DNA of 64,000 nucleotides from Amnibacterium sp. CER49 (GTDB lineage Bacteria > Actinomycetota > Actinomycetes > Actinomycetales > Microbacteriaceae): positions 1,860,001 through 1,924,000 of the forward strand of contig NZ_JARVWQ010000001.1 of the NCBI RefSeq assembly GCF_029846255.1. Reading direction: 5' to 3'. The notes beneath the pieces were generated by a model that had not been told where the DNA came from, made no database searches, and was given only the letters and a program-made list of their open reading frames with translations. Made by a program: the position numbers and the translations under genes. Shown here one piece after another: positions 1-64,000 of this stretch. Every line of letters begins with the position of its first letter. Within the stretch, counting starts at the first letter, position 1.

Positions 1-157
1 GACACCGCCGACGTGGCCGGTGCCGTACCTGTTCCTGAGCAGAGCCCTCGCCCCTGATGCCGACTCGTCGGATGGCGCGGACGCAGCGATGGAGGGAGCG
101 ACTCCCGCCCCGCGGATGCACAAGGACTCCACTCGCCCGACGCAAGAAGGAAGAACG

Positions 158-1483
158 ATGCCGTTCAAGAAGCCAGCTGCGTTCCTCGCCGCTGCAGCCC
201 TCCTCGTAAGCCTCTCCGCCTGCTCGGGCGACTCGAGCGGCTCGGGCGGGAAGGTCACCCTGACGGTGTGGGACCCCGCTCTGCTGACGCACCTGAGCAC
301 GTCCGGGAAGCTGGATGCGAAGACCTCCTTCATGCAGGCGGCGGCGGTCGCCTACGAGAAGCGCCACCCGAACGTGAAGGTGAACGTCGTCCAGACGTCG
401 GGCGACATCACCAAGTCCTCCGCTCAGTTCCAGGCCGCGTCCATCGCAGGTAACGGGCCCGACATCCGTGTCGGGTTCACCGGTGGCAACACGGACTCGT
501 ACGCGCGGTTCCTGCTCGACCTCAGCAGCACCTTCAGCCCCGCCACGATGAAGGACCTCTCCGGCTGGAACACGGTGCGGCTCGGATACAAGCCCAACGG
601 CAAGCTCCTGGCCCTTCCCTACGGTGCGGGGTCGTACTTCTACGTCTTCTACAACAAGAAGCTCGCGGCCCAGGCGGGCCTCGACCTCACCACGCCACCG
701 AAGAGCTGGGAGGACCTGATCGCGCTCGGTCAGCAGGTCAAGAGCAAGACGAAGCTCACGCCCTTCTTCATCGCGAACCAGGAGGGCTACCCCGGGGCGT
801 GGATCGTCGCGGCTCTGGTCGGCGGTCAGCTCGGGAGCAACGCGTTCACCGAGATGTACAACGGGAACCCCTCGATCGACGATCCCGCGGTTCGGAAGGC
901 GTACGCCGCCTACGCGCAGCTGCATTCGGCCGGCGTCACGAACAACGACGCGAGCAGCACGCCCAACGCCAACCAGCTGAGCGGATTCGCCCAGGGGAAG
1001 AGCGTCTTCACCATCGCCGGGGACTGGGACAACGCCGATCTCTACAAGTCGATGGGCGACAACGTCGGTGTCTTCCCGATCCCCACGCTCCAGGGTTCGA
1101 AGTACCCCACGGCGGTCGCCGGAGGACCGAACGAGGCCATCTCGATCACCAACTACTCGTCCCACCAGTCGGAGGCCAAGGACTTCCTCAGATTCCTGGC
1201 CGAGCCGTCGACCATCGACATGTACGTCAAGATGGCCCAGAAAGAGGCGTCGAACAGCGCCAAGGCCGACTTGAGCGTCATCACGAACCCGCTGCTCAAA
1301 TCTGAGGCCCCGGCCATCAAGGCGGCGGACGCGAAGACGTTCCCCTTCGACAACATCATGCCGCAGCCGACGATCGATCTCTTCTACAAGGTGAACGCCG
1401 GCGTCTTCACCGGGACCGTCACTCCCGCCAGTGCCGCTCAGCAGCTGGAGGCGGAGTTCAAGAAGGACAAGGCCGGCCAATGA
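158..1483 (+). CDS. ABC sugar transporter, extracellular binding lipoprotein
   Basis: Family 1 extracellular solute-binding protein of 441 residues that would capture a sugar outside the cell and deliver it to the two permeases that follow. The N-terminus is a lipoprotein signal: a Lys pair, a hydrophobic stretch, then a lipobox ending LSAC-S at about residues 19-22 followed by a Ser/Gly linker. The start at ATG 158 was chosen because AGAAGGA lies just upstream and the signal peptide begins here; upstream in-frame codons add a non-signal extension. The stop overlaps the next start as ATGA. The neighbouring GH36 enzyme suggests an alpha-galactoside such as melibiose or raffinose, which is inference. 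Confidence 0.9.
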   Translation: MPFKKPAAFLAAAALLVSLSACSGDSSGSGGKVTLTVWDPALLTHLSTSGKLDAKTSFMQAAAVAYEKRHPNVKVNVVQTSGDITKSSAQFQAASIAGNGPDIRVGFTGGNTDSYARFLLDLSSTFSPATMKDLSGWNTVRLGYKPNGKLLALPYGAGSYFYVFYNKKLAAQAGLDLTTPPKSWEDLIALGQQVKSKTKLTPFFIANQEGYPGAWIVAALVGGQLGSNAFTEMYNGNPSIDDPAVRKAYAAYAQLHSAGVTNNDASSTPNANQLSGFAQGKSVFTIAGDWDNADLYKSMGDNVGVFPIPTLQGSKYPTAVAGGPNEAISITNYSSHQSEAKDFLRFLAEPSTIDMYVKMAQKEASNSAKADLSVITNPLLKSEAPAIKAADAKTFPFDNIMPQPTIDLFYKVNAGVFTGTVTPASAAQQLEAEFKKDKAGQ

Positions 1484-2403
1484 CGGTCGCGGAGGGGCCG
1501 GCCCGCCCCGCGCGAGTAGCCGGCCCTCCGCGGCGGGCGGCCTGGCAGCGGCGAGAGAGGTTGGTCGGGCTGCTCGCGGTGATGCCCGCCGTCCTGCTCG
1601 TCGGCGGCTTCATGCTGTACCCGGTCGGGTACGCGCTCTGGATCTCCCTCAACCGCTCGGACGGCGTCACGTTCGAGTGGGTCGGCCTCCAGAACTACAC
1701 GGACCTCCTCGCCAATCCTGTCCTCCACCAGGTCTTCCTCACCAACCTGGTGATGCTGATATCGGTTCCCCTCGTCATCATCACCTCGCTGATCTGCTCA
1801 GTGCTGCTCTACGAGCGGTGCTGGGGATGGCGACTGTTCCGCGTGCTGTACTTCGTCCCGAACGTGCTGTCGACCGCGGTCGTCGGGCTGATCTTCCGGA
1901 ACGTGTTCGGCTACTCGGGTCCGGTGAATGCGGTCCTGACAGCCAGCGGTCTCCCGAGGATCGATTTCTTCTCGAGCGCCGGCACCGCGATCTTCGTGAT
2001 CATCCTCGCGCTCGTGTGGTCGGGATTCGGGTACCAGAACCTGATCCTCCTCAGCGGCCTGAGCGCCATCAACCCGGAGATCTTCGAGGCGGCGAGCATC
2101 GACGGGGCGGGCTGGTGGCGTCGCCTCTTCGCAGTCACGCTCCCGAACCTGCGCGGTCCACTCGCACTCGTCTCGATCCTGAACGTCTTGTACACGTTCA
2201 CGTCCTTGTTCGGCTTCATCTTCGTCATGACGGCGGGGGGACCGGGATATGACACCACCACGCTCGATTACTTCATCTACAGCCTGGCCTTCTCCTCCGG
2301 GAACATGGGCGAGGGCGCCGCGCTCGCGGTGATGGTGTTCGTTCTGATCGGCGGCCTGACCGTGCTGCAGCTCCGCATGTTCAAGGTCGCGGAGGAGAGC
2401 TGA
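1480..2403 (+). CDS. ABC sugar transporter permease, MalF/UgpA type
   Basis: Inner-membrane permease of 307 residues with six or so hydrophobic segments. The cytoplasmic EAA loop that contacts the ATPase is visible near residues 205-225 (EAASIDGAGWWRRLFAVTLP). A charged N-terminal tail of about 25 residues precedes the first membrane helix. It starts inside the stop of the binding protein (ATGA) and ends inside the start of the second permease (TGATG), so the three are translationally coupled. The pair forms the membrane channel of a carbohydrate importer. Confidence 0.92.
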   Translation: MTVAEGPARPARVAGPPRRAAWQRRERLVGLLAVMPAVLLVGGFMLYPVGYALWISLNRSDGVTFEWVGLQNYTDLLANPVLHQVFLTNLVMLISVPLVIITSLICSVLLYERCWGWRLFRVLYFVPNVLSTAVVGLIFRNVFGYSGPVNAVLTASGLPRIDFFSSAGTAIFVIILALVWSGFGYQNLILLSGLSAINPEIFEAASIDGAGWWRRLFAVTLPNLRGPLALVSILNVLYTFTSLFGFIFVMTAGGPGYDTTTLDYFIYSLAFSSGNMGEGAALAVMVFVLIGGLTVLQLRMFKVAEES

Positions 2404-3236
2404 TGACGAGCGTCACCCTGCCCCGAAAGGCGCGCATCCCCGTCTTCGTCGTCCTTCTCATCGTGGCGTTCAGCGTGGTGTACCCCGTCGTGTACCTCGC
2501 CCTCGCGGCGTTCCGGAGCAACGCGGCGTACCTGCGCGACCCCCTCGGCCTGCCGTCGTCCCTGATGATGCAGAACTTCGACGTGCTGTGGAACGGCTAC
2601 GGCGTCGGCCGCGCCCTCGTCAACAGCTTCATCGTCGTCGGGTCGGGACTGATCCTCCAGGTCGTCGTCGCCCTGCTGGCCGCGTTCGCGCTGGCGAAGA
2701 TGGCGGTACCCGGAGGCCGGGTCATCAGTGCGTCGTTCGTCTCCGTGATGCTGATCCCGAGCCAGGTCCTGATCATCCCGGTCTACCTGCTGCTGTCACG
2801 CGTCCACCTCGTCGGCAACCTGGTCGGGCTGATCCTGGTGTACGTCGCGACCGGCCTTCCGTTCGCGGTCTTCTTCCTGACCATCACCATCCGGTCGATC
2901 GACCAGGCGGTGCTCGAGGCCGCCCGCATCGACGGCGCGGGGTTCCATCGGACCCTGACGTCCGTCGTGGTGCCCATGGCCGGAGGCGGTATCGCCACCC
3001 TCGCGGTGCTGCAGTTCCTCACGATGTGGAACGAGCTGCTGTTCGCGTACATCCTGCTGCCGAACACGGCGTTGACGCTCGTCACCCCGGCGGTGTCACA
3101 GATCGGCACCAACCTCGTCGGGAATCAACCCCTGGTCTCGGCCGGCCTGATCGTCACCGCCCTGCCGCCGCTGATCCTGCTCTCCTTCACGTCCCGCTAC
3201 CTCGTCGCCGGCCTGTCAGCGGGCATCGGCAAGTAG
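2403..3236 (+). CDS. ABC sugar transporter permease, MalG/UgpE type
   Basis: Second permease of the importer, 277 residues, with an N-terminal helix and a typical EAA motif (LEAARIDGAGFHRTL, about residues 170-184). It overlaps the previous gene by one base (TGATG). No ATPase gene follows; the next gene is the alpha-galactosidase after a gap of about 40 bases. Such importers in actinobacteria commonly share one MsiK/UgpC ATPase encoded elsewhere, and a candidate lies at 36870-37967. Confidence 0.92.
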   Translation: MTSVTLPRKARIPVFVVLLIVAFSVVYPVVYLALAAFRSNAAYLRDPLGLPSSLMMQNFDVLWNGYGVGRALVNSFIVVGSGLILQVVVALLAAFALAKMAVPGGRVISASFVSVMLIPSQVLIIPVYLLLSRVHLVGNLVGLILVYVATGLPFAVFFLTITIRSIDQAVLEAARIDGAGFHRTLTSVVVPMAGGGIATLAVLQFLTMWNELLFAYILLPNTALTLVTPAVSQIGTNLVGNQPLVSAGLIVTALPPLILLSFTSRYLVAGLSAGIGK

Positions 3237-3278
3237 TCCGGTTCGGCCTCCGACGCCGCCGGAAGATTGGAAGTCTCC

Positions 3279-5189
3279 ATGCCCAAGGGTCACCTCGACG
3301 ACACGCTCTCGGCCGCGGGGGTGCCTGCGATCGCCGGGCTCTCCACGCCCGATGGGCCGGGTGAGCGCACGCAGCACGCCGAGCGCCTCGGTGACACGGG
3401 TGAGGTGTGGGAGTTCGGCCTGTCCGTGCGCAACACCTCCACGGATCCGCTGGACGTGCGCGGCCTCGAGCCCTTGAACGGACGCCTCGCCGGAGAGGGC
3501 TGGAACGCGAGCTGGTTCCGGTCGGCCTGGGGCGAGGAGTTCGAGCCGGAGGGTCGTCCGGTCGCGGAGGGCGTGTCGCTCGTCGGGACGGCAGGACGCT
3601 CCTCCCACGGGGTGCACCCGTGGCTCCTGCTCGAACGCGTCGGCCAGGCCGTCCTGATCTGCCCGGCGTGGAGCGGGAACTGGTCGATCCGGATCGAGCG
3701 CGACGGGGCGCTCCGGGCGGGAGTGTCGCCCGATCAGCTCCAGCTGACGCTGGCGCCCGGAGACTCGGTCTCGGCACCGGTGGTCTACGTGTCGGTGGGC
3801 GCGAACGCGGATGAAGCCGTCTCGCAGCTCGCGGACGCGGTGGGGAAGCACGTGATCCCTCGATCCGCTGCCTCCGAGCGTCTCGCGGTGGAATGGAACA
3901 GCTGGTGGCCGTACGAGGACCAGGAGATCGAGGAGCGGGTCTTCACCGCCAACGCCCGCCTGGCCAAGCAGGTCGGTGCGGAGTACGCGACGTTGGACGC
4001 CGGCTGGTTCGGCGCCTCGGATCCCGAGAGCGACTGGACCTTCGAGCGCGGCGACTGGGACGCGGTGAACGATGCGCGATTCCCGTCAGGGCTCCGGGAC
4101 CTGGCCGAGAGGACCCGTGCCGAGGGGTTGGCCTTCGGCATCTGGCTCGAGGCCGAGGCGGTCGGCGCCCGCGCTCGGCTCCGTACGCAGCAGCCGGAGA
4201 TCCTGGCGCGCCGCATCGGGGGAGAGCCGGTCCGCGTGGTGCACGGCGTAGGACTCGACCCCGATGATCCCGGCTTCCTCGGGTACGTCTGCATGGGTTC
4301 CCCGGCCGGCCGCGCCTATGTCGCTGCGGCGTTGGACGACGTCATCGCTCGCACCGGCGCGGAATGGTTGAAGCTGGACTTCAACATCGACCCGGGCCCC
4401 GGATGCAATCGCACGGACCACGGGCACGGTGCCGGCGACGGCCTGTTCCGTCACTACCAGGCGCTGTACGAGGTGCTCGACGAGTTCCGGAAGCGCCATC
4501 CCGACGTCATCTTCGAGGCCTGCTCCTCGGGGGGGCTCCGGATCGATCTCGGCCTCGCGAAGCATGTGCACTGCATGTTCCTGTCCGACCCCGACTGGAC
4601 CGAGCACCATCTCCAGACGCTCTGGGGTGTCAGCAGGATGCTTCCGCCCGCAGCGATCCTGCACTTCACCTGGTCGCAGTGGCGGCACGACCACCCGGAT
4701 CAGAAGCTCGACTTCGGCAGCATCTCGGTCGACGACTTCGACACGACCATCCGAGCTGCGATGCTCCACCGGTGGGGCGTCTCGCTCCGCTTGCCGGAGC
4801 TGCGGCGCGAGCTGCTGGAGCGACTCGGGCAGCACATCGAGATCTACCGGAGCACCCTGGCTCCGCTCGTCCGTGAAGGCCGTCTCCGTCCGGTCAACGG
4901 CCAGCCGCGACGGCATGGTGCGGGGGAACGACGCCCCGTATTCCAGCTGAGCGGCGACTCGGCGCATGTTCTGGGCGTCTTCGTCCTCCCTGGCGGAGAG
5001 TTCTCCGCCGTGGCGCGGTGGGCGCCGGACAGCGCACTGGTGGCTGAACGCCGATATCGGGTCAGCGAGCTCGGCGGCAGGTCCGAGGCGCGCGTGGTGA
5101 CCGGCCGGGACCTCCTGGAGGGCGTGAGCCTGCTGCAGGAGACGGGCGCGACCTCCTGGTTGCTCCTCGCCGAGGCGCTGGCGGACTAG
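3279..5189 (+). CDS. Alpha-galactosidase, GH36 family
   Basis: Glycoside hydrolase of 636 residues predicted to release galactose from alpha-galactosides in the cytoplasm; no signal peptide is seen. The catalytic barrel shows DAGWFG, then the nucleophile motif LKLDFN (Asp367) and the acid/base motif LSDPDW (Asp437). The 70-residue spacing agrees with known GH36 enzymes. An EACSSGG-R-D segment, also typical of GH36, lies between them. ATG 3279 is preferred because GGAAG precedes it at about 5 nt; a TTG 12 bases earlier is in frame. The gene follows the importer permeases by 42 bases and ends before a strong hairpin. Confidence 0.9.
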   Translation: MPKGHLDDTLSAAGVPAIAGLSTPDGPGERTQHAERLGDTGEVWEFGLSVRNTSTDPLDVRGLEPLNGRLAGEGWNASWFRSAWGEEFEPEGRPVAEGVSLVGTAGRSSHGVHPWLLLERVGQAVLICPAWSGNWSIRIERDGALRAGVSPDQLQLTLAPGDSVSAPVVYVSVGANADEAVSQLADAVGKHVIPRSAASERLAVEWNSWWPYEDQEIEERVFTANARLAKQVGAEYATLDAGWFGASDPESDWTFERGDWDAVNDARFPSGLRDLAERTRAEGLAFGIWLEAEAVGARARLRTQQPEILARRIGGEPVRVVHGVGLDPDDPGFLGYVCMGSPAGRAYVAAALDDVIARTGAEWLKLDFNIDPGPGCNRTDHGHGAGDGLFRHYQALYEVLDEFRKRHPDVIFEACSSGGLRIDLGLAKHVHCMFLSDPDWTEHHLQTLWGVSRMLPPAAILHFTWSQWRHDHPDQKLDFGSISVDDFDTTIRAAMLHRWGVSLRLPELRRELLERLGQHIEIYRSTLAPLVREGRLRPVNGQPRRHGAGERRPVFQLSGDSAHVLGVFVLPGGEFSAVARWAPDSALVAERRYRVSELGGRSEARVVTGRDLLEGVSLLQETGATSWLLLAEALAD

Positions 5190-5198
5190 TCGGGTCGG

Positions 5199-5228
5199 CG
5201 CGCCCGCTTCGGAGCTCGAGCGGGCGCG
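5199..5228 (+). terminator. Hairpin after the importer/alpha-galactosidase operon
   Basis: A 10-bp perfect stem (5199-5208 pairs with 5219-5228) with a 10-nt loop lies 10 bases after the alpha-galactosidase stop. A modestly pyrimidine-rich stretch follows. It is a plausible Rho-independent terminator, although there is no long T run. Confidence 0.6.
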
Positions 5229-5338
5229 TCCGCTCTTCTCATGTGCGCTCGGTTCGCCGTGCGTGCGTGCGCGCGGTCGGCTCGCGAGGAGGAGGACGAC
5301 TGCACCTGGGCCGGGGCCGCGGCCGTCGTCGGCGCTCG

Positions 5339-6136
5339 TCAGAAGGTGGCGGTCATGCCGCCGTCGACGGCGAGCACCTGGCCCGTCACGTAGGTGTTCG
5401 CGGGGGAGCACAGGAACAGTGCAGCCTCTGCGACCTCCTCCGGCTCTGCTGGGCGCCTCAGCGGGATACGAGCGTTCTCGACGTAGATCGTGCGGAACCA
5501 GTCGGTCTCGTACTCGGTCGTGCCGTCGGCGTAGCGGGCCATCGGGGTGTTCACGAAGCCCGGGGCGAGCGCGTTCACGAGAACGCCGTCGTCGGCGAGA
5601 TCGCAGGCGAGGTCGCGGGTGAGGTTCACCAACGCCCCCTTCGACGCTCCGTACGCCAGCGAGTCACGGGCTCCCCGGAAGCCCTGGATGGAAGCCACAT
5701 TGAGCACGCGCCCCGACCCCGACGCTCGCAGCTGCGGCAGCAGCGCCAGGGTGACGGCCACCGCTCCTTCCAGGTTGACCCGGAGGACCGCTCGGACATC
5801 CGCCATGGTCAGGCCGGATGTCGGCACCTCACCGCCGACGCCGGCGTTGTTCACGAGCACGTCGATGGCACCGAGGCCGGCGACGACCTTCTCGGGAAGC
5901 GTCGCCACCGCGGAATCGTCGGCGATGTCGAGCGGCAACGAGGCGGCACTCCCGCCGGCCGCCCTGATCCGTGCCGCTGTCGCGTCGGCCCCCGCCTCGT
6001 TCCGGTCCGTGCAGACCACTGCGCACCCCGACCGGGCCAGCGCCTCCGCGATCGCGGCTCCGATGCCGCTTCCCGCTCCCGTCACCAAGGCGTTCCGTTG
6101 CTCGCTGCGGGAACCGGCACTCGCACTCGCGTACAT
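5339..6136 (-). CDS. SDR family NAD(P)-dependent dehydrogenase (candidate sugar dehydrogenase)
   Basis: Classical short-chain dehydrogenase of 265 residues. The cofactor motif TGAGSGIG is at residues 19-26, NNAG follows near residue 96, and the catalytic Ser149, Tyr162 and Lys166 are all present. It is transcribed away from the lactonase gene that starts 31 bases away, so both probably share one control region. Beside a lactonase, a mutarotase-like protein and an enolase-superfamily enzyme, the likely job is oxidation of an aldose (galactose, or possibly fucose) to its lactone. The substrate is inference; SDR sequence alone does not fix it. Confidence 0.85.
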   Translation of the reverse strand: MYASASAGSRSEQRNALVTGAGSGIGAAIAEALARSGCAVVCTDRNEAGADATAARIRAAGGSAASLPLDIADDSAVATLPEKVVAGLGAIDVLVNNAGVGGEVPTSGLTMADVRAVLRVNLEGAVAVTLALLPQLRASGSGRVLNVASIQGFRGARDSLAYGASKGALVNLTRDLACDLADDGVLVNALAPGFVNTPMARYADGTTEYETDWFRTIYVENARIPLRRPAEPEEVAEAALFLCSPANTYVTGQVLAVDGGMTATF

Positions 6137-6167
6137 TCGTCATATTTTACGGGAGGAAGGGGTCGAG
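6137..6167. promoter_or_regulatory. Divergent control region, SDR and lactonase genes
   Basis: The 31 bases between the divergent starts hold an AT-rich patch (CATATTTTAC, 6141-6150), unusual in this GC-rich cluster, followed by the strong Shine-Dalgarno GGGAGGAAGG of the lactonase at 6151-6160. Promoters for both directions must overlap the gene starts. It is a plausible target of the GntR-type regulator at 9339, but no clear palindrome was found. Confidence 0.4.
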
Positions 6168-7043
6168 GTGAGGGCGAACGAAGTCGTGGGGTGCCAGAAC
6201 GTGCTGGGGGAGTCCGTGCTGTGGCATGCGCCGAGTCGTCGTCTCTACTGGCTCGATCTCGCGGACCCCGCTCTGTTCTCCCTGGATCCGGGCTCAGGAG
6301 CCGTGGAGCGTCGGAGGCTCGCGGGGGCGGTACCGCTCGGCGCTCTCGCCTGCGCCGCCTCCCCGCATGAGCTGGTCCTGGTGAAGCGCGAGGGGGTGCA
6401 TCTGCTCGATCTCCGCGACGGGCGAGAGCGTCTGGTGGCGCATCCCCTGCACGGACGGACCGATCTCGCCTACAACGACGCCGGCGTCGACGCAGCGGGG
6501 CGGCTCTGGGTCGGCACCGTGGAGGAGTCGGAGACGCGGCCGTCTGCAGAGCTGTTCGTCGTCGAGACGGACGGCACGTGGCGGCCTGCGGTCCAGGGAC
6601 TCGTCATCTGCAACGGCCCGGTCTTCAGCCCGGACGGGGCCCTGGTGTACGTGAGCGACACGGCTGCGGGCCTGGTGCGCGTCTTCGACGTGGTCGACAC
6701 CTTCGGTGTAGCGAACGGACGGGTCTTCGCGCGCTTCGCCGCCGGCGACGGGCTGCCGGACGGGCTGGCCGTCGACTCGGAGGGTGCGCTCTGGGTGGCG
6801 CATTGGGCAGGGGGACGGGTCTCCAGATGGGATCCCTCCGGCACGCGGATGAGCGAGATCGAGGTCCCGACGCCGAATGTCACGAGCGTCGCCTTCGGGA
6901 ACGAGGACCTGTCGTCGCTCTACATCACGACCGCTCGCGACCCGTATGAAGGCGGGGAACGGCGGCTGCCGTCGGGATCACTGTTCGTCGCCGAGGTCGG
7001 AGTGCGGGGACGGCTCCCGCAGGCGTGCCGGATCGCGGCATGA
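6168..7043 (+). CDS. SMP-30/gluconolactonase family lactonase
   Basis: Six-bladed propeller sugar lactonase of 291 residues. It carries the family metal-site segments: GESVLWH near the start, YNDAGVDAAGRLWVGT in the middle and DGLAVDSEGALWVAHW in the second half. It would open an aldonolactone to the free aldonate. The GTG at 6168 was chosen because GGGAGGAAGG lies 7 nt upstream and the first residues match the family start. It overlaps the next gene as ATGA. Paired with the divergent SDR it fits a non-phosphorylating sugar oxidation route. Confidence 0.88.
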   Translation: MRANEVVGCQNVLGESVLWHAPSRRLYWLDLADPALFSLDPGSGAVERRRLAGAVPLGALACAASPHELVLVKREGVHLLDLRDGRERLVAHPLHGRTDLAYNDAGVDAAGRLWVGTVEESETRPSAELFVVETDGTWRPAVQGLVICNGPVFSPDGALVYVSDTAAGLVRVFDVVDTFGVANGRVFARFAAGDGLPDGLAVDSEGALWVAHWAGGRVSRWDPSGTRMSEIEVPTPNVTSVAFGNEDLSSLYITTARDPYEGGERRLPSGSLFVAEVGVRGRLPQACRIAA

Positions 7044-8050
7044 CGGAGGTCCGGTTCTCCTGGTCTCACGGCACCGCCGTCGTCTCGACCACCGCCGCGA
7101 TGCTGACCGAATGCATCTTTCAGGTCGACGGCCGACCATTCGCACCGTTCGCCACGCCCTGGTGGGGCCCCGACGACTTCGCGCGCCTTCCGGGTCACCT
7201 TCGTGTGCTCGGCGCGGAGTTCGTCTGCGTCCCGTTCGGTGAGGGGGGCCCGCTCGAAGGTGCGGTGGCCGAGTGGGAACCCCTGCTCGACCGGCCGGCG
7301 AACTCGCCCGGGCACGGGATCCCGGCCGACGCGGAGTGGGATGTGGCTGAAGGCCGCCCCGACGGACTCACGCTGAGGCTCCAGCTCCCCGAGGACCACC
7401 CGATCGATGCCATCGAACGTCGTATCGATGGCGTCCCGGGCGAGCCCACGCTCCGCCTTCAGCTGGTCATCTGGGCACGTCGCCGCAGCCGCACCTCGCT
7501 CGGCCTGCATCCCATCGTGCGGCTCCCGGATGCGCCTCGGAGCCTCGCTGTGGAAGCCGAGTTCGACGTCGGCTTCACCTACCCGGCCCCGACACCGACC
7601 GACTCCCCTGGCGAGCCGACGGCTCCTCGGATCCGGTGCGGGCAGCGGTTCAGCGCGCTCGAGGCGGTGCCGTCGACATCGGGCACGGAGGATCTGTCGC
7701 GTCTGCCCCTCGAGCGGGCGAGTGAGGAGATCGTGCAGCTCGCGGGAGTACGCCGTCCCGTCGTCCTGCGTTTCGCGGACGAGGGCGCCTCGCTCGAGAT
7801 CGACTGGGATCGGTCCAAGCTGCCCTCCGTTCAGCTCTGGCTGTCCGATCGCATGCTGCAGGGGGATCCCTGGCGCGGCCGCTACCGAGCGCTCGGTGTG
7901 GAACCCATCGCCTCTGCCTTCGACCTCGCTGCAGAGGTGTCCACCAGCCCGAACCCGATCTCCCGCGCCGGCTTCCCGACGTCGGTGGCGCTGGAACCGG
8001 GGCGCCCCTTCCTCGTCGACTACCGCCTTCGGGCTTCTGCTGAAAAGTAA
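7040..8050 (+). CDS. Galactose mutarotase-like (aldose 1-epimerase-like) protein
   Basis: Protein of 336 residues, recognised weakly. The pattern HGIPADAEWDV near residue 95, the central beta-rich region and the C-terminal segment GVEPIASAFDLA ending in a basic LEPGRPFLVDYRLR strand fit the mutarotase-like sugar-binding fold. It may interconvert sugar anomers for the dehydrogenase, or may only bind sugar. The start ATG 7040 overlaps the lactonase stop by four bases, so the two are co-translated. The usual catalytic His/Glu pair was not assigned with confidence. Confidence 0.6.
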   Translation: MTEVRFSWSHGTAVVSTTAAMLTECIFQVDGRPFAPFATPWWGPDDFARLPGHLRVLGAEFVCVPFGEGGPLEGAVAEWEPLLDRPANSPGHGIPADAEWDVAEGRPDGLTLRLQLPEDHPIDAIERRIDGVPGEPTLRLQLVIWARRRSRTSLGLHPIVRLPDAPRSLAVEAEFDVGFTYPAPTPTDSPGEPTAPRIRCGQRFSALEAVPSTSGTEDLSRLPLERASEEIVQLAGVRRPVVLRFADEGASLEIDWDRSKLPSVQLWLSDRMLQGDPWRGRYRALGVEPIASAFDLAAEVSTSPNPISRAGFPTSVALEPGRPFLVDYRLRASAEK

Positions 8051-8117
8051 TATCTTTGCTGTAGAGTTCTTCTGCTCCTGCGGGGCTCTCGCGCGCCCGC
8101 CATGACGATTGGTTCCC

Positions 8118-9305
8118 ATGCGCATCGATGCCGTCGACTTCTTCTACCTCTCGATGCCCGAGGTCACGCTCGAAGCGGACGGGAGCCAGGACGCGCTCCT
8201 CGTCCGCGTGGCAGGCGACAACGGGGTGGTGGGATGGGGCGAGTGCGAGGCGTCGCCCCTGACCTCGATCGCTGCTTTCGTGACCCCCCGATCCCATGGC
8301 GTCTGCCGGCCGGTCGCGGACTCCGTACTGGGCGAGACCATCGATGGCCCGGAGGACATCACCCGCATCACAGCGCAGGTGCAGCGCAACAGCATGGATC
8401 TGCTGCAGGCCGCGCACACCTTCTCGGGGGTGGAGATGGCGCTCTGGGACCTGCTCGGCAGGACGAGGGAGCAGCCGGCCTGGTCGCTGCTCGGCTACGC
8501 GTCGAGTCACGGCAAGCAGCCCTACGCGTCGATGCTCTTCGGTGAGACCCCCGAGGAGACCAGGGTGAACGTGCTGAGCGCGGTCGAGCGCGGCTTCAGG
8601 GCGGTCAAGGTCGGCTGGGAGGGCTTCGGCGCCGGCCACGCCGCGAGCGACGCGGACCATCTCGCGGCCGCTCGTGAGGGCCTCGGTGACGACGGCGTCC
8701 TGCTCGTCGACGCGGGCCAGATCTGGATCGAGGACGTCGCTGCCGCCTCCGAACGGATCGAGTCGCTCGAGCAGAACCACGTGACGTGGCTCGAGGAGCC
8801 CTTCCTCGCCGACTCCTACAAGGCATATGCCCAGCTGGCCGCGCGCGGGCGCACGCTGCGACTGGCCGGTGGGGAGGGTGCCCACAACGCGCGCATGGCA
8901 CTCAATCTGATCGACTACGGCAGGATCGGCTACGTGCAGATCGACTGCGGCAGGATCGGCGGCCTCGGGCCTGCGAAGCAGGTCGCCGACTACGCGGTCG
9001 GGGCCGGCGTCGTCTACGTGAACCACACATTCACGTCCCATCTCGCGCTCTCGGCCTCGTTGCAGCCCTTCGCCGGCCTCGAGAACCACCGCATCTGCGA
9101 GTACCCGGCCGAGCCGAAGCAGCTGGCGATCGACATGACCGTCAATGCCCTGCGTCCCGATCAGAACGGCCTCGTGTTCGCGCCCGATGCGCCGGGGCTC
9201 GGCATCGAAGTGAGCACGGCCGCAATCGCCACCTACGGTGTGCCGGTGCGGATCGAAGTCGGTGGCGCGGAGGTGTTCTCGAGTGGACCGAGCGTGTTTG
9301 CCTGA
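8118..9305 (+). CDS. Enolase superfamily (mandelate racemase/muconate lactonizing) enzyme, candidate aldonate dehydratase
   Basis: Enzyme of 395 residues with N-terminal capping and C-terminal barrel domains. The three metal-binding acids are visible: Asp198 (LLVDAG), Glu227 (WLEEPF) and Glu253 (GGEGAHN). His303 (NHTF) sits at the end of a later strand. The second-strand motif reads K164-V-G, not K-x-K, which points away from simple cycloisomerases and towards acid-sugar dehydratases. In context it is a good candidate for dehydrating galactonate (or a related aldonate). The start ATG 8118 has only a weak ribosome site; TTG 8109 is an alternative. Confidence 0.8.
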   Translation: MRIDAVDFFYLSMPEVTLEADGSQDALLVRVAGDNGVVGWGECEASPLTSIAAFVTPRSHGVCRPVADSVLGETIDGPEDITRITAQVQRNSMDLLQAAHTFSGVEMALWDLLGRTREQPAWSLLGYASSHGKQPYASMLFGETPEETRVNVLSAVERGFRAVKVGWEGFGAGHAASDADHLAAAREGLGDDGVLLVDAGQIWIEDVAAASERIESLEQNHVTWLEEPFLADSYKAYAQLAARGRTLRLAGGEGAHNARMALNLIDYGRIGYVQIDCGRIGGLGPAKQVADYAVGAGVVYVNHTFTSHLALSASLQPFAGLENHRICEYPAEPKQLAIDMTVNALRPDQNGLVFAPDAPGLGIEVSTAAIATYGVPVRIEVGGAEVFSSGPSVFA

Positions 9306-9338
9306 GTCCGGCTTCCCCGACCGGCGGCCGGGGCTGAT

Positions 9339-10076
9339 GTGAACCTCGGTTCGGGATACGTCCTCCGGGGTGTCCAGGGGCGTGTCATCGACAGCATCGG
9401 ACGGGCCATCGTCGGTGGTCGCTACGTCCCGGGGGCCTCTCTGCCGCGTGAAGCGGAGCTCATGGAGGAGTACGGCGTCAGCCGGACCTCGCTGCGCGAG
9501 GCGATGAAGGTGCTGGCCGCGAAGGGGCTCATCGAGATCCGGCAGAAATCCGGAACGCGAGTGCGGCCGCGATCCAGCTGGAACGTCTTCGACAGCGACC
9601 TCTTCGCGTGGTCGATGGAACACGGCGGGAGCGAGGCGGCGATCAGTGACCTCATCGAGCTCCGGCTGCTGCTGGAGCCATCGGCCGCTCGGCTCGCGGC
9701 CAGCCGAGCCACCATGGCGGACGCGACCCGGATCGACGCCGCCCTGACGGCGATGACCGCGGCCACCGCCGACCGGGAGGCCTACGCGGAGCACGACGTC
9801 GCCTTCCACCTGGCCGTCTTCGCCGCGTCGCACAACGTCTTCCTCGAGCGGTTCGGCAGCCTCGTCGCGGACTTCCTCCGGCTGACGTTCGACATGCAGC
9901 AGAAGGTCCTGCTGGAACGCACGAACGAGGTGGACTTCACCGAGGACGCCGCCCGGCACCGCGTGGTCTATGACGGCATCACCCGCGGTGCGCCCGACGC
10001 CGCGGCCGACGCCATGACCGAGGTGGTCCTCGACGGTAAGCGGAACCTCATCGCCGCCGTCGAGGCGATCGACTAG
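9339..10076 (+). CDS. FadR/GntR-family transcriptional regulator
   Basis: Regulator of 245 residues. Residues 8-75 form a winged helix (GGRYVPGASLPREAELMEEY, then SRTSLREAMKVL), followed by an all-helical FCD ligand domain with the typical ELRLLLEP start and later His residues likely to bind a metal or acid ligand. FCD regulators usually sense sugar acids or other carboxylates, so it probably reads the aldonate or keto-deoxy acid made by this cluster and represses it. GTG 9339 is preceded by GGGGCTGAT. Confidence 0.88.
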   Translation: MNLGSGYVLRGVQGRVIDSIGRAIVGGRYVPGASLPREAELMEEYGVSRTSLREAMKVLAAKGLIEIRQKSGTRVRPRSSWNVFDSDLFAWSMEHGGSEAAISDLIELRLLLEPSAARLAASRATMADATRIDAALTAMTAATADREAYAEHDVAFHLAVFAASHNVFLERFGSLVADFLRLTFDMQQKVLLERTNEVDFTEDAARHRVVYDGITRGAPDAAADAMTEVVLDGKRNLIAAVEAID

Positions 10077-10433
10077 TACGTCTCCCACTCGGGCGCTGCT
10101 CGTCGGGTTCGCCCGGTGCTCTCCCTGGCGGACGTCTTCCGCCGACAGCGTGCTGCGTGACGCGTCGGTCCTCGTCGCCGGTGGAAGTCACGAGGAGCTG
10201 GCCGAGACGCGACTTCGCGTCCCGCAACGGCCTGGCGGGCCGGACGTTCCTCGGGGGCGCCACTGTCGCCTTCGTGGCCACGGTCGTTCGGACGAAGGGC
10301 GAAGGTCTCTCGATCGAGGAGCACGGCAGGACCGGGACCTCGAGAGGGACCTCCGGGTCGCCGCGGGAGGCCGCCGCCCTGCTGCACGCCCGGATCGTGC
10401 ACCGGGTCCAGATCCGCGCAGACGCGCGGGGAC
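10077..10433. other. Gene-free stretch before the island
   Basis: No convincing gene is present on either strand of these 357 bases. Open frames here have no ribosome site or family resemblance, and the long minus-strand frame is partly a translation of the tRNA-Lys copy. It may hold the 3' end of the sugar-cluster transcript and old junction DNA from the insertion at 10434. Confidence 0.5.
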
Positions 10434-10478
10434 GTGGGCCCCGTGGGGCTCGAACCCACGACCCAGGGATTAAAAGTC
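10434..10478. repeat. att-like direct repeat, copy of tRNA-Lys 3' half
   Basis: These 45 bases are identical to 12765-12809, the part of tRNA-Lys that runs from the anticodon loop through the TPsiC arm to the discriminator base plus one base. Sequence diverges on both sides. This is the classical footprint of an integrase that recombines within a tRNA gene. It marks the left end of a 2.3-kb element. Confidence 0.92.
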
Positions 10479-10584
10479 TCAGGGGCCCTGGTTTTGCGCG
10501 TATTGACCGCGCTCGCAACCGGTACAGCTTCGCCGGTCAGGCGCGGATTTCGTCGTCGCACTCGGTCGTCAGCGTACTTGGGGG

Positions 10585-10653
10585 TGCTAGGAGCGTCGCC
10601 TAGCGGGCGCCTAGCAGTGCTCGCTGTCGTACCCGCGTCCTAGCGTCCCTTCT
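10585..10653 (+). promoter_or_regulatory. CTAG-rich array and promoter of the island cargo
   Basis: Four CTAG tetramers, normally rare in bacterial DNA, occur at 10587, 10600, 10611 and 10640. TGCTAGG (10585-10591) and CCTAGCA (10610-10616) form an inverted repeat with another CCTAGCG between them. The last unit forms TAGCGT (10641-10646), a good -10 hexamer 7 nt before the GTG at 10654, so the transcript is probably leaderless. The array lies over the -35 region and may be an operator. Confidence 0.5.
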
Positions 10654-11409
10654 GTGGTGTCAGTGGAATTCGAGGCGGCGTGGGTGCCGTACCGCGTCAT
10701 TGACTACGAGCTGGCTGTGCAGCCGGCTGTCGCCTTCGCTGCACGACCGACTGGCCGGGGCAAGGTCGTCGCCGTGCACGTCAAGCCGGACGTCGACTCC
10801 ACGCCGGCTCTTCGTCGGTTCGCACAGCGAGCGACTGTGATCACGAACCGCACGAGCGCCGGCGCGCTGCAGGGCAGCGACGTGCTCGCCTTCGTGCCCG
10901 ATTGGAAGCTGCTCGAGCTCGCCGTCCGCAGCGCTCGTAGTGGCTCGCTCGTGGCCGTTGAGGACCCGGGATCGGTGCTGCGTGGTTGGGCGCAGGCGGT
11001 TGGGGCGGTGAATCTCGGCACGGGTGGGCCGACTCCGGATCCGGCCACCGACCAGGTGCGTGAGGCGATCGAGCATATTGCCTTCGCCGGGAACAACGGC
11101 TGGGGTCGGAAGGCGTTCGGCCGTACGTCGACGCAGCACGTCCTGCGACAGCTCGCCGAAGCGGGGTGGACGGACGGGGCGAGGATCGTCGGCGGTGTCT
11201 TCGCGCTGGGCAAGTCCGCCAGCTCCCTCGGCGACCTCGAGGAGCTCGTGGCCGCGGCGTTCGGGTCCGCTCAAGCAAGGGAGTTCAGCTTCCACCAGTG
11301 GACCCGGGCGGACGAGGCGAAGCAGTGCCCGGTCGATAGCTACCCGATGGTTGACGCCGCCGCGCACGAGTGGGTGTGTCGGTCCTGCGGCCATCAGGAG
11401 CGGAAGTAG
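10654..11409 (+). CDS. Island cargo protein 1, unknown, C-terminal zinc-ribbon-like motif
   Basis: Protein of 251 residues, family not recognised. The N-terminal half alternates beta and alpha segments (VVAVHVKPDVD, TVITNRTSAGALQGSDVLAFVPDW, GSLVAVEDPGSVLRGW) as in a small Rossmann-like fold. The C-terminal tail has a Cys at about 227 and a final CRSCGH motif, possibly a zinc knuckle. No signal or membrane segment is present. It starts at GTG 10654 (or 10657) under a CTAG-rich promoter and leads a three-gene run. A regulatory or defence role is inference from its place in an island. Confidence 0.7.
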   Translation: MVSVEFEAAWVPYRVIDYELAVQPAVAFAARPTGRGKVVAVHVKPDVDSTPALRRFAQRATVITNRTSAGALQGSDVLAFVPDWKLLELAVRSARSGSLVAVEDPGSVLRGWAQAVGAVNLGTGGPTPDPATDQVREAIEHIAFAGNNGWGRKAFGRTSTQHVLRQLAEAGWTDGARIVGGVFALGKSASSLGDLEELVAAAFGSAQAREFSFHQWTRADEAKQCPVDSYPMVDAAAHEWVCRSCGHQERK

Positions 11410-11413
11410 CGGC

Positions 11414-11683
11414 GTGGTGCTGTGCTGGGCCCTCGGCCTTGTGTTGCTGGTAGCCGGCGCTGTCGTGTCGGTTGTCGGGATCGGCTGGAGCGTGCGCCTG
11501 GGGCCCACCGTGCGTGAACCCGGCGACGGCACGATCGAGCTGAACCTGCCGACGGAGGCGGAGGCGCGCGTCGAGCAGCGTGCGCAGCGGCGCCGTCTGC
11601 TCGCGGCTCAAGTCGGCGTGCTGCTGGCAACCGTCGGCGGCGTCCTCTCGGCCTTCGGTCAGCAGCCCTGGTCGCACGGATGA
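11414..11683 (+). CDS. Island cargo protein 2, small two-helix membrane protein
   Basis: Protein of 89 residues with one hydrophobic helix near residues 4-26, a charged loop of about 35 residues rich in Glu and Arg, and a second hydrophobic helix near residues 65-82. It lies 4 bases after cargo gene 1 and overlaps cargo gene 3 as ATGA, so it belongs to the same transcript. Family not recognised. Start is GTG 11414 or 11417. Confidence 0.65.
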   Translation: MVLCWALGLVLLVAGAVVSVVGIGWSVRLGPTVREPGDGTIELNLPTEAEARVEQRAQRRRLLAAQVGVLLATVGGVLSAFGQQPWSHG

Positions 11684-12222
11684 GCGACGCGGTCGGCTCC
11701 GCCGCGCTCTCGCTGCTCGTGAGCGTCTTCGGCACGCTGCTCACGCTGCTCACGGTGGGCCGGCTCACCGTGAGCAGGATGAAAGCGGAGGAGCAGGTGG
11801 CGGCGCGTCGGGCCGTGCGCGCGGCCGTGATGCCCATTGTGCGCGACATCGAGCGGTACCGCCGCGGACAGCTAAACGGCTTCCACCGAGCGGAGGATGC
11901 CGCACATGCGGAGGACGGCGTTCGCGCCGCGCAAGTGCACGCGGCGGCCGAGAACCTGGTCTGGTGGCGTGCGGTACTCGTCCGGCGCCGCTGCCGGCGC
12001 GTGTTCGGCAAGCGCATGAGCGACCTCGGCCGCGACTTCGCCGACCAGCCGACTCAGGTCGGCGCCACTCGTATCACCGCCGACCTCCTCCTCAATCCGC
12101 GTGGCCGGCCGTCCGAGGAGTTGCGAGCCGGCCTCCTGCATCAGGGACTGCGGGCGGACCGGCGGTCCGCCGTGACGCGGAAGCTGGTTCGAGAGCTGCG
12201 CAAGCTCGCGAGCTCGCGCTAG
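11680..12222 (+). CDS. Island cargo protein 3, N-terminally anchored basic protein
   Basis: Protein of 180 residues. One hydrophobic segment spans about residues 7-29, followed by a strongly basic and helical cytoplasmic part with many Arg residues and RRCRRVFGKR near the middle. It begins inside the stop of cargo gene 2, so the two membrane proteins are probably made in a fixed ratio. Family not recognised. Its stop overlaps the stop of the convergent gene 12219-12470. Confidence 0.65.
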   Translation: MSDAVGSAALSLLVSVFGTLLTLLTVGRLTVSRMKAEEQVAARRAVRAAVMPIVRDIERYRRGQLNGFHRAEDAAHAEDGVRAAQVHAAAENLVWWRAVLVRRRCRRVFGKRMSDLGRDFADQPTQVGATRITADLLLNPRGRPSEELRAGLLHQGLRADRRSAVTRKLVRELRKLASSR

Positions 12223-12470
12223 TCGCGCGCGGCGGGTCCTGCCCTAGGGGCGCGGCACGCGGCCTTGGCCTCGAGGTCGAGCAGCTCGAGCTGCTGCTCG
12301 CGCAGGTCGTAGCTGATGAGCTCCGCTGCCTCGAGCTGCTCCTGCTGGAAGGCGTCGCGCTCGAGGCGCTCGTGCTCGTCACGCTCAGCAGCGGAAGGGA
12401 AGCGCTGCCCACAGAGGAAGCACATGGGCTGACCGAGCGGGGACAGCCGGGCCGTGCGCGGTGCGGTCAT
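12219..12470 (-). CDS. Small protein with CxxC...H motif, island edge
   Basis: Protein of 83 residues on the opposite strand. Cys17-x2-Cys20 is followed by His33 in an MCFLCGQRF...DEHE context that resembles half of a zinc finger, then a helical, Glu- and Leu-rich stretch likely to be a coiled coil (EQLEAAELISYDLREQQLEL). GGGGAC lies 7 nt before the ATG. It could be a small DNA- or protein-binding regulator of the island. Function unknown. Confidence 0.55.
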   Translation of the reverse strand: MTAPRTARLSPLGQPMCFLCGQRFPSAAERDEHERLERDAFQQEQLEAAELISYDLREQQLELLDLEAKAACRAPRAGPAARD

Positions 12471-12570
12471 CGTCGTCCCCGTTTCGGAGTGCTGCTCGGA
12501 ATGGTCTGCGGTGGGTGCGACTGCGAGGCCGGCGCCTTGTTTCCGTCACTCACCCCCTACCCTCGGCTTT

Positions 12571-12720
12571 CCGTCGATCACGGCGAACGTCTACAGCCAC
12601 GCGCTCGGCGACGCCGGAGCGCGGGCGGCGCAGGCCCTTTCGGCGGCGATTCCGGTGCAGTTGCCGGGCGCCGCCTCGCATCCGCCTAGCGCGACACCTC
12701 TGCCGGCCGTGCCGGACTAG
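12571..12720 (+). pseudogene. Tyrosine integrase remnant, C-terminal end only
   Basis: The frame reading ITANVYSHALGDAGARAAQAL matches the end of tyrosine recombinases, including the catalytic Tyr in the VYSHAL motif, and closes with a Pro-rich tail and a stop at 12718-12720. The rest of the roughly 400-residue enzyme is absent and no start is present. The fragment lies 45 bases from the att copy in tRNA-Lys, where an integrase gene is expected. It identifies the enzyme type that built the island and shows that the island has lost autonomous mobility. Confidence 0.8.
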
Positions 12721-12764
12721 CGATGAGCGCCAACAAAAGGGCGGTCCACCAGGCGTTTCCCTCT

Positions 12765-12809
12765 GTGGGCCCCGTGGGGCTCGAACCCACGACCCAGGGA
12801 TTAAAAGTC
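12765..12809. repeat. att-like direct repeat inside tRNA-Lys
   Basis: Right copy of the 45-bp repeat matching 10434-10478 exactly. It overlaps the 3' half of the intact tRNA-Lys gene, which keeps a full cloverleaf, so the tRNA is still functional after insertion. Confidence 0.92.
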
Positions 12810-12838
12810 CCTTGCTCTACCGACTGAGCTAGAGGCCC
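12766..12838 (-). tRNA. tRNA-Lys (anticodon TTT)
   Basis: A 73-nt cloverleaf reads on the minus strand. The acceptor stem pairs GGGCCTC with GGGGCCC, the D-arm has AGCTCAGTCGGTAGAGC, and the anticodon loop CTTTTAA gives anticodon UUU. The TPsiC arm carries GGTTCGAGCCC. The CCA end is not encoded. Its 3' half was used as the integration site of the adjacent island. Confidence 0.95.
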
Positions 12839-12868
12839 GTGCCGGTCAGGATACCGGGGGAGGGCGCC

Positions 12869-13027
12869 TCAGGCCCGGCTCTGGATGTACCTGAAGATGT
12901 AGCCGATGATCGCCACGATGATCAGGATGATCGCGATCCAGAACAGGAAGAAGATCGCCTTCACGGCGAGCCCGAGGATCGCGAGCACGACGCCGATGAC
13001 CAGCAGGGTGATGAGGAGTCCAGCCAT
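12869..13027 (-). CDS. Small hydrophobic membrane protein
   Basis: Protein of 52 residues that is almost wholly hydrophobic: two adjacent membrane helices (about residues 2-22 and 24-44) and a short basic tail YIQSRA. Small hydrophobic proteins of this sort are common and poorly studied in actinobacteria. The ATG at 13027 gives the helix directly; an upstream in-frame ATG would add 15 polar residues. It is a single gene facing the tRNA-Lys. Confidence 0.65.
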   Translation of the reverse strand: MAGLLITLLVIGVVLAILGLAVKAIFFLFWIAIILIIVAIIGYIFRYIQSRA

Positions 13028-13134
13028 GGCTGGAGCGTAAGCCGATTCCCTGGAGACGACCAGAGTGCGCACGGCCGGTTCCCGGACTTCGGAGACGGGC
13101 CCTCGCTTCGAGCCCCGCTTCGTATCGTGGACGG

Positions 13135-13761
13135 ATGGCCGACTTCCACCGCCCCGTCCGGATGCCCGCGGAGCACTTCGACTTCGTGAAGGGCGGCGAG
13201 GACCCGGCCGTGCTCGTACGCACCGCGCACGAGACCGCGCAGGCGCTCGTGAGCCGGGTGCGGGCGGATCCGGATCCGGAGATCGTCGAGCGCCTCGTCG
13301 CCTTCGCCGAGCGCGAGGGCATCGACGCCGTCGCCGAGCTGTGGTCGCGTGCGGCGCCGCACAGCCTGCCCGGGGCGCTCTGGCGGCTCTACCTGCTGCG
13401 AGAGATGACCCGCCGCGACGCGGAGCTCGTCAGCCTCGCCTTCGCTCGCGGCACCGAACGGCTGAAGTCGATCGACGCCCTCGTCGCGGGTGCGCCCACC
13501 CCGGCCGGCCCCGAGGAGCTGCTCGCGGTCGCCGACGAGATCCTCCGCGGCGTCTTCGAGGGCGACCTCGCGCTCGCCCTCGACCGCGCGGCGGCGTTCG
13601 CGCGGGTCACCGCCTCCGGCTGCACCGACCTCGCGGACGACGCGGACGCCACGGAGCCGGGGCGGGCCGGCGCGCTCACGACCCGCGCGGCTCGACTCGC
13701 CCGACTCGCCGAGGAGCTCTCAGCGAGCGCGAGGCTCTGGCGGGACGGCGCTTTAGACTGA
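13135..13761 (+). CDS. Conserved actinobacterial hypothetical protein
   Basis: Protein of 208 residues, acidic and predicted to be nearly all helical, with no membrane segment. The central part (AVAELWSRAAPHSLPGALWRLYLLREM) reads like a helical-repeat protein. Such proteins are found next to sigK in related genomes as far as I recall, but I know no function. TATCGT at 13123-13128 sits 6 nt before the ATG, so the transcript is probably leaderless. Confidence 0.7.
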   Translation: MADFHRPVRMPAEHFDFVKGGEDPAVLVRTAHETAQALVSRVRADPDPEIVERLVAFAEREGIDAVAELWSRAAPHSLPGALWRLYLLREMTRRDAELVSLAFARGTERLKSIDALVAGAPTPAGPEELLAVADEILRGVFEGDLALALDRAAAFARVTASGCTDLADDADATEPGRAGALTTRAARLARLAEELSASARLWRDGALD

Positions 13762-13990
13762 GGACGGCCTTCGGGCCGCGCACCGGGCCGCAGTAACCCC
13801 GGGCTCCATTTCTCGCCGTTTCGAGCGGCCTCGCGCCGAGAGGCGTTTCTGCGGTCCGGTGCTCTCCCAGCAGGCTCATGGGCTTCTGCGGCAATCCGTT
13901 CCGGCTTCGGCTCCGGACACCTCTCTGAAGGCCGCCGATCGATCCTGCACGGTGCGGCGTCGTCGCGCGAGCAGCGGGAAGGAGCGTGGC
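13762..13990. promoter_or_regulatory. Upstream region of sigK
   Basis: These 229 bases hold no gene. They end with GGGAAGGAG, the ribosome site of sigK, 6 nt before its ATG. An autoregulated ECF promoter is expected here, but I could not identify a convincing -35/-10 pair. Confidence 0.3.
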
Positions 13991-14581
13991 ATGCTGGCCG
14001 TCATGGACCCCGACGCCGGGGCGCTCCCCGGCACGCAGGACTCCAACGAGCAGCTGCTCGCCCGAGTCGCCACGGGGGACAAGCGCGCGTTCGCGCAGCT
14101 CTATGACGCCACGTCCTCGCGGCTCTTCGGTCTCGCCCGCCGGCTCCTCGTCGACCCGGCGCAGGCGGAGGAGGTCACCCAGGAGGTGTACCTCGAGATC
14201 TGGCAGACGGCGACCCGCTACGAGCCGACCCGCGGCACGGCGCTCGCCTGGATGCTCACCGTCACGCACCGTCGCGCGGTCGACCGCATCCGGGCCTCCC
14301 AGGCCAGCCGCGACCGCGACCTGAAGGTCGGCATCCGCGACCAGGAGCGCGAGTACGACTCGGTCGCCGAGACCGTCGAGATCACCGTCGAGACCCGCCG
14401 CGTGCAGGCCGCGTTGACGAAGCTCACCGAGCTGCAGCGCCAGGCCGTCACGCTCGCCTACTTCCGCGGATTGAGCCACAGCGAGGTGGCGCAGCTGCTG
14501 CACGTCCCCGTCGGCACGGTGAAGACACGCCTGCGCGACGGCATGATCCGCCTCCGTGATGAGTTGGGGGTAGGGACATGA
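13991..14581 (+). CDS. sigK: ECF RNA polymerase sigma factor SigK
   Basis: Sigma factor of 196 residues. Region 2 lies at about residues 25-95 (AFAQLYDATSSRLFGLA, EEVTQEVYLEIWQTA) and region 4 at about 130-190 (LQRQAVTLAYFRGLSHSEVA, then a helix-turn-helix with GTVKTRLRDGM). It directs polymerase to a small regulon when released from its anti-sigma partner. The start at ATG 13991 has GGGAAGGAG correctly placed. The gene ends inside the start of the RskA-like gene (ATGA), the usual arrangement. Confidence 0.88.
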   Translation: MLAVMDPDAGALPGTQDSNEQLLARVATGDKRAFAQLYDATSSRLFGLARRLLVDPAQAEEVTQEVYLEIWQTATRYEPTRGTALAWMLTVTHRRAVDRIRASQASRDRDLKVGIRDQEREYDSVAETVEITVETRRVQAALTKLTELQRQAVTLAYFRGLSHSEVAQLLHVPVGTVKTRLRDGMIRLRDELGVGT

Positions 14582-15408
14582 CCACACGACGCGATCCGCA
14601 CCTGCTGTCCGGGGCCTACTCGCTCGACGCCGTGACGCCCGACGAGGCGGCCGCCGTCGAGGAGGCGATGGCGCACTCGGAGGAGCTCCGCGGCGAGATC
14701 GCCGAGCTCACCGACACCGCGGTGCTGCTCGGGATGTCCGTGCCGGCGGCCGACCCGCCGCCCGCGCTGCGCGCCCGTCTGCTCGATCTGATCGAGCAGA
14801 CGCCGCAGCTGCCGCCCCTGGCCGACACCGAGGTCGAGGCCGACGCCGAGCGCGCCGTCCCGATCGCGGCCGAGCAGCCGGCGCCCGCGCCCGGGGTCGC
14901 CGTCCTCCGCTCCGACTCCCGGCACGTGGCGCCGCGTCGCCGGCGCCGCTGGACGCGTGGCCCCGCACTGCTCGCCGGGGCGCTCGTCGCCGCTGCCGCG
15001 GTGCTCTTCGGCGGCGGCATGATGCTCGACCAGCTCGTGAACCCGGCGCCGCAGAGCACGAGCGCGTCGGCGTTCGACCAGCTCAGGTCCGCTCGCGACG
15101 TGCAGCGCCAGACGGCGTCCGTCGCGGGTGGCGGCACCGCCGTCGTCTACTGGTCGAAGTCGCTCGACGAGTCCGCGGTGGTGCTCGACGGCGTCGCGCA
15201 GCCCGCGGGCAAGTCGCTGCAGATGTGGGTCGTCACCGGCGGCCGCGCCGCGAGCGCCGGCCTCTACGCCCCGCGGGGCGGGGAGCGCTACGAGCTGATG
15301 AAGGGCGCGCTGAAGCCCGACCAGGCGGTCGCCGTCTCGGTCGAGCCGGCGGGCGGCTCGTCGCAGCCGACGACGAAGCCGATCGTCGTCGTGCCCGTCG
15401 CGGCCTGA
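14578..15408 (+). CDS. rskA: Anti-sigma-K factor RskA
   Basis: Membrane anti-sigma factor of 276 residues. A cytoplasmic N-terminal anti-sigma domain (HLLSGAYSLDAVTPDEAAAVE, about residues 8-28) binds SigK. A single membrane helix lies at about 133-153, followed by an external RskA domain with a K-LQMWVVT segment. Release of SigK occurs by regulated proteolysis in studied relatives. It is translationally coupled to sigK and is the last gene before the convergent pst operon. Confidence 0.87.
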   Translation: MTTRRDPHLLSGAYSLDAVTPDEAAAVEEAMAHSEELRGEIAELTDTAVLLGMSVPAADPPPALRARLLDLIEQTPQLPPLADTEVEADAERAVPIAAEQPAPAPGVAVLRSDSRHVAPRRRRRWTRGPALLAGALVAAAAVLFGGGMMLDQLVNPAPQSTSASAFDQLRSARDVQRQTASVAGGGTAVVYWSKSLDESAVVLDGVAQPAGKSLQMWVVTGGRAASAGLYAPRGGERYELMKGALKPDQAVAVSVEPAGGSSQPTTKPIVVVPVAA

Positions 15409-15418
15409 GCCGCCGGGA

Positions 15419-16198
15419 TCAGCCGAAGCGGCCGGAGACGTAGTCCTCGGTCGCCTGCACGCTCGGGCGCGAGAACATGATCCGGGTGTCGTCGTACTCG
15501 ATGAGCTTGCCCGGCTTGCCGGTGCCCGCGATGTTGAAGAACGCGGTGCGGTCGGAGACCCGCGAGGCCTGCTGCATGTTGTGGGTCACGATGACGATCG
15601 TGTACTCCTGCTTGAGCTCCTCGATGAGGTCCTCGATCGCGAGCGTCGAGATGGGGTCGAGGGCCGAGCACGGCTCGTCCATGAGGAGCACCTCCGGGGA
15701 CACCGCGATCGCGCGGGCGATGCAGAGCCGCTGCTGCTGACCGCCGGAGAGCCCGGTGCCCGGCAGGTTCAGGCGGTCCTTGACCTCGTTCCAGAGGTTC
15801 GCGCCGCGCAGCGACCGCTCGACGAGGTCGTCGGCGTCGCTCTTCGAGATGCGCTTGTTGTTCAGCTTCACGCCGGCGAGCACGTTGTCGCGGATCGACA
15901 TCGTCGGGAACGGGTTCGGCCGCTGGAACACCATGCCGATCTGGCGGCGCACGAGCACGGGGTCGACCCCGGAGCCGTAGAGGTCGCTGCCGTCGAGCAG
16001 CACCTGGCCCTCGACGTAGGCGCCGGGGATGACCTCGTGCATGCGGTTCAGCGTGCGCAGGAAGGTGGACTTGCCACAGCCGGAGGGGCCGATGAAGGCG
16101 GTGACCGAGCGCGGCTCGATCGTGAGCGAGACGTCCTCGACGGCACGGAACTTGCCGTAGTAGACGTTCAGATCCTTGACGGCGATGCGCTTGGACAC
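15419..16198 (-). CDS. pstB: Phosphate ABC transporter ATP-binding protein PstB
   Basis: ATPase of 259 residues that powers high-affinity phosphate uptake. Walker A is GPSGCGKST (about residues 36-44), the signature is LSGGQQQR and Walker B is [13 protein letters not shown], the last being very typical of PstB. It is the last gene of pstSCAB and starts with GTG at 16198, 32 bases after pstA. The operon converges with rskA; only 10 bases separate the stops. Confidence 0.96.
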
Positions 16199-16230
16199 AG
16201 GAGCCTTTCGAAAGCGGTGCGGGGACCGCG

Positions 16231-17310
16231 TCAGCGGGAGAGCTTCGGCGCGAAGAAGCGCGCCACGACGCGGGCGATCACGTTCAGCAGCAGCACGATG
16301 AGGATGAGCACGAGTGCGCCGGTCCAGGCCCGGTTGAAGAAGTCGTTCACGTGCGTGCCCGGTTGGGTCAGCTGCGTGTAGACGAACACCGGGAGCGTCA
16401 TCATCCGCTGGTCGAAGAGGTTGTAGTTCATCGAGTCGGTGAACCCGGCTACGAGCAGCAGCGGGGCGGTCTCGCCGATGACGCGGGCGATGGCGAGCAT
16501 CACGCCGGTGACGATGCCGGCGAGCGCCGTCGGCAGCACGATCTTCATGACGGTGAGCCAGCGGGGCACGCCGAGCGCGTACGACGCCTCGCGCAGCTCG
16601 TTCGGCACGAGCTTCAGCATCTCCTCGCTCGAGCGCACGACGATCGGGATCATCAGCAGGCTGAGCGCGACGGATCCGCCGAAGCCGGCGCGGTAGCCGG
16701 GGTTGTTCGTCAGCAGCTCGAACAGGGAGAAGGCGAACAGGCCCGCGACGATCGACGGGATGCCGGTCATCACGTCGACGAGGAAGGTGATCGCCCGGGC
16801 GATGACGCCCCGGCCGTACTCGACGAGGTAGATGGCGGCGAGGAGGCCGATCGGCACCGAGATGACGGTGGCCATGAGCGTGATCTCGAGGGTGCCCACG
16901 ATCGCGTGGATCGCACCGCCGCCGGCGTCCGTGACGTTGCGCATCGACTCGCTGAAGTAGGCGACGTCGAACCGCGCGAGCCCGCTCGTGACCACGGTCA
17001 CGAGCAGGCTGATGAGCGGCAGGAGCGCGATGCCGAACGCGGTGCAGACGAGCGCCGTGACGAGCCGGTCCTTCGCGCGGCGCGAGCCCTCGACGATGAA
17101 CGAGGCGATGTAGACGACGACCACCCAGAGCACGAGCCCGAAGAAGATCGCGCCCGTCACGTTGTAGGCGGCGGTCATCCCGGCGAGCAGGAACAGCAGG
17201 AACAGCGCCCCGGTGACGGCGAGGCTGAGGCCGAGCAGGCCGACGGGGGAGTAGCGCGGCAGCTGCCCGGCGCGGAGCCCGGCCGGCACGGCGGTGGTGG
17301 TCGCGGCCAT
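16231..17310 (-). CDS. pstA: Phosphate ABC transporter permease PstA
   Basis: Permease of 359 residues, longer than many PstA proteins because of two extra N-terminal hydrophobic segments before the core. The core has about six membrane helices and an EAA-like loop ([22 protein letters not shown]). It pairs with PstC to form the channel. Its ATG overlaps the pstC stop by one base, coupling translation of the two subunits. Confidence 0.95.
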
Positions 17311-18251
17311 CAGATGCCCTTCCCCGCTGCGCGGCGGCCGACGACGGCCCGGGAGGCGGCGTTCACGACGAAGGTGATCACGAAGAGGATGAGGCCCGTC
17401 GCGATGAGGACGTTGACGTTCACCCCGAAGGACTCGGGGAAGTTCAAGGCGATGTTCGCCGCGATCGTCGTCGGGTTCTCGCTGCGGACGAGGAACGGCG
17501 AGATGATCACGCTCGGGGAGAGGACCATCGCGACGGCGAGGGTCTCGCCGAGGGCGCGCCCGAGGCCGAGCATGGCGGCCGAGACGATGCCGGCGCGGCC
17601 GAAGGGCAGCACCGTCATCCGGATCATCTCCCAGCGCGTGGCGCCGAGCGCGAGCGCCGCCTCCTCGTTCAGTCGCGGGGTCTGCAGGAAGATCTCACGC
17701 GACAGGGCGGTGATGATCGGCGTGATCATGACGGCGAGCACGATCGCGACCGTGAGGATCGTGCGGCCCGTGGGGGAGACCGGCCCGGAGAACGGCGGGA
17801 ACCAGCCGAGCACGTGGGTCAGGAACGTGTAGAAGGGCTGCACGAACGGCGAGAAGACGAAGATGCCCCAGGCGCCGTAGACGACGCTCGGCACCGCGGC
17901 GAGCAGATCGATGATGGCGCCGAGGCCGCGGGCGATGCGACGCGGCGCGTAGTGCGAGATGAACAGCGCGATGCCGATCGAGAACGGCACGGCGACGATC
18001 AGGGCGAGCAGCGCGGCCCAGACGGTGCCGAAGACGAGCGGGACGACGTAGGCCCAGAAGCTCGAGAAGCCGTTGTTGAGGTCGGACGCCTTCACCCCGA
18101 ACGCGGGGAGGCTCTGAACGACCAGGAAGATCGCGACGGCGGCGAGCGCGACGAGGATGAGCAGGCCGCCGACGAGGGCGGCTCCGGAGAAGACGCTGTC
18201 GCCGAGTCGCCTCGGCGCCCGGACGGTGGCCGGCGTGGCGGTCGCGGTCAT
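17310..18251 (-). CDS. pstC: Phosphate ABC transporter permease PstC
   Basis: Permease of 313 residues with six membrane helices and the cytoplasmic loop [21 protein letters not shown]. It follows pstS after 99 bases that contain a strong hairpin, which would lower expression of the membrane subunits relative to the binding protein. It forms the heterodimeric phosphate channel with PstA. Confidence 0.95.
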
Positions 18252-18302
18252 TCGATCCTGTTCGTCGTGGAGGGCTGGACGGCCCGGGTGGGGAGATGCT
18301 AA

Positions 18303-18332
18303 CCGCCCCGGACGGGATCTCGTCCGGGGCGG
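18303..18332 (-). terminator. Intercistronic hairpin between pstS and pstC
   Basis: A perfect 12-bp GC-rich stem (18303-18314 with 18321-18332) and a 6-nt loop lie just after the pstS stop. A weak T-containing stretch follows on the minus strand. It probably acts as a leaky terminator or as an RNA-stabilising end, giving more PstS than PstCAB. This differential pattern is well known for binding-protein operons. Confidence 0.7.
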
Positions 18333-18350
18333 TCGGCCGTGCGGGTGCGG

Positions 18351-19478
18351 CTACTTGATGGAGGCCGCCGCGGCCTGCGCCTTCGAGGCGAGCGTGCCGG
18401 TCATCGGCGCCGACTTCGCCGTGGTGGCGGCGGCCTGCTGGCCCTCGGTGCTGGTGATGTACTGCGCGTAGGCCTTCACGAGGGCGCCCTTGGCGGCGTC
18501 CTGGTAGTCGGTGCACGCGATGAGGTAGCTGACCAGGGTCAGCGGGTACTCGCCCGCCGTGGTCGTGGTGCGGTTCACCTTGACGACGACGTCGTTGCCC
18601 GTGTGGGTCGAGTCGAGCGGCGAGGTCTCGGCGGTCTTCGAGGCGAGATCGGCCGAGGGCGCGACGAACGACGAGCCGACCTTGATCTTCGCGACGGACA
18701 GCGTGCCCACCGAGGAGTTGTCGACGTAGCCGATGGAGCCCTTGCCGTTCGTCACGGCGCTGACGACGCCGGAGCCCTTGGCGGCGCCCTCACCCGTCTT
18801 GAAGGGGAACACGTCGTCGGCGGCGGCGGTCCACACCGAGCCGGCGGCCTGGTGCAGGTAGTCCGTGAAGTTCTTCGTGGTGCCGGACTTGTCCGAGCGG
18901 TAGACCGGGGTGATGTTCGAGCTCGGCAGCGAGACGCCCTTGTTGAGCGCGGCGATGGCCGGGTCGTTCCAGGTCGTGATCTTGCCGGAGAAGATCTTCG
19001 CGGTGGTGGTCGCGTCGAGGTTCAGCGTCTTCACGCCGGCGAGGTTGTAGACCAGCGCGACGGACGAGACGTACACCGGGATGTCGATGCCCTTGGTGCC
19101 CGACTTGCACATCTTGAACGAGCCGGCGAGCTCCTCGGGCTTCAGGGCCGCGTCGCTGCCGGCGAAGTCGGCGCCGCCGCCCTCGAACGCCGTGCGGCCG
19201 GCGCCGGAGCCCTGCGGGTCGTAGTTCACGGTCACGCCGCTGTTGGCGGTCTGGAAGCCCTTCTGCCACGCCGTCTGCGCGTTGGACTGCGCGGAGGAGC
19301 CGACACCGTTCAGGGTGCCGTTGAGGTTCGCGGCGGGCGCGGTGCTGGAGGACGACGACGAGCTCGGGGTGCTGGAGGACGACGAGCCGCTGCTGGACTC
19401 GTTGCTGGCGCACGACGAGAGCGCGAGCGCTGCGGTGAGGGCCGTGCCGAGGGCGAGGCCTGCGCGCATGTGCTTCAA
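18351..19478 (-). CDS. pstS: Phosphate-binding lipoprotein PstS
   Basis: Secreted phosphate-binding lipoprotein of 375 residues. The signal peptide ends in LALSSC, followed by a Ser-rich linker of about 25 residues typical of surface lipoproteins. The phosphate loop GVGSS, then GSGAGRTAF and YRSDKSGTTKNF, are characteristic. The TTG at 19478 is preferred because GGAAGG lies 6 nt upstream; the ATG three codons later would be too far from that site. A PHO-box-like repeat lies about 110 bases upstream. Confidence 0.95.
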   Translation of the reverse strand: MKHMRAGLALGTALTAALALSSCASNESSSGSSSSSTPSSSSSSSTAPAANLNGTLNGVGSSAQSNAQTAWQKGFQTANSGVTVNYDPQGSGAGRTAFEGGGADFAGSDAALKPEELAGSFKMCKSGTKGIDIPVYVSSVALVYNLAGVKTLNLDATTTAKIFSGKITTWNDPAIAALNKGVSLPSSNITPVYRSDKSGTTKNFTDYLHQAAGSVWTAAADDVFPFKTGEGAAKGSGVVSAVTNGKGSIGYVDNSSVGTLSVAKIKVGSSFVAPSADLASKTAETSPLDSTHTGNDVVVKVNRTTTTAGEYPLTLVSYLIACTDYQDAAKGALVKAYAQYITSTEGQQAAATTAKSAPMTGTLASKAQAAAASIK

Positions 19479-19585
19479 GAGGTTCCTTCCGAGGAGGAGT
19501 GATGGCAGGTGCCCGGGCAGGGTGCAACCTGCTGGGTGGGCGCCTGCGACGGTACGGAAGGCGGATGGCGCGGTGCGGGCCCTCC

Positions 19586-19607
19586 GGTGAACGGGAGGTG
19601 AACAGGC
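19586..19607 (-). promoter_or_regulatory. PHO-box-like direct repeat upstream of pstS
   Basis: GGTGAAC occurs at 19586-19592 and again at 19597-19603, exactly 11 nt apart. On the pstS strand this reads as two GTTCACC units, matching the direct-repeat unit known for PhoP binding in Streptomyces. The site faces pstS, and phoR/phoP-type genes are in the same window at 28645-30512. Binding is inferred from the repeat and not demonstrated. Confidence 0.75.
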
Positions 19608-19630
19608 CTCCTGTGGTGTTCCCGCCCCGC

Positions 19631-20581
19631 TCACTCCGGAACGGCGTACGTCTCCATGGCGAGGATCCGGTGCGGAGCGGCCGACGCGAGGTGCACGACC
19701 GTGAACTCCGCAGTCGCGAGGATGCCGGCCCGGGTCATCCGGCCGCCGTTCGGGCTGCCGGTCACCTCGGCGATCTGCTCGAGGATCTCGGGCAGCACGG
19801 GCGCGTGGCTGCAGATCACCGTCGTGCGTCCCTTGCCCACCCGGCGCTCGACGTAGGCGCGGATGCCGGATGCGTCGTGGCCGCTGCGTTCCCAGCCCTC
19901 CTGGCTGATCGCCGGCACCTCCTTCACGGGGATCCCCGAGGCCTTCGCGAACGGTGCGACGGTGGCGAGGCAGCGCGCGGCGGGGCTGCTGCCGATGCGG
20001 GTGGGGCCCCAGGCGGCGAGCGCCGGCACGACCGCGCGTGCCTGGGCGCGGCCGCGCGTCGTGAGCTGCCGATCGGCGTCGAGGCCGGAGGGCGAGTCGA
20101 ACTCGGCCTTCGCGTGCCGGAGCACGATCAGGCGGAAGCTGTCGAGGTCGCCGGTGACGGCGAGCTCGGCGAAGCGCTGCACCACCTCGCCGTCGCGCTC
20201 GTAGGTGAGGCGGCGGCGCGCCTTCGCCAGCGGCACCCACTCGATCTCGTCCACCTCGGCGTTCGGGCTGAACCGGCCGCGCTCGAGCTCGGTCTTCGGC
20301 ACCTTCGCCGCCCAGTAGACGACGGTCTTGTCGCGGCCGCCCGGCAGCGTGTACTGCGCCGTGCCGAGGGGCATGCCGAGGGTCACGGCGAAGCCGGTCT
20401 CCTCGGAGATCTCGCGCACGGCGGCCTCCGGCAGGGACTCGCCGGGGTCGACCTTGCCCTTCGGCAGGCTCACGTCGCCGTGCCTCGGCCGCGAGATCAG
20501 GAGGATCTCGATCGCTTTGTGGCGCCGCCGCCAGCACACCGCACCCGCGGCGAGTACCGGGCCCGATGCGGCGTCGGTCAC
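19631..20581 (-). CDS. mutT1: NUDIX hydrolase fused to histidine phosphatase, MutT1 type
   Basis: Two-domain protein of 316 residues. The N-terminal NUDIX box spans about residues 42-64 (GKVDPGES, then REISEETGF). The C-terminal half is a SixA-like phosphatase beginning at LRHAKAEFD near residue 154, with a second catalytic His in [11 protein letters not shown]. Mycobacterial MutT1 with this layout removes oxidised guanine nucleotides. The GTG start overlaps the ppk stop, so it is made together with polyphosphate kinase; another diphosphate substrate is possible. Confidence 0.85.
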
Positions 20582-22758
20582 CGGCCCGGGCGCTTCCTCG
20601 TGACGAGCTGCTGCTGCACCGTCGACTGCAGGTCGGCGAGCGCCTTGCCGTTGCGGCCCTTCGCGACCCGGGTCCAGACCCCGATGTCGTCGAGATGCCA
20701 GGACGACGTGGTGTCGCTCATCGCGAGGTCGAACAGCGCCTCGAGCTCGTCGATGTGGCTCTGCCGACCGAGCCGCACGAGGGCCTCGACCCGGCGGTCG
20801 AGGTTGCGGTGCATCATGTCGGCGCTGCCGATGTAGACGAACGGGTCGCCGTCGTTCGCGAAGGCGAAGATGCGCGAGTGCTCGAGGTAGCGGCCGAGGA
20901 CCGAGCGCACCCGGATGGTCTCGCTGAGTCCGGGCACCCCGGGCCGGAGGCTGCAGATGCCGCGCACCCAGATGTCGACCTGCACGCCCGCCTGGCTCGC
21001 GCGGTAGAGGGCGTCGATGATCGCCTCGTCGACCATCGAGTTCACCTTGATGCGGATGCGGGAGGGCCGGCCCGCCTCCGCGTGGGCGCGCTCCGTGTTG
21101 ATGCGCTTCAGCAGTCCCTTGCGCAGGTGCAGCGGGGCGACGAGCAGCCGCCGGAACTTCTTCTCGATGGCGTAGCCGGAGAGCTCGTTGAACAGGCGGG
21201 TGAGGTCGCTCGCGACCTGGTCGTTCGCGGTGAAGAGGCCGAGGTCCTCGTAGATCCGGCTCGTCTTCGGGTTGTAGTTGCCGGTGCCGATGTGGCAGTA
21301 GTTCTTCAGCCGGCCGTCCTCGCGCCGGACGACGAGTGCGAGCTTGCAGTGGGTCTTCAGCCCGACGAGGCCGTAGACGACGTGCACCCCGGCGCGCTCG
21401 AGCTTGCGGGCCCAGTCGATGTTGTTCTGCTCGTCGAAGCGCGCCTTGATCTCGACGAGCGCGAGCACCTGCTTGCCGGCCTCGGCCGCATCGATCAGGG
21501 CCTCGACGATGGGGCTGTCGCCCGAGGTCCGGTAGAGCGTCTGCTTGATCGCGAGCACGTCCGGGTCGGCGGCGGCCTGCTCGAGGAAGGCCTGCACGCT
21601 CGTCGCGAACGACTCGTACGGGTGGTGCACGAGCACGTCGCCGGCGGCGATCGCCGCGAAGAGGTCGGGCTTCGCGTTCGGCTCACCAGGCAGGAACGCG
21701 GGGTTCGTCGCCGGCACGAAGTTCGGGTAGTGCAGGTCGGGCCGGTCGAGGCGGTTCAGCTCGAACAGGTCGGCGAGGTCGAGCGGCCCCGGCAGGTTGT
21801 AGACCTCGTCGCGCGTGATGCCGAGCTCGGAGACGAGCAGCTCGAGCACCGTGTCGTCCATGTCCGCGGTGATCTCGAGGCGGATCGGCGGCCCGAACCG
21901 GCGCCGCAGCAGCTCGCGCTCGAGCGCCTGCAGGAGGTTCTCGGTCTCGTCCTCCTCGATCTCCACGTCCTCGTTGCGGGTGAGCCGGAAGACGTGGTGC
22001 TGCAGCACCTCCATGCCGGGGAACAGGTCGGTGAGGTGGTGCGCGATGAGGTCCTCGAGCAGCACGAACGAGGCGCCGCGACGCACGTCGCCCGCGGTGA
22101 CCGGCACGAGCCGCGGCAGGACCCCGGTCGGCACCTTGAGCCGCGCGAACTCGGTGCGGCCGACCTTCGGGTTGCGCACCTGCACGGCGAGGTTCAGCGA
22201 CAGGCCGCTGATGTACGGGAACGGGTGCGCGGGGTCGACGGCGAGCGGCATCAGCACCGGGAAGATCTCGGTGCTGAACACCTCGCCGAGGCGGTCGCGC
22301 TCGGGCTCGGGCAGGTCGTCGACGGCGACGATGCGGATGCCGGCCTGCTCGAGCGCGGGGCGCACCTGCTGCTGGAACAGGTTCGCGTGCTGCACCTGCA
22401 GCACGTGGGCCGCCGCGTTGATGTCGGCGAGCACCTCCTTGGGTGCCGTGCCCACGTTCGTCGGCACGGCGAGGCCCGTGACGATGCGCCGCTTGAGGCC
22501 CGCCACGCGCACCATGAAGAACTCGTCGAGGTTCGATGCGAAGATCGCGAGGAAGTTCGTCCGCTCGAGGACCGGCAGCGACGGGTCCTCCGCGAGGTCG
22601 AGCACCCGCCGGTTGAAGGCGAGCCACGACAGCTCGCGGTCGAGGAAGCGGTCTGCGGGAAGGTCCCCGGCGTCGTCGAGCGCGGCGGGCGGTGCGTCGT
22701 AGTCGTCGAGGACGTCGGTCACCGAGCGGGCGGTGTCGGCCGCGTCATCCGAGTCCAT
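20578..22758 (-). CDS. ppk: Polyphosphate kinase PPK1
   Basis: Enzyme of 726 residues that makes polyphosphate reversibly from ATP. The N-terminal domain has [16 protein letters not shown] (about residues 37-52) and [17 protein letters not shown]. The autophosphorylated His is in [12 protein letters not shown], the second conserved His is in [10 protein letters not shown], and [19 protein letters not shown] lies between them. The ATG at 22758 follows GGAAGG. Position beside pstS and the NUDIX gene points to a phosphate-economy unit. Confidence 0.95.
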
Positions 22759-22832
22759 GGCGCCATCCTTCCATCGCGGACCCGCCCTCGCAGGGGAGCG
22801 CCAGACGGAACCCGGGATCCGCTCAGGAACGG

Positions 22833-23516
22833 TTACCGGGTGGACGCGAGCCGCTCCTCGTCCTCGGTCACGTTGAAGCGGTAGCCCACGTTGCGCACGG
22901 TTCCGATGAGCCCTTCGAGGTCGCCGAGCTTCGCGCGGAGACGCCGCACGTGCACGTCGACGGTGCGTGTGCCGCCGAAGTAGTCGTAGCCCCACACCTC
23001 GCTCAGCAGCTGCTCGCGCGTGAACACCCGCGACGGATGCGTGGCGAGGAAGCGGAGGAGCTCGAACTCCTTGTAGGTGAGGTCGAGCGGGCGACCGTGC
23101 ACCTTCGCGGAATAGCTCGCCTCGTCGATGACGACGCCGGAGGTCTGGATCTTCGAGCTCACCTCGGGCTGCGCGAGGCGCCCGATCGCCAGCTTGATGC
23201 GCGCGTCGACCTCCGCGGGGCCGGCGGTGACGAGCACGACGTCGTTCGCGCCCCACTCGGCGTTCACCGCGGTGAGGCCGCCCTCGGTGAGGATGAGCAG
23301 CAGCGGCACCGTGATGCCGGTGGTGGTGAGCACCTTGCAGAGCGACTTCGCGCTCGCGAGGTCGTGGCGCGCGTCGACGAGGATCACGTCGGCCGAGGGC
23401 GCGCCGATCAGCTCGGCGGGCTCGGCCGGGATCGCCCGGACCCGGTGGTTCAGCAGGCTCAGGGCGGGCAGCACGTCGTCATCGACCTGCGGGGTGAGGA
23501 TCAGCAGCTGCGCCAC
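22833..23516 (-). CDS. glnR: GlnR-like orphan OmpR-family response regulator
   Basis: Regulator of 227 residues. The N-terminal receiver-like part opens with MAQLLILT and contains [18 protein letters not shown] and a [12 protein letters not shown] stretch that are distinctive of actinobacterial GlnR rather than PhoP. The C-terminal winged helix (about residues 125-220) has [20 protein letters not shown] and a [12 protein letters not shown] recognition helix. GlnR regulates nitrogen genes without a partner kinase. GTG 23516 has GGAGGA 6 nt upstream. Its place next to ppk could link nitrogen and phosphate control. Confidence 0.78.
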
Positions 23517-23639
23517 GGGGGTTCCTCCAGGCGGATGGCGTGCGCTCATAGTAGAGGAGCGCCACGTCCCTGGACCCGCCGCCTTCGACTCCGGGCCGAG
23601 CATCAGCGCGGGCGGGCGCTCCTGCGGCAGGATCGAGCG

Positions 23640-23900
23640 GTGGATCGCAAGCGGACGGCCGTCGTCGCCGTGTGGGCCGGCGTGCTCGTCGCGGTCGTGC
23701 TCGTCGCCGCGCTCGTGCACGGCCCGGTCGTCTACGCGGTGCTCGCGCTCGTCGCGATGATCGCGGTCGCCGTGGCGATGACCGTGCAGCTCGCGGTGGG
23801 GGAGCAGCACGGGTTCGTGGCCCGCGTGATGGCGAGCTCGTGCGGCGCGTTCGCGCTCGTGCTCGTGGGCGCCGCCATCCGCGCCGTCGCCGGCGGGTGA
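23640..23900 (+). CDS. Small membrane protein with three predicted helices
   Basis: Protein of 86 residues with a basic start, two closely spaced hydrophobic helices near residues 8-45 and a third near residues 62-82. It is divergent from the glnR-like gene. Family not recognised. The start GTG 23640 directly precedes the first helix. Confidence 0.6.
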
Positions 23901-23943
23901 GCCTGCGCGGGTCCGGAGGGGGCGATCGGTAGACTTCCGAGCC

Positions 23944-24054
23944 ATGCAGCTCGCTCTGGAGATCTTCTACCTCGGGCTGCTCGGCCTCGCCTCGCTCGCC
24001 ATCGCCTTCGTGTCGCTGGTCGTGCTCTACAACCTCTTCCGGGGCCAGCGCTGA
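23944..24054 (+). CDS. 36-residue single-helix membrane peptide
   Basis: A short gene that would encode one membrane helix ([19 protein letters not shown]) with a short acidic start and a basic tail FRGQR. TAGACT at 23930-23935 lies 8 nt before the ATG, so it looks like a real leaderless gene and not chance. It precedes the nitrobindin-like gene by 31 bases and may share its transcript. Function unknown. Confidence 0.6.
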
Positions 24055-24085
24055 CGCACCCCCGCCGCACCTCACCGGAGCGCTC

Positions 24086-24700
24086 ATGATCGACCTGCCC
24101 ACCGGGCTGCCGGCCGAGCTCGTGCCGCTGTCGTGGCTGATCGGCGTGTGGGAGGGCACCGGCCTCGTCGAGTACGAGGTCGGCGACACGGTCCGGCGGC
24201 ACGAGTTCGGGCAGCGGGTCAGCTTCAGCCAGGACGGCGTGCCGTGGCTGAACTACAGCTCGTACACCTGGCTGCCCAACCGCGGTGAGGACGACGACGG
24301 CTCGACCACCCCGCTCGTCTCCGAGTCCGGCTACTGGCGGCTCAGCCGCCCGCCCACGGAGGGCGACCCGGGCCCCGGCATGCTGCCCGGCACCGGGCCG
24401 CGGCCGTTCTCGACCGCGACGAGCGTCGAGACCCTGCGCAACGCCGCCGACGGCTTCGACGTCGAGGTGTCGCTCGTGCACCCGACCGGCGTGACCGAGC
24501 TCTACCTCGGCCGCGTCAAGGGGCCGCGGGTCGATCTCGCCACCGACGCGGTCATGCGCACCGAGAGCGCGAAGGAGTACTCGGCGGCGACCCGGCTCTA
24601 CGGGCTCGTCGAGGGCGATCTGCTCTGGGCCTGGGACATCGCGGCGCTCGGCCAGGAGCTGAAGACCCACGCCTCGGGACGCCTCCGCCGCGTCGACTGA
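24086..24700 (+). CDS. FABP/nitrobindin-like heme-binding beta-barrel protein
   Basis: Protein of 204 residues with the family opening motif GVWEGTG (residues 20-26) and a following beta-rich stretch (FGQRVSFSQDGVPWLNYSS). Proteins of this family form a ten-strand barrel that binds ferric heme and reacts with nitric oxide or peroxynitrite; the axial His is probably in the final KTHASGRLRR segment. It is followed by ygfZ, an arrangement I recall as common in actinobacteria. Confidence 0.82.
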   Translation: MIDLPTGLPAELVPLSWLIGVWEGTGLVEYEVGDTVRRHEFGQRVSFSQDGVPWLNYSSYTWLPNRGEDDDGSTTPLVSESGYWRLSRPPTEGDPGPGMLPGTGPRPFSTATSVETLRNAADGFDVEVSLVHPTGVTELYLGRVKGPRVDLATDAVMRTESAKEYSAATRLYGLVEGDLLWAWDIAALGQELKTHASGRLRRVD

Positions 24701-24774
24701 CCCTCTCCGCTCCGTTACCGCCCAGGACCCCGGCGGGGCGCAGCGGGTGCGATCGCGATACCTACACTCGTCGG

Positions 24775-25911
24775 GTGTCGAGTCCCGAGCCCCAGGAGCA
24801 GGCCCTGCACGAGCCGAGCCCGTTCCTCGCGCTGCCCGGCGCCGTCGCCGCGACCGGCGCCGACGCGGGGGTCGCCGCGCACTACGGCGAGCCCGTCCGT
24901 GAGCAGCGCGCGCTCGCGCAGGGCCGTGCGGTCGTCGACCTGTCGAGCCGCGGCGTGCTGCGGGTCTCCGGCCCCGACCGGCTGACCTGGCTCGACTCGA
25001 TCACGAGCCAGCGCCTCATCGGGCTGGCGCCCGGCGGATCCGCCGAGACGCTGCTGCTCGATCCCTCCGGCCGCATCGAGCACGCCGCCGCGGTCGTCGA
25101 CGACGGCGAGGGCGCCTGGCTCGTCGTCGAGGCCGACGAGGCCGCCCCGTTCGCGACGTTCCTCGACCGGATGCGCTTCCTGAAGCAGGTGACCGTGGAG
25201 GACCGCACCGGCGACACCGCCGTGGTCGCTTCGCTCGGCGCGCCGCCCGAGGCCGTCGCCGACGTCGCGGCCGCCCTCTGGGCCGACCCCTGGTCGACCG
25301 GCGCCGCCGGCGGCGTCACCCGCGCCGAGGGGGAGCACCCGGGCGAGGCGTTCCCGCTGTCGCTCGCGCTCGTGCCGCGGCCCGCGCTCGCCGGACTCGC
25401 GGGGCGCGCCCGTGCGGGGGAGCTGACGGTCGCGGGCACGCTCGCGCTCGAGGCCCTGCGCGTCGCGGCGTGGCGACCCCGGTTCGCCGCGGAGGTCGAC
25501 GCCCGCACCATCCCGCACGAGCTCGACTGGCTGCGCAGCGCCGTGCACCTCGCGAAGGGCTGCTACCGCGGTCAGGAGACCGTCGCGAAGGTGCACAACC
25601 TCGGCAGGCCCCCGCGCCGGCTCGTGCAGCTCGACCTCGACGGGTCGGCCGGCGTGCTGCCCGCGCCCGGCGCGTCGGTCCTCGACGGCGACCGCGAGGT
25701 CGGCGCCGTCACGAGCGTCGCGCTGCACCACGAGGAGGGCCCGATCGCGCTCGCCGTGGTGAAGCGCTCGGTGGCCTCCGACGCGGTCCTCACCGTGCCG
25801 ACCGACGACGGCGCGGTCACCGCAGCGCAGCGGGTGATCGTCCCGGCCGACGCGGGACCGGCCGTGAGCGTGCCGCGGCTCCCGCGGCTCGGCGCCGTGC
25901 GGCGCGACTGA
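24775..25911 (+). CDS. ygfZ: Folate-dependent protein YgfZ (GcvT-like)
   Basis: Protein of 378 residues of the YgfZ/GcvT family, which uses tetrahydrofolate to help maintain iron-sulfur enzymes. The diagnostic motif KGCYRGQETVAK, with the conserved Cys, is near residues 262-273. The N-terminal half carries the GcvT-like fold (VVDLSSRGVLRVSGPDRLTWL). TACACT at 24763-24768 lies 6 nt before the GTG, so translation is probably leaderless. Confidence 0.88.
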   Translation: MSSPEPQEQALHEPSPFLALPGAVAATGADAGVAAHYGEPVREQRALAQGRAVVDLSSRGVLRVSGPDRLTWLDSITSQRLIGLAPGGSAETLLLDPSGRIEHAAAVVDDGEGAWLVVEADEAAPFATFLDRMRFLKQVTVEDRTGDTAVVASLGAPPEAVADVAAALWADPWSTGAAGGVTRAEGEHPGEAFPLSLALVPRPALAGLAGRARAGELTVAGTLALEALRVAAWRPRFAAEVDARTIPHELDWLRSAVHLAKGCYRGQETVAKVHNLGRPPRRLVQLDLDGSAGVLPAPGASVLDGDREVGAVTSVALHHEEGPIALAVVKRSVASDAVLTVPTDDGAVTAAQRVIVPADAGPAVSVPRLPRLGAVRRD

Positions 25912-25932
25912 GCGCCCCGCTCCGCTCAGCAC

Positions 25933-26709
25933 CTAGCGCGGCGCGACCGCGTCCCAGTCGACGGTGAGCTCGCCGAGCCGCCACCGCCTGGCGTCGCCCT
26001 GCACGGGCCAGCCCTCGGCGCGCACCGCCTCCGCCGTCGCGAGGAAGCGCTGCGCCGGCCCGTAGACCGACAGCGGGCTCGCCCGCGCCCACGCGAGATC
26101 GAGCGCGGTGAGCCACGCGTGGATCCCTTCGCCCGGCACGTTGCGGTGGATGAGCGCCTTCGGCAGGCGGGGCGCGACCTCGGCCGGCGTCTCGAGGCCG
26201 GTCAGCCGCAGCGAGAGCGTGAAGCGCTGCGGGCCGTCGGCGGTCACGTCGACCCAGGAGGCGATGCGGCCGACCTCGTTCGAGGTGCCGTCGACGAGCA
26301 CGCCGCCGTCGGCGAGCCGGTCGGTCATCCGCCTCCAGGCGTCCGGCACCTCGGCCTCGTCGTACTGGCGCAGCACGTTCATCGCCCGGATCAGGAGCGG
26401 CCGTTCGCCACCCGGTGCCGGCACCTCGAAGCCGCCGAGGGCGAAGTCGACGCCGTCGCCCGCGGCCGGCAGGGCGGCGGCGACGCGGTCGGGCTCGATC
26501 TCGAGACCGAGCACCCGCACGTCCGGCCGCACCCGGCGCAGCCGTTCGGCGAGCTCGAGCGCGGTCCAGGGGCGCGCCCCGAAGCCGAGATCAACGACGA
26601 GCGGTGCCGGTGGGGCGGCGCGGAGCACGGGCAGGGCGGCGAGGTAGCGGTCGACGCGGCGCAGGCGGTTGGTGCCGGTCGTGCCGCGGGTGACCCTGCC
26701 CTCCGGCAT
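25933..26709 (-). CDS. Putative class I SAM-dependent methyltransferase
   Basis: Protein of 258 residues. [20 protein letters not shown] (about residues 38-57) and [14 protein letters not shown] fit the SAM-binding motifs I and II, but the glycine loop is GFGARP in place of the usual GxGxG. The rest ([23 protein letters not shown]) fits a post-motif region. It is divergent from gpmA with 54 bases between. Substrate unknown. Confidence 0.6.
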
Positions 26710-26763
26710 GTGCTCGACCCTACGGCCCGGGAGCCGCCCGCAGGCCGCCCGTACACTGGCCGC

Positions 26764-27522
26764 ATGCCGGCCGAATCGTCGCTCCTGCTCCTCCGCCACG
26801 GCTCCAGCGAGTGGAACGAGAAGAACCTGTTCACCGGTTGGGTCGACGTGCGGCTCACCGATCGGGGTGTGGAGGAGGGACGCCGCGCCGGTCGCCTGAT
26901 CCGCGAGGCCGACCTCGTCCCCGAGCACGTCTACACGTCGGTGCTCACCCGCGCGATCCAGACCGCCGACGAGGCGCTGCTCACCGCCGATCTCGCGTGG
27001 CTGCCGGTCACGCGCCACTGGCGGTTGAACGAGCGGCACTACGGGGCGCTGCAGGGCAAGGACAAGGCCGCCACGCTCGCCGAGTACGGCCCCGAGCAGT
27101 TCAAGACCTGGCGCCGCTCGTACGACGTGCCGCCGCCCCCGCTCGACCCGGGTGCGGAGTACTCGCAGTCGGCCGACCCGCGCTACGCCCTGCTCGGCCC
27201 CGACGTGCCGCGCACCGAGTGCCTGAAGGACGTCGTCGACCGGATGATCCCGTACTGGGACGTCGAGATCGCGCCGCGGCTCCGTGCGGGGCAGCGGGTG
27301 CTCGTCGTCGCGCACGGCAACTCGCTGCGGGCGCTCGTGAAGCACCTCGACGGCATCTCCGACGACGACATCGCCGAGCTGAACATCCCGACCGGCATCC
27401 CGCTGCACTACCGCCTCGACGAGCACCTGCGGCCCGTCGTGCCGGGTGGCGAGTACCTCGACCCCGAGGCGGCCGCGGCCGGCGCCGCCGCGGTGGCGGC
27501 GCAGGGCACCGCCAAGGCGTGA
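26764..27522 (+). CDS. gpmA: 2,3-bisphosphoglycerate-dependent phosphoglycerate mutase
   Basis: Glycolytic enzyme of 252 residues. [20 protein letters not shown] (residues 7-26) contains the phosphorylated His, and the second catalytic His is in [17 protein letters not shown]. The motif [14 protein letters not shown] is diagnostic of the cofactor-dependent mutase. The C-terminus ends in an Ala-rich tail. TACACT at 26752-26757 lies 6 nt before the ATG, indicating leaderless translation. Confidence 0.95.
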
Positions 27523-27565
27523 GTCGCACGCTCGTCCACCTGCAGGCGGGCGACGGCTCGGGGGC

Positions 27566-27709
27566 GCGGAGTGGGACGATCCCGCCGGCCGGCCGGTGAT
27601 CGGGCTGCACGGCACGCCCGGATCCCGGCCGGTGCGGTCCGCCGACGAGGCGGCGCTCGCCGCCGGACGACCGGCATCCGCCGGCTCGCGGCCCTCGCCG
27701 CGGCGGAGT
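27566..27709 (+). pseudogene. Alpha/beta hydrolase N-terminal remnant
   Basis: The frame reads AEWDDPAGRPVIGLHGTPGSR, then a DEAALAAGRP stretch and SRPSP. This matches the first 50 or so residues of alpha/beta hydrolases, where an oxyanion HGTPGSR loop is followed by a YDRPGYG-type turn that is here eroded. No start codon or ribosome site is present and the catalytic part is absent, so it is a decayed fragment. It lies between gpmA and the inverted-repeat block. Confidence 0.55.
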
Positions 27710-27710
27710 A

Positions 27711-27846
27711 GTCCCGATCCACCACCGATCGCGGATCCGGAAGAATCCCCCGACACGCCGATAGGAACACCGCTGCGCCCGGCGTGTCGCGCAAGAACTC
27801 CGGAACGGCGGGAGAAGTCCGGATCCGCGAAGGTCGGGATCGGGTC
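27711..27846. repeat. Nested inverted-repeat block downstream of phoU
   Basis: Three pairs of arms are nested: 27713-27720 with 27837-27844 (8 bp), 27729-27740 with 27819-27830 (12 bp, TCGCGGATCCGG) and 27751-27760 with 27780-27789 (10 bp, CGACACGCCG). Together they make a roughly 135-bp cruciform-like element ending at the phoU stop. It could be a miniature transposable element or a long terminator/processing structure. Confidence 0.6.
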
Positions 27847-28498
27847 AGGTGGCGGAGACGACCCAGTCGCCGGTCTGCAGGTACTGCACCTTCTTCGCGA
27901 TCGACACCGCGTGGTCGGCGAAGCGCTCGTGGTACCGGCTGGCGAGCGTCGCGTCGACGGTGTCGCTCGCGGCGCCCTTCCACGTCTCGCCGAGCACCTT
28001 GTCGAACACCGACAGGTGCAGCTCGTCGACGAGGTCGTCCTCGTTGCGGATCTCCTCCGCGAGGTCGGCGTCCTCGCTCTCGAGCAGACGGGTGAGCTTG
28101 CGGGCGATCGCGACGTCGAGCCGCCCCATCTCCTTGAACGTCGGCCGCAGCGACTTCGGCACCACCTTCTCGGGGAAGCGCGTGCGCGACAGCTGGGCGA
28201 TGTGCTCGGCGAGGTCGCCCATGCGCTCGAGCGACGCGCTGATGCGGAGGGCGGCGACGACGATGCGCAGGTCGCGGGCGACGGGCTGCTGCCGGGCGAG
28301 GATGTCGATGGCGAGCTCGTCGAGCGTGTGCGTGAGGTCGTCGATGAGGTGGTCGTCGGCGATCACGCTCTCCGCGAGGGTGACGTCCTGGTTGCTGAAG
28401 GCCGTTGTGGCCTTGTCGATGGCGTCCGCCACGAGGTCGGCGATGCGCACGAGACGCTCGCGCACCTCGTGCAGCTCCTGCTGGAAGACCTCGCGCAC
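27845..28498 (-). CDS. phoU: Phosphate signalling protein PhoU
   Basis: All-helical protein of 217 residues made of two PhoU repeats. The conserved segments ISASLERMGDLAEHIA (first repeat, about residue 85) and the second-repeat ending YHERFADHAVSIAKKV are both present. It links Pst transport activity to the PhoR sensor and shuts signalling off when phosphate is plentiful. The GTG at 28498, following GGAAGGGG, gives the usual family start VREVFQQEL. It is divergent from the phoR-phoP genes. Confidence 0.93.
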   Translation of the reverse strand: MREVFQQELHEVRERLVRIADLVADAIDKATTAFSNQDVTLAESVIADDHLIDDLTHTLDELAIDILARQQPVARDLRIVVAALRISASLERMGDLAEHIAQLSRTRFPEKVVPKSLRPTFKEMGRLDVAIARKLTRLLESEDADLAEEIRNEDDLVDELHLSVFDKVLGETWKGAASDTVDATLASRYHERFADHAVSIAKKVQYLQTGDWVVSAT

Positions 28499-28644
28499 AG
28501 GTCGCCCCTTCCCATAAGACGGACCTCCAGTCTGGGGGTCGAACATGAACACGCGGTGCCACCACGGCGAACGTCGCATGTATTCGTCGGCAGCCGGGGT
28601 GCCGCGGTGAATGCGCTCGTGAGCAGGCCCCTAGTGTGAGCCGC

Positions 28645-29811
28645 ATGCGCACGGCGGACCTCGTGCTCGTGGCCCTGCTCCTCGGTGCGGCCATGGGCGT
28701 CGTGTTCACCGTGCTCGTGCAGGCGGCGCGTGCCCGCGCCGCCGCCGCTACCGCGGTCCTCGAGCAGCACCTGCCCGACGGTGTCGCCGCCGTGCTGCAG
28801 ACCCTCGACGAGCCCGCGGTCGTGCTCGACGGGTCGACGAGCGTGCTGCTCGCCACCGACGCGGCCCAGTCCCTCGGCCTCGTGGCGGGCCGGCTGCTCG
28901 CGCACCCCGAGGTCGCCGCGGTCGTCGACGACGCCCGCGGGGCGCACGAGCCCCGCCGCGCCGAGCTCGTGCTCCGCCGGGGCGCGGTCGGCACCGCGTC
29001 GCTGCACGTCACCGTGCGGGCCGCGCCGCTCGGCGTGAGCCTCGTGCTGCTGCTCGTCGAGGACCGCTCCGACGCCGTCCGGCTCGAAGCCGTGCGGCGC
29101 GACTTCGTCGCGAACGTGAGCCACGAGCTGAAGACGCCGATCGGCGCGGTCGGGCTCCTCGCCGAGGCGCTCGACTCCGCCGCGGACGACCCCTCCCAGG
29201 TGCGCCGATTCGCGGGCCGGCTCACCGCCGAGGCCGGACGCCTCGCGTCGATCACCCGCGAGATCATCGACTTCTCCCGCATCCAGGCCCGCGACCCGCT
29301 GCACGAGCCGCAGCCCGTGGCGCTCGACGAGCTGCTCGCCGCAGCGATCGACCGCAGCCGTGTGGCCGCCGAGGCGAAATCGGTCGAGGTGGTCCGGGGC
29401 AAGCGCAGCGCGCTGCACGTGCTCGGCGACGAGGCGCTGCTGACCACGGCCCTGCACAACCTGATCGTGAACGCGGTGCAGTACTCGCCGCCTGGCGGCC
29501 ACGTCGGCGTCGGGGCGCGGGTGCGCGACGGCGTCGTCGAGATCTCGGTGTCGGACCAGGGCGTCGGCATCGCCGACGACGACCTCGAGCGCGTCTTCGA
29601 GCGCTTCTACCGCGGCGACCCCGCCCGGTCCCGCTCGACCGGCGGCACCGGGCTCGGCCTCAGCATCGTCAAGCACATCGTCGAGAACCACGGCGGCGAC
29701 GTGCGCGTCTGGTCGCGCGTCGGCCGTGGGTCCACCTTCACCATCCGGCTGCCCGAGGCGGCAGCACCCGACGCCGCCCGTCCGCGGCGCCGAGAGAGGG
29801 AACGCGTATGA
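28645..29811 (+). CDS. phoR: Sensor histidine kinase PhoR/SenX3 type
   Basis: Membrane kinase of 388 residues with one N-terminal helix (about residues 6-27), a PAS-like cytoplasmic region and the phospho-acceptor box FVANVSHELKTP (His160). The N box (HNLIVNAVQYSP), the DQGVGI box and the GGTGLGLSIVKHI box follow in order. It would phosphorylate the regulator encoded 4 bases inside its end. TAGTGT (28632-28637) lies 7 nt before the ATG, favouring this leaderless start over GTG 28636. Confidence 0.9.
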   Translation: MRTADLVLVALLLGAAMGVVFTVLVQAARARAAAATAVLEQHLPDGVAAVLQTLDEPAVVLDGSTSVLLATDAAQSLGLVAGRLLAHPEVAAVVDDARGAHEPRRAELVLRRGAVGTASLHVTVRAAPLGVSLVLLLVEDRSDAVRLEAVRRDFVANVSHELKTPIGAVGLLAEALDSAADDPSQVRRFAGRLTAEAGRLASITREIIDFSRIQARDPLHEPQPVALDELLAAAIDRSRVAAEAKSVEVVRGKRSALHVLGDEALLTTALHNLIVNAVQYSPPGGHVGVGARVRDGVVEISVSDQGVGIADDDLERVFERFYRGDPARSRSTGGTGLGLSIVKHIVENHGGDVRVWSRVGRGSTFTIRLPEAAAPDAARPRRRERERV

Positions 29812-30512
29812 CCACCAGGATCCTGCTCGTCGAGGACGAACCGGCGATCGCGGAGCCCCTGCTCTACCTGCTCGAGCGGGAGGGCTACGAGGTGCAGGTC
29901 GCGGCCGACGGCGGCGACGCGCTCGTCCGGTTCGGGCGGGGCGGGGTCGATCTCGTGCTGCTCGACCTGATGCTGCCCGTCATGCCGGGCACCGAGGTGG
30001 CGAAGCGGATCCGGACCTCGTCCGACGTGCCGATCATCATGCTCACGGCGAAGGACTCGGAGGTCGACATCGTCGTCGGGCTCGAGCTCGGCGCCGACGA
30101 CTACGTCACCAAGCCGTACTCGAGCCGCGAGCTGCTCGCCCGCATCCGCGCGGTGCTGCGGCGCCGCGTCGAGGCCGCTTCGGGTGCCGGCGCCCCGGAC
30201 GTGCTCGAGTCGGGCACCGTGCGGCTCGACGCCGACCGGCACGCCGTCTTCGTCCGCGGCCGTGAGACGGCGATGCCGCTCAAGGAGTTCGAGCTGCTCG
30301 AGCTGCTGCTGCGCAACGCCGGCCGGGTGCTCACCCGCGGGCAGCTCATCGACCGCATCTGGGGCTCCGACTACTTCGGCGACACCAAGACGCTCGACGT
30401 GCACGTGAAGCGCATCCGGGCGAAGATCGAGGACGACCCGGGCGAGCCGCGCATGCTGCTCACCGTGCGCGGGCTCGGCTACCGGTTCGAGGACCTGCCC
30501 CCCGAGGTCTGA
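29808..30512 (+). CDS. phoP: Phosphate response regulator PhoP/RegX3 type
   Basis: OmpR-family regulator of 234 residues. The receiver has the acidic pair in VEDEP, the phosphorylated Asp53 in LLDLMLP, a Thr in MLTAKD and a Lys in YVTKPYSSREL. The winged helix ends with TKTLDVHVKRIRAKIEDDP. It overlaps phoR as ATGA. Its expected target is the 11-nt-period repeat upstream of pstS. Confidence 0.92.
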   Translation: MTTRILLVEDEPAIAEPLLYLLEREGYEVQVAADGGDALVRFGRGGVDLVLLDLMLPVMPGTEVAKRIRTSSDVPIIMLTAKDSEVDIVVGLELGADDYVTKPYSSRELLARIRAVLRRRVEAASGAGAPDVLESGTVRLDADRHAVFVRGRETAMPLKEFELLELLLRNAGRVLTRGQLIDRIWGSDYFGDTKTLDVHVKRIRAKIEDDPGEPRMLLTVRGLGYRFEDLPPEV

Positions 30513-30549
30513 GCGCCGCCCGGAGCGCGCTCGCCGGCTCGAGGAGCCG

Positions 30550-31128
30550 TCAGGGCGTGCTGGTCGGCGTCGGCGTCGGGGCGGCGCTCGAGGTGACCCC
30601 CGGCGTCGCGCTCCCGGAGGGCGCGGGGGCCACGGTCGCGGGTGCGGAGGGCGCAGGCGGGGTCGGGGTGAGCGTCGAGTACCCGGGCAGGGTGTTGTCG
30701 AGCACGGGCACGTCCATGTCGGCGGTCGTCGAGCCCGCCGTGACGCGGATGCGGAAGTTCGAGCCGACCGGCGCGGTGATGCCCGACAGCTGCACCGGGG
30801 TGCCGCCCGAGCCGGGACGGATGTTCACGAGCGCGTTGCCCGGCACCTGCACCGACGTGCTCGCCGGCCCGGACTTCGCGGTCCAGGCGAGCTCCACCGG
30901 CACAGCGGCTCCGCTGCGGTTGATGAGCGAGGTGACGAGCGTGGCCGTGCGGCCGTCGAGGGAGAACAGGATCGCGTTGCGGACGTCGACCGAGCCGACC
31001 GAGTAGTCGACGCCGTCGGAGACCTGGTTGATGCGCACGGTGTCCTGCGGCGTGATGAACTCGCAGCCGCTCACGCCGACGAGGACGAGCCCCGCCAGAA
31101 CGACGGATGCCGCTCGGCGCATCTTCAC
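30550..31128 (-). CDS. Secreted lipoprotein, conserved hypothetical
   Basis: Protein of 192 residues with a lipoprotein signal ending VGVSGC, a beta-rich middle region (residues 40-140) and a C-terminal tail rich in Pro, Thr and Ser that probably spans the cell wall. It sits between phoP and carD and faces away from carD. I recall hypothetical lipoproteins at this place in other actinobacteria. The start is GTG 31128 or ATG 31122. Function unknown. Confidence 0.75.
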
Positions 31129-31270
31129 CTGGGTTCCCTTCGCTCGCCCGTCGCCCGCGGTCCCGGAGGAACCGGGGACGGTGGCGACGGAACCGCGTGC
31201 AGCCTAGCGGACGGGCCCCCTCCGGACCCCGGCCCGGGGCCTCGCCCGCCTGCCTGAATGATCGCTGTGC

Positions 31271-31301
31271 TACCATAAAGGCCGCTTTCGGAAGGACACC
31301 C
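31271..31301 (+). promoter_or_regulatory. Promoter and ribosome site of carD
   Basis: TACCAT at 31271-31276 is a good actinobacterial -10 hexamer, and GGAAGGA at 31290-31296 is the ribosome site 5 nt before the carD ATG. The -35 region is not clear. carD thus has a short leader, unlike several neighbours that appear leaderless. Confidence 0.5.
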
Positions 31302-31784
31302 ATGCAGTTCGAGGTCGGCGAGACCGTCGTATACCCGCATCACGGAGCCGCCAAGATCGTCGAGGTGAAGAAGCGCACGATCCGCGGCGAGGAGAAGACC
31401 TACCTCAAGCTGAACGTGGCGCAGGGCGACCTCACCATCGAGGTCCCCGCTGAGAACGTCGATCTGGTGGGGGTTCGCGACGTCATCGGCCGCGAGGGCC
31501 TCGACCGCGTCTTCGAGGTGCTCCGCACCCCCTTCGTCGAGGAGCCGACCAACTGGTCGCGCCGCTACAAGGCGAACCTCGAGAAACTCGCCTCCGGCGA
31601 CGTCATCAAGGTCTCCGAGGTGGTCCGCGACCTGTGGCGCCGCGACCAGGACCGTGGCCTGTCGGCCGGTGAGAAGCGCATGCTCGCGAAGGCACGCCAG
31701 ATCCTGATCTCCGAGCTCGCGCTCGCCGAGAAGACCGACGAGGAGCGCGCCTCCACCGTGCTCGACGAGGTGCTCGCCTCCTGA
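31302..31784 (+). CDS. carD: CarD-family transcription regulator
   Basis: Protein of 160 residues that binds RNA polymerase beta and stabilises open promoter complexes. The N-terminal Tudor-like domain starts with [17 protein letters not shown], and the C-terminal helical domain contains the conserved Trp region ([17 protein letters not shown]) and [13 protein letters not shown]. It is essential in mycobacteria. Its stop overlaps the proposed CTG start of ispDF. Confidence 0.95.
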
Positions 31785-32944
31785 CGACCGTCGTCGTCGT
31801 CGCCGCAGGCGACGGCGTGCGCCTCGGCCGCGGGGTGCCGAAGGCACTCGTGCCGCTCGCGGGCCGCACGATGCTCGACTGGTGCCTCGACGGCGTGCTC
31901 GCCGCCGACGTCCAGGCGGTCGTCGTGGCCGCGCCGCCCGCGCGGGTGGGCGAGGTCGAGGCGCTCGTCGCCGCGCACGCCCCGCGGGTGCCCGTCACCG
32001 TCGTGGCGGGCGCCGGATCCCGGCAGGCGTCGGTCGCCGCCGCGCTCGCCGTGGTCCATGACGACGTCGTGCTCGTGCACGACGCGGCGAGGCCGCTCAC
32101 GCCGTCCGCCCAGCTCGACGCGGTCCGGGCCGCGGTCGTCGGAAGCGGCGGCGGCGTGGTGCCGGGCCTCGCGCCCGCCGACACCGTGAAGCGCGTCGAC
32201 GACGACGGCGCCGTGCTCGAGACGATCGACCGTCGCCGGCTCGCCGCCGTGCAGACGCCGCAGGGGTTCCCTGCCGCCGCGCTCCGCGCCGCCTACGAGG
32301 CCGCGGACGCCGAGCACACGGACGACGCCGCGCTGTTCGCCGCCGCCGGCGGCGCCGTGCGGGTCGTGCCGGGCGACCCGTCCGCGTTCAAGATCACGAC
32401 CGCGTGGGACCTGCAGCGCGCCGAGTCGCTGCTCGCACCGGCGGGCGCGATCCGCACCGGCATCGGCATCGACGTGCACGCGGTCGACCCCGCGCGGCCC
32501 CTCTGGCTCGGCGGTCTGCTGTGGCCCGACGAGCCCGGTCTCGCGGGGCACAGCGACGCCGACGCCGTCTGCCATGCGGTGAGCGACGCGCTGCTCTCGG
32601 CCGCGGGCCTCGGCGACCTCGGAAGCCGCTTCGGCGTCGACCGCCCCGAGGAGGCCGGGCGGCCGGGCCTCGACTTCGTCACCCGCACGGTCGCCCTGCT
32701 CGGCGAGTCCGGGCTGCGACCCGTGAACGTCGCCGTGCAGGTCATCGGCCGCCGACCGCGCATCGCCCGGCGCCGTGCCGACATCGAAGCGGTGCTCGGC
32801 GCTGCGGTCGGCGCGCCGGTCGCCGTCTCGGGCACCACGACCGACGGTCTCGGATTCCTGGGGACCGGCGAGGGGATCGCCGCGGTGGCCACCGCTCTCG
32901 TGCTGCCCGTCATCCCCGGAGGGGTGCGCCCGGCCGGTCGGTAG
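31781..32944 (+). CDS. ispDF: Bifunctional IspD-IspF isoprenoid enzyme (probable CTG start)
   Basis: Fusion of two MEP-pathway enzymes in 387 residues. The IspD half opens with [15 protein letters not shown] and PKALVPL, then [10 protein letters not shown]. The IspF half starts near residue 223 with IGIDVHAVD, then [20 protein letters not shown] with its metal ligands. The nucleotide loop AAGDGVRLG is encoded upstream of the first GTG (31817), and no ATG, GTG or TTG exists before it in frame. CTG 31781, overlapping the carD stop as CTGA and following GAGG, is the most plausible start. Confidence 0.85.
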
Positions 32945-32954
32945 GCTGGCCTGC

Positions 32955-34520
32955 GTGACCGTGCGCCTCTACGACACCAGGTCGCAGTCGCTGCAGGAGC
33001 TCGTCCCGGTCGTGCCGGGGCGGGTCGGCCTCTACGTCTGCGGCCCGACGGTGCAGTCGTCGCCGCACATCGGCCACCTCCGCTCCGCCCTCGGCTACGA
33101 CCTGCTGCGCCGCTGGCTCGAGCACCGCGGCCTCGCGGTCACGCTCATCCGCAACGTCACCGACATCGACGACAAGATCCTGGCCGCCGTGCGCGGCCAG
33201 GATCCGACGGGCGCTGACCTGGCCGCCGTGCGCGGGCAGGCTCCGACGCGCTCTGACCTGGCTGCCGTGGGCGCGCAGGGTCCGACGGGCCCTGACGTGG
33301 CCGCCGGGCGCGGGCATGTCTCCGCTGGCACAGCCCCGGGGGCGGCGAGCACCGACGGCGAGGGCGTCGACTGGTGGGCGCACGCCTACCGCGTCGAGCT
33401 CGAGTTCACGGCGGCCTACCGCGCGATCGGCGTGCTGCCGCCCACCTACGAGCCCCGCGCCACCGGGCACGTGGACCGGATGATCGTGCTCATCCAGCGC
33501 CTGATCGACCTGGGTCACGCGTACCCGGCCGCGGACGGCGGCGGCGACGTCTACTTCGACGTCGCGTCGTGGCCCGACTACGGCTCGCTCACCCGCCAGA
33601 CCGGCGACGAGCTCGTGAGCGGCGAGGACGCCGACCCGCGCGCACGGCGCAGCCCCCGCGACTTCGCCCTGTGGAAGGGCGCGAAGCCGACCGAGCCGGC
33701 GTCCGCGTCGTGGCCGGCGCCGTGGGGCGCGGGGCGCCCGGGCTGGCACATCGAGTGCTCGGCGATGGCGGAGCGCTACCTCGGTGCGGAGTTCGACATC
33801 CACGGCGGCGGCCTCGACCTGCGCTTCCCGCACCACGAGAACGAGCTCGCGCAGTCGACCGCGTCGGGCGCGCCGTTCGCGCGGCTCTGGGTGCACAACG
33901 GCCTCGTCACGGTGCGCGGGCAGAAGATGTCGAAGTCGCTCGGCAACTCGGTGTTCGCAGGCGACCTGCTCGGCTCCGCTCGCGGCGTCGTCGTCCGCTA
34001 CGCGCTCGGTGCCGCGCACTACCGTTCGGATCTCGACCACCACGACGGCGCGCTCGTCGAGGCGGAGGAGGCCGTCGGACGCATCGAGCGGTTCCTCGAG
34101 CGGGCGCAGGACGTCGGCGCGGCCAGTGGGGGAACGGTCGTGCCCGAGGCGTTCGCGACGGCGATGGACGACGACCTGAACGTGCCGCAGGCGCTCGCGG
34201 TGCTGCACGAGACGATCCGCCGGGGCAACCAGGCGATCGATGCGGGCGAGCTCGGTGCGGCCGGCGCGGCGCTCGGCGCGGTGCGGGCGATGACGGGCGT
34301 GCTCGGCATCGATCCCGAGCAGTGGCAGGAGCACGGCGGCCGCGACGATGCGCGCGAGGTGCTCGACGCGCTGGTCGGCCGTCTGATCGACGAGCGTGCG
34401 GACGCGCGCGGGCGCCGCGACTGGGCAGCCGCCGACCGCGTGCGCGACGAGCTCGCGGCGGCGGGCGTCGTGCTCGAGGACGGCGCCGAAGGGACGAGGT
34501 GGAGCATCGATGGCCGGTGA
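32955..34520 (+). CDS. cysS: Cysteinyl-tRNA synthetase with tandem-repeat insert
   Basis: Essential enzyme of 521 residues charging tRNA-Cys. [19 protein letters not shown] contains the HIGH-type motif, [10 protein letters not shown] and the KMSKSLGN motif ([10 protein letters not shown]) follow, and the metal-binding His/Cys are in place. After NVTDIDDKI a repeat-built insert of about 52 residues occurs before [18 protein letters not shown] (32942-32947) lies 7 nt before the GTG start, so it is likely leaderless. The end overlaps rlmB by 11 bases. Confidence 0.94.
33180..33335 (+). repeat. 39-bp in-frame tandem repeat within cysS
   Basis: Three close copies of a 39-bp unit (33180-33218, 33219-33257, 33258-33296) and a fourth, degenerate one (33297-33335) encode [13 protein letters not shown]-type 13-residue units. 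The copies differ by a few substitutions and stay in frame. They lie in a surface loop between the first catalytic motif region and the next conserved helix. Confidence 0.9.
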
Positions 34521-35466
34521 CGCACGGCGCAAGAGCGCCAATCTCAAGGGGACGAAGGTCGGCAGCGGGGGGCGCGGGCGCAAGGCGCTCGAGGGCAAGG
34601 GCCCGACGCCGAAGGCCGAGGACCGGGTCTACCACGCCGCCCACAAGCGCAAGCAGGCCGCCGAGCGGCTCGCGGCGAAGCGCGGCGAGCCGCGTCGGGA
34701 GGCGCCACGCCGCAAGCCGTCGGGCGACGAGCTCGTCACGGGCCGCAACGCGGTGCTCGAGGCGCTGCGCACACGGGTGCCGGCGACGACGCTCTACGTG
34801 GCGGCGCGGGCCGAGCTCGACGACCGGATGCGCGAGTCGCTCTCGATCGCGAACCACCGTGAGCTGCCGGTGCTCGAGGTCATGCGGCCCGAGCTCGACC
34901 GGCTGACCGGGGGCGACCTGCTGCACCAGGGCATCGCCCTCGCCGTGAAGCCGTACGAGTACGCGCACCCGCTCGACCTGCTGAAGACCCGGCGCGGCGA
35001 GCTGCCGCTCATCGTGGCGCTCGACGGCGTCACGGATCCCCGCAACCTCGGTGCCGTGATCCGCTCCGTCGCCGCGTTCGGCGGCCACGGCGTGCTGCTG
35101 CCGCAGCGCCGGTCCGCGGGCGTGACGGCCGCTGCCTGGCGCTCGTCGGCCGGCGCGGTCGCCCGCACCCCGGTCGCGATGGCGTCGAACCTCGCGCAGG
35201 CGCTCACCGCCTACAAGCAGCAGGGCCTCTTCGTCGCGGGGCTCGACGGCGACGGCGACGTGCCCCTGCCGGCGTTCGACCTCGCCGACCGGCCGCTCGT
35301 GGTCGTGGCGGGCAGCGAGGGCGCCGGGCTCTCCCGGCTCGTCCGCGAGCTCTGCGACGTCATCGTGTCCATCCCGATCAGCGCCGCGACGGAGTCGCTG
35401 AACGCCTCGGTCGCAACGGGCGTCGCCCTCTACCAGATCGCCACGACGCGGGCTGGATCCGAGTAG
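34510..35466 (+). CDS. rlmB: 23S rRNA 2'-O-methyltransferase RlmB, TrmH family
   Basis: SPOUT methyltransferase of 318 residues. A basic, Lys/Arg-rich N-terminal extension of about 75 residues precedes the substrate-binding domain ([14 protein letters not shown]). The knotted catalytic domain shows [29 protein letters not shown] and [15 protein letters not shown], the three TrmH motifs. It begins inside the end of cysS, and this cysS-rlmB pairing is common in actinobacteria. Confidence 0.94.
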
Positions 35467-35582
35467 CCGCCCCCGCACGGGTGTGCCGACCGCTTCGGCG
35501 CCGGTCCGAGGCTCGAGATGAGCCGATGCCGGGTCGGGAAGCCGGCCGCTCTCGCGCAGCCGGACTCTCAACGACCAGGAAC

Positions 35583-36863
35583 TCAGACCGTGGCGCGCCA
35601 GTCCTCCGGGCCCGGTGAGACGCGCACCGGCAGCGTGATCGCGCCGGTGATCGGCTCGAGCATCGTCGCCTCGTCGCGGCGGTGGCGCAGGATGTCGTCG
35701 ATGTAGGAGCCGAGCGCCTCGGCGAGCGGCACGTCGCGCGACTGCGCCTGCGACATGAACCAGCGGTGCTCGAGCAGCTGGTGGAAGATCTCGGCCGGCT
35801 CGAGCTTGCCGCGCAGCTCGCGCGGGACCGACCGGATGACCGGTTCGAAGACGCCGGCGACCCACTCGTGCGCGGCGACCTCCTCGTCGGCGTTCGGCCG
35901 GAAGGCGTGCCGCCACTGGTCGAGGTCGTTCAACAGGCGGCGGGCCTGGTTCTCCTCGGCGTCGAGTCCGGTGAGGCGCAGCAGCCGGCGGGTGTGGTGG
36001 CCGGAGTCGACGACCTTCGGCTGGATCACGACGCTGTCGCCGCCCTCGTCGGTGCGGATCGACAGCTCCTCGATGTCGAAGCCGAGCGCGTTCAGACGGT
36101 CGACGCGCTCGTTGATGCGCCAGCGCTCGTTCGAGGCGAACGACTCGCGGCCCATCAGCTCGTTCCAGAGCATGCGGTACTGGGAGACGATGCGCTCGCT
36201 CGTGATGAGGGGGTCGAGGTCCTCGTCGGCGTGGCCGCCGGCGGCCACGTCCATGAGCTCGCCGGCGATGTTCACCCGCGCGATCTCGAGATCGTTCTCG
36301 CGCTGCCCCTTCGACAGGCCGCCGGCGTAGAGCTTGCCGGTCTCCGCGTCGACGAGGTACGCGGCGAAGGCGCCCGCGTCACGCCGGAACAGCGTGTTCG
36401 AGAGCGAGACGTCGCCCCAGAAGAAGCCGGTGATGTGCAGCTGCACGAGCAGCAGCGCCAGCGCGTCGGCGAGGCGCGTGGCGGTGTCGGGCCGCAGGGT
36501 CTGCGAGAACAGCGCCCGGTACGGCAGCGAGAACCGGAGGTGACGCGTGACGAGACAGGGCGGGAGCCCGTCGCCGTGCCGGTCGGTGCGACCGGAGATC
36601 ACGGCGACGGGCTCCACGCACGGCACCTCGAGACGCTGGAGCGTCCGGAGCATGTCGTACTCGCGCGTCGCGAGCTCGCCCGACGTCTCCTTCACCGCGA
36701 TCACGTACCCCGAGAGGTTCGCGAAGCGGACCACGTGCCGCGAGATGCCTTTCGGCAGCGCTGCGATCGCGTCCCTGGGCCAGTCCTCGAGGGGCAGGTG
36801 CCAGGGCAGATCGAGCAACCCGGGGTCGACGGTCGCCGCGGTGATGGAGAGCGAGCCGCTCAT
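35583..36863 (-). CDS. DUF4032 kinase-like protein
   Basis: Protein of 426 residues. The N-terminal half resembles a protein-kinase or LPS-kinase fold: YVIAVKETSGELATREYDML has an ATP-binding Lys and Glu, and HITGFFWGDVSLSNTLF with a later LVDAETGKLY resembles the catalytic and metal loops. The C-terminal half is the DUF4032-type region. I know of no confirmed substrate. It lies 6 bases after the sugar ATPase gene on the same strand, so the two are likely co-transcribed. Confidence 0.75.
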   Translation of the reverse strand: MSGSLSITAATVDPGLLDLPWHLPLEDWPRDAIAALPKGISRHVVRFANLSGYVIAVKETSGELATREYDMLRTLQRLEVPCVEPVAVISGRTDRHGDGLPPCLVTRHLRFSLPYRALFSQTLRPDTATRLADALALLLVQLHITGFFWGDVSLSNTLFRRDAGAFAAYLVDAETGKLYAGGLSKGQRENDLEIARVNIAGELMDVAAGGHADEDLDPLITSERIVSQYRMLWNELMGRESFASNERWRINERVDRLNALGFDIEELSIRTDEGGDSVVIQPKVVDSGHHTRRLLRLTGLDAEENQARRLLNDLDQWRHAFRPNADEEVAAHEWVAGVFEPVIRSVPRELRGKLEPAEIFHQLLEHRWFMSQAQSRDVPLAEALGSYIDDILRHRRDEATMLEPITGAITLPVRVSPGPEDWRATV

Positions 36864-36869
36864 GAGGGC

Positions 36870-37967
<1,098 letters not shown>

Positions 37968-38189
37968 GACTGCTTCTCCTTCACCGGCAGGTACGTGCCG
38001 GACGATCCGTGGTGAGGATGACCTTCAGGGGTCAGCCGGTCGTCGTCGGCCGGCGCGGTCAGTATGTCACGGGGCCATCCGCCAGCACACCGGGTCGAAC
38101 ACGTCACGGCGGGCCTGATCAGGGCGGCATAGCACCGGCGGTTACCATGCTCGCCGATCCGCTGTCCAGCGCGGGTTCCCGGAGGGTGG

Positions 38190-39125
38190 ATGTCGAACGT
38201 GACCCAGGTGCGACCGTCGAAGAACGAGCGCCGCGACGTGGCGCGCGAGAAGGCCCGCGAGGCGCGCCTGAAGCAGCAGCGACGCGAGCGGCGCAACCGG
38301 CTCTTCCTGCAGGGCGGCATCGGCCTCGTCGTGCTGGCGATCGTGGCGATCGTGGCCGTCGTGCTCGTCAACTCGGTGCGTCCGGCGGGCCCGGGCCCGA
38401 AGAACATGGCGGACGACGGCATCCGGCTCACGACCGGCCTCGCCGCCGAGCGCACCGCGGCGCTCGCCGCGGGGGCGACGCCGCAGCAGCGCGCAGCGGA
38501 CGCCGGCAAGGTCGCGATCCGCGTGTACGAGGACTTCGGCTGCCCCTACTGCGAGCAGTTCGAGACCACGAACGGCGCGTACGTGAAGTCGCTCGTGACG
38601 AGCGGCAAGGCGACCCTGCAGGTCTATCCGGTCGCGATCCTCGACAACAACTTCGCCGGCACCCAGTACTCGACCCGCGCGGCGAACGCCGCCGCCGCGG
38701 TCGCGAACTGGTCGCCGGACCGCTTCTCCGCGTTCCACGACCTGCTCTACGCGAACCAGCCGAAGGAGGGCGGTCCGGGCCTCTCCGACGACCAGCTCAT
38801 CGGCTACGCGAAGCAGGCGGGCGTGCAGGACCTCGCCGCCATCACGACGGCCATCAAGGACCACACCTACTTCAGCTGGGTGCAGTCGGCCACCGACCGG
38901 TTCCTCAAGGCGCGCTTCGCGGGCACGAACATCCACAGCGAGGCCGACATCCAGAAGGCCCTCGGCAGCACGCAGGCCGGTATCGGCACGCCCATGGTCT
39001 TCGTCGACGGCAAGTACTTCACCGGCAGCCTCACCGACGCGAACGCGTTCCGGACCGCGGTGCTGAAGACCGACGCCTACACGCCGTCGGCCACGCCGAC
39101 CCCGACTCCGACCGCCACCAGGTAG
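38190..39125 (+). CDS. Membrane-anchored DsbA-like thioredoxin-fold protein
   Basis: Protein of 311 residues. A basic cytoplasmic N-terminus of about 35 residues and one membrane helix (about 43-64) are followed by an extracellular DsbA-like domain with the redox site FGCPYC near residue 115 and a cis-Pro region at GIGTPMVFVDG. The C-terminus is a Thr/Pro-rich tail. It probably forms or isomerises disulfides in exported proteins. GGAGGG precedes the ATG, and TACCAT at 38143-38148 is a possible -10. Confidence 0.88.
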   Translation: MSNVTQVRPSKNERRDVAREKAREARLKQQRRERRNRLFLQGGIGLVVLAIVAIVAVVLVNSVRPAGPGPKNMADDGIRLTTGLAAERTAALAAGATPQQRAADAGKVAIRVYEDFGCPYCEQFETTNGAYVKSLVTSGKATLQVYPVAILDNNFAGTQYSTRAANAAAAVANWSPDRFSAFHDLLYANQPKEGGPGLSDDQLIGYAKQAGVQDLAAITTAIKDHTYFSWVQSATDRFLKARFAGTNIHSEADIQKALGSTQAGIGTPMVFVDGKYFTGSLTDANAFRTAVLKTDAYTPSATPTPTPTATR

Positions 39126-39141
39126 CCGACGACCCGCGCCG

Positions 39142-39175
39142 CGAGGGGGACGAGTGGGACAGGTCGTCCCCCTCG
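39142..39175 (+). terminator. Hairpin after the DsbA-like gene
   Basis: A perfect 12-bp stem (39142-39153 with 39164-39175) and 10-nt loop lie 16 bases after the stop. There is no T run after it, but the stem is strong and the position is right for transcription termination or mRNA end protection. Confidence 0.6.
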
Positions 39176-39212
39176 TCGGCTCCAGCGGGCGTCCGGAGAC
39201 TCCTCGTGCCGG

Positions 39213-39253
39213 GCCGGCTCGGCGCAACCGGTGGCGCACCGTGCTCGTACTTC
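39213..39253 (+). pseudogene. tRNA-Thr 5' half fragment
   Basis: Forty-one bases resemble the first half of the intact tRNA-Thr at 39995, with about six mismatches. The acceptor 5' strand, D-arm and much of the anticodon arm are recognisable (GCCGGCTCGGCGCAACCGG, then GGCGCACCGTG). No 3' half follows, so it cannot fold into a tRNA. It is a partial duplication about 780 bases from the intact gene. Confidence 0.7.
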
Positions 39254-39585
39254 GGACGGCGCCGGTCCCGGGGGTCCGTGAGGTCACCGAGGCCGGGAGC
39301 GCAGGGGTTCCCGTCCACGCCTCGAGCGGAGGGAAGCCCACCCCGGCCCTGCGGGGAACGCCGTCCGGTGGGCCGTCGCGAAGACGGCGGGCTGCAAGAA
39401 ATCCCTGCGCCGGCCGCGTTCTTCGGATAGAGACTGGCAACGGCGGGGGCGGGCCGCTAGGTTGCATCTCGACCCCGGTGTGACATTCGGCCGCGGCGAT
39501 GATCTGCGGCCCCTTCCGCGGCGCTCCGCACACTCCGTCCCAGGGTTTGACATCGAGGCTACGAACCTCGAGTGAGCGGGTCCTC
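39254..39585. other. Gene-free stretch
   Basis: No gene with a ribosome site or recognisable family was found in these 332 bases on either strand. The stretch lies between the tRNA-Thr fragment and a zinc-ribbon peptide and may be decayed mobile DNA. Confidence 0.45.
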
Positions 39586-39732
39586 GTGACCTCCGTCGGC
39601 TTCTTCATCGACCCGGACTCGTACAGCACGCGCGTCTGCAAGCGCTGCAACACGACGATGGTCCGGGCGTCCTCGTCAACGGGACGCCGGCAGTGGCAGT
39701 GCCCCGACTGCGGGCGACGCCAGAGCGGCTAG
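39586..39732 (+). CDS. 48-residue zinc-ribbon peptide, possible transposase N-terminal remnant
   Basis: A small frame starting at GTG 39586 encodes a C-x2-C motif (VCKRCNTTM) and a second C-x2-C (QCPDCGRRQSG) separated by 18 residues, the pattern of a zinc ribbon. Such ribbons open IS1/IS1595-type transposases, and this one ends right after the second pair, so it may be a truncated transposase. It may instead be a genuine tiny zinc-binding protein. No strong ribosome site is seen. Confidence 0.45.
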   Translation: MTSVGFFIDPDSYSTRVCKRCNTTMVRASSSTGRRQWQCPDCGRRQSG

Positions 39733-39994
39733 GCGCCACTGCGGGCAGCATGACGAGCTCGATCCGCGCGCTGCCACGGTCGTTCCGCTCACGGCCGGCC
39801 ACGGAGACGGGTCGAGCGGCACGTCATCGCCGGCGACGATCGCCGCGAGGAAAGGCGGACGCATCCCCGCAACCCGAGCCCTGGATCTGGTCGTCCGCGA
39901 GTACCGTGAGCATGCGGCTCCGGAGCCGACGTGCGGGGGCAGGGCGGGGTGGGCCTCGCACCTGACTCGCTGAAGGCCCGGGACGCCGCGGAAT

Positions 39995-40070
39995 GCCGGC
40001 TTGGCGCAACTGGTAGCGCACCGTACTTGTAATACGGGGGTTGCGGGTTCGAGTCCCGCAGTCGGCTCCA
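39995..40070 (+). tRNA. tRNA-Thr (anticodon TGT)
   Basis: A 76-nt cloverleaf including an encoded CCA. The acceptor stem pairs GCCGGCT with AGTCGGC with one G-U pair, the anticodon loop CTTGTAA gives UGU, and the TPsiC arm is GGTTCGAGTCC. A degenerate copy of its 5' half lies at 39213-39253. Confidence 0.95.
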
Positions 40071-40109
40071 TCTCCGCGCCCCGGCGGCGCTTCGTAGGAT
40101 GACCCCTGG

Positions 40110-40907
40110 ATGGACGCCTTCCTCGCCCGGCCGCACGCCGAGATCGCTTACGCCGTCGACGGCGCGGAGTCGGAGCGGCTGCTCCTCGTCACGCACGAGC
40201 CCACCGCCTCGCGGCGGGACGCCGACGCGTGGGGCGTGCTGCGCTGGAGCGCGGTCGTCGCGGCGGGGGAGCGGGTGCTCCGCTACGACACACGGGGGCA
40301 CGGGGCCTCGACCGGCCGCGCCGTCGAGGACGACTACCGCTGGTCCGCGCTCGCCGGCGATCTGCTCGCCCTCGCCGAGGCGACGTCGCCCGAGCACCCC
40401 GTCGACGCTCTCGCCGTCGCAGGCGGCTGCGGGACGCTGCTGCACGCGGCGGTCGCGGCGCCCGATCGCTTCCGTCGCCTCGTGCTCGTGATCCCGCCGC
40501 CGGTCGGCGAGGCCCGTGCTCGGCAGGCCGAGCTCTACCGCGCGGCGGCGGCGCTCGCCGAGCTGCGCGGGGCGGAGGGGTGGGCGCGCGGCGCCGCGGC
40601 GATGCCCCCGGTGCCGGTCCTCGTCGAGGGCGGTTGGCGGCGTCCGGCCGAGGCCGCCGTGCCGGAGTCGCTGCTGCCCCTCGTCGTCCGCGCAGAAGCG
40701 GCGAGCGTCTACCCGGAGGACGAGGCGCTCGCCGCGCTCGGGCTCCCCACGCTCGTGCTCACCTGGCGGAGCGACCCGAGCCACCCGGTCGAGGGCGCCC
40801 GGGCGGTCGCGGCGGTGCTGCCGTCCGCCGTGCTCGAGGTCGCGGACGACGCCGAGGGGGTGCGCGGCTGGGGCGAGCGCATCGCGGGGTTCCTCGCCGG
40901 GTCCTGA
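40110..40907 (+). CDS. Alpha/beta hydrolase with Cys at the nucleophile position
   Basis: Protein of 265 residues with the alpha/beta hydrolase landmarks: an HEPTAS turn after the first long strand, RYDTRGHGAST (about residues 58-68) and a predicted nucleophile elbow AGGCGT with Cys107 where most relatives have Ser. A Cys nucleophile is known in dienelactone hydrolases. Late Asp and acidic residues (WRSDPSHPVEGA) fit a catalytic acid and possibly the His. TAGGAT at 40095-40100 precedes the ATG by 9 nt. Confidence 0.78.
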   Translation: MDAFLARPHAEIAYAVDGAESERLLLVTHEPTASRRDADAWGVLRWSAVVAAGERVLRYDTRGHGASTGRAVEDDYRWSALAGDLLALAEATSPEHPVDALAVAGGCGTLLHAAVAAPDRFRRLVLVIPPPVGEARARQAELYRAAAALAELRGAEGWARGAAAMPPVPVLVEGGWRRPAEAAVPESLLPLVVRAEAASVYPEDEALAALGLPTLVLTWRSDPSHPVEGARAVAAVLPSAVLEVADDAEGVRGWGERIAGFLAGS

Positions 40908-40972
40908 GGCGGCCCTCCAGCTGCCGAGCGCCCAGGTGAGCGGCGCCGAGTCCGGCCGCTAGTCTTTCCCCG

Positions 40973-41764
40973 ATGCCCGAGGTGATCACCCGACTGGCCC
41001 CCTACGAGGACGAGCGCGGCAACGCGATCGAGTACGCCGGCGATCCCGTCGAGCAGGGCGTGGCGATCAAGTTCACCGGGTCGAACAACCGCGTGCGGAT
41101 CGCGCATCCCGTCCGGATCGGCAAGCTGCAGGTCGACTTCGACTGCGACAACGGACTGCTCACCATCGGCGCGAGCAGCGGGGTCCCGGCGCTCTCCACC
41201 ACGATGCGGATCGGCCAGGACTCGAGCGTGCGGATCGGCGCGAACGTGTCGACCACGTCCGCGGTGAGCATCTCGGCCACGGAGGGCACGACCGTCAGCA
41301 TCGGGGACGACGTGATGTTCGCGAGCGGGAACGAGATCCGGGCGGACGACGGCCATCCCATCTTCGACGTCGCCACGGGCAAGCGGGTCAACGTGTCGAA
41401 GTCGATCACGATCGGCGACCACGTCTGGCTGGGGCGCCTCTCCGCCGTGCTCGGGGGAGCGACGATCGGGAACGGCACGGTCATCGGCTACGGGAGCATC
41501 GTCACCGGCCGCATCCCCAACAACTGCGTCGCCGTGGGCGTCCCCGCGCGGCCCGTCCGGTACGACACCGCCTGGGAGCGGCCGCACCTGTCGCTCGTCC
41601 GCCCGTACTACAAGCCGGACGCGAGCACGATCACCCGATCGCCGTACTGGCACCTCTCGGAGCGGCCGTCAGAGCGGCGGCCGAAGGCGGTCGTCCTGCT
41701 CGAGCGGGCCCGCTCCCGTGCCTCGGGTGTGCTCCGGCGGGTCAAGCGGCGCCTCGCCCGCTAG
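40973..41764 (+). CDS. Hexapeptide-repeat acyltransferase
   Basis: Protein of 263 residues with many hexapeptide-type repeats (SITIGDHVWLGRLSAVLGGA, then TIGNGTVIGYGSIVTG) that form a left-handed beta-helix, and a VGVPARPVR ending typical of O-acetyltransferases. HPIFD may supply part of the active site. A basic tail ends the protein. It may modify a cell-surface glycan, but no polysaccharide cluster is present. TAGTCT at 40960-40965 lies 7 nt before the ATG, so it is probably leaderless. Confidence 0.8.
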   Translation: MPEVITRLAPYEDERGNAIEYAGDPVEQGVAIKFTGSNNRVRIAHPVRIGKLQVDFDCDNGLLTIGASSGVPALSTTMRIGQDSSVRIGANVSTTSAVSISATEGTTVSIGDDVMFASGNEIRADDGHPIFDVATGKRVNVSKSITIGDHVWLGRLSAVLGGATIGNGTVIGYGSIVTGRIPNNCVAVGVPARPVRYDTAWERPHLSLVRPYYKPDASTITRSPYWHLSERPSERRPKAVVLLERARSRASGVLRRVKRRLAR

Positions 41765-41779
41765 CCCGCGAGCACCGCC

Positions 41780-42628
41780 CTAGCTGTTGAACGTCCAGGT
41801 GAAGGGCATGCGGAGCGCGAGGCCCTGATAGCTGTTGTCGGCGCTCGGGTCGAGCGTCAGCCAGAACCGGTAGGTGCGCGTCGCGCCGGCAGGGAGCGGC
41901 GCGAGCGGAACGGTTCCCCGGGCCGTCAGGTCGGTCAGCATGCCGCGGAACACCACCGTCGTCGCCGTCATGATCGACAGGTGCGCGCGGGCGCAGATGT
42001 CGGTGGCGCGCCCCGACGGGGCGAACGACGCCGACTGGGTGCACGCCCCGGGCCGAAGGGTGAAGGTCGACGCCGGCAGCACCCCGGTGTTCGTGATCGT
42101 GAGCGTGATGATCTTCTGCGTCCGGCCCGGCACGAGCAGCTCCGACCCGAAGAGGTCGATGCTCGAGCAGGTGGCGGAGGGCTTCCCGGCGCCGCTGTCG
42201 ACGCCGGTGCAGACTGCGCTGCCGCCGCCGGTCTCCTTCATGCCGAGCATCGGGGTCAGCGCCTTGCTGAAGTGCAGGCGAGCCTGGAAGAAGGATTTCA
42301 GCGCCGCGGTGCTGGTGAAGGCCTTGGTCCTCTGCACGGCGGGCACGTCGGACGGGGCCTGCACCACGGAGATCGGGCCCCGACCTGCGTACCAGAGGCT
42401 CTTGAGGCGGCTCAGCGCACGCACGGAGACGACGAATTCGAGGTAGTCCCCGGACGCCGCGTCGCGGTGCCACGACATGGTCGCGGTGCCCGGAGCGCCC
42501 GCCGCGTACACCGTCCAGGTGACGGTCCCGCTCGCAGGCAGCGTCGTGGCGGCCGCCGGCGCGGACACCGTGAAGAACACGGCAGCGGCGACGACGAGCG
42601 CAGCGCCGACGCGCAGCAGGCCTCTCAC
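41780..42628 (-). CDS. Secreted protein of unknown function
   Basis: Exported protein of 282 residues with a signal peptide ending in APAAA near residue 27. The body is Ser/Thr-rich and beta-type, with two or three Cys likely to form disulfides (VCTGVDSGAGKPSATC, GACTQS, DICARA). A stretch TLTITNTGVLPASTFTLRPG resembles surface repeat domains of camelysin/TasA type, but the match is weak. GGGGGAGGA lies just before the GTG start. The mRNA leader holds a hairpin. Confidence 0.7.
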   Translation of the reverse strand: MRGLLRVGAALVVAAAVFFTVSAPAAATTLPASGTVTWTVYAAGAPGTATMSWHRDAASGDYLEFVVSVRALSRLKSLWYAGRGPISVVQAPSDVPAVQRTKAFTSTAALKSFFQARLHFSKALTPMLGMKETGGGSAVCTGVDSGAGKPSATCSSIDLFGSELLVPGRTQKIITLTITNTGVLPASTFTLRPGACTQSASFAPSGRATDICARAHLSIMTATTVVFRGMLTDLTARGTVPLAPLPAGATRTYRFWLTLDPSADNSYQGLALRMPFTWTFNS

Positions 42629-42680
42629 GATTCCTCCCCCGAAATGGAAATCTTGAAAGGGAATCTACTTATTCGGCGAT

Positions 42681-42701
42681 CGAAAGGGATGTCCCCTTTC
42701 G
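42681..42701 (-). other. Leader hairpin upstream of the secreted protein gene
   Basis: CGAAAGGG (42681-42688) pairs with CCCTTTCG (42694-42701). It lies in an unusually AT-rich 50-base stretch between the msrB terminator and the start of the secreted protein at 42628. It may be a transcript leader structure or a second terminator arm. Confidence 0.45.
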
Positions 42702-42727
42702 GGTGAGCGACCGGAAGAAAAGGAATC

Positions 42728-42760
42728 GGCCCCGGTGCCGCGAGCAGCGGGACCGGGGCC
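42728..42760 (-). terminator. Rho-independent terminator of msrB
   Basis: GGCCCCGGT (42728-42736) pairs with ACCGGGGCC (42752-42760) on the minus strand. It is followed there by a T-rich run (GATTCCTTTTCTT), the classic intrinsic terminator form. It lies 20 bases after the msrB stop. Confidence 0.8.
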
Positions 42761-42779
42761 GGACGGCGGTGGGACGGCG

Positions 42780-43187
42780 TCAGGCGCCGTCGCCCTGGTC
42801 GAAGTTCAGCGAGACGCTGTTCATGCAGTACCGCTCGCCCGTGGGGGTCTGCGGGGCGTCGTCGAACAGGTGGCCGAGGTGCGAGCCGCAGCGGGCGCAG
42901 AGCACCTCGGTGCGCGCCATCCCCCAGGAGCGGTCCTGCTTCAGCTCGACCGCGTCGGCCGACACCGGCTCGAAGAAGCTCGGCCAGCCGGACCCGGAGT
43001 CGAACTTCGCCGCGGACTTGAACAGCGGGGCGTCGCACGCTCGGCACCGGAACAGGCCGTCGCGGTGCTCGTCGAGCAGCGCACCGCTCCACGGCCGCTC
43101 CGTGGCGGCGTGCCGCAGCACCTCGAACTCCTGCGGGCCGAGCGTCTGGCGCCACTCGGCGTCGCTCTTCGTCACCTCGTAGGTCAT
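42780..43187 (-). CDS. msrB: Peptide-methionine (R)-S-oxide reductase MsrB
   Basis: Repair enzyme of 135 residues that reduces methionine-R-sulfoxide. The catalytic Cys121 is in RYCMNSVSLNF, and Cys48/Cys51 and Cys97/Cys100 form the zinc site. GSGWPSFF and GHLFDDAP are also diagnostic. It is a single-gene unit with its own terminator and acts in the cytoplasm in oxidative-damage repair. Confidence 0.96.
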   Translation of the reverse strand: MTYEVTKSDAEWRQTLGPQEFEVLRHAATERPWSGALLDEHRDGLFRCRACDAPLFKSAAKFDSGSGWPSFFEPVSADAVELKQDRSWGMARTEVLCARCGSHLGHLFDDAPQTPTGERYCMNSVSLNFDQGDGA

Positions 43188-43337
43188 GACGTCCTTCTCT
43201 TCCGCTCCCGCCCCGTGCGGGCTAGGAGTTGTTGCCGAAGACGGCCTGTCGCTCCGTCCCTGTCGGATGCAGCGCTCCTAGCATCGCTCGTATTCCTCTC
43301 CCGAGTGCGGCGTCGACGTCGCGGAAGGACATGTGAC

Positions 43338-43628
43338 GTGACCGACGACGAGACGGCGACCGGCGCAGGCCGCGGCAGCGCGCTCGGCGCCCGCGACCTC
43401 GCGATGCTCGCGTTCGAGCGCGCCTGGTGGCGCAGGGGCGGGCAGAAGGAGGAGGCCATCCGTGAGGAGTTCGGCATCTCCGCCGCGCGGTACTACCAGC
43501 TGCTCGGGGCGCTCATCGAGACCCCAGCCGCCCTGCGCGAGGATCCCATGCTCGTGAAGCGTCTGCAGCGTCTCCGTGACGCCCGGACCGTCCGGCGCGC
43601 GGACCTCCTGCGCCGCCACTCGAGTTGA
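43338..43628 (+). CDS. DUF3263 family protein
   Basis: Small basic protein of 96 residues with the DUF3263 pattern: [20 protein letters not shown], then [16 protein letters not shown], which looks like a helix-turn-helix. It may be a DNA-binding protein; no target is known. GTG 43338 follows GGAAGGA. It lies directly before the LytR_C gene, a pairing common in actinobacteria. Confidence 0.82.
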
Positions 43629-43687
43629 CCGCGACAGGGGCACTGCCGGTGATGGCCGGAGCGACGTACGCCGACACCCGGAAGAGC

Positions 43688-46040
<2,353 letters not shown>

Positions 46041-46059
46041 TCCGACCTGCTGAACGTCA

Positions 46060-46095
46060 CAGGAGCCGGGCATCCTTCGGGATGCCCGGCTCCTG
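46060..46095. terminator. Bidirectional terminator between groEL and WXG100 gene
   Basis: A perfect 16-bp stem (46060-46075 with 46080-46095) closed by a stable TTCG tetraloop lies between two convergent genes. It can end both transcripts. It is among the strongest hairpins in the window. Confidence 0.85.
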
Positions 46096-46108
46096 CCGTT
46101 CCGGCGGC

Positions 46109-46396
46109 TCAGCCGAACAGGCGGAGGTTCGCCAGCTCGATCTGCGCGTACTGGTCGGCGGCCTGCCGCAGCGAGCGGTCGATGCTCGTGAGCACCTGCT
46201 CGAGGTTGGTCTGCGCCGTGCGCCACTGCTGCACCACGCCCTGGAACGCCTGCGCCGCCTGGCCCGTCCACACGCCCTGCAGCTGCTCGAGCTGCCCGTG
46301 GAGCGACGTCATCTCGCCCTGCAGCCGCCCGGTGGTGCCCGTGATCGCTGCGGCTGCGGCGTTCACCGCCTCGCTGTCGACCGTGAACCTGGTCAT
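46109..46396 (-). CDS. WXG100 family (ESAT-6-like) protein
   Basis: Helical-hairpin protein of 95 residues with the central WTG turn (GVWTGQAAQAF, near residue 43). Such proteins are usually exported by type VII secretion as dimers. No ESX ATPase or partner gene is adjacent, so it is an orphan or works with a distant locus. The C-terminus lacks an obvious YxxxD/E export signal. Confidence 0.85.
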   Translation of the reverse strand: MTRFTVDSEAVNAAAAAITGTTGRLQGEMTSLHGQLEQLQGVWTGQAAQAFQGVVQQWRTAQTNLEQVLTSIDRSLRQAADQYAQIELANLRLFG

Positions 46397-46440
46397 CGTC
46401 CGTCCTCCTTCATCCGTCGTGGAACGGGGAGGACGGTAGG

Positions 46441-48135
46441 TCAGCTGTAGGCCGACTCCGAGACCTCGACCTCGTCGTCGGCCTCGTCGGGCTCGACGTC
46501 GTCGGTGGGGAGGAGAGGAAGGGCCACGCGGAACGTCGCACCGCCGCCGGCGGTCTCGGTGATGCCGATGCTGCCCTCGTGCGCCTGCACGATCGCTGCC
46601 ACGATGGCGAGGCCGAGCCCGCTGCCGCCGGTGTCACGGGTGCGGGACGAGTCGGCGCGCCAGAACCGCTGGAAGATCTTCTCGCGGATCTGGGGCGGGA
46701 TGCCCTCGCCGTGATCGATGATCTCGAGCACCGCGAGACCGCGCGCCTTGTCGGCGTAGGTCGCGATCTCGATGGGCGAGTCGTCCGGCGTGTACCGCAT
46801 CGCGTTGCCGATGAGGTTCGTCAGCACCTGCCGGAGCTTGTCCTCCTCGGCGAGCACGACCGGGCGCGCGGCCCCGGCCGCCGGGGTCGACTGCGCCGCG
46901 CCGTCCTCGGGGTCGAGCTCGCCCGCGCGGCGGCGTGCGCGCAGCAGACGCGCGCTGGCGAGGCGGATGGAGCCCGTGATGCTCGCGTCGCCGGGAGCGG
47001 GCATGCGGCGGAACAGCCGGGACGCGGTCGTGAGCGCCGCGTCCTGCGTGTCCTCGGCAGGGGGGAGCACCGGGCGCAGGATCTCGATCGCCCCGGTGGG
47101 CACGTCGGGGTCGTGCGCGATCACGCGGATGACCCGCTTCGGCGCGAGCGCACGGGCGTCGAGCGCGGCGTCGTGGGCCAGGGGCACGAGCTCGACCGGC
47201 GTCTTCTTCAGCTCGCGGGCCTCGTCGAGCCGGGCGAGCGCCAGCAGGTCGGTGACGAGCGCGCCCAGCCGCACCGCCTCGCGCTCGATGCGGTCCATCG
47301 CCTGGGCGATGTCCTCACGGCTCTGCAGCGCGCCCATGCGGTACAGCTCGGCGTAGCCGCGCACCGAGACGAGCGGCGTGCGCAGCTCGTGGCTCGCGTC
47401 GCCGACGAAGCGGCGCATCTGCTCGATGGTGCGCGCCCGGTCGGCGAGGGCCGAGTCGATGCGGTTCAGCATGCGGTTCAGCGAGCGGTTGAGCCGCCCC
47501 ACCTCGGTGTTCGGCGTCGCGTTGCCGAGCCGCTGGCCGAAGTCACCGGCCGCGATCGCCGCCGCTGTGCGCTCGACCTGGCGGAGCGGCCGGAACGCCG
47601 AGCCGACGAGGAACCACGTGAGGATCGCGCCGAGCAGCACCACGATGATGCCGAACACGAAGAAGAGGGTGAACAGCCGCGCGATGAGGCCGTTCGTCTC
47701 CGACAGCGGCAGGCCGAGCACCGCCCGGCCGTCGCCCGTGTTCTTCACCTCCACGCGGAAGGCGGCCGCTCCCCTCGGGTCGCGGACCGTGAACGCCTTC
47801 TCCTCGGGCGCGCTCTCGACCGTGCTCCACGAGATCTGCGGCTTGAGCGCGCGCCACCTGCCGTTCATGTTCGTGAGCTGCCCGCTCGGCGAGAAGTGGG
47901 CGTACACGTACTGCGTCGCGGCGGAGCGCGCGTTCACCGCGGTCGTCTGCGCGCTGACGGTGTCGATGGCCGACTCGATCTGCTTGTCGGTGCGTTCGAC
48001 GAGGTAGTCGCGCAGGACCGTCATCGTGCCGAACCCGCTGACGACGAGACCCACCGTCATGAGCAGCACCGTGACGGCGGTGATCTTCGTGCGCAGCGAG
48101 ATGGTGTTCCACCACTCGGCCAGCGACGCGTGCAT
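46441..48135 (-). CDS. Sensor histidine kinase, OmpR-partner type
   Basis: Membrane kinase of 564 residues with two helices (about 17-40 and 155-178), a roughly 115-residue extracellular sensor, a HAMP domain and the box VGDASHELRTPLVSVRGY (His249). N box (TNLIGNAMRYTP, about 439-450), DHGEGIPP and GGSGLGLAIVAAI follow. About 78 unusual residues (347-424) rich in Ala, Arg and Pro separate the dimerisation domain from the ATPase domain. It lies 65 bases after the cognate regulator gene. Confidence 0.88.
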   Translation of the reverse strand: MHASLAEWWNTISLRTKITAVTVLLMTVGLVVSGFGTMTVLRDYLVERTDKQIESAIDTVSAQTTAVNARSAATQYVYAHFSPSGQLTNMNGRWRALKPQISWSTVESAPEEKAFTVRDPRGAAAFRVEVKNTGDGRAVLGLPLSETNGLIARLFTLFFVFGIIVVLLGAILTWFLVGSAFRPLRQVERTAAAIAAGDFGQRLGNATPNTEVGRLNRSLNRMLNRIDSALADRARTIEQMRRFVGDASHELRTPLVSVRGYAELYRMGALQSREDIAQAMDRIEREAVRLGALVTDLLALARLDEARELKKTPVELVPLAHDAALDARALAPKRVIRVIAHDPDVPTGAIEILRPVLPPAEDTQDAALTTASRLFRRMPAPGDASITGSIRLASARLLRARRRAGELDPEDGAAQSTPAAGAARPVVLAEEDKLRQVLTNLIGNAMRYTPDDSPIEIATYADKARGLAVLEIIDHGEGIPPQIREKIFQRFWRADSSRTRDTGGSGLGLAIVAAIVQAHEGSIGITETAGGGATFRVALPLLPTDDVEPDEADDEVEVSESAYS

Positions 48136-48200
48136 GATGAGCGAAGTGTAGGCAGCGCTCCGCTAGGCGGAGCACCGCCCTCCCCGAGTCCTCAGCGGTC

Positions 48201-48893
48201 TCAGACCTTCGCCGCCTTCAGCATGTAGCCGAAGCCGCGCTTCGTCTGGATGATCGGCTCGGTGCTGTGCGCGTCGAGCTTGCGCCGCAGGTACGAGATG
48301 TACGACTCGACGATGCCGGCGTCGCCGTTGAAGTCGTACTCCCAGACGTGGTCGAGGATCTGCGCCTTCGACAGCACCCGGTTCGGGTTCAGCATGAGGT
48401 AGCGCAGCAGCTTGAACTCGGTGGGGGAGAGCTCGATGGGCTCGTTGCCCACCGTGACCTCGTGCGTGTCCTGATCCATGGTCAGCTCGCCGGCGCGGAT
48501 GACCGCGTCCTCCTCCGCGTGCATGGTGCGGCGGAGGATCGCCTTGATGCGGGCGACGATCTCGTCGAGGCTGAACGGCTTCGTGACGTAGTCGTCGCCG
48601 CCAACCGTGAGACCCGTGATCTTGTCCTCGGTGTCGTCCTTGGCGGTGAGGAACAGGATCGGCGAGGTGTACCCGGAGGAGCGCAGCCGCTTCGTGACGC
48701 CGAACCCGTTCATGTCGGGCAGCATCACGTCGAGGATGATCAGGTCGGGCTCCTCCTCGAGCACCGCCGAGATCGCTTGGGCGCCGTTGCTGACGGCGCG
48801 TACGGCGAAGCCGGCGAAGCGCAGGCTCGTCGTCAGGAGGTCACGGATGTTCGGCTCGTCGTCGACGATGAGAATGCGTGGTTGGTCGGCCAT
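48201..48893 (-). CDS. OmpR-family response regulator
   Basis: Regulator of 230 residues: acidic pair VDDEPNIRD, phosphorylated Asp55 in IILDVMLPD, Thr in FLTAKDD, Lys in YVTKPF, and a winged helix ending with IVESYISYLRRKL and TKRGFGYML. It heads the two-gene unit with the kinase at 46441. It resembles the TcrX/PrrA group of actinobacterial regulators; the signal is unknown. A 7-bp hairpin lies between the two genes. Confidence 0.9.
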   Translation of the reverse strand: MADQPRILIVDDEPNIRDLLTTSLRFAGFAVRAVSNGAQAISAVLEEEPDLIILDVMLPDMNGFGVTKRLRSSGYTSPILFLTAKDDTEDKITGLTVGGDDYVTKPFSLDEIVARIKAILRRTMHAEEDAVIRAGELTMDQDTHEVTVGNEPIELSPTEFKLLRYLMLNPNRVLSKAQILDHVWEYDFNGDAGIVESYISYLRRKLDAHSTEPIIQTKRGFGYMLKAAKV

Positions 48894-49033
48894 GCGGGCA
48901 ATTGTCTGCGCGCTGCCTGGGAGGTTGCTGGTGCTTCATCGTGCGCGGTGGAGGGTCCGTCGGAGAGCGTGCTGACCGGGAGTTCCGGTTCCTCCGCGCG
49001 TGTCCTGAGGTGCCCCTCGAGGACCGCGCGACG

Positions 49034-49291
49034 TCAGCCGCGGTTCGCCCGGGAGCGGGCGACGACGGCCGTCACGAGCGAGGCGATCACGAGCAGGAGC
49101 CCGATGGCGAGCCCGGGCAGCGGCAGCACCCCGAGCACCTTCAGCGGCCCCGTCGTGAAGGCCGACGCCGGCACGCCGACCGCCTGGCAGACGAGCAGGA
49201 CGACGATCGCGAGCGCCGAGACGCCGATCACGGTGAAGGCCATGACCGCGAGCACGCGCTGGGCGCGGCCGGCGGGCGTGGTCGGAGGCAC
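49034..49291 (-). CDS. Small membrane protein with two or three helices
   Basis: Protein of 85 residues starting at GTG 49291, with hydrophobic helices near residues 13-36 and 50-75 and a basic tail SRANRG. Family not recognised. It is divergent from the cold-shock gene, 112 bases away. Confidence 0.6.
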   Translation of the reverse strand: MPPTTPAGRAQRVLAVMAFTVIGVSALAIVVLLVCQAVGVPASAFTTGPLKVLGVLPLPGLAIGLLLVIASLVTAVVARSRANRG

Positions 49292-49402
49292 GGCAGCAGC
49301 GTAGCGAGGGGTGTGGACCCGCCCGCGCCGCTCCCGCGACCGCTCGGTACACTTGACCGGCCGGATTCCCGGTCGCACCGTCCCCAGTCTTCGAGGTCTC
49401 CG

Positions 49403-49783
49403 ATGCCCACCGGTCGAGTCAAGTTCTACGACGAGCAGAAGGGCTTCGGCTTCATCACCTCGGACGACGGGCAGGAGGTCTTCCTGCACGCGTCGGCGCT
49501 CCCCGAGGGCGCGAAGGTGAAGGCCGGCACGAAGCTCGAGTTCGGCGTCGCCGCGGGCAAGCGCGGCAGCCAGGCGCTCGCCGTGCGCGTCCTCGACGCC
49601 CCGCCGAGCCTGCACCGCCTGCAGCGCACGCCGGCCGAGGACATGGCCGTCCGCATCGAGGACCTCATCAAGCTGCTCGATCGCGAGGGCGGCAACCTGC
49701 GCCGCGGCCGCTACCCCGACTCGGCTCACGGCCAGCGCATCGCCGCGCTGCTGCGTCGTATCGCCGACGACTTCGACGCCTGA
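49403..49783 (+). CDS. Cold-shock domain protein with C-terminal extension
   Basis: Protein of 126 residues. The first 66 form a cold-shock domain with RNP1 KGFGFIT and RNP2 VFLHASAL, which binds single-stranded nucleic acid. The remaining 60 residues (PAEDMAVRIEDLIKLLDREGG, then RGRYPD) form an extension of the kind found in actinobacterial CspB-type proteins. It is 2 bases from the DUF3027 gene, so the two are likely co-transcribed. Confidence 0.9.
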   Translation: MPTGRVKFYDEQKGFGFITSDDGQEVFLHASALPEGAKVKAGTKLEFGVAAGKRGSQALAVRVLDAPPSLHRLQRTPAEDMAVRIEDLIKLLDREGGNLRRGRYPDSAHGQRIAALLRRIADDFDA

Positions 49784-49785
49784 TC

Positions 49786-50370
49786 GTGGCGGCCCTGCAC
49801 GACGACCGCGCCCCGCTCGCCCTCGCGGCGCTCGCCGAGGTGACCGAACCGGGAAGCGTCGGCGACCTCGTCGAGGTCGCCGAGCCCGCCGAGGGCGTCC
49901 GCGACCTGATCTTCGCCTGCCGGCTACCGGGCTACGCCGCGTGGCGCTGGACGGTCTCCACCGGGCAGGTCGAGGGCGAGGAGCCGACGGTGCTCGAGCT
50001 CGAGCTGCTGCCCGGTGAGGGCGCGCTGCTCGCGCCGCCGTGGGTGCCGTGGGCCGAGCGCCTCGCGGAGTACCGGCGCACGCATCCCGACGACGAGGAC
50101 CTCGACGAGGACCTCGACGACGAGCTCGAGGACGACGAGGAGGACGACGAGGACCTCGACGACGCCGACCTCGACCCCGCCGACGACGCGCTCGAGATCG
50201 ACGGCGTCGACTTCGAGGAGGCCGCCGACGAGGCGGAGCCGACCGAGGACGATGCCGACGACGCGGAGCCGACCGACGAGGCGGACGAGCCCGACGAGGC
50301 GGACGAGCCCGACGAGGCGGACTCCGAGCACGCCGGCTCAGACGCCGCGGAGGCCGACGAGCGCGCCTGA
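49786..50370 (+). CDS. DUF3027 protein with a long acidic tail
   Basis: Protein of 194 residues. The N-terminal 110 residues carry the DUF3027 region (ACRLPGYAAWRWTVSTG, then APPWVPWAERLAEYR). The last 85 residues are almost only Asp, Glu and Ala, partly in repeats (EADEPDEADEPDEAD). The function is unknown. Start GTG 49786 lies 2 bases after the cold-shock gene. Confidence 0.82.
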   Translation: MAALHDDRAPLALAALAEVTEPGSVGDLVEVAEPAEGVRDLIFACRLPGYAAWRWTVSTGQVEGEEPTVLELELLPGEGALLAPPWVPWAERLAEYRRTHPDDEDLDEDLDDELEDDEEDDEDLDDADLDPADDALEIDGVDFEEAADEAEPTEDDADDAEPTDEADEPDEADEPDEADSEHAGSDAAEADERA

Positions 50371-50429
50371 CCCCGGCGCCATCCGGCTGCCGGGTGCCGT
50401 GCGGTGCCGGCGGGGGGCGATCGGGCCGC

Positions 50430-52382
<1,953 letters not shown>

Positions 52383-52463
52383 TCAGCCGCAACCGTTTCG
52401 TTACGTTGGCCGCGCCGTGCTGATCGCACGGGCCAGGACGAGCAGCTGCAGGAGGTGTCGCCG

Positions 52464-53327
52464 ATGGTCGGACCCACGAGGACGAGCGGATCCGCCGGCG
52501 TCCGCGCCCCGCGGCAGGGTGCCCGCCGCGTCGAGCCGGTCCGGCCGTACGGCGCGCCGCATCGCGCGCATGCCGCGGCGACCCGCACCGCTCCGGCCCA
52601 GCCGGCGGGTGTCGGGCGTGGCCGCCGCGCAGCCGCGCGCATCGTGCTCTCCGGCTTCGTGATGACGTTCGCCGCCGGCCTCGTCGCCACGCTCGCGCTG
52701 CCCTCGTACGCCTTCGACCCGCACAAGGCGAGCGCGACCGTCCAGGTCGCCGGCCGGGAGACGACGAAGTCGGGCGCCCAGCAGCTGCCGCGGATCGCGG
52801 GTGACGTCGCGACCGCGACCATCACCCGCGACTCGTTCAGCGCCACGAGCAAGGCGGAGCTGAAGCGCGCCGCGCTCGCGAAGCAGTACGCCTCGTACAC
52901 CGGCCCGACCGCGTCGGACTACGTGGCGAGCTTCGTGAAGAACCCCGCGCATCCCGCGTTCGGCCTGTCCGCGCTGTACCAGACGGCCCTCAGGTACCAG
53001 GGCGTGCCGTACGTGTTCGGCGGCGCCGACCCGAGCGGCTTCGACTGCTCCGGCTTCGTCATGTTCGTCTACGCCCAGTACGGCGTCTCGCTGCCGCACT
53101 CCGTGCGCCAGCAGGACCTCATGGGCACCCGCATCCCCGAGTCGCAGGCCGAGCCCGGCGACGTCGTGGTCTTCGACGGCGACGCCGGCAACGGCTACGC
53201 GGCCGAGCACGACGGCCTGTACGCCGGCAACGGCATGATCCTGCATGCGCCGTACCCCGGCGAGAACGTGCGGGTGCAGCCGATCTGGACGACCAACGTG
53301 CACTTCGTCCGCTTCGGTATCAAGTAG
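52464..53327 (+). CDS. NlpC/P60 family cell-wall hydrolase
   Basis: Secreted or membrane-anchored peptidase of 287 residues that would cut peptidoglycan stem peptides. A basic N-terminus and hydrophobic helix (about 58-80) are followed by a linker and the catalytic domain with Cys195 (FDCSGFVM), His249 (AEHDGLYAGNG) and His261. GGAGGTG lies 6 nt before the ATG. The leader (52342-52463) contains a TTACGT-type AT-rich patch and was checked for a c-di-AMP riboswitch; none was clear. Confidence 0.9.
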   Translation: MVGPTRTSGSAGVRAPRQGARRVEPVRPYGAPHRAHAAATRTAPAQPAGVGRGRRAAARIVLSGFVMTFAAGLVATLALPSYAFDPHKASATVQVAGRETTKSGAQQLPRIAGDVATATITRDSFSATSKAELKRAALAKQYASYTGPTASDYVASFVKNPAHPAFGLSALYQTALRYQGVPYVFGGADPSGFDCSGFVMFVYAQYGVSLPHSVRQQDLMGTRIPESQAEPGDVVVFDGDAGNGYAAEHDGLYAGNGMILHAPYPGENVRVQPIWTTNVHFVRFGIK

Positions 53328-53628
53328 GCCGCTCTTCCCCTCCGTCCCGTACCGACCCGTCGTCGGATGCGGTTAGCCTGTGCCCGAGACCAGGCGGCGA
53401 CTGGAGAACGGCGATGCGACGAGCGAGGCGGCAGCGGGCCACGCTGAGCGCCTCGTGCTGCGCGCGGTCGACGGTCAGTCCGCTGTCGTCGTCGTGCAGG
53501 GTGTCGTCCGTCGGACGGCGCCCTTTCTCGTTCTCGGGGCGCCTCGCGCTCGCAGACGCTCGCACGCCGGCAGGTCGGTCCCGGTCGATCGCCCGCAAGC
53601 CGTGCGGGCTCCGCCGAGAGGAGCGCCG
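53328..53628. other. Gene-free stretch upstream of the HNH gene
   Basis: About 300 bases without a supported gene. TAGCCT near 53376 is a possible -10, which would give the HNH gene a long leader. AGAGGAG just before 53629 is the ribosome site. Short open frames here have no family resemblance. Confidence 0.4.
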
Positions 53629-54126
53629 ATGCGCACCCTGGTCCTGAACGCGGGATACGAGCCGCTCGCGGTGGTCTCGTTCAAACGGGCGATCGTGCTC
53701 GTGCTGAACGGCAAGGCGACCGTCGTGGCCGCCGACGAGAGCCACCCGGTGTTCGGCTCGTCGGGCGCGTGGGACCGGCCGAGCGTCATCATCCTGACCC
53801 GCTACGTGCGCATGCCGCACACCCGGCACGTGCCGGTCACTCGGCGCGGGGTGCTGCGGCGCGACGAGTTCCGCTGCTGCTACTGCGGCAAGGGCGCCAC
53901 GACGATCGACCACGTGCTGCCCCGTTCGCGCGGCGGCGCGGACTCGTGGGAGAACCTCGTCGCCTGCTGCCTCGCGTGCAACAACACGAAAGGCGACCGC
54001 ACGCCCGCCGAGATGGGCTGGTCGATGCGGACCACGCCCAGGGCGCCGCACGGCACCGCGTGGCTCGTGCGCGGCGTCGAGCGGCCCCAGCCGGATTGGC
54101 GGGAGTACCTGGCGCCTGCCGCGTGA
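53629..54126 (+). CDS. HNH endonuclease domain protein
   Basis: Protein of 165 residues that begins MRTLVLNAGYEPLAVVSFKR, a start shared by a widespread actinobacterial group. Residues 83-125 form the HNH fold with two CxxC zinc pairs (CCYCGK and CCLACN) and the TIDHVLPRSRGG core. A nuclease role is likely but the biological target is unknown. AGAGGAG lies 6 nt before the ATG. Its stop overlaps the next gene as GTGA. Confidence 0.88.
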   Translation: MRTLVLNAGYEPLAVVSFKRAIVLVLNGKATVVAADESHPVFGSSGAWDRPSVIILTRYVRMPHTRHVPVTRRGVLRRDEFRCCYCGKGATTIDHVLPRSRGGADSWENLVACCLACNNTKGDRTPAEMGWSMRTTPRAPHGTAWLVRGVERPQPDWREYLAPAA

Positions 54127-54338
54127 CGGAGGTCCCGCTCTCCCTCGACTGCCGCCCCGGCATCGACGACGCGCTCGCGCTCGCCCACCGGGTCGCCGCG
54201 GGGGCCGACCTCCTCGGCATCGGCGCGGTGCACGGCGACGTGTCCGCCGTGCCCGGCGCCCGGCACCGCGTGGTCCTCGAGACGCCCGACGGGTTCGGCG
54301 ACCTGCTCGCCGAGCGGATCCTCGCCCTGCCCCGCTGA
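54123..54338 (+). pseudogene. Collapsed inosine-uridine nucleoside hydrolase remnant
   Basis: A 71-residue frame starts with VPLSLDCRPGIDDALALAHRV and AADLLGIGAVHGDVS-like segments. These are the first 45 or so residues of IunH-type nucleoside hydrolases, including the DxDxGxDD calcium-binding motif with its third Asp replaced by Arg. The rest then jumps to a short segment like the C-terminal end (GFGDLLAERILAL). About 240 residues of the usual 310 are missing, with the frame intact. Confidence 0.65.
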
Positions 54339-54376
54339 CGCACCGCGCGAGGCGGTGCCCGGATCGTGGTCGGCCG

Positions 54377-55510
54377 TCAGTTCAGCAGGCCGAGGTGCTG
54401 CTTCGCGGCGAGCACGCGCGCCGCGGAGGCGCGCACCTGGGCGGCGAAGCCGCTGTCCCAGCGCATCCGCGACAGGATCGCCGAGGTCATGGAGCCGGCC
54501 TGGCTCGCGTTCACGGTGAGCACGAGGTCCCCGCCCGCCTTGATGAAGCGCACCGCCCGGTCGCCCACGGAGTACCCGGACACCTGCCGCGCCGCGCCGA
54601 GGTCGTCGCTGATGACCACGCCCTTGAAGCCGAGCGTGCCGCGCAGCAGCGAGGCGACGATCGTGTGCGAGAAGGCGGCCGGGTTGTGGCTGTCGATGCG
54701 GGTGTAGATCGCCGTCGACATCATCACGAACGGCGCGTGCGCCGCGATCGCGGTCTTGAACGGGTCCAGGTACGAGCTCGTGCTCGTGGTGACGGTGTCC
54801 TTCACGCCGGACGTGGTGTCGGTGTTCGCCGTCACGCGGCCGAGGCCGGGGAAGTGCTTGATCGTCGCGTCGATGCCGCCCGCGAGGAGGCCGAGCAGCA
54901 CGGCGCGGCCCTGCCGCGCGACGACCGACGTGGTGTGGCCGTACTCACGGTCGTACGAGCCGATCGGCGGGTTGTAGGCCCCGCTCGGCACGGTGTCGAG
55001 CACCGGCGCGAGGTTCAGGTTGATGCCCGCCGCCTTCAGCTGCTGCCCCCAGGTGGTGGCCCAGTACTGCAGGCTCGACGTGTACCAGGTGCCCTGCACG
55101 AGCGCGGTCGAGTAGTCGGTGAAGCCGGGGCCGCGCATCCGGCGGACGTAGCCGCCCTCCTGGTCGGTGGCGACGAGCAGCTTCTCGTGCGCCGGCGCGT
55201 ACCGCTGCAGCGCGGCCGTGATCCCGTGCTCCTGGCTGATGCTCAGGGAGCTGTTGCCGTCGAGGATCACGGATCCCACGTGGTAGCGGCTGATCGCGCT
55301 GCCGCAGTCGGGGGACGAGGTGGTGCTCGAGCAGCCGATCATGAGCAGCTGCCCGACGAGCTCGGCGTCGGTCATCGAGGCGGCGGTCTGCTGCGCCCGC
55401 GAGACGGACGCGCCAGGGGCGGCGCCTGCGGGGGAGGCCGCCAGCAGGCCGAGAAGCAGAGCGCCCACGGCGCCCGAGGCGCACACCCGTGCGACCCCCT
55501 GAAGGTTCAT
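54377..55510 (-). CDS. Secreted GH3 family beta-N-acetylhexosaminidase (NagZ-like)
   Basis: Exported enzyme of 377 residues with a signal peptide ending PAGAAPGA near residue 30. The GH3 barrel has ATDQEGGYVRRM, KHFPGLGRV and the nucleophile region VISDDLGAA, typical of NagZ-type enzymes that cut GlcNAc from muropeptides. TACCCT (55517-55522, minus) lies 6 nt before the ATG, so translation is probably leaderless. Peptidoglycan turnover is the likely role. Confidence 0.88.
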   Translation of the reverse strand: MNLQGVARVCASGAVGALLLGLLAASPAGAAPGASVSRAQQTAASMTDAELVGQLLMIGCSSTTSSPDCGSAISRYHVGSVILDGNSSLSISQEHGITAALQRYAPAHEKLLVATDQEGGYVRRMRGPGFTDYSTALVQGTWYTSSLQYWATTWGQQLKAAGINLNLAPVLDTVPSGAYNPPIGSYDREYGHTTSVVARQGRAVLLGLLAGGIDATIKHFPGLGRVTANTDTTSGVKDTVTTSTSSYLDPFKTAIAAHAPFVMMSTAIYTRIDSHNPAAFSHTIVASLLRGTLGFKGVVISDDLGAARQVSGYSVGDRAVRFIKAGGDLVLTVNASQAGSMTSAILSRMRWDSGFAAQVRASAARVLAAKQHLGLLN

Positions 55511-55644
55511 CGGCGCAGGGTAGGGCCTGCGACCCCGCTTCGCCACAGTCCTTCGGCATGGATGCGAGGCGCCGCACCTCGTCGACGACGTGCGCTCACG
55601 CCGGGCTCGCGGCGCGACCGCGCCGTCCACGGCATCCTGACGGG

Positions 55645-56328
55645 GTGGAACCAGTGCCCGTCACCGATCGCACCCGCGTCACCCGGCTCGCCGACCGGCA
55701 GGTCGTCGATCGGCAGGTGCTGCACGACGTGCTCGACGCCGGGCTCGTCGCGCACGTCGCCGTCGTCCGCGACGGGGTGCCGATCGTGCTGCCGGTCGGG
55801 TACGCCCGCGACGGCGAGTCGGTGCTGCTGCACGGCTCGACGGGCGGGGGCCTCCTGCGTGCCGCGGCCTCCGGGGTGCCCGTGGCCGTCACGGTCACGC
55901 TGCTCGACGGCCTCGTCTACGCCCGCTCGCTGTTCGACTCGTCGATGAACTACCGCAGCGTGATGGTGCTCGGGACGGCCGTGGCCGTCCCCGACGCGCT
56001 GAAGGAGGAGGCGCTGCGGCGGCTGTCCGAGCACCTGATGCCGGGCCGGTGGGACGAGGTGCGACCGCCCACGCGCCGCGAGCTCGCCGCCACCGTGGTG
56101 CTGCGGGTGCCGCTCGACGAGGTCAGCGTGAAGGTGCGGGCCACGGGCGCCTCGACCGAGCCGGACGACGGCGAGGACCGCGCGGTGTGGGCAGGCGTCG
56201 TGCCGCTCACCCTCGCGACGCTCGAGCCCGTGGCCTCCGCGGACGCACCGCGCGGCGTCCCGGTGCCCGCGAGCGTCGCGGCCGCCGCCTCGCGCTTCGA
56301 GGCGCTCCGCCCGGAGCTGCACGCCTGA
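55645..56328 (+). CDS. Pyridoxamine-5'-phosphate-oxidase-like FMN protein (NimA type)
   Basis: Protein of 227 residues of the split-barrel flavin family. HVAVVRDGVPIVLPVGYAR, VLLHGSTGGGLLR and SSMNYRSVMVLGTA match NimA-like proteins that reduce nitro compounds or bind heme/FMN. The C-terminus carries a VWAGVVPLTL segment common in these proteins. The GTG at 55645 was chosen because it gives the family start; an alternative GTG lies 9 bases on. It is divergent from the GH3 gene. Confidence 0.82.
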   Translation: MEPVPVTDRTRVTRLADRQVVDRQVLHDVLDAGLVAHVAVVRDGVPIVLPVGYARDGESVLLHGSTGGGLLRAAASGVPVAVTVTLLDGLVYARSLFDSSMNYRSVMVLGTAVAVPDALKEEALRRLSEHLMPGRWDEVRPPTRRELAATVVLRVPLDEVSVKVRATGASTEPDDGEDRAVWAGVVPLTLATLEPVASADAPRGVPVPASVAAAASRFEALRPELHA

Positions 56329-56397
56329 CCGGTGGGAGAGGGCACGGGCGGCCGGCGGACAGCGGCACCGCGGCGCCCGGACCGGGAGAATGGATCC

Positions 56398-56700
56398 GTG
56401 ACGTGGGGCAACATGGGCACCCTGACCGTGCGACCGGACGACCGCGAGCGGCTCATCGAGATCCTCACGCGGCCGAAGCCCGAGCTCGCGGAGTGCGGCT
56501 GCCTCGTCTACGAGGTGGGCCGCAACGAGGACTACCCCGACCGGGTCTACGTGCTCGAGGTGTGGGTGTCGCCCGAGGCGCACCGCGACTCGCTCGGCCG
56601 GCCGGGCGTGCTGGCCGCGATGCGCGAGGCGCTCCCGCTGCTGTCGGGCGACATGATCAGCCTGAAGTTCGACATCGCGGGCTCGCCGCTCGACCTCTGA
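56398..56700 (+). CDS. Antibiotic biosynthesis monooxygenase (ABM) family protein
   Basis: Small protein of 100 residues with the ABM dimeric alpha-beta fold: a first strand ending in TVRPDDRERLIEILTRP, then CLVYEVGRNEDYPDRVYVLEVW. Such proteins act as quinol or other monooxygenases, or as helper binding proteins. It is 7 bases ahead of the LLM gene and likely part of the same transcript. Substrate unknown. Confidence 0.8.
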   Translation: MTWGNMGTLTVRPDDRERLIEILTRPKPELAECGCLVYEVGRNEDYPDRVYVLEVWVSPEAHRDSLGRPGVLAAMREALPLLSGDMISLKFDIAGSPLDL

Positions 56701-56707
56701 CGCCATC

Positions 56708-57670
56708 GTGGCCACCGTCTCGCTGTTCTGCTACGCCGACGCCGCGCTCACCGGTCCGGTCGGCGGGCTCTACCGCGACATCGCGGACCAGGCGGCGCTC
56801 GCCGACTCCGCCGGGTACGCGCGGTTCTGGCTGACCGAGCAGCACCTCTCGGCCCGCGGTCGCGTGCCCGACTCGCTCCAGGCGCTCGCGTTCCTCGCCG
56901 CTCGAACCGCGCGGATCCGCCTGGCCACGGGCGTGCTGCCCGCGGCGGTGCACGACCCGGTGCTCGCGGTCGAGTCCGTGCTGCAGCTCGATGCGCTCTC
57001 CGGCGGCCGCGTCGACCTCGGCATCGGCAGCGGCTCCGAGGCGGGGCCGATCCTCGACGTGCTCGGGGTCGGCGAGCACGAGCCGGCTGAGCGGACGGCC
57101 GACCTCTACGCGCTGCTCGCCAAGGTGGCCCCCGGGGTCGTGCCGGAGCTGGACGGCCGGGCGCTCGAGCTCGATCCGCCGCCGGCCGGACCGCTGATCG
57201 AGCGGGTCTGGACCGCCGCAGGGCGGCACGCGCTCGAGCTGGCGGAGCGCTACGGCACCGGTCTGCTGCTGCCGCGGCCGATGCCGCTGCCCGCACGCGT
57301 CGAGCTGGCGCGCGCGTACCGCGCCGTCGTGCCCGACGGCCGCGTCGCGCACTTCGCCGCGGGCTTCGTCGCCGGCTCGGCGGCGGAGACCCGGCGTCTC
57401 GCCGCGCCGTTCGTGCAGGACTACGCCCGGCGGTACCTCGGCGTCGAGGCCGGCGGTCCGGACACGGCCGCCTTCGCCGACGCGGCCGAGCGGCTCGAGC
57501 TGCTGCTCGGCGAGGCGCCCGTCGTCGCCGAGGCGATCCGCGCGCGACTGAAGGACTTCGACGCGGCCGACGAGGTCGCGATCCAGCTCGCCGGTCCGGG
57601 TGTCGCGGGCGGCGACGTGCTCGACGCCATCGAGCGTCTCGCGCCCGAGCTGCCCGGGCTCGCCGCCTGA
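56708..57670 (+). CDS. LLM class flavin-dependent oxidoreductase
   Basis: Luciferase-like monooxygenase of 320 residues. RFWLTEQHLS, RIRLATGVLPAAVHDPV, LDALSGGRVDLGIGSGSE and later GPGVAGGD fit the bacterial luciferase family that uses reduced FMN or F420. It overlaps the next gene by one base (TGATG). With the ABM-like and FAD-dependent proteins it forms an oxidation unit for an unknown small molecule. Confidence 0.85.
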   Translation: MATVSLFCYADAALTGPVGGLYRDIADQAALADSAGYARFWLTEQHLSARGRVPDSLQALAFLAARTARIRLATGVLPAAVHDPVLAVESVLQLDALSGGRVDLGIGSGSEAGPILDVLGVGEHEPAERTADLYALLAKVAPGVVPELDGRALELDPPPAGPLIERVWTAAGRHALELAERYGTGLLLPRPMPLPARVELARAYRAVVPDGRVAHFAAGFVAGSAAETRRLAAPFVQDYARRYLGVEAGGPDTAAFADAAERLELLLGEAPVVAEAIRARLKDFDAADEVAIQLAGPGVAGGDVLDAIERLAPELPGLAA

Positions 57671-59346
57671 TGGACGCCGACGTCCTCGTGGTCGGCGGCG
57701 GGCTCGCCGGCCTCGTCGCCGCCGACGAGCTGCTGCGGGCCGGCCGCCGCGTGACGATCGTCGAGCAGGAGAGCGCCGCGAACCTCGGCGGCCAGGCCTG
57801 GTGGTCGTTCGGCGGGATCTTCCTCGTCGACACCCCGCAGCAGCGCCGCTTCGGCATCCGGGACTCGTTCGACCTCGCCTGGCAGGACTGGCGCGGCAGC
57901 GCGGCCTGGGACCGGCTCGAGGGCGAGCACCCCGAGGACCTGCACGCGCAGCGGTGGGGTCGCGCGTTCGTCGAGTTCGCCGCGGGCGACGCCCGCCCCT
58001 GGCTCGAGGCGCGCGGTGTGCGCTTCACGCCGATCGTCGGCTGGGCCGAACGGGGGAGCGGCAGCGCCGGGGGCCACGGCAACTCCGTGCCCCGCTTCCA
58101 CGTGCCGTGGGGCACCGGCACCGGCGTCTCCGAGCCCTTCGCCGACCGCATCCGCGCCGCCGCGAGCGACGGGCGGCTCGCGCTCCGCTTCCGGCACCGC
58201 GTCGACGGCCTCGTCCGCGAGGGCGGCGCGGTGACAGGCGTCCACGGGACCGTGCTCGCTCCGGACGACGCGCCCCGCGGCGCCCCGACCAACCGGACGG
58301 TGCTCGACGAGTTCGCGCTGACCGCGCGCGCCGTCGTGATCGCCACCGGCGGCATCGGCGCCGACCACGACCAGGTGCGCCGGCTCTGGCCCACCCGCCT
58401 CGGCACGCCCCCTGCCCGGATGCTCACCGGCGTGCCCGCATCGGTCGACGGACGGATGCTCGACATCGCCGAGCGCGCCGGTGTGCGGCTCGTGAACCGC
58501 GACCGCATGTGGCACTACACCGAGGGCATCGAGAACCACTCGCCGGTCTGGCCGGGGCACGGCATCCGCATCCTTCCCGGGCCCTCGAGCCTCTGGTTCG
58601 ACGCGCTCGGCCGGCGCCTGCCGTTCCCCGCGACACCCGGGCACGACACGCTCGGCACGCTCCGGGTCCTGCGCACGACACCTGAGCTGCAGCCCTACGA
58701 CCACTCCTGGTTCGTCACGACGCAGCGGGTCCTCGAGAAGGAGTTCGCGCTCTCGGGCTCGGAGCAGAACCCCGACCTCACCGGGGGCAGCCGGCGCGAG
58801 GTGCTCCGCACCCGGCTCGGCCGGGGCGCGCCGCCCGCCCTCGAGACGTTCCTGCGCCGCGGCAGCGACTTCGTCGTCGCGTGGACGCTCCACGAGCTCG
58901 TCGCGGGGATGAACGCCCTCGTCGGCGAACCGCTGCTCGACGCGGCCGCCATCGAGCGGCAGATGCGCGAGCGCGACGCCGAGCTCGCGAACCCCTACAC
59001 GAAGGACCTGCAGGTGATGAGCATCCGCAACGGCCGCCGGGCGCTGTCGGACCGCCTGCTCCGCGTCGCGAAGCCGCACCGGGTCCTCGACCCGGCAGCC
59101 GGCCCGCTCGTCGCGGTCCGGCTGCGGGTGATCACGCGGAAGACCCTCGGCGGCATCCAGACCGACCTCGACGGCCGGGCGCTCGACGCCGACGGACGGC
59201 CGGTCCCCGGCCTCTTCGCCGCCGGCGAGGCGGCCGGGTTCGGCGGAGGCGGCGCCCACGGCTACAACGCGCTCGAGGGCACCTTCCTCGGTGGCTGCCT
59301 CTTCACCGGCCGCGTCGTCGGCCGCGCGCTCGCCCGCGACCTCTGA
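57670..59346 (+). CDS. FAD-binding dehydrogenase, fumarate-reductase/ketosteroid-dehydrogenase type
   Basis: Flavoprotein of 558 residues. The dinucleotide motif VLVVGGGLAGLVAADEL (residues 5-21), ATGGIG in the middle and the late FAGEAAGFGGGGAHGYNALEG FAD contact are present. It resembles actinobacterial FAD-binding dehydrogenases of the 3-ketosteroid dehydrogenase group, but the specific substrate residues were not assigned. It is translationally coupled to the LLM gene. Confidence 0.85.
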   Translation: MDADVLVVGGGLAGLVAADELLRAGRRVTIVEQESAANLGGQAWWSFGGIFLVDTPQQRRFGIRDSFDLAWQDWRGSAAWDRLEGEHPEDLHAQRWGRAFVEFAAGDARPWLEARGVRFTPIVGWAERGSGSAGGHGNSVPRFHVPWGTGTGVSEPFADRIRAAASDGRLALRFRHRVDGLVREGGAVTGVHGTVLAPDDAPRGAPTNRTVLDEFALTARAVVIATGGIGADHDQVRRLWPTRLGTPPARMLTGVPASVDGRMLDIAERAGVRLVNRDRMWHYTEGIENHSPVWPGHGIRILPGPSSLWFDALGRRLPFPATPGHDTLGTLRVLRTTPELQPYDHSWFVTTQRVLEKEFALSGSEQNPDLTGGSRREVLRTRLGRGAPPALETFLRRGSDFVVAWTLHELVAGMNALVGEPLLDAAAIERQMRERDAELANPYTKDLQVMSIRNGRRALSDRLLRVAKPHRVLDPAAGPLVAVRLRVITRKTLGGIQTDLDGRALDADGRPVPGLFAAGEAAGFGGGGAHGYNALEGTFLGGCLFTGRVVGRALARDL

Positions 59347-59352
59347 GGCCGG

Positions 59353-61314
59353 TCAGATCTCGACGTCGCTGCCCATCGTCACGGTGCGGGTGGAGGGGAG
59401 GCGGAACCGGCCGGCCGGGTCGGCCGCGTTGTGCGCGAGGCCGACGAAGAGCGCCTTGCGCCACGCGACCATGCCGTGGTGCGGGATCGTGCGGATCGCG
59501 CCGCGGGAGATGAAGTACGACACCTGCTCGAGCTGCTCGGGGGTCAGGTTGATCGCGCCCGCCGCGCTCGCGGCCTGCAGGGCGCGCGGCACGTCCGGCG
59601 CCTCCGAGAAGCCGAACCGGATCGTGAGGTGGTCGATGCCGTCGTCGGAGTAGCCGAGGTCGTCGTAGGTGAACGCCTTCTCGGGCGGCGCGAACGGCAC
59701 CCGCAGCACGATGACGGAGATGATGATCACGTGCTCGTGGAGCACGTGGTTGTGCTCCACGTTCGCGCGGAGCGCCAGCGGGGTGGTGTCGCGGTTCGGG
59801 TGCGGGAACACGGCGACGCCCGGCACCCGGGGCAGGCGCTTCGCGCGCACCGCCTCGACGAACTGCTCGAGCGACCCCTCCTTGTCGCGCCGGTCGTCCG
59901 ACACGAGCTGGCGGCCGCGCCGCCAGGTGGTCATCACGATGAGGATCAGCACCGCGATGAGCAGCGGCACCCACCCGCCGTGGAGGATCTTCGAGAGGTT
60001 GCCGGCGAGGAACGTGAGCTCGAGGCCGCCGAACGCCAGCGCGGCGAGCGCGATCTTCCACGGCTTCCAGTGCCACAGCTTCGGCGCGACCATGAGCAGC
60101 AGGGCGGTGTCGACGACGAGGGCGCCCGTCACCGAGACGCCGTAGGCGGTGGCGAGACGGCTCGACGACTGGAACGTGAGCGCGACGGCGAGCACGCCGA
60201 GGAAGAGCAGGGCGTTCACGACCGGCAGGTAGATCTGGCCGCTCTCGCGCTGCGAGGTCTGCTTGATGGTGAGCGGTGGCAGCAGGCCGAGCTGCACCGC
60301 CTGCCGCGAGAGGGAGAACGCGCCCGAGATGACCGCCTGGCTCGCGATGATCGTCGCCGCGGTGGCGAGCACGACGACGGGGATGCGCGCCCAGTCGGGG
60401 AACAGCAGGAAGAACGGGTTCGCGACGGCCTTCGGGGAGCTCAGGATCAGCGACGCCTGCCCGAGGTAGTTCAGCGTGAGCGCCGGGAAGACGAGGTAGA
60501 ACCAGGCGCGCCGGATCGGCGAGCGGCCGAAGTGGCCCATGTCGGCGTAGAGCGCCTCGGCGCCCGTGATGGTGAGCACGACGGCACCCATCGCCACGAA
60601 CGCGATGTACGGGTGGGCGAAGATGAAGGCGATCGCGTACGTGGGCAGCAGCCCCTGCAGCACCGCGGGGTGCTGCACGACCATCACGAGCCCGGCCGCC
60701 GCGAGCACGGCGAACCAGAGCACCATGACGGGCCCGAAGAGGTTGCCGACCCGGCCGGTGCCGAAGCGCTGGATCGCGAACAGCCCGGTCAGGATGACCG
60801 CGGCGATCGGCACCACGAGGTGCGAGACCGCGGGCGCGGAGACCTCGATGCCCTCGACCGCGGAGAGCACCGAGATCGCGGGCGTGATGATCGAGTCGCC
60901 GTAGAAGAGCGCGACGCCGATCACGCCGACCACGATGAGGACACCGGCCCGCTTGCCGGCGCCGGTGTAGAGGCGCTGGGCGAGAGCCGCGAGGGCCATG
61001 ACGCCGCCCTCGCCGTTGTTGTCCGCGCGCATGAGCACCGCGAGGTACTTGATCGACACGATGATCGTGACGCTCCAGAACATGAGCGAGATGACGCCGT
61101 ACACGTCCCCCTGGGTCGCCTTGACGGCGCCGTTGTCGATCGTGAAGACGGTCTGCAGCGCGTAGAGCGGGCTCGTGCCGATGTCGCCGAAGACGACGCC
61201 GAGGGCGGCGAGCGCGACGGCGACGGCACCGTTGTGCCCGTGCCCGCCCGACTCGGCGGGGGCGTCGGCGGCGCCGGGGGCGGCCGTCCCGTCGGACTCG
61301 ACCGGGAGGGTCAT
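59353..61314 (-). CDS. kup: Potassium uptake protein Kup
   Basis: Membrane transporter of 653 residues that brings in potassium with protons. GDIGTSPLYALQTVF (about residues 41-55), about 12 membrane helices in the first 440 residues and a soluble C-terminal domain of about 190 residues fit the KUP family. GGAAGGAACGG lies before the ATG at 61314. It converges with the FAD dehydrogenase gene and is divergent from tal. Confidence 0.94.
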   Translation of the reverse strand: MTLPVESDGTAAPGAADAPAESGGHGHNGAVAVALAALGVVFGDIGTSPLYALQTVFTIDNGAVKATQGDVYGVISLMFWSVTIIVSIKYLAVLMRADNNGEGGVMALAALAQRLYTGAGKRAGVLIVVGVIGVALFYGDSIITPAISVLSAVEGIEVSAPAVSHLVVPIAAVILTGLFAIQRFGTGRVGNLFGPVMVLWFAVLAAAGLVMVVQHPAVLQGLLPTYAIAFIFAHPYIAFVAMGAVVLTITGAEALYADMGHFGRSPIRRAWFYLVFPALTLNYLGQASLILSSPKAVANPFFLLFPDWARIPVVVLATAATIIASQAVISGAFSLSRQAVQLGLLPPLTIKQTSQRESGQIYLPVVNALLFLGVLAVALTFQSSSRLATAYGVSVTGALVVDTALLLMVAPKLWHWKPWKIALAALAFGGLELTFLAGNLSKILHGGWVPLLIAVLILIVMTTWRRGRQLVSDDRRDKEGSLEQFVEAVRAKRLPRVPGVAVFPHPNRDTTPLALRANVEHNHVLHEHVIIISVIVLRVPFAPPEKAFTYDDLGYSDDGIDHLTIRFGFSEAPDVPRALQAASAAGAINLTPEQLEQVSYFISRGAIRTIPHHGMVAWRKALFVGLAHNAADPAGRFRLPSTRTVTMGSDVEI

Positions 61315-61484
61315 CGGCTTCCGTTCCTTCCCACCGGGCGGTTCGACCCGGGCGTGCGGTTCGTTCGTCGTCGCGGGCTCGCGGCGTGCAGAGGCACCCG
61401 GCGAGGGTATGCCAGGTGCGGCTCGCGTGCGCACACGGGCACGGCCGTCCGGACGTCCGGTGCGCACTTCTATTGCTAGTACTC

Positions 61485-61513
61485 TTGACTTTAGAAGCGC
61501 ACCGACCTACCGT
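61485..61513 (+). promoter_or_regulatory. Sigma-A-type promoter of tal-ribA
   Basis: TTGACT at 61485-61490, a 17-nt spacer and TACCGT at 61508-61513 form a well-spaced housekeeping promoter 32 bases before the transaldolase start. The AT-rich patch upstream (TATTGCTAGTACT, 61471-61483) stands out in the GC-rich background and may be an operator or the kup promoter. Confidence 0.7.
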
Positions 61514-61544
61514 CGGGCCACCTGCAACGGCGAAGGAGCAGCGG

Positions 61545-62720
61545 ATGACCGGCGCGGACGTGCGGCTCGACCTCGGCGGAGGACCCGCCCGGCCGAGGGG
61601 CGCGGTGCCCCCGGCGATCCGCGCGTTCGTGGAGGCGGGGATGAGCATCTGGCTCGACGACCTGAGCCGCGACCGCATCCGCAGCGGCGACCTGCCCCGC
61701 CTCGTCGAGGAGCGGCTCGTCTCCGGCATCACCACGAACCCGACGATCTTCGCCGCCGCGGTCAGCGGGACCGACGCCTACGACGAGCAGCTGGCGGAGC
61801 TGGCCCGCAGCGGCGCGAGCCCCGAGGAGGCGGCGTTCGCCGTCACCACCGATGACGTCGCAGCGGCCGCCGACGTGCTCGCTCCGCTGCATGCGGCCAC
61901 CGGCGGCCGGGACGGCTGGGTGTCGATCGAGGTGGGCGCGTCGGCCGCTCACGACAGCGCCGCGACCCTCGACGAGGCCCGGCGGCTCGCGGCGGCCGTC
62001 GCCCGGTCGAACGTGTTCGTCAAGATCCCGGCGACCCGTGCCGGGCTGCCCGCGATCACCGGCGCGCTTGCCGAGGGGATCCCCGTGAACGTCACGCTCG
62101 TGTTCTCGCTGCAGCGGTACCGCGAGGTGCTCGACGGCTTCCTCGCAGGTCTCGAGCAGGCGCTCGAGCAGGGGCGCGACCTCGGGGCCATCCGCTCGGT
62201 CGCGTCCTTCTTCGTGTCGCGCGTCGACAGCGCCGTCGACGCGCGGCTCCAGGCCCTCGGCTCGTCGGCGGCGCTCGCCCTGCGCGGGCGCGTCGCCGTC
62301 GCCGGCTGCCGGATCGCCGCGGCGATCCACGCCGAGACGTTCGCGTCGCCGCGGGCGCAGCGGCTGCTCGCCGCCGGCGCCACGCCGCAGCGGCTGCTCT
62401 GGGCCTCGACCGGCGTCAAGGACGAGGCGATGCGCGACACCCGCTACCTCGAGGAGCTCGTGCTGCCCGGAGCGATCAGCACGATGCCCGCGGCGACCCT
62501 CGAGGCGCTCGTCGACCACGGCCGGATCACAGGCGACACGGTGACCGGGCGGGCGGCGCAGGCGCGGGACGTGCTCGAGCGCCTCGCGGAGGCGGGGGTG
62601 TCGCTCGACGAGATCACCGCCGAGCTCGAGCGGGACGGCGTCGCGCGGTTCGCCCGCTCCGGCGAGGAGCTGCTCGCCACGGTGGCGTCGGCCCTCGAGC
62701 GCCCCGACGGCGCGGCATGA
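61545..62720 (+). CDS. tal: Transaldolase
   Basis: Pentose-phosphate enzyme of 391 residues. LVSGITTNPTIFAAAV, NVFVKIPATRAGLPA with the Schiff-base Lys, and INVTLVF-type NVTLVFSLQRY are the family landmarks; LLWASTGVKD follows. An N-terminal extension of about 30 residues precedes the usual start MSIWLDDLSRDRI. AGGAG lies before the ATG. It is coupled to ribA, with no transketolase or glucose-6-phosphate dehydrogenase near. Confidence 0.93.
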   Translation: MTGADVRLDLGGGPARPRGAVPPAIRAFVEAGMSIWLDDLSRDRIRSGDLPRLVEERLVSGITTNPTIFAAAVSGTDAYDEQLAELARSGASPEEAAFAVTTDDVAAAADVLAPLHAATGGRDGWVSIEVGASAAHDSAATLDEARRLAAAVARSNVFVKIPATRAGLPAITGALAEGIPVNVTLVFSLQRYREVLDGFLAGLEQALEQGRDLGAIRSVASFFVSRVDSAVDARLQALGSSAALALRGRVAVAGCRIAAAIHAETFASPRAQRLLAAGATPQRLLWASTGVKDEAMRDTRYLEELVLPGAISTMPAATLEALVDHGRITGDTVTGRAAQARDVLERLAEAGVSLDEITAELERDGVARFARSGEELLATVASALERPDGAA

Positions 62721-63331
62721 GCGCCGTGCTGCCGGCTCACGCGATCGACGGGCGCGTGCGCTTCGCCGTCGAGACCACCATCCCGACCGCCCATGGCCCG
62801 CTGCGGGTGCGCGGCTACCGCGACCTCGTCACGCGTGCCGAGCACCTCGCGCTCGTCGTCGACCCGATCGGCCCGGTGCCGGTCGTCCGGGTGCACTCGG
62901 AGTGCCTCACCGGCGAGGTCCTCGCCTCGGCGAAGTGCGAGTGCGGCCCTCAGCTCGATGCCGCGATCCGCACCGTCGTCGCGCAGGGCGGCGCGGTCGT
63001 GTACCTGCGGGGACACGAGGGCCGCGGCATCGGCCTGCTGAACAAGCTCCGCGCCTACCGGCTGCAGCAGGACGGGCTCGACACCGTCGACGCGAACACC
63101 GCGCTCGGCCTGCCGGTCGACGCCCGCGACTACGGCGCCGCGGCCGCGGTGCTGCGCGACCTGGGGATCGAGCGCGTCCGGCTGCTCACGAACAACCCGG
63201 ACAAGCTCGCGCAGCTCGAGGCGGCGGGGATCCGGATCGCGGAGCGACTGCCGCTCGTGCTCGAGAGCGGTGGCCCGAGCGACGACTACCTCGAGACGAA
63301 GCGGCGCCGCCTCGGCCACCTGCTCGGCTGA
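62717..63331 (+). CDS. ribA: GTP cyclohydrolase II RibA (stand-alone)
   Basis: Riboflavin-pathway enzyme of 204 residues. The zinc Cys are in HSECLTGEVLASAKCECGPQ, and YLRGHEGRGIGLLNKL is the catalytic loop. The dihydroxybutanone-phosphate synthase domain that is often fused is absent here. It starts inside the tal stop (ATGA). Ribose-phosphate supply for riboflavin may explain co-expression with transaldolase, which is inference. Confidence 0.92.
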   Translation: MSAVLPAHAIDGRVRFAVETTIPTAHGPLRVRGYRDLVTRAEHLALVVDPIGPVPVVRVHSECLTGEVLASAKCECGPQLDAAIRTVVAQGGAVVYLRGHEGRGIGLLNKLRAYRLQQDGLDTVDANTALGLPVDARDYGAAAAVLRDLGIERVRLLTNNPDKLAQLEAAGIRIAERLPLVLESGGPSDDYLETKRRRLGHLLG

Positions 63332-63341
63332 GCGGGCCTGG

Positions 63342-63632
63342 TCACCGGAGCCCTCGGTGCTCGCGCCAGCGCGTCGCCGCCTGATCGGCGGCCGCGCCGA
63401 CGAGGGCGACGAGCTCCGGCCGGTCGGGCACCCGGAAGGCGACGTAGGCCCCGCGGCCGCCCGCCGTCGGGCGCCCGTACGCCTTCACCGCGAGGTGCCC
63501 GTCGGGCAGCATGCGCACGTTCAGCGTCGTGAGCTCGAACTCCTCGCCGCGGCGGACGTCCCGCCACCGCAGCGCCTCGGGCACCGTCACGTTGATCGCG
63601 AGGGCGCTCACCTCGACCGTGTCGTCCGTCAT
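63342..63632 (-). CDS. Small conserved hypothetical protein
   Basis: Protein of 96 residues starting at ATG 63632. It is beta-rich in the first half (VEVSALAINVTVPEALRW, then FELTTLNVRMLPDGHLAVKAYG) and has a charged helical end (ADQAATRWREHRGLR). No family recognised. It converges with ribA and is divergent from the TPR gene. Confidence 0.6.
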   Translation of the reverse strand: MTDDTVEVSALAINVTVPEALRWRDVRRGEEFELTTLNVRMLPDGHLAVKAYGRPTAGGRGAYVAFRVPDRPELVALVGAAADQAATRWREHRGLR

Positions 63633-63707
63633 CCGGCCATCGTCGCCCCAGCACCACGATCCGTGGTCTGCTGGAGGTCCCACCCGTCCGGCAGCGAGAG
63701 GAGTCCC

Positions 63708-64000
63708 GTGCAGATCGACGACGACCGCTTCGACGAGGTGCTCGCGCACGCGAACCTGCTCGCCGACGCGGGCCGGCACGACGAGGCCGTGCCGCTCTTC
63801 CGGGCGCTCGTCGACGCGGGCGCGGCGCCGTTGAACCTGAACCTCGGGCTCAGCCTGCTCGAGCAGGGCGACCTCGAGGCCGCGCGGCGGGCCTTCGCGG
63901 CCGGCGCCGCGGCGGGCAGCGACGACTGCCGGTACGAGCTGGCCCAGATCCTCGAGCACGACGGCGACGTCGCCGCCGCAGAGGCGATCTACACCGAGCT
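63708..64000 (+). CDS. Tetratricopeptide-repeat protein, partial
   Basis: The first 97 residues of a protein cut by the window end. Repeated helix pairs (LADAGRHDEAVPLFRALVDAG, then LSLLEQGDLEAARRAFAAGA) fit TPR units that bind other proteins. GAGAGGAG lies just before GTG 63708. The total length and partner are unknown. Confidence 0.75.
   Translation, partial: MQIDDDRFDEVLAHANLLADAGRHDEAVPLFRALVDAGAAPLNLNLGLSLLEQGDLEAARRAFAAGAAAGSDDCRYELAQILEHDGDVAAAEAIYTE

Follow-up and report, generated by a model that had tools for sequence, protein, structure and literature searches.

Within the 64,000-nt stretch of Amnibacterium sp. CER49 DNA that was analysed (the window), a tRNA-Lys(TTT) gene was located at 12765–12838 on the minus strand by ARAGORN (Rfam tRNA, 71 bits) and was taken as an integration target. 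Repeat comparison gave an exact 45-nt direct repeat at 10434–10478 and 12765–12809, which encloses 2.29 kb. The right copy lies within the tRNA gene and was assigned as the proximal att site, and the left copy as the distal one. The repeat spans from the anticodon arm to the 3′ end of the tRNA, which is the usual shape of the att site of a tyrosine recombinase. When its 29-nt core was searched allowing up to 3 mismatches, just these two sites were found, against a chance expectation of 0.00. This confirms the first-pass annotation, in which exact 45-bp repeats of tRNA-Lys had been described as bounding about 2.3 kb. The open reading frames between the repeats were also laid out as described there. 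P1 (251 aa; 10654–11409, plus strand) consists of an α/β domain, a helical domain, and a degenerate Cys-rich tail, as judged from its homologues, their alignments A1–A3, and a structure model. P2 (89 aa; 11414–11683, plus strand) contains two hydrophobic helices, and P3 (180 aa; 11680–12222, plus strand) an N-terminal membrane helix followed by a basic helical body, both based on hydropathy of the reading frame. P1, P2, and P3 are packed in one run: the start of P2 is located 4 nt past the P1 stop, and the ATG of P3 overlaps the P2 stop (ATGA, 4-nt overlap). P4 (83 aa; 12219–12470), a small CxxC..H protein, is placed on the minus strand. The GC3 values of P1–P3 were 0.83–0.87, which is lower than those of most neighbouring chromosomal genes. 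Among the island reading frames tested, there was no relevant Pfam match, no intact recombinase, and no conjugation or mobilisation module; short remnants only were detected. A CTAG-rich stretch was noticed upstream of P1, and three copies of CGCCTAGC lie in the island, close to its two ends (10597–10615 and 12683–12690). These resembled arm sites, but the idea was rejected: the count in the window (5 versus 2.2 expected) does not reach significance, and the motif is absent from the sister island described below.

The cargo had been regarded as unknown, which held in the profile searches. P1 exhibited no match in Pfam, NCBIfam, PHROG, PADLOC, or PDB sequences, and nothing above the cut-offs was obtained for P2–P4 in Pfam, NCBIfam, PHROGs, and PADLOC. 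P1 is a full-length, intact member of a family whose alignments contain invariant residues. Its model (pLDDT 81.2, pTM 0.77) is composed of an α/β half and a subsequent helical half, for which Foldseek detected no significant match against the PDB and viral models. The best hit, lobe 2 of an SF2 helicase (RecA-like), was discarded as not significant (E = 0.01, TM-score of 0.25 to the query). The C-terminus of P1 had been described as zinc-ribbon-like. It is indeed Cys-rich (CPVD...CRSC), while it holds three Cys residues rather than four, is modelled at low confidence (pLDDT of about 50), and is missing from the homologues in alignments A1–A3. For P3, no convincing relative was identified in 300 genomes of the family, 297 genomes of the class, plasmids, or phages. 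Weak class-level matches (best E = 9e-4, 30% identity over 112 aa) were judged as likely composition matches, and the single-sequence model of P3 was discarded for its pLDDT of 43.

Homologues of P1 were detected in 8 of 400 genomes of the family and, by profile, in 9 of 395 genomes of the class, the source genome being included in both counts; the family hence occurs in about 2% of the genomes sampled. Scans of the whole collection using P1 alone gave no relatives in viral or genome contigs, and with the P1 alignment as query, 18 loci emerged in genome contigs, while viral contigs again yielded nothing. Rather than being confined to fixed chromosomal places, many homologues are located on plasmids or beside mobile-element genes, and most of them have no tRNA gene close by. 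They sit on linear plasmids of Streptomyces, beside or after tap/tpg-like genes, and on plasmids of Rhodococcus. On mycobacterial plasmids, a serine-resolvase gene immediately precedes the P1 gene or overlaps it, as observed for three small-plasmid homologues (L105:8776–9366, L106:8554–9198, and L107:6187–6828) that include the one on pMAB23 of M. abscessus ATCC 19977. A MobF relaxase was found near the P1 homologues of L019 and L087. The neighbours vary between lineages: a TIR protein (PDC-S66 and ThsB profiles) lies beside the homologue in L012 with an Abi gene further on, an Stk2-like kinase in L069, an AlbA_2/Schlafen protein in L107, and a two-helix protein in L077. The protein encoded downstream of the Streptomyces homologue at L077:6741–7307 has 188 aa, two hydrophobic stretches, and a cluster of Cys residues at its C-terminus; it looks SLATT-like by eye, which Pfam does not confirm. 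P1 is probably a soluble protein with an α/β part and a helical bundle, and its unnamed actinobacterial family circulates on plasmids. The homologue on pMAB23 is MAB_RS00075. Transposon sequencing of this plasmid indicated that, of 22 annotated coding sequences, among which we assume MAB_RS00075 was counted, only repA is needed for growth (PMC8262987). For at least one plasmid, a member of the P1 family hence seems dispensable for growth, and the dispensability of the sequences other than repA argues against a role as antitoxin or in core replication.

The membrane partners are not shared in this way. A mechanical count of reading frames, which can miss genes, placed a gene for a two-helix membrane protein no more than 200 nt downstream of P1 in 3 of 31 loci, including the source locus, and found none in the other 28. 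P2 and P3 do not travel with P1, indicating that the three-gene system is not conserved. The proposal in the first-pass annotation that the three genes constitute one uncharacterised system is not supported, given the 28 loci and the lack of convincing relatives of P3.

The same annotation had stated that no transfer or replication gene is present. This is correct for intact genes, while remnants of integrases had been overlooked. A tblastn search identified a part of the catalytic domain of the tRNA-Lys-type tyrosine integrase of the genus at 10241–10393 (plus strand), outside the left repeat, which matched the intact integrases of L070 (E = 5.4e-7) and L142 (E = 4.8e-7) over 44–51 aa. The C-terminal end of the same integrase, RGPRGARTHDPGIKS, was found at 10424–10477 (plus strand; tblastn against L070, 78% over 18 aa), where it overlaps the left repeat; the stretch between the two pieces has been deleted. 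This remnant is part of an older neighbouring element. Its tail runs into the left repeat, and the latter also represents the tRNA-side end of that older decayed element. Further to the left, the interval 5500–10076 of the window holds a cluster of sugar-acid type with SMP30-like, epimerase-like, and enolase-superfamily genes (by eye) and a GntR/FCD regulator (Pfam); it could be cargo of the older element. On the other side of the island, FPSITANVYSHALGDAGARAAQALSAAIP at 12568–12672 (plus strand), which adjoins the tRNA gene, is a probable C-terminal remnant of a second type of tyrosine recombinase at the motif level. Its best matches in the family genomes gave E = 0.003–0.05, and several of them are the C-terminal ends of complete tyrosine recombinases that have the catalytic-tyrosine motif (L096, L098, and L099), e.g., LGHSTIAVTSDLYSHLLTDANRAAADAAESMLP. 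This short piece is probably the stump of the island's own recombinase, judging from the shared motif. Two relatives (G016 and G159) carry intact integrases of the tRNA-Lys family; these genes end in this same tRNA-Lys gene and have other cargo beside them. The other genomes of the genus examined (G097, G255, and G293) have one copy of the tRNA in the stretch read, with different, unrelated left flanks. The integrase remnant by the left repeat, together with the intact genes of G016 and G159, indicates that tRNA-Lys is an integration hot spot, at which the island is one unit of a decaying tandem.

A copy of P4 that is 84% identical was detected elsewhere in the same genome (G000:C1:72993–73196), and it belongs to a sister island of 2.7 kb at G000:C1:71522–74382 (L126:8523–11382) with no integrase inside. 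Its target is a tRNA-Met gene (G000:C1:74308–74381), and it is bordered by an exact 43-bp repeat of the 3′ part of that tRNA (L126 8523–8565 and 11308–11350). A piece that lies immediately outside its left repeat is similar to the SAM-like domain of an integrase (E = 0.01). Its cargo differs from that of the tRNA-Lys island and consists of the P4 copy together with a DUF5677 protein (E = 6e-8), a membrane protein with DUF2510, an HTH-like protein, and a 196-aa protein that has no family assignment. The 196-aa protein contains an RNSIIH motif that is HEPN-like by eye only, with no Pfam match. The DNA common to both islands extends over 12267–12575 of the window (84.7%, blastn E = 3.5e-95), which covers the body of P4 together with about 105 bp on its upstream side. 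The ATG is missing from the sister copy of P4, and the substitutions are distributed as 7/8/10 over the codon positions, which makes the coding status of P4 uncertain. Rather than a protein maintained in both islands, P4 could be a decayed or regulatory module. The tRNA-island reading of the locus was strengthened by this sister island and by the integrases found at the same tRNA in relatives.

Such arrangements were surveyed in the genome, which has 46 tRNA-like places (Rfam), by inspecting tRNA genes together with about 15 kb of their 3′ flank. Among those inspected, six have an exact 38–47-nt copy of their own 3′ part within 15 kb, and at least two of these islands contain an intact integrase. 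These copies lie 2.3 kb away for tRNA-Lys, 2.7 kb for the tRNA-Met of the sister island, 6.0 kb for tRNA-Arg with an intact tyrosine integrase, 7.4 kb for a second tRNA-Met with an integrase remnant (E = 3e-13), 9.3 kb for tRNA-Asn with an intact tyrosine integrase, and 112 bp for tRNA-Ala, which is a bare scar. The Arg, Met, Asn, and Ala cases lie in the G000 regions L142, L144, L156, and L140.

Taken together, the locus is probably a small, decayed, integrase-less integrative element of CIME-like type in the 3′ end of tRNA-Lys, which carries accessory cargo. It is flanked by two att-type direct repeats, and both an intact recombinase and a conjugation or mobilisation module are missing from it. 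Decayed, cis-mobilisable elements (CIMEs) are the closest known kind; a strict CIME would descend from an ICE or IME, and no remnant of a relaxase or of conjugation/transfer genes was seen in the island beside the probable recombinase tail. Streptococcal CIMEs and microCIMEs similarly are small islands that keep both att repeats, have lost their recombination and transfer genes, and sit in the 3′ end of a tRNA, with a further decayed element in tandem (PMC7563491). Those of S. agalactiae use a tRNA-Lys gene as well (PMC7563491). The present case differs in its actinobacterial host, and both its descent from an ICE or IME and its mobility are putative. The tRNA islands of the same genus that encode tyrosine integrases (L070, L072, and L142) share the type of target, and the integrase piece beyond the left repeat belongs to the family of their integrases, whereas they have an intact integrase and other cargo. 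For such a locus to arise, a tyrosine recombinase would have integrated a circular element into tRNA-Lys, at its anticodon-arm/3′ part, by which the tRNA would be rebuilt and its displaced 3′ part left as the distal repeat. This insertion would have occurred beside the older element, whose integrase remnant persists just outside the left repeat, and a deletion would then have taken nearly all of the island's own integrase. The leftovers would be the two intact att-type repeats, the P4 module, and one cargo operon, P1–P2–P3. Further movement of the island could then take place only in trans or through accretion with an incoming element. Its cargo would be accessory, with P2 and P3 as membrane partners gained locally. 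The most likely role of the operon, although at well below an even chance, would be a function at the membrane that benefits the element, e.g., the exclusion of other mobile DNA or defence against it, with P1 as its soluble component.

The role of P1–P3 was judged from their context. A real possibility, though it falls short of an even chance, is that the cargo is left over from the maintenance of a plasmid or ICE (resolvase, partition, or transfer accessory), in which P1 works with replication or resolution proteins outside defence. The position of P1 after or over serine resolvases in mycobacteria and after tap/tpg-like genes in Streptomyces is consistent with this, as is the nearby MobF in L019 and L087, while the dispensability for growth of all pMAB23 coding sequences except repA (PMC8262987) argues in the other direction. 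The window has no recombinase or relaxase partner, and the partners of P1 change with the lineage. We consider it unlikely, but not much so, that P1–P2–P3 is an undescribed anti-phage or abortive-infection operon, in which P1 would sense infection or a nucleotide signal and release or activate P2 and P3. Its compactness with the P2/P3 ATGA overlap, the TIR (with Abi further on), Stk2-like kinase, AlbA_2/Schlafen, and two-helix neighbours of some P1 relatives, and the DUF5677 protein of the sister island are in favour of such a system. It resembles membrane-effector defence operons, of which the TIR, SLATT, and kinase neighbours of P1 relatives are reminiscent, in that a soluble protein and small membrane proteins are combined in one operon. 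It differs from them in that no P protein has a profile match and the partner is not conserved. No profile of a known defence system in PADLOC matched P1–P4 or the P1 homologues; P1–P2–P3 is not a gene set conserved across genomes, and P2 and P3 look like orphans. Moreover, many P1 genes adjoin replication, telomere, or resolvase genes of plasmids. The defence reading put forward in the first-pass annotation found no positive result: PADLOC gave no match, and TIR, kinase, or AlbA genes accompany some P1 homologues but plasmid housekeeping genes others.

The island might also be junk, a dead relic whose reading frames are open by chance in GC-rich DNA. The two broken integrase traces, the lack of relatives of P3, and the GC3 of P1–P3 below most neighbouring chromosomal genes would agree with it. 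We regard it as unlikely, as P1 is intact and full-length in a family with invariant residues and the 4-nt spacing and 4-nt overlap of P1–P2–P3 are of the working-operon type. A bolder and improbable reading, which we offer as speculation, is that the P1 family is an undescribed soluble module of plasmids with interchangeable effectors (membrane, TIR, kinase, or AlbA) in conflicts between elements of Actinomycetota; P1–P2–P3 would then be one membrane-effector version of it, borne by a family of tRNA mini-islands that has two members and no integrase.

Decayed tRNA islands of the CIME kind are known. One actinobacterial genome gathers many small tRNA-borne islands, some with integrases and some composed of just cargo between att repeats. 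The P1 family is clean, confidently modelled, and nameless, and it is found on plasmids from Streptomyces to mycobacteria. As these include pMAB23 of Mycobacteroides abscessus ATCC 19977, its function is testable in laboratory actinobacteria.
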